This document shows, in pieces, positions 1 to 38,266 of a DNA stretch of 38,266 nt. The position numbers and the translations under genes are program-made. Numbering within the stretch: the first letter of the stretch is position 1; every line of letters begins with the position of its first letter. The stretch comes from Candidatus Bathyarchaeota archaeon (GTDB taxonomy: Archaea > Thermoproteota > Bathyarchaeia > Bathyarchaeales > Bathycorpusculaceae). Location: positions 30,877-69,142 of the forward strand of contig PLNS01000017.1 in NCBI GenBank assembly GCA_003141855.1, given 5' to 3'. Under the pieces are notes generated by a model that was not told the DNA's origin, made no database searches, and worked only from the letters and a program-made list of their open reading frames with translations.

Positions 1-168
1 GCGCCTTACATGGTTACCGTTAAGAAAGCGGGCTCCGACATCTCCGCCACCGAGATTGTTAAGAATGGCAGGTTGGCGACGACGGTGCGCAAACGCTTCA
101 TCATCGCCGTGCCAGACATGGCTTCAAAAGAGATTAAGTATTTGATTTTTAAGTGGTTCAAAGCTTAA
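1..168 (+). CDS. C-terminal 55 residues of a gene cut by the window edge
   Basis: The first frame is open from base 1 and stops at TAA 166-168. The readable tail is basic and hydrophobic, ends IKYLIFKWFKA, and contains a run resembling a structural beta-strand domain (MVTVKKAGSDISATEIVKN). No family is recognised. The upstream part lies outside the window, so neither start nor domain content can be judged. It converges with the vapC-like gene, whose end lies 18 bases away. Confidence 0.6.
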   Translation, partial: APYMVTVKKAGSDISATEIVKNGRLATTVRKRFIIAVPDMASKEIKYLIFKWFKA

Positions 169-186
169 ATTTACCCTTACAAAGAG

Positions 187-585
187 TCATTCCCAGATTC
201 TTTTTACCCAGCCTATTCTGTCAAAATCTTTATCGTTTGAGTATATCTCGCTGATCCCATTTTCCTTCATCATCTGCAGAGTCAATGCGTCTACGAAGTC
301 TATCTGTTTGTCATACATATCTTTAAGCGAAGGCAGAAAATTATCCCACGCTACGATAAGTTTACTCAGTGATAAGTATGAGTTTATGGCTGTGAGGAAG
401 CTTCGGGCCTCTTTTTCCCGATTATTGTATTCTAACCAGTCGACCGCTTCGTAAATTACAGCTAGGCTTGTGGCTGCTTCTTCGCCCCTTTCGATTCTTT
501 CAAGTATTCTCTTGGAGATTTCGTAGTCCTTTTTGGGAGATTTTATAAAAACGTATATGAATACGTTAGTGTCAACAAACCTCAA
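187..585 (-). CDS. PIN-domain ribonuclease toxin, VapC-like
   Basis: This is a 132-residue single PIN domain, the usual size for VapC toxins, which are Mg-dependent RNases that cut specific RNAs. The acidic active-site pattern is visible: D5 in the opening FVDTNVF strand, E46, D99 in DFVDALTLQ, and D118 in the SNDKDFD motif. The start is TTG at 585-583, directly after the TAG stop (588-586) of the AbrB-type gene, so the two are translationally linked as an antitoxin-toxin pair. Which RNA it cuts cannot be told. An intact catalytic set argues that it is active. Confidence 0.88.
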   Translation of the reverse strand: MRFVDTNVFIYVFIKSPKKDYEISKRILERIERGEEAATSLAVIYEAVDWLEYNNREKEARSFLTAINSYLSLSKLIVAWDNFLPSLKDMYDKQIDFVDALTLQMMKENGISEIYSNDKDFDRIGWVKRIWE

Positions 586-858
586 CTACTTAGCCCTCAG
601 CAGTTTCTTTGTTACTCTTGCCGCTACTGCTTTTTTCAACTCTTGCTTTATCGGTTCCCTGACTTGTACTCCTTCAGCCAAACCAGTAAGCAGTTCCGTT
701 GGATTCTGAACAGTGTTTGAGGGTAAAATTACTACCTTGTTGTCTATTATTTGCAGTTTGACGTAGTCGCCTTCTTCTATTCCCAATTTTTGTCTTATAT
801 CGGCTGGAATAGTAATTTTCCCTTTTTGGAGGACCTTAACTTGTTCACCCAAGTCCAT
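586..858 (-). CDS. AbrB/SpoVT-type antitoxin, VapB-like
   Basis: This 90-residue protein has an N-terminal swapped-hairpin AbrB domain (about residues 5-48) with the family pattern VLQKGKITIPADIRQKLGI followed by EGDYVKL. In this arrangement the N-terminal half binds the operator and the C-terminal half (about 50-90, ending in a basic stretch) is expected to wrap the toxin. It starts at ATG 858 and its stop touches the toxin start. The upstream A+T-rich stretch (860-981) should hold the shared, probably autorepressed promoter; no operator palindrome was pinned down. Confidence 0.87.
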   Translation of the reverse strand: MDLGEQVKVLQKGKITIPADIRQKLGIEEGDYVKLQIIDNKVVILPSNTVQNPTELLTGLAEGVQVREPIKQELKKAVAARVTKKLLRAK

Positions 859-981
859 TCACCATCAAACATATTGGTTGGGTTACTTAATAAGATTACC
901 CTCTTAAGGTTACCATTGTTTGAGACCCTTTTGGACAGTTAGGAAATTCTATAACCTTAGTGAAGGCTTTGATACTAATGC

Positions 982-2289
982 TCAGTTTGCGATTATTGTT
1001 TGGTTTTGGAATTCGCCTCGGATGTGTTGGTGCGGGTAAACTTTTGTTGCGGTTAGTGAGCATCCTTCTTCCAGCGTTACGTCGTCGGCTATCACGGACA
1101 CAGCGGTGATTTTTGTCGGTTTATGACAACTCGAGTTTACAACCACGTGCCTGCCGATTATGCTATCATACACCTCAGCGTTATCACCGATAATTGCCCT
1201 GTCCATAACTGCCGAGTTAGCTACCACAGCATTCTTGCCAATGCGCGTAAAGTTATCAATGCACGAGTTAACGATTCTTGCGCCATCCTCAATCTGGCAG
1301 TGCCTACCAATCAGCACGGCACCTTCGATTTCAATTTTTTTCTGCTTGATTTTTTGGATGATTTCCTGGCGGCGCTTTTCAGAGTCGTTGCTTTCTCCTT
1401 GCACCCAAACAAGGCTCTCTTTGTCGAGTCTGCCTCCGAAGTCGTTGAGGGTTGAGAAGCCGCCGTTGAGCAGGTTCTTCATAGCCTCCAAGTAACTCTT
1501 GGGTGTGCCCACGTCAAACCAGTTGCCCTTCAACGTGTAACCATAGACTGAACGCCCCGTCTGAATCACGTAAGGAATGAAGTCGTAACCGAAGTCTAAA
1601 CGGTTCTTTTCCTTGATGATTTGTTGAACGCCTTTTTCCCTGAAAATCTTGCGCACTTCAGGCGACAAAACGTACAAACCCGTGTTTGCAAGGTTGCTTG
1701 GCGCATCTTTCGGTGAAGGTTTTTCGACGAAGCGTTGTATGCGACCGCTTTTGTCGATGTCAGCTATGCCTAAGCCCTCCACGTTGTCAACTTCCCGAAG
1801 AACAATGGTTAAGCAGGAGCATTTTTCTTTATGAAAGTCGATTAAGCTTTTGACTTTTATGTCAAAAATGTTGTCGCCCTGCACTGCAAAAACAGGGTTG
1901 TTTAACTCGTAGTATTCCATGTTTATGCGTGCGGAGTCAGCGCTGCCTAAATCTGGCACGTTCGGCTGGTATTTTATGTGGATCCGTGGCTTAATGTTGT
2001 ATCGTGCGGAGAATCCGTACCCTGACTCAAAATAATCGTAGAGGTCGCGGTAGTTGGTGTAGCCTTTGACGCCGAAGACAAAGTTGCGTATCCCCTGACT
2101 TGCCAACGACAAAAGCGAAAACTCCACCAGCGGCCTGTTAAGCAAGCGCAGGCAGGCTTTGCTAGTCTCAGCTGTCAACGGTAAAAGACGCGTGGCTTTG
2201 CCGCCTACTGGAATGATTACTCTGATTTTTTCTGGAGCATAACTGTCTCCGACGAGGGGTGCGTAATTGTCACTCAAGTGCTTCACCAC
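982..2289 (-). CDS. Sugar-phosphate nucleotidylyltransferase with C-terminal beta-helix
   Basis: This 435-residue protein makes an NDP-sugar from a sugar 1-phosphate and NTP, feeding surface glycan or glycoprotein synthesis. Residues 23-260 form the nucleotidyltransferase fold: the signature loop is GGKATRL (29-35) followed by PLT, with a metal/substrate region QGDNIF, VEKP and GNWFDVGTP. From about 300 a left-handed beta-helix of hexapeptide repeats follows (IGRHCQIEDGARIVNSCI and similar), as in GDP-mannose pyrophosphorylase-type and GlmU-type archaeal enzymes. The signature has Ala where most members have Gly (GGxGTRL). The exact sugar cannot be assigned. It is monocistronic, ending 123 bases from vapB. 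Confidence 0.85.
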   Translation of the reverse strand: MVKHLSDNYAPLVGDSYAPEKIRVIIPVGGKATRLLPLTAETSKACLRLLNRPLVEFSLLSLASQGIRNFVFGVKGYTNYRDLYDYFESGYGFSARYNIKPRIHIKYQPNVPDLGSADSARINMEYYELNNPVFAVQGDNIFDIKVKSLIDFHKEKCSCLTIVLREVDNVEGLGIADIDKSGRIQRFVEKPSPKDAPSNLANTGLYVLSPEVRKIFREKGVQQIIKEKNRLDFGYDFIPYVIQTGRSVYGYTLKGNWFDVGTPKSYLEAMKNLLNGGFSTLNDFGGRLDKESLVWVQGESNDSEKRRQEIIQKIKQKKIEIEGAVLIGRHCQIEDGARIVNSCIDNFTRIGKNAVVANSAVMDRAIIGDNAEVYDSIIGRHVVVNSSCHKPTKITAVSVIADDVTLEEGCSLTATKVYPHQHIRGEFQNQTIIAN

Positions 2290-2357
2290 AAGTTGTATGA
2301 GAATATGGCGCCATCAATCTTTTTAAAGTATCTTTGTCCCCACGCTTAATCGTCTGG

Positions 2358-2780
2358 TTACTTTTTCAGGGTCGGCAGCCTTATGAGGTGTACGCTTACA
2401 CCCAACGCTATTAGCAAAAGGGCAACTTGAGCTATGAGAATCTCGTCTAAAGCAAAAAAAGCTGAATAAATTATCGCACCCCACAAGAAAGCCATTGCTA
2501 CAATTTTTGTTTTCAATGGAATTCCTCTGCCTTCCTGGTAGTTTCTTATGTATTCTCCAAACCACCTGTTACCCAGCAGCCACTTATGCATGCGTTCTGA
2601 GCTCCTAAGGTAGCAGGCGGCGGAAAGCAGAAGAAAAGGTGTTGTAGGTAAAATGGGCAAGAATATTCCGATTGCGCCTAACGTAAGCGAAATCGTGCCT
2701 GCGACAATCAATAATGCGCTTATTACTCTTTGTTTTTTGTTCTTTTTTGAAGCGGGAACCTGTTGAGGCGTATTTTTCAT
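2358..2780 (-). CDS. DUF454/YbaN-family small membrane protein
   Basis: This is a 140-residue inner-membrane protein with a basic N-terminus (residues 1-18), a membrane segment at about 20-42, and two more near 92-110 and 113-132. The family signature is plain: GIFLPILPTTPFLLLSA, then a conserved cysteine/serine stretch (CYLRSS) and a short cytosolic loop ending IPLKTK. The function of the family (PF04304) is not known. It stands alone, divergent from the prenyltransferase gene and sharing a 119-base intergenic region with it. Confidence 0.85.
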   Translation of the reverse strand: MKNTPQQVPASKKNKKQRVISALLIVAGTISLTLGAIGIFLPILPTTPFLLLSAACYLRSSERMHKWLLGNRWFGEYIRNYQEGRGIPLKTKIVAMAFLWGAIIYSAFFALDEILIAQVALLLIALGVSVHLIRLPTLKK

Positions 2781-2849
2781 TTGCTTGTCGTTTCTTTAAA
2801 CACTCATCTTTAATAAAAATCATACGTTAACCCGGTTAGATAGATGGAA

Positions 2850-2859
2850 TTTTTATAAC
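2850..2859 (+). promoter_or_regulatory. TATA box of the prenyltransferase gene
   Basis: The run TTTTTATAAC lies about 41-50 bases before the ATG at 2900. That would put transcription start near 2880 with a short leader. The same spacing recurs for several other genes in this window. Confidence 0.6.
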
Positions 2860-2899
2860 TAACCTCAACCAACTAAAGTATCTAAGCGGTTAGAACAGC

Positions 2900-3760
2900 A
2901 TGAACAAACTTGGCGGCTTCATACGCTTAATGCGACCAGTCAACTGCACAATGATGGGATTCGCCGTACTAGTAGGCGCAGTTCTTGCCGCTCCTCAATT
3001 GGGCAGCCTTAACTGGCTCAACATCTTGTTCGGTTTCCTAACTGGATTTACATTCTGCGCTGCCGCCATGGTTATCAACGACTATTACGACCGCAACATC
3101 GACGCCATCAACGAACCCCATCGTCCCATTCCAAGCGGCACAGTAAAAACCCATGAAGCCTTAGCATTCGTTGTTGCACTTTCAGCAGTAGGTTTCATCT
3201 TTGCTTTCTTGGTAAGCGTCTTGTGTTTAGCCGTGGCAGCGGCATCGTTGATTATAACTGCAATGTACATCACTGTTGGCAAGCGAAGCGGGTTGCCTGG
3301 AAACTTTTTGGTCAGCGCCTGCGTAGCCATCCCCTTCATCTACGGCAGCATAACCGCAGTGGGGTTTGTTGGGTTGAATGTGGTGTTGTTTGCATCCATG
3401 GCATTTCTATCGAATACTGGCAGGGAAATAACAAAAGGCATCGTGGATGTAAAAGGCGACAGCGCAGCAGGAGTGAAGACGCTGGCAGCGCGGTTTGGAG
3501 AAAGAAACGCCGCCGTTGCCGCTGTGATATTTTATATTTTTGCTGTGGCTCTGACGCCTGTTACTTGGCTTTTGGGTCTTGTGGGCATCTGGTTTGTCCC
3601 GTTTGTCTTAGTGACGGATGTGGGACTTGTGGCTTGCTCGGTGCTTTTGCTGTTGAATCATTCGCGGGAAAAGGCAAGAAGAATCAAGAAGGCGGTTTTG
3701 CTGCTGTTTTTGGTCGGGTTGTTAGCGTATGTTTTCGGTGTTTTAAGTAAAGTAGGCTGA
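2900..3760 (+). CDS. UbiA-family prenyltransferase, probable DGGGP synthase
   Basis: This 286-residue integral membrane protein probably transfers the second geranylgeranyl group onto geranylgeranylglyceryl phosphate, making the archaeol precursor of the ether-lipid membrane. The first Asp-rich motif NDYYDRNID (60-68), followed by NEPHRPIPSG, and the second motif DVKGD (183-187), followed by GVKTLAARFG, are the Mg-diphosphate sites of the UbiA superfamily. About eight to nine hydrophobic segments are visible. Length and motifs fit archaeal DGGGP synthase; a quinone or chlorophyll prenyltransferase is less likely in this context. It has its own TATA box and is followed 121 bases later by cdvB. 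Confidence 0.85.
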   Translation: MNKLGGFIRLMRPVNCTMMGFAVLVGAVLAAPQLGSLNWLNILFGFLTGFTFCAAAMVINDYYDRNIDAINEPHRPIPSGTVKTHEALAFVVALSAVGFIFAFLVSVLCLAVAAASLIITAMYITVGKRSGLPGNFLVSACVAIPFIYGSITAVGFVGLNVVLFASMAFLSNTGREITKGIVDVKGDSAAGVKTLAARFGERNAAVAAVIFYIFAVALTPVTWLLGLVGIWFVPFVLVTDVGLVACSVLLLLNHSREKARRIKKAVLLLFLVGLLAYVFGVLSKVG

Positions 3761-3809
3761 TAATTTTTCGGTTACTTACCAAGTAGCATAGGACACTGCG
3801 TTTGTTTTC

Positions 3810-3819
3810 TATGTATATA
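3810..3819 (+). promoter_or_regulatory. TATA box of cdvB
   Basis: TATGTATATA ends about 62 bases before the ATG at 3882, predicting transcription start near 3840. An in-frame ATG at 3825 would then lie upstream of the transcript, which supports the 3882 start. Confidence 0.5.
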
Positions 3820-3881
3820 CCTGCATGTTAGCAAACATTAAGTACCTATTTCACTGCATCACTGTTCAAGAGGATACTAAC

Positions 3882-4532
3882 ATGTCTGAACATTTCGCTA
3901 AAAAATGGGAACAAAAAAGAGACGAAGGAAACTCGCTCGGTAAATCAATACGCGAAACAATCCAGCCAGCCCCAGCACTAAAGCCACAATTAGAATTTGC
4001 CTGCAGAAAACTAGATATGCAAATCAGCAAACTAGACCAAGCAAACGAACGCTTCACACAAAAAGACAAAGCACTATTCGCTAAACTAGTCAATTCATAC
4101 ACCCAGCATGACACGGCACATGCAAACATTTACGCAACCGAACTATCTGAAATCCGCAAAATGTCAAAACTAATCATGAACGCAAGGCTTGCACTAGACC
4201 AAGTAGCACTAAGAATACGCACTATCTCAGAACTCGGAGATGTCGTTGCCGCATTAGGACCATGCGTTGGCGTTCTACGAAGCGTCAGCACTGGATTAGG
4301 CGGAGTTTTGCCTGAAGCAGAAGGCGAACTAGGCGACATCGGCAACATGCTAAGCGGTTTAATGTTTGACGCAGGATCATCCAGTGGAATGTCACTAAAC
4401 TTCGACTCCGTAAACGAAGATGCCTCAAAAATCCTATGTGAAGCAGCAACCGTTGCAGAACAAAGAGTCAGCGCAAACTTCCCCGACTTGCCTCCTGGAA
4501 TGCCTGGCGCAACAAACAAATCAAAAGCTTAA
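3882..4532 (+). CDS. cdvB: CdvB, archaeal ESCRT-III (Snf7-like) division protein
   Basis: This 216-residue protein is expected to polymerise on the cytosolic membrane face and constrict it during cell division, to be disassembled by the CdvC/Vps4 ATPase. A basic N-terminal helix leads into the ESCRT-III helical core: the long hairpin at about 30-110 (LKPQLEFACRKLDMQISKLD through LIMNARLALDQVALRI) and the family-typical segment ISELGDVVAALGP with LRSVSTGLGGVLPEAE (about 115-147). The tail FPDLPPGMPG (200-209) looks like a proline-rich MIM2 motif that would dock the MIT domain of CdvC. The start at 3882 is chosen because AAGAGGAT (3868-3875) is a well-placed ribosome site; an upstream in-frame ATG at 3825 adds 19 unlike residues. 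Codons are notably A-ending. No cdvA or cdvC is in the window. Confidence 0.85.
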   Translation: MSEHFAKKWEQKRDEGNSLGKSIRETIQPAPALKPQLEFACRKLDMQISKLDQANERFTQKDKALFAKLVNSYTQHDTAHANIYATELSEIRKMSKLIMNARLALDQVALRIRTISELGDVVAALGPCVGVLRSVSTGLGGVLPEAEGELGDIGNMLSGLMFDAGSSSGMSLNFDSVNEDASKILCEAATVAEQRVSANFPDLPPGMPGATNKSKA

Positions 4533-4548
4533 GCTAAATTAGCCCTTC

Positions 4549-4581
4549 TTCTCTTAACCTCTTCTTTTTATTTTATTTTTT
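4549..4581 (+). terminator. T-rich terminator after cdvB
   Basis: After the cdvB stop the sequence becomes pyrimidine and T rich, with runs CTTTTTATTTTATTTTTTT at about 4562-4580. Consecutive U-tracts are the usual archaeal stop signal. The run overlaps the 3' end of the convergent surface-protein gene. Confidence 0.6.
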
Positions 4582-7149
4582 TACTCGTTTATTGTAAAAG
4601 CGGTAGTGGAACTTCTTGCTCTGCGAAGACACCTTTGAGTTGGACTTTGGAAATATCATGACCGTTAAAGCAAAAGCGGTTAAGCCCGTGATTGAACCTG
4701 CGCTTAGAAAAACCCATTGAAGCGCGCTCAAGTTAAATTGTGTGGAGTCAACTAGAGATAGGTATAGGCTTTGGGTTTGGCTGGAAGTAGCGCTGTAATC
4801 GGGGTAGATTTTCGTTCCATTTTGGGCGCCAGTGTCTAGCTGGAGCGAGTAGTACATGGTTCCTTGGACAAAGTTGCTTGCTGAGGAAGAGCCAAAGTAG
4901 GCGTAGTGGATGGGGAAAGTTTTGTAAACCGACCAGCTTACCCCGTTGTTGGTGCTTACCCAGATTCCAGCTACCCATTGCGTCGGATGCTCGCCGCCCG
5001 TGAAACTTGCATAAATGTAACCGTTCAGGCTGTTTGTTCGGATCCAGTAACCATAAGATTGCGCTCCAGTGTCGAGTACAAGGTTGAAGTTTTTGTCGTC
5101 TGTGGTGCGGTATATTTGTCCGTTATCATAATCTGTTGCTAAAAGTCTTGCCACTGGAATGAGCGAGCCGTTTGCAGCTCTAGCGTTTACAACTTCGAGT
5201 GCAAGCATCTGGGGCAGAACAAATATTGGGGTCCAACTGCTGTTGCTGCTTCCGTCGTCGGTAGATCGAATCACGTAGGCGTGCCATGAGGGGTTTACCC
5301 TGACGTCGCCGATAGTTGCATAGACGTAGTTGTTGCTCTCATCAACTTTAAGATCATGGACATGTCTTGCGCTTGAATCATAATACACCGTTACCCAATG
5401 AGCACCGCCATCGGTACTTTTGCAGATGCTCGCATTACCCGTAGTGCCCGTCGTGTAAATCCCCGCGAACAAGTTTCCATTAGAATCCTCAGCCATTGCT
5501 ATAATACTGCAATCGAGCGGTAGAGCCATAACTTTGGACCAGGTGTTTCCGCCGTCTATGCTTCTCCACAGCCCTAACGAGTTTGCTGGTGCACTTGAGT
5601 TTGGCGAAGTAAACACGTAATTTAAACTGTTTACGTATGCAAGAGATAAACCCACAGGGCTTGAACCAGCAAAAGTTAAGACTGATTGCCAAGTTATGCC
5701 TTGGTCGAGACTTTTATACAATGTTTGGTTTACGCCTGCATATAATGTGCCGTCGTTTGCTATCCAACTTCCCTGTATAGCCTTGGTGACGTTTGCTTCT
5801 TTATAGGTTGGTGATGATGTTGGCGTTGGGGTAGGGGTAGGAGAGGGAGTTGGCAACGGGGTAACTGTAGGGCTTGGGCTTGGTGTTGGAGAAGCGGTTG
5901 GCGTAGGAGTCGGGGTTGGGTTTGTCTTAAAGTAAGCTTGCAATGCAAAGTTTTGGTCCATCGTTAACCATTCTGGATTTAACAGGCTTGGTCCATAATC
6001 AAAACCTTGCGGGCTAAATAATTCCCAGTGGTCAAAGCTTGAACCTGCATTTGGAGTTGCTGTCAAAGTAACGATAGTATTGGATGCATAGTAATTTACG
6101 CCAAAAGGCGGATTAGTGATTCCGTTGCCATAGACTGTAACGGTTAAAGTTTTACTGTTAGGTGGAGGAGTCGCTGTTGGTGATGGAGTGGGTGTTGGTG
6201 TGGTTGTGGGGGTTGGTATTGGGGTCGGAGTAGGCGTTGGTGTGGCAGTTGGTGTTGGAGTGGGGCTTGGGGTCGGCGTGGGTGAAGCTGTGGGAGTTGG
6301 GGTTGGCGAAGGCGTCGGTGTTGGGGTTGGGCTTGGCGTTGGAGTTGGTGAAGGTGAGGGTGTTGGGTCTGGACCAATGTATCCTTGAGCCAAAGCAACT
6401 GAATCAAAAAACATATTCAAGGTGTTGCTGCCTACCTCGTCATCGACTCCTAAAGAGAAGTATCTCACCGAACCTCCAGGCGCAGTATTAGTTAAGGCTG
6501 TTTTAGCCACTACTTCAACGCCGTTAATGTAGAGGTGTGTTTCGCCTGTTCCGCTGCCAATTACTAACTTTACCTCCACACAATACCATGTGTTTACATT
6601 GATTGACCCTGAAAAGGCGCTTTGCCAGCCGTTATTGTTGTAGTTTAGGCGCCATTGGAGGGTGCCGTTGTTGTTTACTATGTCGACTCGTGTTCCAACG
6701 GCGTTAGGTAGCCAGCCGTTAGTGGAAAACCCGAAGATTTCAAGAACACTTCCATTTTTTGGTTTGGCACTTAACTGCACATAAACTCTGGCATCGATGG
6801 AAGTGTAACTGTTGCCTAAATCTTTGTACTCGCAGACACCGCTTTCTCGAGCCCCATCAGCAACTGCAACTTTCATGGCATATGTCCCATTAGCCTTGAT
6901 TGTTGTTTGTATGCTTGAACTAACGCCTGAAGCAATAGATTTAGCACCTGTCCAAGCATTAAAATTGCCATTTTCAAAACCATCACTGAAGAGAGTCGTC
7001 TGCGCTCCAACGTAAGTTTGGATATTAAAAAAAAGGAGACTTGAAAAAAGAAGAGCAGCGACAATTAGAGTTAAGAAGACGTTCTTCTTCTGGGATTTAC
7101 TTGAAAGTGAACCTAAAATTTTACGACTCAAAAGGATTAACCTCAACAA
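4573..7149 (-). CDS. Large cell-surface protein: LamG-like, InlB-like, Asp-box propeller
   Basis: This 858-residue exported, membrane-anchored protein is probably an adhesin or glycan-binding surface protein. A signal anchor lies at 24-45 (VFLTLIVAALLFSSLLFF). A concanavalin/LamG-like beta-sandwich covers about 51-258 and a Pro-Thr linker about 259-332. A small domain at 333-410 (GNGITNPPFG, ATPNAGSSFDHWELF) resembles the divergent InlB B-repeat. A second Pro-Thr linker covers about 411-452. At 455-820 comes a sialidase/photosystem-repair-type propeller with Asp-boxes (SLDQGITW, SIDGGNTW, STDGGAHW, STNNGVSW). A C-terminal membrane helix near 825-845 is followed by a basic tail. The start is uncertain: TTG at 7149 is called, but an in-frame TTG at 7131 has a GAGG nine bases before it. 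No catalytic sialidase residues were identified. Confidence 0.82.
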   Translation of the reverse strand: MLRLILLSRKILGSLSSKSQKKNVFLTLIVAALLFSSLLFFNIQTYVGAQTTLFSDGFENGNFNAWTGAKSIASGVSSSIQTTIKANGTYAMKVAVADGARESGVCEYKDLGNSYTSIDARVYVQLSAKPKNGSVLEIFGFSTNGWLPNAVGTRVDIVNNNGTLQWRLNYNNNGWQSAFSGSINVNTWYCVEVKLVIGSGTGETHLYINGVEVVAKTALTNTAPGGSVRYFSLGVDDEVGSNTLNMFFDSVALAQGYIGPDPTPSPSPTPTPSPTPTPTPSPTPTPTASPTPTPSPTPTPTATPTPTPTPIPTPTTTPTPTPSPTATPPPNSKTLTVTVYGNGITNPPFGVNYYASNTIVTLTATPNAGSSFDHWELFSPQGFDYGPSLLNPEWLTMDQNFALQAYFKTNPTPTPTPTASPTPSPSPTVTPLPTPSPTPTPTPTSSPTYKEANVTKAIQGSWIANDGTLYAGVNQTLYKSLDQGITWQSVLTFAGSSPVGLSLAYVNSLNYVFTSPNSSAPANSLGLWRSIDGGNTWSKVMALPLDCSIIAMAEDSNGNLFAGIYTTGTTGNASICKSTDGGAHWVTVYYDSSARHVHDLKVDESNNYVYATIGDVRVNPSWHAYVIRSTDDGSSNSSWTPIFVLPQMLALEVVNARAANGSLIPVARLLATDYDNGQIYRTTDDKNFNLVLDTGAQSYGYWIRTNSLNGYIYASFTGGEHPTQWVAGIWVSTNNGVSWSVYKTFPIHYAYFGSSSASNFVQGTMYYSLQLDTGAQNGTKIYPDYSATSSQTQSLYLSLVDSTQFNLSALQWVFLSAGSITGLTAFALTVMIFPKSNSKVSSQSKKFHYRFYNKRVKK
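5817..5925 (-). repeat. Short tandem repeat coding Pro-Thr/Ser linker 2
   Basis: Imperfect GTTGGN/GTNGGN six-base units run through this stretch of the surface-protein gene and encode alternating Pro-Thr/Pro-Ser. It matches the longer tract at 6165-6366 in period and composition. Such tracts are prone to length change. Confidence 0.75.
6165..6366 (-). repeat. Tandem repeat coding Pro-Thr/Ser linker 1
   Basis: About 200 bases of imperfect six-base GGxGTx units encode roughly 65 residues of (Pro-Thr)/(Pro-Ser) alternation, an extended, probably O-glycosylated spacer between the N-terminal sandwich and the next domain. The G-rich plus strand gives a spurious Gly-Val open frame here. Confidence 0.8.
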
Positions 7150-7301
7150 AATATTCGGTTACTAGTAGGACTAAATACTCATTATTTAATAGACGTTATG
7201 GCAACCAAGCGTTACGTAAAAAACGGTAAAGAGTAACGTCAAAATTGCGCGTTTAGATAAAAGTATCGTTAAGCCTTGGACATAGGCAATTACTTATTCT
7301 T

Positions 7302-7838
7302 TTGAACGTTAAAAAAATTGTGTTAAAATGCTGTTCTAATAACTGGACTTATATTCACCCTGCAATCTCTATGGTCTTGAGGGTTTACTGGTTGAATGGG
7401 AACAGCGAAACAGAGCTTGAGTACGTTCTACGCGGCAAAGCCTGGAAAGTCTACTGGCTCCTCCTAAAAACTGGCAAACCGGTCGGTGTTCGTGAGGTTC
7501 AGCGTACCCTGCATTTTAGCAGCCCCAGCATCGCTTTTCACCATCTGGAGAAGCTGCGGGAGTTGGGCTTAGTTGAAAAGCAGGATGTCGGCGGCCACTA
7601 CGTGTTGGTTGGTCAAGTAAAAATCGGCGTCCTTCGGCACTATGTGAAGTTGGGAAAACTCTTGTTTCCGCGCTTCTTCTTCTACGCCTTGTTCTCAACC
7701 GTTTTCTACGCCGCTTACTTGCTGATTATGGTTCATAGTTTTACACGGGATAACTTGTTCATCATCTCGTTTGGCGCCATCGTTTGCACGATTTTTTGGT
7801 ATGAGGCATATCGTGTGTGGGGTATGAGGCCATTCTAA
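7302..7838 (+). CDS. Winged-helix regulator with two C-terminal membrane segments
   Basis: This protein has up to 178 residues. Residues about 44-105 form an ArsR/MarR-like winged helix: LRGKAWKVYWLLLKTGKPV, then a recognition-helix region (REVQRTLHFSSPSIAFHHLE) and a wing (LGLVEKQDVGGHYVL). Two hydrophobic stretches follow at about 120-147 and 151-170, so the regulator is likely tethered to the membrane with its DNA-binding part in the cytosol. The start is uncertain: TTG 7302 gives the full length, ATG 7371 gives 155 residues, and neither has a strong ribosome site. It is 73 bases upstream of the exported propeller gene on the same strand, which may be its target. Confidence 0.75.
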   Translation: MNVKKIVLKCCSNNWTYIHPAISMVLRVYWLNGNSETELEYVLRGKAWKVYWLLLKTGKPVGVREVQRTLHFSSPSIAFHHLEKLRELGLVEKQDVGGHYVLVGQVKIGVLRHYVKLGKLLFPRFFFYALFSTVFYAAYLLIMVHSFTRDNLFIISFGAIVCTIFWYEAYRVWGMRPF

Positions 7839-7911
7839 ATGTTAGTACAGGCTGTTCGCATGCTTAGGATAAAATAAAAAGGCATGTATGGTATAGCAAG
7901 GAGAAAAAACT

Positions 7912-9903
7912 ATGGTTCAGAAAGAAGTTAGGAAAAAAACAAAAATCTACGGAACGGTAGCAATACTCTCAGCTATAGTGCTTGTTACTATGGTTTACGC
8001 TTTCGGCTCAACCCCAATCTTTTATCCCCCATCCCAAACTCCCTCTGTGTCGGGAATGAAAACTTTTTCGTCAGTTGATGAACTCAAAAGTTTCCTTACT
8101 GCCAACTCGCAGGGAGGCTCATCCTATAGTGGAGGACCGCTAGATTCACGATTTTTCGGTTCCATCCCTCCAATAGCTGTCCCATCGATGTCGGCGCCTC
8201 AAGCAATGGGTATAGGCGCAACAGAAACCAGTTCCGCCAATACCTATTCAACAACTAACATTCAAGTCGCAGGCGTTGACGAAGCAGACACTGTAAAAAC
8301 AGACGGCCAATACATCTACACTGTATCGAGCACTCAAAACAGCGGCTACTACTTCTATTATGGCTCCAATCCCCAAGCAAGCAATGCTGTCTACATTGTG
8401 AATGCTGACCCGCAGAAAGCTAAGGTTGTGGCCAAAATCTCCCTTGACAACAACACTGAGCCAGCAGGGCTTTTCCTAAGCCAAGATGGCAATAAGCTTG
8501 TTGTGTTGGCTAGTAAATATCAAATGTACTCTTATGGTTCTGGGGGTTCAATTAATCTAATGCTTGCGGCCTATCACAGCGACGTTTACACTTACATAAA
8601 CGTCTACGACATCTCAAACAAGGCAGCCCCCGTTCTAACTCGGAACTTTACCGTCAGTGGAAGCTACTTCAACTCCCGAATGATAGGCAACTACATTTAT
8701 GCAGTCGTTAGTCAACCTGCAATGGTCTACAACAACGCTGTCACACTTCCAACCGTTTATGAAGGCAAGAAAGAAGCCGATGTGACCCCATCAGCTATTT
8801 ACTACGCTGACGCGAACCAATCCAGCTACTTTACCTTCACCAGTTTCTATGGCATCGACGTCTCAGATGACCAGCAGCAACCCACAAACATGACGGTAAT
8901 GATGGATGGCGCTAGCACAATGTATGTTTCACCAAGCAACCTCTATGTGACCTATCCCACATGGACTGATGGAGGCCAATACACGTCCGTTTACCGAGTC
9001 AGCATTAACGGTTTGCAGCTAAGTTTTGAAGCAAAAGGCAGCATCCCAGGCACCGTCATAAACCAGTACGCAATGGATGAGTACAGCGGTAATTTACGAA
9101 TAGCAACCAACTGGCAGATGATGGATTCAAAAATCAACAACGTCTACGTACTCAACCAGAACTTAACGACCGTTGGCAAACTGGAGGGTCTTGGGCAGAA
9201 CGAGAATTTGCATTCAGTCCGATTCATGGGCGACAAATGCTACCTTGTAACCTTCAAGAAAACCGACCCCTTATTCGTCATCGACCTTAGCCAGCCACAA
9301 AACCCCAAAGTCCTCGGAGAACTTAAAATCCCAGGCTACAGCGATTACCTGCATCCTTATGACGAGACCCATTTGATTGGAGTGGGCAAAGAAGCCGTTG
9401 ACGCAGAACAAGGCGACTTCGCATGGTACCAAGGATTGAAATTGTCGCTCTTTGATGTCAGCAACGTGGACAACCCCGTGCAGCTGGCAAATTACATTAT
9501 TGGCGATAGAGGCACTGATTCAGCAGCGTTAACTGACCCCAAAGCATTCCTGTTCGATAAAACCAAGAGTCTGCTGGTGATCCCGGTCAATTTGGCGCTT
9601 GTAGCGGATAAGTCGTATTCGCATGCTTCGAATTACGGTGAGATGGTTTGGCAGGGCGCCTACGTCTTCAGCCTTACCGCAAACGGCGGCTTTACCCTAA
9701 AGGGCACCGTGACACACCTCAACGCCACATTACTCGACAGCCAAGGACAACTGACAAGCAGCAATAACTACTATGACACCCAAAACCAGTGGATAACAAG
9801 GTCACTCTACATAGGCAACACGCTCTACACTGTATCCAACGCAGAAGTGAAACTCAACAGCCTAACAGACATGTCGCAAACCGCACAAATCAACCTCAAA
9901 TAA
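7912..9903 (+). CDS. Exported beta-propeller protein, PF09826/COG4880 type
   Basis: This 663-residue protein has an N-terminal membrane anchor (about 12-31) followed by SSVDELKSFL and the family hallmark TNIQVAGVDEADTVKTDG near residues 115-132, which marks the start of a beta-propeller distantly related to WD40. Repeated blade motifs continue to the C-terminus (LFVIDLSQPQNPKVLGELKI; LSLFDVSNVDNPVQLANYI). It should sit on the outer face of the membrane. The family is widespread in archaea and bacteria without an assigned activity. ATG 7912 follows a good AAGGAG (7899-7904), so the start is firm. Confidence 0.87.
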   Translation: MVQKEVRKKTKIYGTVAILSAIVLVTMVYAFGSTPIFYPPSQTPSVSGMKTFSSVDELKSFLTANSQGGSSYSGGPLDSRFFGSIPPIAVPSMSAPQAMGIGATETSSANTYSTTNIQVAGVDEADTVKTDGQYIYTVSSTQNSGYYFYYGSNPQASNAVYIVNADPQKAKVVAKISLDNNTEPAGLFLSQDGNKLVVLASKYQMYSYGSGGSINLMLAAYHSDVYTYINVYDISNKAAPVLTRNFTVSGSYFNSRMIGNYIYAVVSQPAMVYNNAVTLPTVYEGKKEADVTPSAIYYADANQSSYFTFTSFYGIDVSDDQQQPTNMTVMMDGASTMYVSPSNLYVTYPTWTDGGQYTSVYRVSINGLQLSFEAKGSIPGTVINQYAMDEYSGNLRIATNWQMMDSKINNVYVLNQNLTTVGKLEGLGQNENLHSVRFMGDKCYLVTFKKTDPLFVIDLSQPQNPKVLGELKIPGYSDYLHPYDETHLIGVGKEAVDAEQGDFAWYQGLKLSLFDVSNVDNPVQLANYIIGDRGTDSAALTDPKAFLFDKTKSLLVIPVNLALVADKSYSHASNYGEMVWQGAYVFSLTANGGFTLKGTVTHLNATLLDSQGQLTSSNNYYDTQNQWITRSLYIGNTLYTVSNAEVKLNSLTDMSQTAQINLK

Positions 9904-9906
9904 ATT

Positions 9907-9920
9907 CTTTTATTTTTTTT
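9907..9920 (+). terminator. T-tract terminator after the propeller gene
   Basis: TCTTTTATTTTTTTT begins four bases after the stop codon, a typical archaeal U-tract stop with no hairpin. Confidence 0.65.
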
Positions 9921-9999
9921 GTGATGCTATTGGTTTTTGAAGACCAAAAATACTGACGTACGGTAGATTTGAGCGATACAAAAGCATTAGAATTTTAAT

Positions 10000-10009
10000 C
10001 GTTTATAGG
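10000..10009 (+). promoter_or_regulatory. TATA box of the DedA gene
   Basis: CGTTTATAGG lies about 45-55 bases before the DedA start region, predicting transcription start near 10030. An AAAGG at 10036-10040 follows. Confidence 0.45.
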
Positions 10010-10054
10010 CTTAAGATAAATTGAAGTTCAGCATTAAAGGTCAAGCGATGACTA

Positions 10055-10855
10055 TTGGTAGCGTCTGACTCAAGGTTCGCGTTGTTACGAAGAAAAGCGC
10101 CGCAAATAATCGCTGCAACAATAATCATCGTTATCGCCGCTTATGTCCTCTTTGAGCTGTTAGAGGATGCCCTCGTTGAAGGCGCCCCGTTAACAAGCGG
10201 ACCACTAGTTAACGCTATCATATCCTTCACCAAAGACGCAACTGCAACCGTATCGTCTTGGGGGTACTCAGGTATTTTTGGGCTTATGCTTCTTGAATCC
10301 AGCTCTCTGCCCGTCCCAAGCGAGGTTATACTTCCATACGCAGGTTATTTGGTATCCATAGGCGCCCATCAGCTTAACTTTTGGTTGACCGTTCTGGTCG
10401 CAACCGTTGCCGCCATAGTAGGTTCACTGGTTGATTATTACATAGGCTTAAAGGGCATTCAAGCTCTCACGAAGCATCGAGTTTTGGGCAGAGTACTGTT
10501 TTCTGTAGATCAACTTACGTTTGCGGGTAAATGGTTTAACAGGTACGGTTCGCTCATGATTTTTCTAGCACGTTTAGTTCCGGGAATTAGAACATTAATA
10601 TCGTTTCCTGCAGGAGCTGCAAAGATGCCGTTGGCAAAGTTTTTGGTTTTCACCACGGCAGGATGCCTCCTATGGAACACCCTGTTGATTTATGTGGGTT
10701 ATTACTTGGGAACTAACTGGACAGAAGTCGCGGGCATTTCACATTACATAATCATCGCTGTTATAGCTGCGTTGGCAGTGCTAATTGTCGTTTACTTGGT
10801 TATGCGGAGAAAAAAGAGGAAAAGACAAGTTTTAAGCATAAACTCTAGAAATTAG
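10055..10855 (+). CDS. DedA/SNARE-associated (PF09335) membrane protein
   Basis: This 266-residue membrane protein belongs to the DedA superfamily, recently tied to lipid scrambling or polyprenyl-phosphate recycling and proton-coupled homeostasis. Its signature segments are LLESSSLPVPSEVILPYAG (about 88-106), GSLVDYYIGLKG, and the second-half motif FLARLVPGIRTLISFPAGAA. Five to six hydrophobic segments and a basic tail (RRKKRKR) are visible. The start is TTG 10055; an ATG seven bases upstream (10048) reads only six codons in another frame before a stop, so the true initiation point deserves a check. The gene converges with and overlaps the DUF362 gene by four bases. Confidence 0.87.
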   Translation: MVASDSRFALLRRKAPQIIAATIIIVIAAYVLFELLEDALVEGAPLTSGPLVNAIISFTKDATATVSSWGYSGIFGLMLLESSSLPVPSEVILPYAGYLVSIGAHQLNFWLTVLVATVAAIVGSLVDYYIGLKGIQALTKHRVLGRVLFSVDQLTFAGKWFNRYGSLMIFLARLVPGIRTLISFPAGAAKMPLAKFLVFTTAGCLLWNTLLIYVGYYLGTNWTEVAGISHYIIIAVIAALAVLIVVYLVMRRKKRKRQVLSINSRN

Positions 10856-11877
10856 TTTATTGTATTTATCTTGGGCTTAACTTCGCCTTCAATGCCGATG
10901 GCTTTTGCTTCTTTAACCTGCAACATGCAATCCACATGAGACGCATCGTTCAGCATTTTACAATCAACCGTTTGCAAGAATGCTGCATCGATTGAAACTG
11001 GCGAGTTTGAAGCAAATACGCCAACGTCCTTCATTATGATTTCACCCGGGTTGGGCAGACAATCGCAGTATTGAGTTATGTCTTTAGCAAAACTCACGTA
11101 TGACGCTTTTTTGGGCTTGAAGGTTGACAGTACACCGTAAGCGGCTGATGCTAGTGCCTTGCAAAGGTTTTCCTTATCAACGAAACGTATGGCTTCCATG
11201 GGGCAGGCGCCTATGCACATTGGGCAGCGCATGCACAACGGCGAGGTATTCCTAGCTTTTCCCTCGATTATGTCTGGCAGATGCATCGGGCAGATATCTT
11301 TGCATTTTCCGCAGCCCACACATTTGGACGTGTCTATTTCTAAGCCGACTGTCCTGTGCTGCCGAATCTTTCCAGCACTTGGCGTGCACCCCATGCCCAA
11401 ATTCTTTATGGCGCCGCCGAATCCGCTGAGCTCATGCCCCTTACAATGCGAGACAACAATCATGGCGTCCGCTTGAGCAATAACACCTGAAACTTCAATT
11501 TCCTTCAAGATGCCCTTGGTTTTTACGAGGTGGAAGTTTTCGCTTTTCAGCCCATCTGCAACTATGAAAGGTGCCATGTTGAACCCATTCATCAAAGCCG
11601 TAATCATGTGGTCGTAGGCGTTGTTTCGTTGCGCTTGATAAGCCGTGTTGGAGTCTGTTAGGAATGGTTTGCCGCCTGCTTCCTTAACCCTGCGGACTAT
11701 GTCATGAACGAAGCATGGTTGCACATAATATGGGTTGCCTAATTCGCCCACATGCAATTTAACAGCTACAAGGTCACCTTTCTGTATGCAATCAAAGGTT
11801 CCTGCTTCATCGTAGAGGCGATTTGTCTCCTGCAACAAGTTACGACTAGTGTCCCATGGTACCAAACGGACTGCCAC
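10852..11877 (-). CDS. DUF362 domain Fe-S protein with two 4Fe-4S clusters
   Basis: This 341-residue cytosolic protein has a DUF362 domain (about 1-180, with VAVKLHVGELGNP, SHCKGHELSGFGGAIKNLGM and a conserved GCTPSAGK). Inserted after it is a two-cluster ferredoxin unit with C186-C189-C192-C196 (CVGCGKCKDICP) and C215-C218-C221-C225 (CMRCPMCIGACP). A C-terminal DUF362 part follows. This is the COG2768 architecture. The family is implicated in redox chemistry, but no substrate is known. It is monocistronic; ATG 11877 is the natural start. Confidence 0.88.
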   Translation of the reverse strand: MAVRLVPWDTSRNLLQETNRLYDEAGTFDCIQKGDLVAVKLHVGELGNPYYVQPCFVHDIVRRVKEAGGKPFLTDSNTAYQAQRNNAYDHMITALMNGFNMAPFIVADGLKSENFHLVKTKGILKEIEVSGVIAQADAMIVVSHCKGHELSGFGGAIKNLGMGCTPSAGKIRQHRTVGLEIDTSKCVGCGKCKDICPMHLPDIIEGKARNTSPLCMRCPMCIGACPMEAIRFVDKENLCKALASAAYGVLSTFKPKKASYVSFAKDITQYCDCLPNPGEIIMKDVGVFASNSPVSIDAAFLQTVDCKMLNDASHVDCMLQVKEAKAIGIEGEVKPKINTIN

Positions 11878-12018
11878 GCTTATTCCTCAATTGGTACTTT
11901 AGCGCATATTTCATGGTATAAACCTTAGCATTCTATGGTTTAAGTCGGAACGTTTTTAGTGGAGAAAAGGTAAGTCAAATAAAAACAACACCATGTCGTT
12001 TTCAAGTAGGCATGCATT

Positions 12019-12930
12019 ATGGGCAAGCTAGAATGCAAAGAGATAACAAAGGTTTACCAAGACCATAGAAAAGCACTTGATAACGTTAGTTTTTCAGTGG
12101 AAACCAAAGGTATTTTCGGGTTAATCGGCAGAAACGGCGCAGGAAAAACCACCCTTATCCGAATTCTCTCCACTGAACTTGAACCGACTTCTGGAACCGC
12201 AAGCATAGACGGCCTCGACGTTCTTTCCCAAGCCGACATGTTGAGGGAGAAAATCGCGATTGTTCCACAAGAAGCTAGAGCAATAAGGTGGATGACACCA
12301 AAACAAACAGTGATGTCGTATCTTCTTTGGCGCGGATACCACTACAAGCAAGCAAACCAGCTTGCCTTAGAATCGCTCAAAAAACTCAAGATAGACCAAT
12401 ACGCTAACATATTAAACACTAGGCTATCTGGCGGCACAAAAAGAAAAGTCCTCATCGCCACCGTAACCGCGTCAGAAGCCGATATCATTTTTCTAGATGA
12501 ACCCACAACTGGCTTAGACCCAATTTCAAGAAGGGAACTGTGGGATATTCTTAGGGAGCTGGGAAAAGACCGCTTTATCTTTCTTACAACCCACTACCTT
12601 GAAGAAGCAGAGCAACTTGCAGACCACATTGGAATACTCCAAGAAGGAAAACTTGTCTCAATCGGTACCCTCTCAGAGCTCCGCGGAAGCTCAAGGTACC
12701 AGTACAGCATTAAACTGCCGCCTAAAGCACAGGTTCCACTGCTCAAAGACAGCGAAGTAACCACAAGCAAAAGCGGACACACGCAGATAATGACCAATGA
12801 AGCTGAAGCTTTCCGCTTGGCGCGGTTGTTTTCTGAGCAAGGCGTAAAATTCTCAATCACTCCTGTTACTTTGGATGATATCTTCTTCCACATTGTGGGG
12901 CAAAAAGTGAGGGAAGAAAATGAAGCGTAG
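12019..12930 (+). CDS. ABC-2 exporter ATP-binding subunit
   Basis: This 303-residue ATPase powers the permease encoded immediately downstream. All nucleotide-binding motifs are present: Walker A GRNGAGKT (37-44), Q-loop Q84, signature LSGGTKRK (136-143), Walker B DIIFLDE (155-161), D-loop TGLD and switch H192 (LTTHYLEEAEQLADH). The C-terminal 100 residues form the CcmA/DRA-type accessory domain of drug and daunorubicin-like exporters. Its end overlaps the permease start by 11 bases, a tight operon. The substrate is unknown. Confidence 0.93.
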   Translation: MGKLECKEITKVYQDHRKALDNVSFSVETKGIFGLIGRNGAGKTTLIRILSTELEPTSGTASIDGLDVLSQADMLREKIAIVPQEARAIRWMTPKQTVMSYLLWRGYHYKQANQLALESLKKLKIDQYANILNTRLSGGTKRKVLIATVTASEADIIFLDEPTTGLDPISRRELWDILRELGKDRFIFLTTHYLEEAEQLADHIGILQEGKLVSIGTLSELRGSSRYQYSIKLPPKAQVPLLKDSEVTTSKSGHTQIMTNEAEAFRLARLFSEQGVKFSITPVTLDDIFFHIVGQKVREENEA

Positions 12931-13663
12931 CAAACTAAGCCAAATCCTCGCTGGAGTACTCGTCAACGCTATCTACGAAATGAAAAACTACCCCATTGTT
13001 CTGATAAGCACCATAATTTCACCTCTCTCGCTTCTGCTTGTAATTACTTTTGTAAGCAGCGGCGCCCTCTTTGGAACCGCTATTGAAGGCGGATTAATCA
13101 TGATTTTCTTTTCAAGCGGCATAGCTCTCCAATCCGACCTCTCCCATTTAAAGAATGATTTTAAGCTTCAGGACATGATTGTGAGTTCGCCGACGAGTTC
13201 ACGCCTGTACATGGGTGGAATGGCTCTTGCAGAAATAGTGTACTCAGTTCCTGCATTAGTTATTCTTATTGTGCTTGCTGGAATCTACCTGCATCCATCG
13301 CTTCTTCAAATCGCAATTTTATCCATTGTTCTACTGTTAATGTTCGCAGTCTCAGTTGCAATAGGATTCATGCTGTCAACTTTTTCAAGCGATGTAGTAC
13401 AGAGTTACGCTTTCTCACGGCTACTTTCATTGTTGTTCGCTACTTTGCCGCCAGTATACTATCCGATAACCTATGTTCCTTCGCCCTTCAATTATCTGGC
13501 TTACCTTTCTCCGACGACTTATGCGGCGGAAATTATGCATTCCGCAACAGGCTACCTGAACATCTCAACTAACATGTTGATTCTTGATTGGGTGGTCCTG
13601 CTGGTAGTATGCGCCGTCATATTGTTTATCGCAATAAGAAAGACGAGATGGAGAGAGGTTTAA
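12920..13663 (+). CDS. ABC-2 type exporter permease
   Basis: This 247-residue protein has six hydrophobic segments in the ABC-2 fold: after a short cytosolic N-terminus (MKRSKLSQI) come pairs near 25-55, 60-75, 105-130, 133-155, 160-180 and 222-242. The motif LSPTTYAAEIMHSATGYL before the last helix is typical of the family. It overlaps the ATPase gene by 11 bases and would homodimerise to form the channel. It may export lipid, polysaccharide or a drug; the sequence does not decide which. Confidence 0.9.
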   Translation: MKRSKLSQILAGVLVNAIYEMKNYPIVLISTIISPLSLLLVITFVSSGALFGTAIEGGLIMIFFSSGIALQSDLSHLKNDFKLQDMIVSSPTSSRLYMGGMALAEIVYSVPALVILIVLAGIYLHPSLLQIAILSIVLLLMFAVSVAIGFMLSTFSSDVVQSYAFSRLLSLLFATLPPVYYPITYVPSPFNYLAYLSPTTYAAEIMHSATGYLNISTNMLILDWVVLLVVCAVILFIAIRKTRWREV

Positions 13664-13667
13664 CTGG

Positions 13668-13919
13668 CTAGTATTTTTTGCCTAAACTAAGCTTCTTCTG
13701 AATGATATTTACATCAGCTTCGTTATCAGCCAAGATATTGAGCCACAGTTCAAACTCGGCTTTTGAGATTTCTTTTTGGATAACGCCTTGTTGGTCTCCC
13801 GAAAAAAACCTTGAAGGCTCAGACGAAAACAGCTTGACGTAGAAAATCCTGTCAGCAATAACTATTTTGGACGAACAGCCAACCCGTTCGCCCCCAGCGT
13901 AATCGATTTCGTAGACCAT
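13668..13919 (-). CDS. Small hypothetical protein, 83 residues
   Basis: No family is recognised. The protein is mixed alpha/beta with no membrane segment: a beta-rich first half (VYEIDYAGGERVGCSSKIVIADRIFYVKL, positions 2-30) and an acidic helical second half (KAEFELWLNILADNEADV). ATG 13919 gives a normal frame with coding-like composition. It converges with the ABC permease, the stop codons only a few bases apart. The frame is convincing; the role is not known. Confidence 0.6.
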   Translation of the reverse strand: MVYEIDYAGGERVGCSSKIVIADRIFYVKLFSSEPSRFFSGDQQGVIQKEISKAEFELWLNILADNEADVNIIQKKLSLGKKY

Positions 13920-14028
13920 TAGCGTGAGACCTTCTATGAATGCGTGGGTTAATGTTTACTTAAAATTTTCCCATCGAAAGTAAGAAAACTGTAAGGGACT
14001 TAAGGCAACCGATTTTTTAAACTGTTCG

Positions 14029-15633
14029 CTATTCTTTGTCACTGCTTAATTTTCTGCGCTTGTAGAACAAGTATCCCGCAGCTAAAGCAATAGTCACTAT
14101 AGCCGATGCTGCGACAACTGCAACAATGGGGAAAGGCGCGATGTTAAAGGAAACTGTTTTCTCAGCCGAATTACCCAAATCATCAGTTGCAAAGACCGTT
14201 AAACGGTGAGCCCCATTAGACAACGCTGGCAAAGTAACGTTTCCAATAATCTTTACGTTCTCTTGTCCATCTAAACTATACGCTAGATACGTTACGTTCT
14301 CGTTTACATTGAATGTTAATTGGATGTCGGTCGAATCGTAGGATTGGTTTTGCGGAAGTAATATCTCGATGTTGGGAGGAAGCGTATCTACTGAAAAGAA
14401 AACCGCGTTCGAAGAACCCATGTTTCCAAGGCTGTCGTTGGCATAGATTGTTACGTTGTGGGCGCCCTCAGAGAGCCCTGAAAGCTTTGTTTCTACCTTG
14501 ATGGTCACGTTTGCTTGATTATCTATACTGTAACCCATCCATTGCGTGCCTCTATTGACCGTAAACGCCAACGATACCTCAGAGTAAGTCTTGTTTTCAG
14601 GGGACGTAATCTGCACTCTCGGCGCCACCGTTCCATACCCAACCGGCTTATACTGCTCATTTACGTCAAGCCAATTTATTCCATCAAAACCGCCGATTGC
14701 ATACAAAACATCACTAACAACAACTACACCCAAGTAAGCTCTCGGAGTAGGCATCGAATCTACAATGCTCCAAGAATTGTTAGCAGAATTATACGCTTGA
14801 GCTTGCCCACTATATTCTCCGCCAGAATAGCCGCCTATGCAATAGATTCTTGCAGGAGCCATAAAACCTTCAGTTGCCGCTGCTGCCCCGTAACTGTCAA
14901 CGTTGGGTAATTTTGCTGCTAAATTCCACGTGTCATTTTGAGGGTCATACACTTGGTTAGCGCTGGTGATAAGAGTGTTTTCCATTTTCAAAGCGTCCAG
15001 TGAGCCGCCCATAATGTAGATTTTGTTATTAGCGACAGCTGAAGCGTAACCCTGAACCGGCGTTGGAATCGGAGTTTTTGTACTCCAACTGTCGGTGACT
15101 GGATCGTAAACTTCGTTTATGTTGGTTTCATTGTAGAAGGGGGTTGTGCTTGAATATTTTTTTCCGCCGATAAGGTATATTTTATCATTAACCAAATTCG
15201 CGCATAAATCTGCTCTTGGCGTAGGCATGGATGCTTTTGTTTCCCAAGTGTTGCTTAAGGGGTCATAGACCTCGTTGTTTCCAACGAACCCGTTGCCAAC
15301 CGTTCCGCCTATCACGTAAATTTTGTTCTGGTAAACTGATATGGCGAAACCGCTTCTGGGTGTAGGCATCGGCGTCTTGCTTATCCACTCGTTAGTTTGA
15401 GGATTGTACACTTCAGTTGTGCTGAGGGCTAGATTGTTTCCGTTTAAGCCGCCGACGGCATAGATTTTTCCACTGACAACCGCTAAGCCGAATCCTCCGC
15501 GAGCGGTAGGCATGGGCGCCATACTGGTCCAAGAAGATTGCGTGTCAGCGCCATTTGCTGGAGGGAGATTGAGTGCTGGGAGTAGGGTTAATGCGATAAG
15601 CAGGACTATTAGAATTTGAATATGCTTATTTAT
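14029..15633 (-). CDS. Exported kelch-propeller protein with Ig-like repeats; unusual start
   Basis: Six kelch blades run through the first two thirds (repeating MPTPRxxF.....KIYVIGG and VYDPxTxxW). Two Ig-like/cadherin-like repeats follow (ITSPENKTYSEVSLAF; EILLPQNQSYDSTDIQLTF, each ending in a NDSLGN or TDDLGN turn), then a C-terminal membrane helix and a basic tail (YKRRKLSSDKE). The first ATG (15522) would start inside the first blade. The same frame is open to 15660 and encodes a clear signal peptide (KHIQILIVLLIALTLLPAL) directly before it, but it contains no ATG, GTG or TTG. The likely start is the ATA at 15633-15631, just after a GGGGGT, or the sequence has a local error. It is probably an outward-facing surface protein. 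Confidence 0.78.
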   Translation of the reverse strand: MNKHIQILIVLLIALTLLPALNLPPANGADTQSSWTSMAPMPTARGGFGLAVVSGKIYAVGGLNGNNLALSTTEVYNPQTNEWISKTPMPTPRSGFAISVYQNKIYVIGGTVGNGFVGNNEVYDPLSNTWETKASMPTPRADLCANLVNDKIYLIGGKKYSSTTPFYNETNINEVYDPVTDSWSTKTPIPTPVQGYASAVANNKIYIMGGSLDALKMENTLITSANQVYDPQNDTWNLAAKLPNVDSYGAAAATEGFMAPARIYCIGGYSGGEYSGQAQAYNSANNSWSIVDSMPTPRAYLGVVVVSDVLYAIGGFDGINWLDVNEQYKPVGYGTVAPRVQITSPENKTYSEVSLAFTVNRGTQWMGYSIDNQANVTIKVETKLSGLSEGAHNVTIYANDSLGNMGSSNAVFFSVDTLPPNIEILLPQNQSYDSTDIQLTFNVNENVTYLAYSLDGQENVKIIGNVTLPALSNGAHRLTVFATDDLGNSAEKTVSFNIAPFPIVAVVAASAIVTIALAAGYLFYKRRKLSSDKE

Positions 15634-15660
15634 CGATATACCCCCAAAGCGTTTACTCAG

Positions 15661-15672
15661 CTATAAAATAGC
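15661..15672 (-). promoter_or_regulatory. TATA-like element of the kelch gene
   Basis: On the minus strand the run GCTATTTTATAG would place transcription start around 15642, inside the open frame and close to the proposed ATA codon. This makes the far-upstream CTG at 15660 an unlikely start. Confidence 0.45.
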
Positions 15673-15801
15673 ACTTTATCCTTATATGGTTAAAGGGTAA
15701 AAGGTGCCCCTGCAAGTGCCTAAAAAAGCATATTCGGTTTCGCATGGGTTAGGAAAAGTTTAATGGCTCTAAAAAACATATTTTTCTAGGAGTCGATCTG
15801 T

Positions 15802-16251
15802 TTGATTCGTAATGTTTTGGTTGCTGTGGATGGCTCGGAAAATTCGGAAAGGGCTTTGGATTTTGCTCTTGATTTGGCAGAAAAATACGGTGCTGCTGTA
15901 ACGGTTTTGAATGTTAGTGAGTCGCCGGCGATGGGTGCAGTTCCAATTGAACCAACAACTATTTCAGGGGAGAGCATGGTTATGTTTGCCAAGGATCTGC
16001 GTAGGTTTCATGAAGAAATTTTAAGTAAAGCAGTTGCCCACGCGAGAGAGGTTAAGCCTAACGTTTCGGTTTCGTCAAAGTTGCGCGAGGGGAATCCGGC
16101 GTTGGAGATTGTTGCTGAGGCGAAGGAGGACGGGGTTGATGTTGTTGTGGTTGGGCATCGTGGTTTGAGTAGGGTGAGGGAGCTTTTTTTGGGTAATATT
16201 AGTGAGAAGGTAGCTCATTCGGCGCCTTGCCCCGTCGTAATTGTAAGATAA
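15802..16251 (+). CDS. Universal stress protein (UspA family)
   Basis: This 149-residue single Usp domain forms a Rossmann-like dimer in the cytosol. The opening strand IRNVLVAVDGSENSERAL carries the nucleotide-contacting Asp. The end of the fold has the G-2x-G-9x-G loop (G118, G121, G131), but the residue after the last glycine is Asn132 where ATP-binding members have Ser/Thr. TTG 15802 is the start, with AGGAG at 15788-15792 nine bases before it. The gene stands alone. Its stress signal is unknown; ATP binding is plausible but not certain. Confidence 0.9.
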   Translation: MIRNVLVAVDGSENSERALDFALDLAEKYGAAVTVLNVSESPAMGAVPIEPTTISGESMVMFAKDLRRFHEEILSKAVAHAREVKPNVSVSSKLREGNPALEIVAEAKEDGVDVVVVGHRGLSRVRELFLGNISEKVAHSAPCPVVIVR

Positions 16252-16270
16252 TTCTGATTTTTCAGAAAAG

Positions 16271-16278
16271 TATAAATA
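16271..16278 (+). promoter_or_regulatory. TATA box of the AbrB-arsM operon
   Basis: TATAAATA lies 35-42 bases before the ATG at 16313. Transcription would start near 16298, leaving a leader of about 15 bases with no obvious ribosome site. Confidence 0.65.
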
Positions 16279-16312
16279 TTCTTACAATTACTACTTCTTC
16301 TGTGAAATCCAA

Positions 16313-16582
16313 ATGACAAGCAAAGAATGCAATAACAAAGAATGCTGCAGAATCGACGCAATCGTCTCCGTAGACGCAAAAGGACAAATCGTCCTACCTA
16401 AAGACCTGCGAGAAAAAGCAGACATAAAACCAAACGATAAACTAGCCATCATAGGCTTCCAGCGTGACAACCAAGTATGCTGCATCATCATGCTCAAAGT
16501 CGACGCCTTAGAAAGCACAGTGAAGAACCTATTAGGACCAGTTTTTAAAAACGTATTCCAGCCGGAGGTGGAAAAACAATGA
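16313..16582 (+). CDS. AbrB-type DNA-binding protein, candidate arsenic-responsive regulator
   Basis: This 89-residue protein has an AbrB/SpoVT fold at about 15-60 (IVSVDAKGQIVLPKDLREKA then IKPNDKLAIIGF). It is unusually rich in cysteine for this fold: C6, C11 and C12 just before the domain, and C56-C57 in its last strand. Its end overlaps arsM by four bases (ATGA). In bacteria and archaea arsM is often controlled by an ArsR-type repressor; here an AbrB-type protein occupies that position, and the cysteines could bind As(III). DNA-binding fold: family knowledge. Arsenic sensing: inference only. Confidence 0.8.
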   Translation: MTSKECNNKECCRIDAIVSVDAKGQIVLPKDLREKADIKPNDKLAIIGFQRDNQVCCIIMLKVDALESTVKNLLGPVFKNVFQPEVEKQ

Positions 16583-17385
16583 AAGAAGAACAAGCGCACA
16601 AGGCAGTAAGAGAACGATACGGCAAAATAGCCAAAACCAAAACGGAAAGCTGTGGTTGCGGCTGCTGCGGTGGCTCATCGTCCAGCGAAGAAATTGGTTA
16701 CAGCAAGGGGGAACTGGCTTCGGTTCCACAGGGTGCTGACCTAAACCTTGGATGCGGAAACCCAGTCGCCTTAGCTTCACTCAAGGAAGGCGAAACAGTC
16801 GTTGACTTAGGCTCAGGCGGTGGCTTAGACTGCTTCTTGGCTGCAAGAAAAGTCGGCGCCAAAGGCAAAGTCATCGGCATAGACATGACCGCAGATATGC
16901 TGGAGCGGGCACGCGCAAACTGCAAGAAAGGCGGCTACAAGAACGTAGAGTTCCGCCTCGGAGAAATCGAGAACATGCCCGTCGCAGACAACACCGCTGA
17001 CATCATCATCAGCAACTGCGTCATCAACCTCTCACCTGACAAGGAACGGGTCTTCCAAGAAGCTTTCCGTGTGCTAAAACCTAAAGGACGCATCATGATC
17101 TCCGACATGGTTCTGCTCAAGGACTTGCCAGAAAAAGTGAAAACTAGCGTTTTGGCGTATGTCGGTTGCGTTGCGGGCGCAGACAAGAAAGACGAATACT
17201 TAGGCAAAATTAAGCAAGCGGGATTTGGGCAAGTTGACGTGGTAGCGGAGAATCACTTGCCAGAAACGATGCTGAGCGAGCCCGATATTAAGGCGTTCGT
17301 TGAAGAGCAGAAGTTGACAAAGCAGGAAATCGCGGAGATTTCGGATGCCGTTGTTAGCATAAAGGTTTCAGCCATAAAACCCTAA
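16579..17385 (+). CDS. arsM: Arsenite S-adenosylmethionine methyltransferase
   Basis: This 268-residue enzyme methylates As(III) stepwise using SAM, giving volatile or less toxic species. The class I methyltransferase fold carries the SAM motif VVDLGSGGGLD (74-84) and the adenine-side acid in IGIDMT (100-103). The conserved arsenic-binding cysteines correspond to C147 (SNCVIN) and C197 (VGCVAGA). Further N-terminal cysteines form a dense cluster C25, C27, C29 and C30, with C59 in LGCG. The start overlaps the AbrB gene end, so translation is coupled. A hairpin at the stop codon ends the operon. Confidence 0.9.
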   Translation: MKEEQAHKAVRERYGKIAKTKTESCGCGCCGGSSSSEEIGYSKGELASVPQGADLNLGCGNPVALASLKEGETVVDLGSGGGLDCFLAARKVGAKGKVIGIDMTADMLERARANCKKGGYKNVEFRLGEIENMPVADNTADIIISNCVINLSPDKERVFQEAFRVLKPKGRIMISDMVLLKDLPEKVKTSVLAYVGCVAGADKKDEYLGKIKQAGFGQVDVVAENHLPETMLSEPDIKAFVEEQKLTKQEIAEISDAVVSIKVSAIKP

Positions 17386-17415
17386 CCTTTCTTTTTTACT
17401 CTAAAAAAAGGTTAG
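17382..17415 (+). terminator. Hairpin terminator of the arsM operon
   Basis: CTAACCTTT (17382-17390) and AAAGGTTAG (17407-17415) are perfect 9-base inverted repeats. T-rich and A-rich arms lie between them, and the arsM TAA stop lies inside the left arm. Confidence 0.6.
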
Positions 17416-17562
17416 CAAAGAAGGTAAAGTAAAACCAAAGTCTAATCAACGGCGCTTCTTTTTATTTTTCGGCATATTTGGAGCCTAATAGTCAATCATT
17501 GCAGAAAACCTAAGGGGGAGGTCGGTAATGGCGGTTTCACCACTCAAAGCAGGGTAAAAAGC

Positions 17563-18174
17563 CTAGAGGTCTTGGATTGTTTTTGATGATGCCGTATTAA
17601 CAGTCGCTGAGCTTGGTTTTTGGTCAACGACGCGTCCATGGTACAACCTTGCAGCAATACATAATGCAGCTGCCACCAACGCAAGCCAAAAGGGCAACTG
17701 GAAACTTCCCGAAACGGAAGCGCTGACGTTCGCACCCATCATCAGATTTGAGGGTAAATTAAGGGTTGTTGAACCAAGTATGGGAACGTTAATGTCAAAT
17801 AAAGATGCAACCGAGGTTAAAATCAACAGGCCCGAAACGAAAGTTATCAATGAAAACAGCGGTTTCTTGTAGGAAAAGCCGAGTAGTTGTTTAGAGTAAG
17901 GTTTTGCGGGCATAAGTGAGTAAAACAGCATAACTAAGCCGCTGGCGGTGAAGGTGAGTACGCTTACAAGGTTCAACGCAGAAATCAACGGCAACGTAAA
18001 CTGGGCGCCAAACAAGCCAAAGTTGGTGTTAACGGGCGACGCGTTAACTTTCATGAGGTTGTCGCCAATCGTTAACTGCCACCAAGGAATAAACAACGAA
18101 GTAACCAGCACTATCAACGTGACGATTCCAGCGGCAAAGCCAAACCAGTTAACGTTTCGTTTCAACATTGTCAC
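17563..18174 (-). CDS. Four-helix membrane protein of unknown function
   Basis: This 203-residue protein has hydrophobic segments near 10-33, 60-85, 105-125 and 158-175, an early IPWWQL motif just after the first helix, and a hydrophilic tail. It starts at GTG 18174, overlapping the TGA stop of the upstream gene in a GTGA junction (an internal ATG at 18168 is also possible), so the two are co-translated. No family is recognised. The extracytoplasmic loop between helices 1 and 2 and the partner's exported domain suggest a small membrane complex. Confidence 0.65.
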   Translation of the reverse strand: MTMLKRNVNWFGFAAGIVTLIVLVTSLFIPWWQLTIGDNLMKVNASPVNTNFGLFGAQFTLPLISALNLVSVLTFTASGLVMLFYSLMPAKPYSKQLLGFSYKKPLFSLITFVSGLLILTSVASLFDINVPILGSTTLNLPSNLMMGANVSASVSGSFQLPFWLALVAAALCIAARLYHGRVVDQKPSSATVNTASSKTIQDL

Positions 18175-18713
18175 CTTGGCGGCAGCGGAACCCAGCCTGC
18201 ATCAGCCAACTCATCCATGCGCACTTGGATGCCTGCAAGATTCACGTTTAAGTTTTGGAAGGCAACGTTGATGTCGTCATCTTCGGGGCCACAATGATAA
18301 GTTTTGAAGTGGTCCAATGCTGCTTGCGTCCAGCAGCCAGAAGCGTCTATAGTGACTGTTTCACCTGGAGCTATCGTCATCGGTTGGTTTATCGATACAT
18401 AGGCAAGAAAATCTCTGTGGTCCTTGCAAATTACATTGGCTGAAATGTTTTCCACCGAGATTGTGTTCTGTAACGGGTTAGTGAACTTGAATGAAAAAGT
18501 AAACGTTTTCGTCACTGGGTCATAGGTTGGTTGACCTACAGGTATTGGCGGTTGAAACCGCGACGCGGAATAGTTGCCGCTGGCTAAACTTTTAAGTTCA
18601 GGAGGAAGCACAAGCCCCGCCAAGTTTCCTCGATACGCATACACTACACCAACGATGGGACCCAATATGATGGCTATTGAAAGAATAGTTAACGCCAGAT
18701 GTACTTTATCCAT
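18171..18713 (-). CDS. Membrane-anchored protein with an exported beta domain
   Basis: This 180-residue protein has one N-terminal helix (about 7-27) and then an exported domain whose strands (FTFSFKFTNPLQNTISVENI, then an APGETVTIDASGCW stretch) resemble the LEA14/WHy-type immunoglobulin-like fold. Three cysteines (in VICKDH, SGCWTQ, YHCGPE) may be disulfide-bonded or bind a ligand. Its stop overlaps the GTG of the next membrane protein. Function is unknown; the fold assignment is tentative. Confidence 0.62.
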   Translation of the reverse strand: MDKVHLALTILSIAIILGPIVGVVYAYRGNLAGLVLPPELKSLASGNYSASRFQPPIPVGQPTYDPVTKTFTFSFKFTNPLQNTISVENISANVICKDHRDFLAYVSINQPMTIAPGETVTIDASGCWTQAALDHFKTYHCGPEDDDINVAFQNLNVNLAGIQVRMDELADAGWVPLPPR

Positions 18714-18766
18714 ACCGCTGTATGCTGACGAATTCGCTTTTAATTTTTTGCTATATCAAAAGAAAG

Positions 18767-19498
18767 CTAAGGCCGAGTCTCTTCGCATTTCTTATCTTTG
18801 TGGGGCGTACTTAAAACATCCTTCACGCGGTTAGTTATTACGGGGCCAAGACCATGCACAGCCTTCTCCCAATCATCCACATTAATCAACGCGTTCAAGG
18901 GCGTCTGGTAAGAATCCAAGATAGCGGTTGCTTTTTCACGTCCAATACTGGGTAAACTGGCGATAAAGTACACTTGGGCGTCTGATAGGGTGTCGCATTT
19001 TTTAAAAGCATGCACCACCGCACTTCTTTTCTCGACAATTTGTTCTTGCCTAGCAGCGGTATAAAGGAAATCAACGGTTTCCTTGTATGAGGAAGTGCTT
19101 ATTATGGCGATGCCGTTTTTGGCGAGGTTGAACATGGCGCCCCAGATGGATGCGGGTTGGATGTTGCTGTACTTGTAGATTATTGGCATGTAGCCTTCGA
19201 GTACGATGAGGGATTTCGGGTAAACGTCTTTGAGCCTGAAGAGTTGCTCGAAGAGGTAGCGTCTGGTTAGGGTGTAGACGAAGTCTTGGACGGTTTTGCG
19301 TTCAACCGCACACTGGTCAGAGAGGATGTAGTCGCCTTTTTCCAGCATTTCGGTTTTTACGTTTACGCCTTTCTCGATTAAGCCTTTAACGATTTTTTGG
19401 GCGCTGCTTGCTTCGCGACTGTCTACTATTATGGTTGGTTCCTCGCCAGGTTTCTTTTTCTCGTTTATGTAGGGAACCAACGATTCAGTGCCAGACAT
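18767..19498 (-). CDS. XPF/ERCC4-type structure-specific endonuclease, short form
   Basis: This 243-residue nuclease cuts 3'-flap and branched DNA during repair and replication restart, working as a homodimer, usually with PCNA. The ERCC4 nuclease domain (about 22-150) shows IIVDSRE (D26), GDYI (D56), VERK (66-68) and D72, the catalytic set. A tandem helix-hairpin-helix domain follows (about 170-230, ASLPSIGREKATAIL and HGLGPVITNRVKDVL). There is no helicase domain, as in crenarchaeal and other TACK XPFs rather than euryarchaeal Hef. No clear PIP-box is seen at the C-terminus (KKCEETRP). Confidence 0.9.
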   Translation of the reverse strand: MSGTESLVPYINEKKKPGEEPTIIVDSREASSAQKIVKGLIEKGVNVKTEMLEKGDYILSDQCAVERKTVQDFVYTLTRRYLFEQLFRLKDVYPKSLIVLEGYMPIIYKYSNIQPASIWGAMFNLAKNGIAIISTSSYKETVDFLYTAARQEQIVEKRSAVVHAFKKCDTLSDAQVYFIASLPSIGREKATAILDSYQTPLNALINVDDWEKAVHGLGPVITNRVKDVLSTPHKDKKCEETRP

Positions 19499-19637
19499 AG
19501 GGTCAACTCTGCATACGTAACCAGAACTTCATGTTTATTTTACTTCCGCTTCCCTAAAGCGGTAACCCAAAACAAGTTAAAAGGAATACAGACCTAACAA
19601 TAAGAGAACTAAAAGAAGACTACTTTGTCAAAATCAT

Positions 19638-19790
19638 TTACTCGTATCTTTTTAGGAATAGGGGTTTTCTTGCTTCCTTTCGCCTAACTTCCAAGGGCAC
19701 ATCTTTCAGAGATACACACTCTAACCTGTCGGCTTTACCATCAGCAAAATTCTTTTTTATTAAACAGGTCGATCCATTGTGGTAATCCAT
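19638..19790 (-). CDS. Probable small gene of 50 residues downstream of EF-1alpha
   Basis: This frame runs from ATG 19790 to TAA 19638. The product is short, charged and basic toward the end, beginning MDYHNGSTCLIKKNF and ending KARKPLFLKRYE when abbreviated; it has two cysteines and no membrane segment. Support for translation: AAGGTGGG four bases before the ATG on the minus strand, and a TATA element GTACATATATGC (19838-19827) at the distance seen for other genes here. No family is recognised. It lies about 200 bases downstream of EF-1alpha on the same strand but has its own promoter. Confidence 0.5.
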   Translation of the reverse strand: MDYHNGSTCLIKKNFADGKADRLECVSLKDVPLEVRRKEARKPLFLKRYE

Positions 19791-19826
19791 ACGTCCCACC
19801 TTAAGTTAAGCCACTCCCAAACATCG

Positions 19827-19838
19827 CATATATGTACT
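19827..19838 (-). promoter_or_regulatory. TATA box of the 50-residue gene
   Basis: GTACATATATGC on the minus strand is centred about 42 bases before the ATG at 19790. It is followed by a purine-rich ribosome site. Confidence 0.5.
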
Positions 19839-19992
19839 TGTGACTACCACGCTACAATAACAATTAGTAAAAATACGCGTTATTTTATGTAAATATTTGT
19901 ATGTTTCAATCGAGTTTGCACTAGAATTTTTATAGGCTTTATTTTAAAAATGGTTATTTAAATTATAAACAAAAAATAAAGGTTAAAGGGGT

Positions 19993-21297
19993 TTAGGGTC
20001 CCTTTTTGGTAATTTCTTTAACTGCGCCTGCTGCGACGGTGGTGCCCATGTCTCTGATTGCGAATCTGCCGAGTTCTGGGAAGTCTTGGAATGTTTCGAT
20101 TGCGATTGGGTGAAGTGGTTCCATTCGTACCCATGCTGCGTCTCCTGTTTTGAGGTAGCTTGGGTGCTCTTCGGATACTTGGCCTGTGCGCGGGTCAATT
20201 TTCTTTATGAGTTCGGTGAATTTGACGGCGATTTGTCCTGTGTGGTAGTGGAGTACTGGTGTGTATCCTGCCGCGATTGCGGTCGGGTGGTAGATGACGA
20301 TTATTTGTCCTATGAATTCTTTTGCTACTGTTGGTGGATTGTCAACTGGGCCTGCTACGTCTCCGCGGTGGACATCAGTTTTTGCGATGCCTCTAACGTT
20401 CATTCCGATGTTGTCGCCTGGTTCTGCGAATGGGATTTGGGTGTGGTGCATTTCGATGGATTTGACTTCAGCGGTTTTGTTTGATGGCATGAAGATGAGG
20501 GTTTGGCCTGGTTTGAGGGTGCCTGTTTCTACTCTGCCTACTGGAACGGTGCCGATGCCTGTGATGCTGTATATGTCTTGGATTGGAACGCGTAAGGGTT
20601 TGTTGGTTGGTTTAACGGGTATTTCTAATAGGTCGAATGCTTCCATTAAGGCTGGACCAGTGTACCATGGCATTTTGTCGCCTTTCTTGATTAGGTTTTC
20701 GCCTGTCCATCCTGAGGTTGGCACAAAGTTGATTTTCTCGATTTTGAAACCGACCATTCGGAGCATTCTTGAAACTTCGTTCTTTATTTCTTCATACCTA
20801 TCTTTGCTCCAGTTAACGGATATATCATCCATTTTGTTAACTGCAACAATTATTTGGCGAATACCTAAAGTGAATGCTAGAAAGGCGTGCTCTCGTGTTT
20901 GGCCGCCTGCACCGATGCCTGCTTCAAACTCGCCTTTTTTGGCTGAAGCGAAGAGTACGGCTGCATCAGCTTGGCTTGCGCCTGTAATCATGTTTTTGAC
21001 GAAGTCTCTGTGTCCTGGTGCATCGATGACTGTGTAGTTGAATTTCTTGGTTTGGAATTGTAGGAATCGAAGGTCAATTGTGACTCCTCTTTCTCGTTCT
21101 TCTTTGAGGTTGTCAAGGACCCAAGCAAACTTGAATGTGCCTTTGCCCATTTTTTCGGCTTCTTCTTCGTAGGCTTTGATTGTCCGCTCGTCAATTGCAC
21201 CTGCTAAGTAGAGTAGGTGTCCTGTGGTTGTTGATTTCCCGGCGTCAACGTGCCCCATGATTATGAGGTTTAAGTGGGGTTTATCGCTTTTGCTCAT
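19993..21297 (-). CDS. tuf: Translation elongation factor 1-alpha
   Basis: This 434-residue GTPase delivers aminoacyl-tRNA to the ribosome. GTP motifs are intact: GHVDAGKS (15-22), DAPGH (92-96) and NKMD (154-157). The switch I region reads ERERGVTIDLRF. Domains II (about 230-315) and III (to the end, MRFAIRDMGTTVAAG-type) are complete. ATG 21297 follows GAGGATG, a good ribosome site. The gene stands alone rather than in a str-type operon, and A+T-rich flanks of 170-200 bases lie on both sides. Its codon use is more optimised than that of its neighbours, as expected for a highly expressed gene. Confidence 0.97.
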   Translation of the reverse strand: MSKSDKPHLNLIIMGHVDAGKSTTTGHLLYLAGAIDERTIKAYEEEAEKMGKGTFKFAWVLDNLKEERERGVTIDLRFLQFQTKKFNYTVIDAPGHRDFVKNMITGASQADAAVLFASAKKGEFEAGIGAGGQTREHAFLAFTLGIRQIIVAVNKMDDISVNWSKDRYEEIKNEVSRMLRMVGFKIEKINFVPTSGWTGENLIKKGDKMPWYTGPALMEAFDLLEIPVKPTNKPLRVPIQDIYSITGIGTVPVGRVETGTLKPGQTLIFMPSNKTAEVKSIEMHHTQIPFAEPGDNIGMNVRGIAKTDVHRGDVAGPVDNPPTVAKEFIGQIIVIYHPTAIAAGYTPVLHYHTGQIAVKFTELIKKIDPRTGQVSEEHPSYLKTGDAAWVRMEPLHPIAIETFQDFPELGRFAIRDMGTTVAAGAVKEITKKGP

Positions 21298-21463
21298 TTT
21301 TTCATCCTCTATTAATCTTACCTAATTTTGCGAATTCGTTAACACATTAGTATTTCAGTTATTTTAATATTATGATAGTCAATTTCAAATTAATAATTTG
21401 ATGGAATCCCAAAAATAATTTAATTAGAAGCCTTTTCAATTGTTAGCCACTGAACACATATTT

Positions 21464-24286
21464 TCATGATTTGAGCAGTTCCCTAACTAACTTGTCGATG
21501 ACCTTCATTTGTGGGAGCGCATTTTTAATGTTGGTCCGCGATTTTGTCGGCAATTTGGTTGCTTCTTTAGTCGCTTCTAACCCAAGAACTGCAATTTGTT
21601 TATGGAGCTCTTTATTTTTATCGAACTGCGGGATATAAAATTCGAACGGCAATCTACAAATATCTCGAGGTCCAAACTTGCCTCTAGATTGATGCGGCTT
21701 TATCATTTCATCCAATGTATTTGAGTTTAATATTGATACAAGATAATTAGCTTCTTGTTTGTCATCCGTAGCGAACCAATAAGTTTTGTAGTCAGCCACA
21801 AAACCACTCATTTTAATCTCTGCTTTTCCAATTATTAGGGGTTTTAGATTATTTGTATCCACCACAGCGGAGGCTATGTGACTGCCTGAACTTGTATAAA
21901 TAACGTAAAACCTCTTTTGCTTCTGCAAAGTAAGCCCATTGTGATAATTCACTCGATCCATCGCTTTAGGGAAATTTTTAAGAGAGGTTTCTGTAGCATT
22001 CTCTTTCCACGCCGACTCTGCAGAGTCAAGCCAGTCTCCCATTTTTAACTTGCCTTCTTTTTTAAGGTCTTGAGAAGAAAGTATTCTAAATTTACCGTCG
22101 GTGTTCTTTATTGGCAATATTATTGGTAGTAATCGAGGCTTAAAGGGCAGAAGATATTTACCAGTGGCAGATGCAAAAATAAATTCACTCTCAATTTCGC
22201 CTTTTAAAATAATATTTTTCCATGGTTCCTTGGCGTCAGGCAGCACCAAACTCTCAATTGATGGTGTATCAGGATTAAGCCCAAATGCCCCAGGGATAAA
22301 TCGTATAAACCATAAAGTTCGCGGAACAATAGAAGCCCCTTCCAGCACCTTTGAATAATATGGGCTTCCCTTTTCCTCTTTTTTTACTGGCGAATATGTG
22401 CTTTTTGCGATTGAAAGATACTTCGAAGCAATTTTAAACCGAAGGTTTTTTTCAGGTAAATTTCCAGAAATGACATCAATTTCAACTGGATACTTTGTGA
22501 TACCGTCCTTTTTAGCAATTATTGTGCACGCGTCAACATTGAATAAAGGATTGACTTTTTCAGTATCTATTATTTTAATGATAGCCATTCGCGGGACTTG
22601 TTGTTTTTTGAAGGCTTCATGTTGCTTTGCGGCAGTGAGAACACTTCTAGGCATTACAAAAGCTAAAATCCCTTTGGCTGAAAGATAAATGTCCGCAGTT
22701 TTAGCGTAAAAAGCAGTTGACGTATCTAGGTGGGTGAAAAGAGATGTCTGCTTAGGATTTAAGAGCTTGTACTTGAAAACTTCAGTTTTAATAAATCGCT
22801 TATATTCTGGATTTTCAATAAACTTAAACGAAATCCACGGAGGGTTTCCTACAACCAAATCAAAGTGTTTTTCCTTGAGCCGAAGAGGTGCATAAATATT
22901 TCTCATCATAAATACCCAAACTGAATCTCTATCGGCATCCACTAAATCCATTATTGTTGTTAGTGTTTTTTCCAGTATTTCTTTGAATGACTTTGGTCCT
23001 TCAAATTTGCTATTGAAGGCTTTTATGCCTTCCATACGTTTCAATTTATGTAATTTATATTCATTTAAGATATCAGTAAAAATTGCAAGCGTCAACTTTA
23101 ACTGGCCATCATCAACGGCTAATTCCAAGGGTAGATATAATTGGATTCCTTTGTCCACGTCAATAGCAAGAACCGCTATGCCATGAATTAACTCCTTACG
23201 CATTGTAGGAAGTTTGATAGAATCGGCCATGTACACAGGAATGAAAACTGCGCCTTTCCTTTCCTCAATTAATTTACCTAATGCAAGCAGATAGTTAGCT
23301 CTAGCTATTGAAACTGCAAGAGGATTAAGATCTATACCATAAACGTTGCCAATTATCTCCTCAAGAGAACAACCGTTCTTCTTTAGCATACTAACGGCGT
23401 TTGTAAGAAAAGTTCCAGATCCACAAGCGGGATCAAGAATTGATAATGTCTTTTGCTCACGATTGGGATCCATTAAAGAGACCGCTTCGTTTAGTGTGAG
23501 TTCTGCTAGCCATTCTGGCGTATAATATTCGCCTAATTTATGTCGATCTCCGCGTTTTACTATTTCTTGATAAATTTCCTTGAAAATATCTTCATCTATT
23601 TCTTCAAGGTCGTAACTGTCAAAAGCTTCGGTTAATATTTCAAGAAGTGGCTTGACATCGGACCAGAAAAGGCTATTTAGCACCCAAGAGAAAAAATCGT
23701 CTTCTATAATGTTGATACCTTGTGAATTGAACAGTTTTCCACTTAAAGCATCTCTTGCTGGTAAGGAACCCTTGGTTAATCTTTTTGCTAAAAGTAGTCT
23801 TACCAAAATCATAAGATATGTTTGAGAGACAAAAGCCTCTTCAGGAGGGGTAGCTCCGTAAACTAGTTGCATATTTTTGGCCCAAAGCTGAAACTTTATA
23901 GGGTCTTTTATAACTTTGAAAAGATGAGTTAAATCACTTATAATCGTCTCATAAATTACAGAGCCCGGACCGAACCTCATGTTCAAATCATCAGCTGTGG
24001 GTACCTTGCGTCCTACGAACAGAAAAGTATCTAAAAACATAATTGCTTGATTAGAAGTAGCCTCTTCGAAGTTTATTTCTCTGACCTTTTCAGCCTTTCC
24101 GTTGATTGTATATACTTCAAACTTTAAGCCATCGGTGATAATACACTCAGCCACTTTTTGGTTATTTTTTCTCAATATAGCTGTATATCGTTCGATTTCC
24201 TCAATGGCTGTATCCAGCTCTTTGCTAAGATCTATCTTGAACTCCACAATAGTTTGGCCGAGCCGTAGGTCCATACGCCCCTTCAA
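21464..24286 (-). CDS. Type IIG-like restriction-methylation enzyme; N-terminus extends further
   Basis: From TTG 24286 the protein has 940 residues. A PD-(D/E)xK-like nuclease site opens it (D6, then E15 and K17 in VEFK). A helical linker leads to the adenine methyltransferase core: YYTP (255-257 region), SAM motif DPACGSGTF (285-293) and catalytic NPPW (481-484). A C-terminal half of about 400 residues looks like a target-recognition domain. This order in one chain is that of Type IIG enzymes; BREX PglX-like proteins share the methylase but not this nuclease end. The same frame stays open to 24457 and encodes about 57 more conserved-looking residues (HTGKLIAFSELLKSVFG) with no start codon. 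No separate specificity subunit is nearby. Confidence 0.8.
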   Translation of the reverse strand: MKGRMDLRLGQTIVEFKIDLSKELDTAIEEIERYTAILRKNNQKVAECIITDGLKFEVYTINGKAEKVREINFEEATSNQAIMFLDTFLFVGRKVPTADDLNMRFGPGSVIYETIISDLTHLFKVIKDPIKFQLWAKNMQLVYGATPPEEAFVSQTYLMILVRLLLAKRLTKGSLPARDALSGKLFNSQGINIIEDDFFSWVLNSLFWSDVKPLLEILTEAFDSYDLEEIDEDIFKEIYQEIVKRGDRHKLGEYYTPEWLAELTLNEAVSLMDPNREQKTLSILDPACGSGTFLTNAVSMLKKNGCSLEEIIGNVYGIDLNPLAVSIARANYLLALGKLIEERKGAVFIPVYMADSIKLPTMRKELIHGIAVLAIDVDKGIQLYLPLELAVDDGQLKLTLAIFTDILNEYKLHKLKRMEGIKAFNSKFEGPKSFKEILEKTLTTIMDLVDADRDSVWVFMMRNIYAPLRLKEKHFDLVVGNPPWISFKFIENPEYKRFIKTEVFKYKLLNPKQTSLFTHLDTSTAFYAKTADIYLSAKGILAFVMPRSVLTAAKQHEAFKKQQVPRMAIIKIIDTEKVNPLFNVDACTIIAKKDGITKYPVEIDVISGNLPEKNLRFKIASKYLSIAKSTYSPVKKEEKGSPYYSKVLEGASIVPRTLWFIRFIPGAFGLNPDTPSIESLVLPDAKEPWKNIILKGEIESEFIFASATGKYLLPFKPRLLPIILPIKNTDGKFRILSSQDLKKEGKLKMGDWLDSAESAWKENATETSLKNFPKAMDRVNYHNGLTLQKQKRFYVIYTSSGSHIASAVVDTNNLKPLIIGKAEIKMSGFVADYKTYWFATDDKQEANYLVSILNSNTLDEMIKPHQSRGKFGPRDICRLPFEFYIPQFDKNKELHKQIAVLGLEATKEATKLPTKSRTNIKNALPQMKVIDKLVRELLKS

Positions 24287-24464
24287 AATAACTAGCCCAC
24301 CAGCCTTAACATACTGTTCAACGTTTTGGACAACTTCGAAACTTGAAACCCCAAATACTGACTTCAGAAGCTCTGAGAAGGCTATAAGCTTCCCTGTGTG
24401 TGTATGAGCACCTTTTGCTGATTGAATATAGTCATTAACTTTCTGGGTGTATGCCGTTTACTTG

Positions 24465-24481
24465 CACTCTCTCTCTCTCTC
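24465..24481 (-). repeat. (GA)7 microsatellite before the restriction gene
   Basis: On the minus strand seven GA units end in a GTG (24467-24465). They lie between a TATA element at 24493-24500 and the start of the restriction-methylation frame. The tract is purine-rich and could itself serve as a ribosome site. Confidence 0.75.
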
Positions 24482-24492
24482 GTGGCTCCAAA

Positions 24493-24500
24493 TTTATACG
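24493..24500 (-). promoter_or_regulatory. TATA box of the restriction-methylation gene
   Basis: CGTATAAA on the minus strand predicts transcription start near 24470, next to the GA repeat and the GTG. This suggests translation begins in the 24467-24440 area, not at TTG 24286. Confidence 0.5.
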
Positions 24501-24624
24501 ACGATGAACGTTTAAGCCTTGTCCTGTTTAAGGTTTATCCAAAAATCCGACCTACTTGGAAAAACCGAATGCTAATGTCATAGGCAATATAACTTATAAC
24601 TTCTGAAGGTGTTTATGGCTACTC

Positions 24625-25284
24625 ATGAGTGTCAGCGCTGGAATAGTTCAGGGCATATCTGTAGTGACAACCACTTGGAACGAAAGAGAAAACATTGAAG
24701 AACTAATCCGCAGAATCAGGACAACCCTGCAAGGCATGCCGCACGAAATAATAGTCGTTGACGACAGCTCTGAGGACGGAACAATAGAAGCCGCTAAGCG
24801 CTTTGCAGACTTGGCAGTTGGAAAAAACCGAGAAGGACAAACTAAAGGTTTACTGTTTGGAGCAAAACTAGCCAAGTTCCCAGTGGTAGTGACCATAGAT
24901 GCTGATTTGGAGAATAGTCCTGAACTCATACCGAGCCTTGTGGAGAAATTAGATGTTTTTGATTTGGTGGTGGCGTCACGACGGGTTGTTCCCAGATTTT
25001 CTGAGCGGTTGGCTTCTAAAACCGTGGGTAAAATGGTGGGTGTTTCGGATTTTTATTCGAATTTTAGGGCTTACAAAAAAGAAACACTCGCTCATAATTT
25101 GAGGGGCGGTGAAACTTTTGGCGGTGAACTGTTGGTTATTGCTAGAAAGAACGGCTTTAAAATTGGCGAGATAACGTATGAGCCTCCACATAGGCGCAGT
25201 AAACCACGCATTGGCGGAACGATTAGGGCGAATTTGAGGATAATGGTTGCTTCATGGAAGTGTTTTTTTATCTATGTGTTTTAG
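24625..25284 (+). CDS. Family 2 glycosyltransferase, dolichol-phosphate-mannose-synthase-like
   Basis: This 219-residue GT-A enzyme transfers a sugar from NDP-sugar, most likely to a polyprenyl phosphate. The nucleotide-sugar strand ISVVTTTWNERENI, the DDSS motif (46-49), the DAD metal motif (92-94) and the acceptor-side SRRVVPRF are visible. It has no C-terminal membrane helices, so it is the short DPM1-like form. ATG 24625 is used; an ATG at 24614 lies in another frame. It converges with a flippase-like membrane protein gene, which fits a role in lipid-linked sugar metabolism. Confidence 0.88.
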   Translation: MSVSAGIVQGISVVTTTWNERENIEELIRRIRTTLQGMPHEIIVVDDSSEDGTIEAAKRFADLAVGKNREGQTKGLLFGAKLAKFPVVVTIDADLENSPELIPSLVEKLDVFDLVVASRRVVPRFSERLASKTVGKMVGVSDFYSNFRAYKKETLAHNLRGGETFGGELLVIARKNGFKIGEITYEPPHRRSKPRIGGTIRANLRIMVASWKCFFIYVF

Positions 25285-25323
25285 TTGAACTAAGTTTTTC
25301 AAACCTTAAGCGGAGCCATCAAA

Positions 25324-26370
25324 TTAATCGATAACAATCGGCGCCTTCATAACCACTGGGTTTTGCAGGTTGCCTTTGATTAAAGATTTAGCGCCTATCC
25401 ACTCAACCAGCGGATAACCCACAATTATCTGGCACCAAAAAGTCAACAACCGAGTTAAGGTGGTTGCGGCTCCAGCAACAGCAATTGGAACACCATATAG
25501 GGAGAAGAGGCTGGTCATGGTGACTTCTACTGCCCCAACTGGAAAGCCAGCTGTGAGAGTTTCAACGGTTGTGACAATACAATAAACGGTGGCTAAATCA
25601 ACCATTGAGATGCCTGTAAAATTAAGCGAGTAAAAAATCATCAAGTAAACAACTAAGTTAAACATCCAGGCGACAACTGCAAAAATGACTGGTTTTATAA
25701 GGTATTTTGGGTGAGCCTTAAAAGTTTTAAACACCTCGCTAAAAGAAGATAGGGCATGATGGATTTTTTCCCTTAAACCTTCTAGCTTTACCGGATTTTT
25801 GATTAGGCGTCGTGTAATCCACATTGAAACGTTAACTATTTTCTCAACTGCGTTTTTCTTGAAAGCCACGATGAAAATAACCGCTATTACTCCAGCAGTT
25901 CCAGCCGTTACTAGAATTACGGGCGTGATTAGGTAGATTGGTAGTTGGCGGGTAAGTAAAAGGGATATAAAACCAACGAATAATCCACCTGAATAAACAA
26001 GCGAGCTGATTATACGTGAACTAAGAACTGTTGCAGCGGCGATTCCAGTGTCGTTTTTTGTTTCTTTTTGGGCTAAAGCTATCCGTGCTACTTCGCCGCC
26101 GATGGTGGCGCTGGGAATGATTAATTCGATAAAGTTTCCAATCCAGTTGTAGAGGACAATTTTTCTTAGTTTGACCTTAACTGATAGAGAATTTAACAAG
26201 CTATGCCATATCAACGAGTCAAAAATCACAGCCAGAAACAACGCAACTACGGCTAACGAGAAAAACAATGAATATTGGTAAACGTTAAGGTTGCTTAGAA
26301 GACTAAAGAGGCCGTCGAACCCGACAAAAAACCACAAGTATAGTATGAACGCTACTAAACCTAAAGCCAT
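25324..26370 (-). CDS. LPG-synthase-TM/flippase-like membrane protein (PF03706)
   Basis: This 348-residue polytopic protein has seven to eight helices. Family hallmarks are the cytosolic-face segment NWIGNFIELIIPSATIGGE (about 70-88) and, near the end, a GFPVGAVEVTMTSLFSLYGV segment. Members are found next to glycosyltransferases and are thought to move or modify lipids; archaeal ones have no assigned substrate. It ends 39 bases from the glycosyltransferase end. ATG 26370 is the first start; 11 more codons upstream are open but lack a start. Confidence 0.85.
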   Translation of the reverse strand: MALGLVAFILYLWFFVGFDGLFSLLSNLNVYQYSLFFSLAVVALFLAVIFDSLIWHSLLNSLSVKVKLRKIVLYNWIGNFIELIIPSATIGGEVARIALAQKETKNDTGIAAATVLSSRIISSLVYSGGLFVGFISLLLTRQLPIYLITPVILVTAGTAGVIAVIFIVAFKKNAVEKIVNVSMWITRRLIKNPVKLEGLREKIHHALSSFSEVFKTFKAHPKYLIKPVIFAVVAWMFNLVVYLMIFYSLNFTGISMVDLATVYCIVTTVETLTAGFPVGAVEVTMTSLFSLYGVPIAVAGAATTLTRLLTFWCQIIVGYPLVEWIGAKSLIKGNLQNPVVMKAPIVID

Positions 26371-26627
26371 AAATACAAATGATTTACGTCCAACTAAACG
26401 CGTCTAATACTTCACCTACTCCAGTTTTCAAGCATTAACACCCCAGAAAGAACAGCACGCAACCCAACATTAACTGTTTATTTCGGAGCATTATACCCTA
26501 AAAGACACTGCTACCTATTCCACCGTATCTTTATCCATACAATTTTCTTTTAACACCCATATTAACGAAGTGGCAAGGAAGAGTAAATTTTCTGGACAAA
26601 TCAATCAAAGTTAAAACAACATTTCAG

Positions 26628-27125
26628 TTGCCGTTTCAACCAAAAAATATAACTGACCCAGCGCATATAATAGAATTGGTTTTTATATTGTCTCATTGCG
26701 ACACCGCTATTCTTAAAAATCTCATGCTCATTCTAAAAACTAAGTCATTAACTTCTGAGAATCTTTTCAAACGGGAAACCAGAGAAGTCGATGACATGTT
26801 TATGGATCTTTTGAGCGTTTTTCAACGGTACTACGACCATGCACAAGATAGTGATAAGCAAACGCTCAGAAGCATGCTAGACCTAATAATCCTCCTCTCA
26901 GAACAAGTCCACACGTCACATCGGCAAGCGGAAAGCTCCATTGGCGACTTCAAAATCTACATAAAAGCGCTTGAAGGCTCATACAAAAATGTTGACGGCG
27001 ACTTTGACAAAACCATCGCTCAACCAGCCGAAAAAGAAGCTGAAGAGAAGGATAAAGAGGAAGAAGAAAGAGACAAAACCTTAGAAGAATACAGCAAAAG
27101 AGCTAGACCCAAATTCTACGAGTAA
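26628..27125 (+). CDS. Hypothetical helical protein with acidic coiled tail
   Basis: This protein of about 165 residues has no recognised family. The N-terminal two thirds are helical and contain two hydrophobic patches (IIELVFILSH; LDLIILLSEQ) that suit a helical bundle, not a membrane span. Residues about 128-155 are a highly charged Lys-Glu stretch likely to form a coiled coil. The called start is TTG 26628, without a ribosome site. The frame is open far upstream and coding-like from about 26592 (LDKSIKVKTTFQ), but only CTG is available there, so the true start is unsettled. Confidence 0.6.
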   Translation: MPFQPKNITDPAHIIELVFILSHCDTAILKNLMLILKTKSLTSENLFKRETREVDDMFMDLLSVFQRYYDHAQDSDKQTLRSMLDLIILLSEQVHTSHRQAESSIGDFKIYIKALEGSYKNVDGDFDKTIAQPAEKEAEEKDKEEEERDKTLEEYSKRARPKFYE

Positions 27126-27128
27126 AGC

Positions 27129-27524
27129 TTATTTTCGCTCAATCAGCTCGACGAGGGTTCCGTCGGGGTCCTCGATAAAAGCAATCGTTGTTTTTTCGCT
27201 AAACTTGAATGGTTCATCGGTGATGGTTACGTTTTCTTTGCGCATGGCTTCAAGGGTCTTGTTTATGTCGGCGACTTCAAACCCCAGATGGTCAAACAAA
27301 CGTTCCTCATACTCGGGCTGAACAAACTTGTCCTGGCTATGGTAGAAGGTTAATTCAAGCGTGGAGCCTTTGCCCTCTGCATCTTGCAAAAAAGCGATTT
27401 CAGCGTTGGTCTGCTCGATTTCTCTGCGGCTTTGAAGCTTTAAGCCTAAGAACCGGGAGTAAAAATCTATGGATCGCTCCATGTTACTTGTGCGAATGCT
27501 TGCGTGGACAAACATATTTTTCAC
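27129..27524 (-). CDS. Glyoxalase-fold (VOC) metalloprotein, glyoxalase I-like
   Basis: This 131-residue protein consists of two beta-alpha-beta-beta-beta modules. The four metal ligands of glyoxalase I are in place: H7 (FVHASI), E57 (STLELTFY), H79 (FDHLGF) and E126 (TLVELIE). The most likely role is detoxifying methylglyoxal-thiol adducts; methylmalonyl-CoA epimerase or a related VOC activity is possible. It begins at ATG 27524 and lies 33 bases beyond the RNase H gene on the same strand, possibly one transcript. Confidence 0.85.
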   Translation of the reverse strand: MKNMFVHASIRTSNMERSIDFYSRFLGLKLQSRREIEQTNAEIAFLQDAEGKGSTLELTFYHSQDKFVQPEYEERLFDHLGFEVADINKTLEAMRKENVTITDEPFKFSEKTTIAFIEDPDGTLVELIERK

Positions 27525-27557
27525 CTTAACGTGTTCTTACGGTTAGGAACGCGGGTG

Positions 27558-27986
27558 TTATATTTCTTTACTAATAGCTTGTTCATCTAAAGTTTTGTTG
27601 ACAAGTTCGTCTGCCCTCTCTATTTGGGGATTGCTTCGTGGGACATTGACAAAACTTATTTTTTTAAAGCAGACCTTCAACTGCTGCACTTTACGCCAGA
27701 GTTGCCATAATTCATTGTTTTTTATGGCGTATTCACCGTTGAGTTGTTTTGCGACTAATTCGCTGTCCAGGTGGCAGACGACTTCTTGCGCTTTGGCGTC
27801 TTGGGCAAACTTTAACGCCATTAGAAGTGCTTCGTATTCTGCTTGGTTATTGGTGTGAACTCCTATGAACCGTGAATCCGCCTTTACAGTTTCGCCTTTG
27901 CTGTTTAACGCTACGAAAGCTACGGCTGCAGGTCCAGGGTTACCTCTTGCACCGCCATCAGAATAAAGCATCAGTCGCTGGCTCAT
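27558..27986 (-). CDS. rnhA: Ribonuclease HI
   Basis: This 142-residue RNase H-fold enzyme cleaves the RNA strand of RNA-DNA hybrids. The four carboxylates are D10 (YSDGGARGNPGPA), E50 (NNQAEYEAL), D74 (HLDSELV) and D126 (RADELVN). It is a short form without a hybrid-binding domain and lacks the basic protrusion of the E. coli protein, like other archaeal type 1 enzymes. It precedes the glyoxalase-fold gene on the same strand. Confidence 0.92.
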   Translation of the reverse strand: MSQRLMLYSDGGARGNPGPAAVAFVALNSKGETVKADSRFIGVHTNNQAEYEALLMALKFAQDAKAQEVVCHLDSELVAKQLNGEYAIKNNELWQLWRKVQQLKVCFKKISFVNVPRSNPQIERADELVNKTLDEQAISKEI

Positions 27987-28042
27987 GACTTTTCACTTCT
28001 AGCCTGTTTAGTTGTGACTGTTTATTTAAACACTTAACATAG

Positions 28043-28083
28043 AGGCTCCGCCCGTAATAATTTAGCTCTCACACGGGGAGCCT
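28043..28083. repeat. GC-rich imperfect inverted repeat next to transposase remnant
   Basis: AGGCTCC (28043-28049) and GGAGCCT (28077-28083), with CCCGT (28051-28055) facing ACGGG (28073-28077), form an imperfect hairpin of about 11-12 pairs. It is far more GC-rich than its surroundings and abuts the decayed transposase. It could be an old element terminus or a terminator; this is undecided. Confidence 0.45.
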
Positions 28084-28455
28084 TCGGCAACACATCCGCA
28101 AAACTAATCTACACCCAAGCCAAAAACCCTCATAACCGGTGGCTTACCAAGTTATTCTGTAGCATGCGAACAAGTCTTTGATGAAACTAAGCATATCCGC
28201 AAAATTACTCTCGATGGAAAAGTCCATAATAACAATAAGATGGAGCGCATGAACGGTGAAATCCGAGACAGGGAAAAGACAATGAGAGGACAAGAAGAAA
28301 CGCACCGTTATCCTCAAGGTTACCAACTATATCACAACTACATCCGACCACATGAAGCCCTTGATGGAAAGACACCCTCAGAAACATGTGGCATTGTAAT
28401 TGAAGGGCAAAATAAATGGAAAACACTAATACAGAATGCAAGTAAAAGTGCCTGA
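28084..28455 (+). pseudogene. Decayed DDE transposase, C-terminal part
   Basis: The frame 28108-28455 encodes the end of an rve/IS6-like transposase: KTLITGGLPSYSVACEQVF, KMERMNGEIRDREKTMRG, YHNYIRPHEALDGKTPSE. The second catalytic Asp, expected in the LITDGLPSY strand, is Gly here, while the third acid (Glu in KMERMN) remains. The frame has an in-frame TAA at 28105-28107, and the homologous protein appears to continue upstream in another frame (AKLIYTQA), so there is also a frameshift. There is no N-terminal DNA-binding region. The remnant is inactive. Confidence 0.8.
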
Positions 28456-28501
28456 ACAAATTTTCCCATCCATTATTTCTGCATATCAACTTATGCACAA
28501 A

Positions 28502-28511
28502 CCTTATATTT
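28502..28511 (+). promoter_or_regulatory. TATA box of the ribbon-helix-helix gene
   Basis: CCTTATATTT at about 28502-28511 lies some 35 bases before ATG 28543. Two earlier ATGs (28525 and 28528) would be at or before the transcription start. Confidence 0.55.
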
Positions 28512-28542
28512 AGTATTCACTATTATGATGTGGGGAAAAATC

Positions 28543-28710
28543 ATGGGACGATTGAATCTTTCCGTCAAAGATGACGTAGAGAGCAGATTCAGAGAAACAG
28601 TTTTTAAGAGACGTGGAATGAAAAAGGGAAACCTGACCGAATCTTTGGAAGAAGCAATGCTAATGTGGATTAATGTTCCCCCGAAAGATGAAGGAAAGAT
28701 TCATAAGTAA
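28543..28710 (+). CDS. Ribbon-helix-helix DNA-binding protein
   Basis: This 55-residue protein has the MetJ/Arc-type layout: N-terminal beta-ribbon GRLNLSVKDD, then helix 1 (VESRFRETVFKRR) and helix 2 (NLTESLEEAMLMWI). It would dimerise and bind a short palindrome. ATG 28543 is preferred over 28525 because GGGG precedes it and the ribbon begins right after it. It heads a same-strand cluster (DUF5678, protease, membrane protein) and may regulate it or act as an antitoxin, although no toxin is recognisable next to it. Confidence 0.78.
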   Translation: MGRLNLSVKDDVESRFRETVFKRRGMKKGNLTESLEEAMLMWINVPPKDEGKIHK

Positions 28711-28749
28711 TTAATATAATTAGAGATTGACTTTATTTGGGGATAAAAA

Positions 28750-28956
28750 ATGACCAACAAGAAAGACGAATTTGAGTGCTTACTATCAATGCCTGATTTG
28801 GGAAACTATGTAGGTAAGTGGATAGTGATTGTCAACAATGCAATTATCTCTACAGGAACAGTCGCCAAAGAAGTATTTGCAGAAGCCAAGCGTAAATGCC
28901 CTGACAGCAAACCATTATTATTAAAAGTGCCTCAAGAGTCTGCAATGCTACTTTAA
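28750..28956 (+). CDS. DUF5678-family protein
   Basis: This 68-residue protein matches the DUF5678 pattern: a Tyr/Gly-Lys-Trp turn (NYVGKWIVIVNNAIISTG), a helix (AKEVFAEAKRKCP) and the end strand PLLLKVPQES. The family has no known function but in my knowledge is often encoded right before a retropepsin-like protease, as here with 17 bases between stop and start. ATG 28750 has GGGGAT ahead of it. A TATA-like TTAATATAATTA at 28711-28722 may give it its own promoter. Confidence 0.75.
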   Translation: MTNKKDEFECLLSMPDLGNYVGKWIVIVNNAIISTGTVAKEVFAEAKRKCPDSKPLLLKVPQESAMLL

Positions 28957-28973
28957 ACAATGGATGACCTGTA

Positions 28974-29444
28974 TTGTCCAATAATCGGCACTACATACCA
29001 GTAAAATGTCGGTATTTGGATTACAGATTGCCTGATGGTCACGTTATCTTTTTACCGTTGATTCATGTTGAACTCTCTTCTGATACTGAAACATTGACTA
29101 CAATAGGTTTGTTAGATTCAGGCGCTACGAATAGTTTCATCCCTTACGAGATAGCAGACATTTTGGGCATTATACCTGAGCAACCAGCTTGCACTGACGT
29201 TGAAACAGCGGGAGGATCGTGCTCTTTTATTCAAGCATCACTAAAAAAACTCTCACTACTGGCAGGAGGAAGACAATATTCAGAATTTCCCACCATCCGA
29301 ATATTGATTCCATCGCAAGAAAGAGACTTACCCTATGTTATCCTTGGAAGAGATTATGTTTTTAAGCGATTTCACATTACGTTCAAAGAAAATATCAATA
29401 AATTCGAACTTTGCCACCATAAAATCGCAAATCAACGTCATTGA
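28974..29444 (+). CDS. Retropepsin-like aspartic protease
   Basis: This protein of about 156 residues is half the size of pepsin and so should work as a homodimer, as retroviral proteases do. The catalytic loop is LLDSGATNSFIP (D48-S49-G50-A51), a flap-like TAGGS lies at 78-82, and the hydrophobic-hydrophobic-Gly element YVILGRD at 121-127 supports the active-site loop. No signal peptide or membrane helix is present, so it is cytosolic. The start is taken as TTG 28974; an ATG at 28960 opens another frame for only 14 codons. It follows DUF5678 in one operon; its substrate is unknown. Confidence 0.8.
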   Translation: MSNNRHYIPVKCRYLDYRLPDGHVIFLPLIHVELSSDTETLTTIGLLDSGATNSFIPYEIADILGIIPEQPACTDVETAGGSCSFIQASLKKLSLLAGGRQYSEFPTIRILIPSQERDLPYVILGRDYVFKRFHITFKENINKFELCHHKIANQRH

Positions 29445-29467
29445 AGCTATGCTGGTAGTGACCAAAG

Positions 29468-29872
29468 ATGGAAATAGGTAGCGCTTTGACAATAATCAGC
29501 ACTGTTACATCAATTATTACGGCAACCGTTCTTATCTTTACTTACCATCAGAATATAAAACAAAATAAGCCTCAATTTGACCTTACATCTGTTTACACTG
29601 GTCTTCCACCTAACAGAAAACCACATGGTTTCCATATACAGAATCCCACTAAGCCCATAGTGCATTGTCAAGTCTTTTGCAACGGTGTTCCTCTTGAGAC
29701 TCCGTTTGGTGTACACTTTCAAAAATGGGTTTACATACACGCGGGCGGGGCAGCAGATTTCATTTTACCTGATGACCTTGCCGATATAGATAATGCAACT
29801 ATTGAAGTTAAAGATGGAAAGAAAAACATTTATCCAAAAACTAAAATCAAGGACGTACCTTATGTTCTTTGA
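29468..29872 (+). CDS. Single-pass membrane protein of unknown function
   Basis: This 134-residue protein has one N-terminal helix (about 7-26) followed by a basic turn (YHQNIKQNK) and a soluble domain of beta character with two cysteines (VHCQVFCNG). The charge balance suggests that the C-terminal domain is cytosolic. It follows the protease gene by 23 bases on the same strand and is likely co-transcribed. No family is recognised. A T-tract after the stop (about 29886-29892) probably ends the operon. Confidence 0.6.
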   Translation: MEIGSALTIISTVTSIITATVLIFTYHQNIKQNKPQFDLTSVYTGLPPNRKPHGFHIQNPTKPIVHCQVFCNGVPLETPFGVHFQKWVYIHAGGAADFILPDDLADIDNATIEVKDGKKNIYPKTKIKDVPYVL

Positions 29873-29899
29873 TTGCCTTTAACCGATTTTTTACATGGA

Positions 29900-29920
29900 A
29901 AAGTTGTTACCGACAACTTT
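29900..29920. repeat. Perfect 8-base inverted repeat
   Basis: AAAGTTGT (29900-29907) and ACAACTTT (29913-29920) flank a 5-base loop (TACCG). It lies after the T-tract that ends the membrane-protein gene and just upstream of a strong TATA box, so it could be a terminator hairpin or an operator. Confidence 0.6.
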
Positions 29921-29936
29921 ACAGAACCCTTGGCGC

Positions 29937-30134
29937 CTATATATAAGGGGGCTATAGAAAAAAATTGCAGGTAGGTCCAGCGGATCTGGAAGCGTTTTGG
30001 TGTTGCTTGTGGCTGTTTGCACAACCAGCCTGCAACCTGGAGCGGTCGCGGATGGCAAAACACGGTAAGTTGCTTTGTCTGTTGGTTGTTGTTGTGGTAT
30101 AGGGAAGTTTCAGTTACAACTTCTATAGAAAAAA
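29937..30134 (+). other. TATA-driven structured segment flanked by 12-base direct repeats
   Basis: The stretch 29873-30238 has no convincing protein gene. It holds a strong TATA box (CCTATATATAAGG, 29937-29949). From about 29965 a segment with strong pairing follows: TTGCAGG (29965-29971) with CCTGCAA (30029-30035), extended by GGT/ACC, enclosing CCAG-loop-CTGG (29977-29989), AAGC/GCTT and TGTG/CACA stems. The sequence CTATAGAAAAAA occurs at 29952-29963 and again at 30123-30134. A hairpin (GAAGTT 30104-30109, AACTTC 30118-30123) abuts the second copy. It may be a non-coding RNA or a regulatory leader; no known RNA family was recognised. Confidence 0.45.
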
Positions 30135-30238
30135 GAGGCAATCAAGTGCCGTTTTGGTTGGTTGTTATTGTTGGCGTACAGTCACATGAGTTTAAGTGCT
30201 AAGAAGCGACTTATCAATTGAAAAATGGAGAAGGTAAC

Positions 30239-30580
30239 TTGACAAGCAGCGCTCTGGGTATCCCTAAATTGAATTCACATGAGCTTCAGTTTGCTCTACT
30301 AAAGCATGACGGAGAATGGAGCAGCATTAAAGGCTCAAGAAGAGGCAAACTCGACATTATAGCTGAAATCCTGCTTTTTTGCGAGCACCAAAAAACCAAA
30401 ACCAGCATAATGTACAACACAAACCTGAATTATTCCCAACTTAAAAACCACATGGATACCCTAACAGCTCAGGGTTTGCTTGCAAAAAACGTTAACAAGT
30501 ACCTTACAACCGAAAAAGGCTACCACTTCCTAGAATTGTTCGCACAAATAAACGATCTGCTAGACGAGTTTAATCCCTAG
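30239..30580 (+). CDS. Archaeal winged-helix regulator (HTH_45-like)
   Basis: This protein of about 114 residues has a winged helix at about 35-105: GKLDIIAEILLFCE, a recognition region (YNTNLNYSQLKNHMDTLTAQG) and a wing (NVNKYLTTEKGYHFLELF). This is the PF14947-type archaeal regulator pattern. TTG 30239 is preferred because GGAGAAGG precedes it by about five bases; an in-frame TTG at 30218 lacks a ribosome site. It is separate from the protease operon by about 365 bases and may act on it or on the structured segment upstream. Confidence 0.75.
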   Translation: MTSSALGIPKLNSHELQFALLKHDGEWSSIKGSRRGKLDIIAEILLFCEHQKTKTSIMYNTNLNYSQLKNHMDTLTAQGLLAKNVNKYLTTEKGYHFLELFAQINDLLDEFNP

Positions 30581-30760
30581 CGGTTTTCGGTTTCTCAAGC
30601 AACCTTCAACTCCAAAACAAAACCAATCTCATCTTCAGCTAAGTGTTTTTGATTTTCCTCCAAATTGCTGAGCCTAAAATGCTGAAGGCTATGTACGTTC
30701 ATTGCAAAACGGCCTTTACGGCGATGGCAGACCTTGCTGTACTAAAAAAGAAAGAAATTA

Positions 30761-31438
30761 TTAGATTCGGACAACGACTTTTTCGGTAAATTGCTGTATT
30801 ATTTTTGCGAAGTCGTTGATTGTTTCTGGCGCGTAAGGCTTGAGTGTTTGATACCTTTTATCAAGCGTATCCTGTGGGACGAATTGTTGGAGTACATGGG
30901 TTTTTGAGCCTTTAACCATCTCCCCTATGCATGTGGCATCCTGCGCCGTGACGAGTTCTGGAACAGCGGTTGTGCGGAATTCGTAGGGTACTTTGCCCGT
31001 TTTTAGGATTTCCATAGTACGCATCAACCCAACCGTGTCTTTAGCGCCAAGCAACTTGTATTTTTCAGTGCACGTTTTAACATCCATAGCCACGTAATCC
31101 ACGCTGCCTAAGCATTCCTCGAGTACGTCTGGGAAGAAACCGTTCGTGTCCAACTTTACCATGAAACCGCGCTCCTTAAGCTTAGCCAAGAATTTGGGCA
31201 GTTCCTTATGCATGCACGGCTCGCCGCCAGTCACCACTACCGCGTCAACGTATTTTTTGCGACTCTCCAAAATCTCCAAGGCGACGGCTTCCTGCAGAAA
31301 GGGCGGTTGCGGATCAACGGCGATGCGCCAGTTGTGGCAGAACGGACAGCGGAGATTGCAGCCTGGCGTAAACAGCACAGAGGCTATTTTATCTGGGTAA
31401 TCCACGAGGCTGACTTTTTGTAATCCACTAAACTTCAT
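30761..31438 (-). CDS. nrdG: Anaerobic ribonucleotide reductase activating protein
   Basis: This 225-residue radical-SAM enzyme makes the glycyl radical on NrdD. The cluster motif is CNLRCPFC (C27, C31, C34), and the SAM-binding GGEP lies at 71-74. Length and order match the archaeal/bacterial NrdG-like class of pyruvate-formate-lyase activase relatives. It follows nrdD by 15 bases with AAGGAGA ahead of ATG 31438, so it is translated from the nrd operon transcript. Confidence 0.88.
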   Translation of the reverse strand: MKFSGLQKVSLVDYPDKIASVLFTPGCNLRCPFCHNWRIAVDPQPPFLQEAVALEILESRKKYVDAVVVTGGEPCMHKELPKFLAKLKERGFMVKLDTNGFFPDVLEECLGSVDYVAMDVKTCTEKYKLLGAKDTVGLMRTMEILKTGKVPYEFRTTAVPELVTAQDATCIGEMVKGSKTHVLQQFVPQDTLDKRYQTLKPYAPETINDFAKIIQQFTEKVVVRI

Positions 31439-31453
31439 TCTAATATTTTCTCC

Positions 31454-33580
31454 TTAAACTGTTACGGGCGCAGATGTCACGACGGTTGAGCGGTCGAAGG
31501 TTTTGCGTATGTCAAATTCTGCTTGTTTTCCATCGTTCCATTGGTCGACTGGTCTTAGGTAGCCGACGACTCGCGAATAGACTTCGCAGGTTGCTCCGCA
31601 GACTGGGCATAGTTTGTGTTCGCCGCTTGTGTAGCCGTGGGTTGGGCAAACGCTGAAGGTTGGCGTCAGGGTGAAGTAGGGCAACTTTGAGTTCCAAGCG
31701 ACTTTCTTGATTAATTCTGCCGCTGACTTCCAAGATTGCAAGCGTTCGCCAAGGAAAATATGGAACACTGTGCCGCCTGTGTAGAGTGACTGCAGGGTTT
31801 CTTGGTGCTCCAGCGCGTCGAAGAGGTCGCCAGAAAAGTCCACTGGCAACTGGGAAGAGTTGGTGTAGAATGGTTCCGCATGGTTTGAGTTTATTTGCTT
31901 TTGGTTAGCGAATATGATGTCTTTGTAGCGTTTTTTGTCTATGCGTGCAAGCCGATAGGATGTGCCTTCGGCGGGGGTGGCTTCAAGGTTGTAGATGCAG
32001 CCTGTTTCTTCTTGATAGTCTGCTAGGCGGTCGCGCATGAAAGTAAGTATTTTCTGGGCGAAGGCGTGTCCATCACGGGACGCTATGTTTTGTCCCAGCA
32101 GGTTTATGATTGCCTCGTTAACGCCGACTATGCCTATGGTGGAGAAGTGGTTTTTCCAGAACTTGCCATAGCCTTCCTTAACATGCTTCAAATAGCGCTT
32201 TGAATACGGGTACAAACCGTTATCCGTGAATGCTTCAAGCACTTTACGCTTAATTTCCAAGCTTTGCTTGGCCGTTTCCATCAAGGTTTCGAGTCGCTCA
32301 AAGAATTCGTCCTCGTCCTTGGATAGGTAACCTATTCTTGGAACGTTTAGTGTAACCACGCCTATGCTGCCGGTTAAGGGGTTGGCGCCGAAGAATCCGC
32401 CTCCGCGCTTGCGTAGTTCGCGGTTGTCTATGCGTAGTCGGCAGCACATGCTGCGTACATCTTCAGGCTTCATGTCGCTGTTAACGAAATTCGAGAAGTA
32501 TGGCACACCGTATTTGGCGGTTACTTCAAAGATGGCTTGAGATACGGGTGACTCCCAATCGAAGTCCTTGGTTATGTTGTAGGTGGGAATTGGGAAAGTG
32601 AAAACTCTGCCCTTCGAATCGCCTTGCCGCATGCCTTCGGCGAATGCTAAATTGAACATTTCCATCTCTTTAGTCATGTCGCCGTACGTGTCTTGGGTTA
32701 CTTTGCCGTTGTAGAGCACTGCTTCGTTTTTCATGAAGTCTGGAACGGTCAAGTCCAAGGTTAAGTTGGTGAACGGTGTCTGGAAACCCACGCGGGTTGG
32801 CACATTCATGTTAAAGAAGAACTCCTGAAGCGCCTGCTCAACGTCCTTCTGATTTAAGTGGTCGTAGCGTATGAACGGTGCAAGGTATGTGTCAAAGTTG
32901 CTAAACGCCTGAGCGCCTGCCGCTTCGCCCTGCAGAGTATAGAAGAAGTTTACCACTTGCCCGAGCGCTGTGCGGAAGTGTTTTGCTGGTTTGCTCTCGA
33001 TTTTGCCTGATACTCCGCCAAATCCTGAAAGTAACAGGTCGCTTACGTCCCAGCCGACACAGTAAGGCCCAAGAACGCCTAAATCGTGAATGTGCATGTC
33101 GCCTGAAAAGTGTGCTTCCGCAATATTTGTTGGGTAAATACGGGCAATCCAGTATTTGGCGATGACTGTGGATGAGAGGTAATTGTTTAGTCCCTGCAGT
33201 GAATAGCTCATGTTACTGTTTTCTTTTACCCGCCAGTCCTCAACCTCAAGGTACTGGTCTACCATGTCTGAAGAACTAAGTAGCGCTGCTAACTCGCGCA
33301 TGTCCGTGTGCTGCTTGCGGTAGAGAATGTAGGCTTTCGCCGTTGAAGCATGGCCGTTTTCGATTAATCGTTTTTCAACGAGGTCTTGGATTTCCTCAAC
33401 CGTGGGCACGCCATCGTCGCCGTAGTGCTTGTTTAGGTCAGCTACAACTTCGTCGCTGATGCGTTTGGCTTGTTCCCTGTCTTTTCCGCCCACTGCTTTT
33501 GCGGCTTTCCAAATGGCAATTGTGATACGTTCTTGATCGAAGGGTTCTAATTTACTATCACGTTTTAGTACAAACTTCAT
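31454..33580 (-). CDS. nrdD: Anaerobic (class III) ribonucleoside-triphosphate reductase
   Basis: This 708-residue glycyl-radical enzyme makes deoxyribonucleotides without oxygen. It has an N-terminal ATP-cone (about 1-95, KFVLKRDSKLEPFDQERI), a reductase barrel, and a C-terminal zinc site with cysteines in VCPTHG and KLCPVCGATC. The radical loop RVVGYLRPVDQWNDG has the radical glycine at about 673. No intein is seen and the length is normal. The ATG overlaps the nrdR stop in an ATGA junction. Confidence 0.95.
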   Translation of the reverse strand: MKFVLKRDSKLEPFDQERITIAIWKAAKAVGGKDREQAKRISDEVVADLNKHYGDDGVPTVEEIQDLVEKRLIENGHASTAKAYILYRKQHTDMRELAALLSSSDMVDQYLEVEDWRVKENSNMSYSLQGLNNYLSSTVIAKYWIARIYPTNIAEAHFSGDMHIHDLGVLGPYCVGWDVSDLLLSGFGGVSGKIESKPAKHFRTALGQVVNFFYTLQGEAAGAQAFSNFDTYLAPFIRYDHLNQKDVEQALQEFFFNMNVPTRVGFQTPFTNLTLDLTVPDFMKNEAVLYNGKVTQDTYGDMTKEMEMFNLAFAEGMRQGDSKGRVFTFPIPTYNITKDFDWESPVSQAIFEVTAKYGVPYFSNFVNSDMKPEDVRSMCCRLRIDNRELRKRGGGFFGANPLTGSIGVVTLNVPRIGYLSKDEDEFFERLETLMETAKQSLEIKRKVLEAFTDNGLYPYSKRYLKHVKEGYGKFWKNHFSTIGIVGVNEAIINLLGQNIASRDGHAFAQKILTFMRDRLADYQEETGCIYNLEATPAEGTSYRLARIDKKRYKDIIFANQKQINSNHAEPFYTNSSQLPVDFSGDLFDALEHQETLQSLYTGGTVFHIFLGERLQSWKSAAELIKKVAWNSKLPYFTLTPTFSVCPTHGYTSGEHKLCPVCGATCEVYSRVVGYLRPVDQWNDGKQAEFDIRKTFDRSTVVTSAPVTV

Positions 33581-34023
33581 TTTTTCACTTCCAACAGTAA
33601 TCGCCTGAAATCTTCAGGTTCTTCAAATTGCTTGTAAACTGAAGCGAACCGGATGTATGCGATGCGGTCCACGTTTTTTAGGTATTTCATGATTAAATCG
33701 CCGATTTCTCCGGATGCGATTTCCTCGGTGCCTTTAAGCATGAGGTCTTGGCGTACTTGTCCTGCTAACTCGTTGATTTGGCTCATGGTTATGGGTCTTT
33801 TTTCGCATGCTTTCTGTAAGCCGCGGATTATTTTGTTGACGTCGAAGCGTTGGAGTTCGCCGTCTTTTTTTCTTACCATGAGCTCGACTGTTTCGAGGTA
33901 TTCGTAGGTGGTGTAGCGTTTGCTGCAGTTGATGCATTCTTTGCGTCTGCGCGTGGTGTTTTCTGGGGAGTCGCGTGTTTCGAGGGTTTTTGAATTTTCA
34001 GAGTTGCAGTAGGGACATCTCAT
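33577..34023 (-). CDS. nrdR: NrdR, ATP/dATP-sensing repressor of ribonucleotide reductase genes
   Basis: This 148-residue protein has a zinc ribbon with C3, C6, C30 and C33 (RCPYCNSENS; KECINCSKRYTTYE) and then an ATP-cone (about 47-137, LMVRKKDGELQRFDVNKI). This is the full NrdR layout. NrdR is general in bacteria and patchy in archaea. It is first in the operon and is expected to repress it when dATP is high. Two NrdR-box-like sites sit in its own promoter. ATG 34023 has only a weak ribosome site. Confidence 0.93.
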   Translation of the reverse strand: MRCPYCNSENSKTLETRDSPENTTRRRKECINCSKRYTTYEYLETVELMVRKKDGELQRFDVNKIIRGLQKACEKRPITMSQINELAGQVRQDLMLKGTEEIASGEIGDLIMKYLKNVDRIAYIRFASVYKQFEEPEDFRRLLLEVKK

Positions 34024-34044
34024 GCTTTAACATACTCATGCTTT

Positions 34045-34060
34045 GTTATATGTATAGTGT
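34045..34060. promoter_or_regulatory. NrdR box, proximal
   Basis: Compared with the bacterial consensus ACACWATATATWGTGT, the right half TATAGTGT (34053-34060) matches fully; the left half is degenerate. It lies 22 bases before the nrdR start, probably in the leader. Confidence 0.5.
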
Positions 34061-34077
34061 AAGAGAGCTTAATCTAC

Positions 34078-34093
34078 ACACTACATTTAGCGC
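34078..34093. promoter_or_regulatory. NrdR box, distal
   Basis: ACACTACATTTAGCGC agrees with the bacterial NrdR consensus at about 12 of 16 positions. It lies immediately downstream of the TATA box on the coding strand of the operon, 33 bases centre to centre from the proximal box, close to the three-helical-turn spacing of bacterial tandem boxes. Confidence 0.55.
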
Positions 34094-34103
34094 ATATATA
34101 AGT
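34092..34103 (-). promoter_or_regulatory. TATA box of the nrdR-nrdD-nrdG operon
   Basis: On the minus strand AACTTATATATG predicts transcription start near 34073, leaving a leader of about 50 bases. The distal NrdR box would cover the gap between TATA and start. Confidence 0.6.
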
Positions 34104-34333
34104 TGTTTTCACATCAAACATGCAATACAACGAATAAACCCGAAAGCAATACCATAAAAAATAAACAAAAAACCCAAAATAAAAAAATCAGAAAAAGCCC
34201 TTTTTAGCCAAAAAAACCCGTTTTCAACCAAATAATCCTTCGGTTAAGGCTTGCGCAAGCAATATAATTAAAAACACGCACACATCCCTATTTACCACTC
34301 ATTTCCCCCAAACAAACCACAAAAAGTGAAAAA

Positions 34334-34702
34334 ATGCAACCGAAAATCGTGAAATCCAACTCCTTAAACCCGTATTTAACGCCCGAACGCTGCTATATAG
34401 CTGAAAACTACAGCTCAAACGAGGTATCAATTGCGGTTGCCCGCGTAAAGCCGGGAGTAACAACCAAAGCTCACCACCTAAAGGAAATCCAGGAAATCTA
34501 CATCATAACCTCTGGAGAGGGCAAAGTAGCCTTTAGCGGCTTAGAACCAACCGCGGTGGGTACTGGCGACGTCATCATCATTCCACCAGGGGCATCGCAA
34601 AAAATAACGAACACAGGCCAAACTGACTTGGTATTCTACTGCGTTTGCACGCCAAGATTTACCGAAGACTGCTACTTTGATGACGAACCAGAAAAGCCCT
34701 GA
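34334..34702 (+). CDS. Single-domain cupin protein
   Basis: This 122-residue cytosolic beta-barrel has cupin motif 1 KPGVTTKAHHLKEIQEIYII ending in SGEG, and motif 2 GDVIIIPPGASQKITNTG. Only His47/48 and the glutamate of the usual metal set are present, and motif 2 has Gln in place of His; the subfamily with the PRFTxxxY ending commonly looks like this. It may bind a small sugar-like ligand. The promoter is probably the A+T-rich stretch around 34260-34273 (AATATAATTAAAA). The 230 bases upstream hold only A-rich sequence. Confidence 0.82.
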   Translation: MQPKIVKSNSLNPYLTPERCYIAENYSSNEVSIAVARVKPGVTTKAHHLKEIQEIYIITSGEGKVAFSGLEPTAVGTGDVIIIPPGASQKITNTGQTDLVFYCVCTPRFTEDCYFDDEPEKP

Positions 34703-34805
34703 ATGATATATGTCGATTGCGGCAATAGTGATTTATAAGCTGTAGCAGCGATATGTGTTTGAGGAGAAAGGAGAAGCTCCTTACGTTTCTTTAATCCAAA
34801 GTGTG

Positions 34806-37683
<2,878 letters not shown>

Positions 37684-37717
37684 TTTGCTTCACGTTTGAA
37701 AATTTTTTTGACGGGGT

Positions 37718-37852
37718 TTATCCGCCTGTTGCTTTATCGCTGCCTATACAGCATGTGCATTTTACAGTTTCTCCGCAGTATGGGCAAACGCAATTGCAGT
37801 CGTCGATAAAGTTTCCGCAGTTTACGCAACGAGGCTGACTTTCTTCGCTCAT
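37718..37852 (-). CDS. Cysteine-rich zinc-ribbon-like protein, 44 residues
   Basis: ATG 37852 to TAA 37718 encodes a very small protein with nine cysteines arranged as CVNC, CNCVC, C and CTCC (C9, C12, C19, C21, C23, C26, C32, C34, C35). The spacing allows at least one zinc ribbon or a cluster site. GAGGCGAGTG just before the ATG gives a ribosome site. It sits directly upstream of the oxidoreductase operon on the same strand with 34 bases between, so it is probably part of it. No named family is recognised; an electron-transfer or maturation role is inference. Confidence 0.72.
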   Translation of the reverse strand: MSEESQPRCVNCGNFIDDCNCVCPYCGETVKCTCCIGSDKATGG

Positions 37853-38056
37853 TTCACTCGCCTCTGCCAATATCTATTTTGCAGAACCTTAGGAATTAAG
37901 CTTTCGGAAAACATTTGCTAAGCAAAAAATCGTTTGATTTCCCGAGTATTTTTTGGAAGTGTCTTACGGAGAATAAAAATTCAAAAGGGATGGGGCGGAA
38001 TTTTTGATAACTATTTTTTTTTGTCTCCATGTTTTGTAAACCAATGTCCTTGTAGT

Positions 38057-38182
38057 GTGAAATATCCTCAGACCGAATCCATGCGAAAACATCTTGAAAT
38101 TTCTCGAAATCGCGCGTGCCTCGATCTCGCTTTTGCCAAGCGCAAAGCTTCCGCCCTGAGAGCGTTAGAGAGAAATCCCTAA
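38057..38182 (+). CDS. Possible short basic protein at the right edge
   Basis: GTG 38057 (or ATG 38081) opens a frame to TAA 38180-38182 encoding a basic helical peptide (MRKHLEISRNRACLDLAFAK and an RALERNP end). Composition is coding-like, but there is no clear ribosome site or promoter and no family. The frame is also open upstream to 37934 without looking coding. Low confidence. Nothing was recognised in 38183-38266. Confidence 0.3.
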   Translation: MKYPQTESMRKHLEISRNRACLDLAFAKRKASALRALERNP

Positions 38183-38266
38183 TTACTTATTGAGCTTATT
38201 CAAAACCAGACCAAAATTAGGCTTGTCCGTACAGCCTTTTGTATAGATAGCCAATAACTATTCCAA

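What the first reader, a model, noticed from the sequence alone, without database searches (positions are those of the whole stretch)
28502..29890. Ribbon-helix-helix, DUF5678, retropepsin and membrane protein cassette
Four small same-strand genes with tight spacing sit next to a dead transposase. The DUF5678 protein (function unknown) is directly followed by a cytosolic dimer-type aspartic protease with DSGA and ILGRD motifs, then by a one-pass membrane protein. A protease paired with a small dedicated partner and a DNA-binding protein could form a regulated-proteolysis module, for example DUF5678 as substrate, inhibitor or adaptor. This is the strongest candidate for an undescribed system here.
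Basis: partly seen in the sequence, partly recalled or inferred. Interest (0 to 1): 0.62.

Follow-up and report, generated by a model that had tools for sequence, protein, structure and literature searches.

The report
Archaeal small-protein and retropepsin pair
Across many archaea a small protein of unknown function (DUF5678) sits directly in front of an HIV-protease-like enzyme, often with a DNA-binding ribbon-helix-helix (RHH) domain, which looks like an undescribed protease-and-keeper (toxin-antitoxin-like) module.

Summary
The window (Bathyarchaeia-like) encodes an RHH protein, a DUF5678 protein (PF18929, 44 bits) and a retropepsin (PF13650, DSGA...ILGRD), tightly spaced on one strand. 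The fourth gene, a one-pass membrane protein, is not conserved with them (4/257 class genomes, none beside a DUF5678 hit). The DUF5678-retropepsin link is not local. Of about 104 evaluable DUF5678 genes found by a DUF5678 search in Thermoproteota, about 78 (75%) have a retropepsin directly downstream, and several more have only remnants. The RHH is either a separate gene just upstream (6 distinct loci) or fused to DUF5678 (6-8 loci). The same RHH type occurs in VapB-like antitoxins before PIN toxins. An AlphaFold2 model of a natural read-through DUF5678-protease pair gave pTM 0.83, suggesting a defined contact. Most stand-alone DUF5678s end in a free, hydrophobic, apparently flexible tail. Neighbouring genes include toxin-antitoxin families. 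I judge it most likely a toxin-antitoxin-like or regulated-proteolysis module, with DUF5678 holding the retropepsin in check and RHH autoregulating. Inhibition, toxicity and substrates are inferred, not shown. I found no publication on it in the open library. PADLOC lists two candidate defence pairs of similar size whose larger gene resembles these proteases, but DUF5678 matches neither small partner.

The parts
28504..28513 (+). TATA-box-like sequence TTATATTTAG, likely operon promoter
   Evidence: read directly; about 30 nt before ATG 28543; not tested
28525..28710 (+). Small ribbon-helix-helix protein (likely start ATG 28543: MGRLNLSVKDD...)
   Evidence: RHH_6 E=0.0072, sub-threshold; homologues directly upstream of DUF5678 in L014, L015, L028, L031, L080 and fused to DUF5678 in L061, L069, L084, L112, L141, L148
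28750..28956 (+). DUF5678 protein, 68 aa, ends ...SAMLL
   Evidence: PF18929 1.5e-11, 44.4 bits; AF2 fold a-b-b-a-b with a less confident C-terminal tail
28974..29444 (+). Retropepsin-like aspartic protease, 156 aa, TTG start
   Evidence: PF13650 1.6e-5, above cut-off; family profile hits Rickettsia APRc, FIV PR and Ddi1 in PDB; start supported by alignment with L017
29468..29872 (+). One-pass membrane protein; adjacent, NOT part of the conserved module
   Evidence: only 4 of 257 class genomes have a relative, none at a listed DUF5678 place
28240..28455 (+). Integrase-core (rve_3) transposase fragment, neighbour
   Evidence: PF13683 E=2e-4, below cut-off

Best explanation
The unit is a compact toxin-antitoxin-like module. 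The retropepsin, presumably a homodimer, is the effector. DUF5678, made first and often translationally close-coupled, binds the protease and holds it inactive. In the common stand-alone form a free hydrophobic C-terminal tail (..MLL, ..LIL, ..NFLF) may occupy the substrate cleft or dimer interface like a cleavage product. The RHH domain, separate or fused to DUF5678, binds the operator and autoregulates the operon. Loss or removal of DUF5678 would free the protease to cut a cellular or viral target. Shown: pairing, order, spacing, RHH fusion and adjacency, tail conservation, patchy distribution, retropepsin motifs. Supported by prediction only: a physical contact. Inferred: inhibition, autoregulation, toxicity, trigger and target.
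For: Pairing: of about 104 evaluable DUF5678 genes found by DUF5678 searches, about 78 have a retropepsin immediately downstream, gaps mostly -10 to +60 nt. Reverse direction: 44 of the 70 best protease hits have a PF18929 hit upstream, and 6 of 20 fetched others have a diverged or truncated one. RHH just upstream in 6 distinct loci and fused in 6-8. The RHH HMM also hits L069 and L103 ORFs that precede PIN-domain ORFs, a VapBC-like arrangement. Profile distances of partners correlate (r=0.71, Mantel p=2e-4). AF2 on a read-through pair: pLDDT 87, pTM 0.83 with a disordered linker. Tail: 58 of 84 protease-paired DUF5678s end in two VILMFY residues (13% expected by composition), and the tail block has pLDDT 64. 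Patchy: 58/257 class genomes; the window's protease has no relative in 31 congeners. Decay: proteases are broken while DUF5678 is intact at about 10 loci plus remnants, the reverse at one. Neighbours include PIN, MazE and DUF2283 families, at most 1 each in controls.
Against: No functional data. A subfamily of intact retropepsins lacks any DUF5678 (L101, L102, L104, L105, L107), so the protease fold does not always need it. Most DUF5678s lack an RHH. RHH-fused DUF5678s lack the hydrophobic tail, so the tail is not universal. The pTM argument has no negative control and PAE was not visible. Decay counts are small (roughly p~0.02 against gene length, my estimate) and MAG errors could contribute. 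Part of the mirror-tree correlation is expected from linkage alone. The two neighbour gene sets differ in mean ORF length (173 against 241 aa).
Confidence: 0.5

Rival explanations
1. Regulated proteolysis: DUF5678, or the RHH-DUF5678 regulator, is the substrate. On a signal the retropepsin cleaves it and de-represses target genes, as ImmA does to ImmR.
For: RHH-DUF5678 fusions look like a repressor with a partner domain; the conserved tail resembles retropepsin-type hydrophobic sites; the COG2856-Xre precedent is described in PMC2701414.
Against: Most DUF5678s have no DNA-binding domain. The tail ends exactly at the hydrophobic residues, leaving almost no residues beyond a cut. No signal-sensing domain is seen in these small proteases.
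Confidence: 0.25
2. DUF5678 is an adaptor or chaperone that folds, dimerises or delivers substrates to the protease in ordinary protein turnover.
For: Strict pairing, predicted contact, small size.
Against: Patchy distribution, loss in congeners, decay and TA-type neighbours do not fit housekeeping; DUF5678 without an intact protease persists at about 20 loci.
Confidence: 0.15
3. Anti-viral abortive-infection system in which protease release upon infection kills or blocks the host cell, related in design to PADLOC candidates PDC-M52 and PDC-M08.
For: The window protease matches PDC-M52B (1.3e-8) and others match PDC-M08B (to 1.4e-6); the small partners PDC-M52A and M08A are 86-position models.
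Against: DUF5678 and RHH-DUF5678 do not match the A models. The PADLOC systems are untested candidates. No link to defence islands was tested beyond TA-type neighbours.
Confidence: 0.1

Closest known systems
COG2856 (ImmA/IrrE)-Xre protease-regulator modules (PMC2701414)
   Same: Small protease paired with or fused to a DNA-binding partner, classed among TA-like systems
   Different: Zn metalloprotease (HEXXH) with an Xre HTH; here an aspartic retropepsin with DUF5678 and an RHH
Archaeal VapBC type II toxin-antitoxin
   Same: Related RHH domain followed by a partner-binding part, effector gene downstream, similar spacing and patchiness
   Different: Effector is a protease, not a PIN RNase; DUF5678 replaces the VapC-binding tail
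PADLOC candidates PDC-M52 and PDC-M08
   Same: Small gene (86-position model) plus retropepsin-like gene
   Different: DUF5678 does not match the small partner models; those systems are untested predictions
APRc (ApRick) of Rickettsia, Ddi1 and retroviral proteases
   Same: Retropepsin fold and motifs
   Different: No DUF5678 or RHH partner known to me; different biological context

Membership tests
Clan AA retropepsin-like (PF13650) | Profile score above curated cut-off | tested here: met
   25.9 against 24.3 bits
Clan AA retropepsin-like (PF13650) | D-S/T-G catalytic motif and hydrophobic-hydrophobic-Gly motif | tested here: met
   DSGA, ILGRD; catalytic D48 invariant in 33 aligned proteins
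Clan AA retropepsin-like (PF13650) | Retropepsin fold | tested here: met
   AF2 model of the about 40%-identical relative L014 matches 5c9f, E=2.9e-6
Clan AA retropepsin-like (PF13650) | Proteolytic activity as homodimer | not testable with these tools
   needs biochemistry
DUF5678 (PF18929) | Profile score above cut-off | tested here: met
   44.4 against 23.2 bits
Ribbon-helix-helix | Profile score above cut-off | tested here: inconclusive
   RHH_6 17.4 against 27 bits; a related ORF 23.1; homologous to VapB-like RHH ORFs
Type II toxin-antitoxin | Two small tightly linked genes, regulator/antitoxin first | tested here: met
Type II toxin-antitoxin | DNA-binding domain in the antitoxin | tested here: inconclusive
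   fused or adjacent RHH at a minority of loci
Type II toxin-antitoxin | Patchy, multi-copy, mobile distribution | tested here: met
   58/257 class genomes, up to 4 copies each; window module absent from congeners
Type II toxin-antitoxin | Effector toxic alone and neutralised by partner | not testable with these tools
   needs expression test
COG2856-Xre (ImmA/IrrE) | HEXXH zinc protease with Xre partner | tested here: not met
   aspartic DSGA protease; RHH/DUF5678 partner
PADLOC PDC-M52/M08 | B component match | tested here: met
   PDC-M52B 1.3e-8; PDC-M08B at E up to 1 in 20/33 relatives, best 1.4e-6
PADLOC PDC-M52/M08 | A component match | tested here: not met
   no DUF5678 (39 members) or RHH-DUF5678 protein matches an A model at E up to 1; no significant A-model match in 8 carrier genomes

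The most novel reading that the evidence does not exclude
A new class of toxin-antitoxin or abortive-infection module in archaea whose effector is an HIV-protease-like aspartic protease, kept inactive by a DUF5678 protein acting as a product-mimic inhibitor through its C-terminal tail.
Probability: 0.3. Interest if true: 0.85.

Novelty: new variant of a known kind. Interest (0 to 1): 0.6.

Why it matters
It gives DUF5678, a family with no described function that I could find, a consistent partner, and gives many prokaryotic retropepsins, whose roles are largely unknown, a likely control mechanism. If confirmed it would be a genetically encoded protein inhibitor or antitoxin of a retropepsin and an aspartic-protease-based archaeal TA or defence module. 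The prediction is directly testable by co-expression.

Tried and rejected
Membrane gene as module member: rejected. DUF5678 related to a known fold: no PDB match by sequence or by fold (best E 0.95). PHROGs: no match. DUF5678 as PDC-M52A or M08A: no match. Mixed DUF-only and protease-only alignments misaligned; solved by trimming the protease rows. Literature: no paper on DUF5678 function, and none joining retropepsin with antitoxin. Spread outside Thermoproteota was not tested, beyond no PF18929 match at E<=1e-3 in 14 control genomes.

Full report
OBSERVATION. The window (G000:C18:30877-69142; closest named relative of the protease a Ca. Bathyarchaeota MAG at 55% identity) carries four + strand ORFs: RHH 28525-28710, DUF5678 28750-28956, retropepsin 28974-29444 and a one-TM protein 29468-29872. 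Pfam gives PF18929 at 44.4 bits for DUF5678 and PF13650 at 25.9 bits (cut-off 24.3) for the protease; RHH_6 is sub-threshold. The protease starts at TTG 28974, the first start codon after an in-frame TGA, and aligns with the N-terminus of its relative L017.

IS THE GROUPING MORE THAN CHANCE? The nearest protease relatives (L014-L017) all have DUF5678 immediately upstream, and three (two of them near-identical) also have the RHH. In 257 genomes of the class, PF18929 occurs in 58. Fetching those places and iterating a protease HMM showed retropepsins directly downstream of most. A phylum sample (398 genomes, 43 positive) gave the same picture in other classes. In the final census 112 distinct DUF5678 ORFs were classed; 6 of these came from the protease search, and one near-identical group (L015 and copies) was left out. 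Of the other 106, two end at a contig edge; of about 104 evaluable, about 78 have retropepsin sequence directly downstream. Several of the rest show short protease remnants by eye (for example L070, L083, L075, L127, L060, L071). In reverse, 44 of the 70 best protease hits have a DUF5678 hit upstream, and 6 of 20 fetched others have a diverged or truncated one. With only a few retropepsins per genome, chance adjacency would be well under 1% (my estimate).

WHAT BELONGS. The RHH is a separate gene directly upstream in the window, L014, L015, L028, L031 and L080, and is fused to DUF5678 in L061, L069, L084 and L112 and in L141 and L148. L074 and L138 are similar; L074 has a weak RHH_1 match. The same RHH model hits ORFs in L069 and L103 that are followed by PIN-like ORFs, so the DNA-binding part belongs to the VapB type. 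The membrane gene has relatives in only 3 other genomes of 257, none at a listed DUF5678 place, and is not part of the module.

STRUCTURE. DUF5678 is predicted as a small a-b-b-a-b domain (pLDDT 82) with a less confident C-terminus. It has no PDB match by sequence or fold. In L014 the two genes are in frame and separated by one TGA codon, so a read-through translation could be folded with a mixed alignment: pLDDT 87.3, pTM 0.83, and only the linker (64-77) below 50. My estimate is that an undefined domain orientation would give pTM of about 0.6, so a defined contact is predicted. The protease part matches the Rickettsia retropepsin 5c9f (E=2.9e-6). Of 84 protease-paired DUF5678s, 58 end in two residues from VILMFY against 13% expected by composition; most exceptions are RHH-fused forms or other subfamilies. 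This tail is a reasonable candidate for the protease-binding element (inference).

EVOLUTION. Partner distances correlate (r=0.71, Mantel p=2e-4, 31 pairs), so pairs travel together. The distribution is patchy, with up to 4 copies per genome and no relative of the window's protease in 31 congeners. Proteases are split or truncated beside an intact DUF5678 at about 10 Bathyarchaeia loci (for example L019, L037, L048, L054, L056, L058, L066, L077, L086) plus remnants, while an intact protease beside a truncated DUF5678 was seen once (L096). This is suggestive only. Among 150 neighbouring ORFs, PIN (6), PIN_3 (3, possibly the same ORFs), DUF2283 (3) and MazE (2) were the repeated TA-type families; in 150 control ORFs each occurs at most once.

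MECHANISM. The best reading is a protease effector held by DUF5678, with RHH autoregulation (0.5). The main rival is cleavage of DUF5678 or RHH-DUF5678 as a substrate in a signalling switch, like ImmA/ImmR (0.25). Adaptor or chaperone (0.15) and dedicated anti-viral function (0.1) follow. Against an obligatory inhibitor for the whole fold: a subfamily of retropepsins without DUF5678 exists (L101, L102, L104, L105, L107).

KNOWN SYSTEMS. The closest published analogue I found is COG2856-Xre (PMC2701414), a different protease class and partner. PADLOC's PDC-M52 and PDC-M08 pair a small protein (86-position models) with a B protein that matches these retropepsins, but DUF5678 does not match the small partners. 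PDCs are described as candidates from guilt by embedding, mostly not yet validated (PMC12988326). No paper in the open library describes DUF5678 or a retropepsin-antitoxin pair. Absence from that library is not proof of novelty.

Noticed in passing
window 29934-30110: A promoter-like element (CCTATATATAAGGGGGCTATAGAAAAAAAT) recurs at least 7 times in the genome; three copies (window, L005, L007) also share about 25 bases downstream (GTTGGTTGTTGTTGTGGTATAGGGA), perhaps an unknown small RNA. No Rfam or tRNA match and no unusual folding energy.
   Followed up: partly
L101, L102, L104, L105, L107: A subfamily of intact Bathyarchaeia retropepsins with no DUF5678 partner upstream.
   Followed up: no
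L100: A retropepsin of this family 31 nt downstream of a 126-aa protein that looks like a winged-helix regulator, a possible alternative regulator partner.
   Followed up: no
L116, L132, L145, L053: Loci with two DUF5678 genes: tandem or divergent pairs, or two DUF5678s near one protease.
   Followed up: no
L055 (G000:C27) and L051 (G000:C12): The window's own genome carries a second DUF5678-retropepsin pair of another subfamily and a DUF5678 without an intact protease.
   Followed up: partly
L061, L069, L103: VapB-like RHH ORFs near the module or its protease; in L069 and L103 a PIN-like ORF follows.
   Followed up: partly
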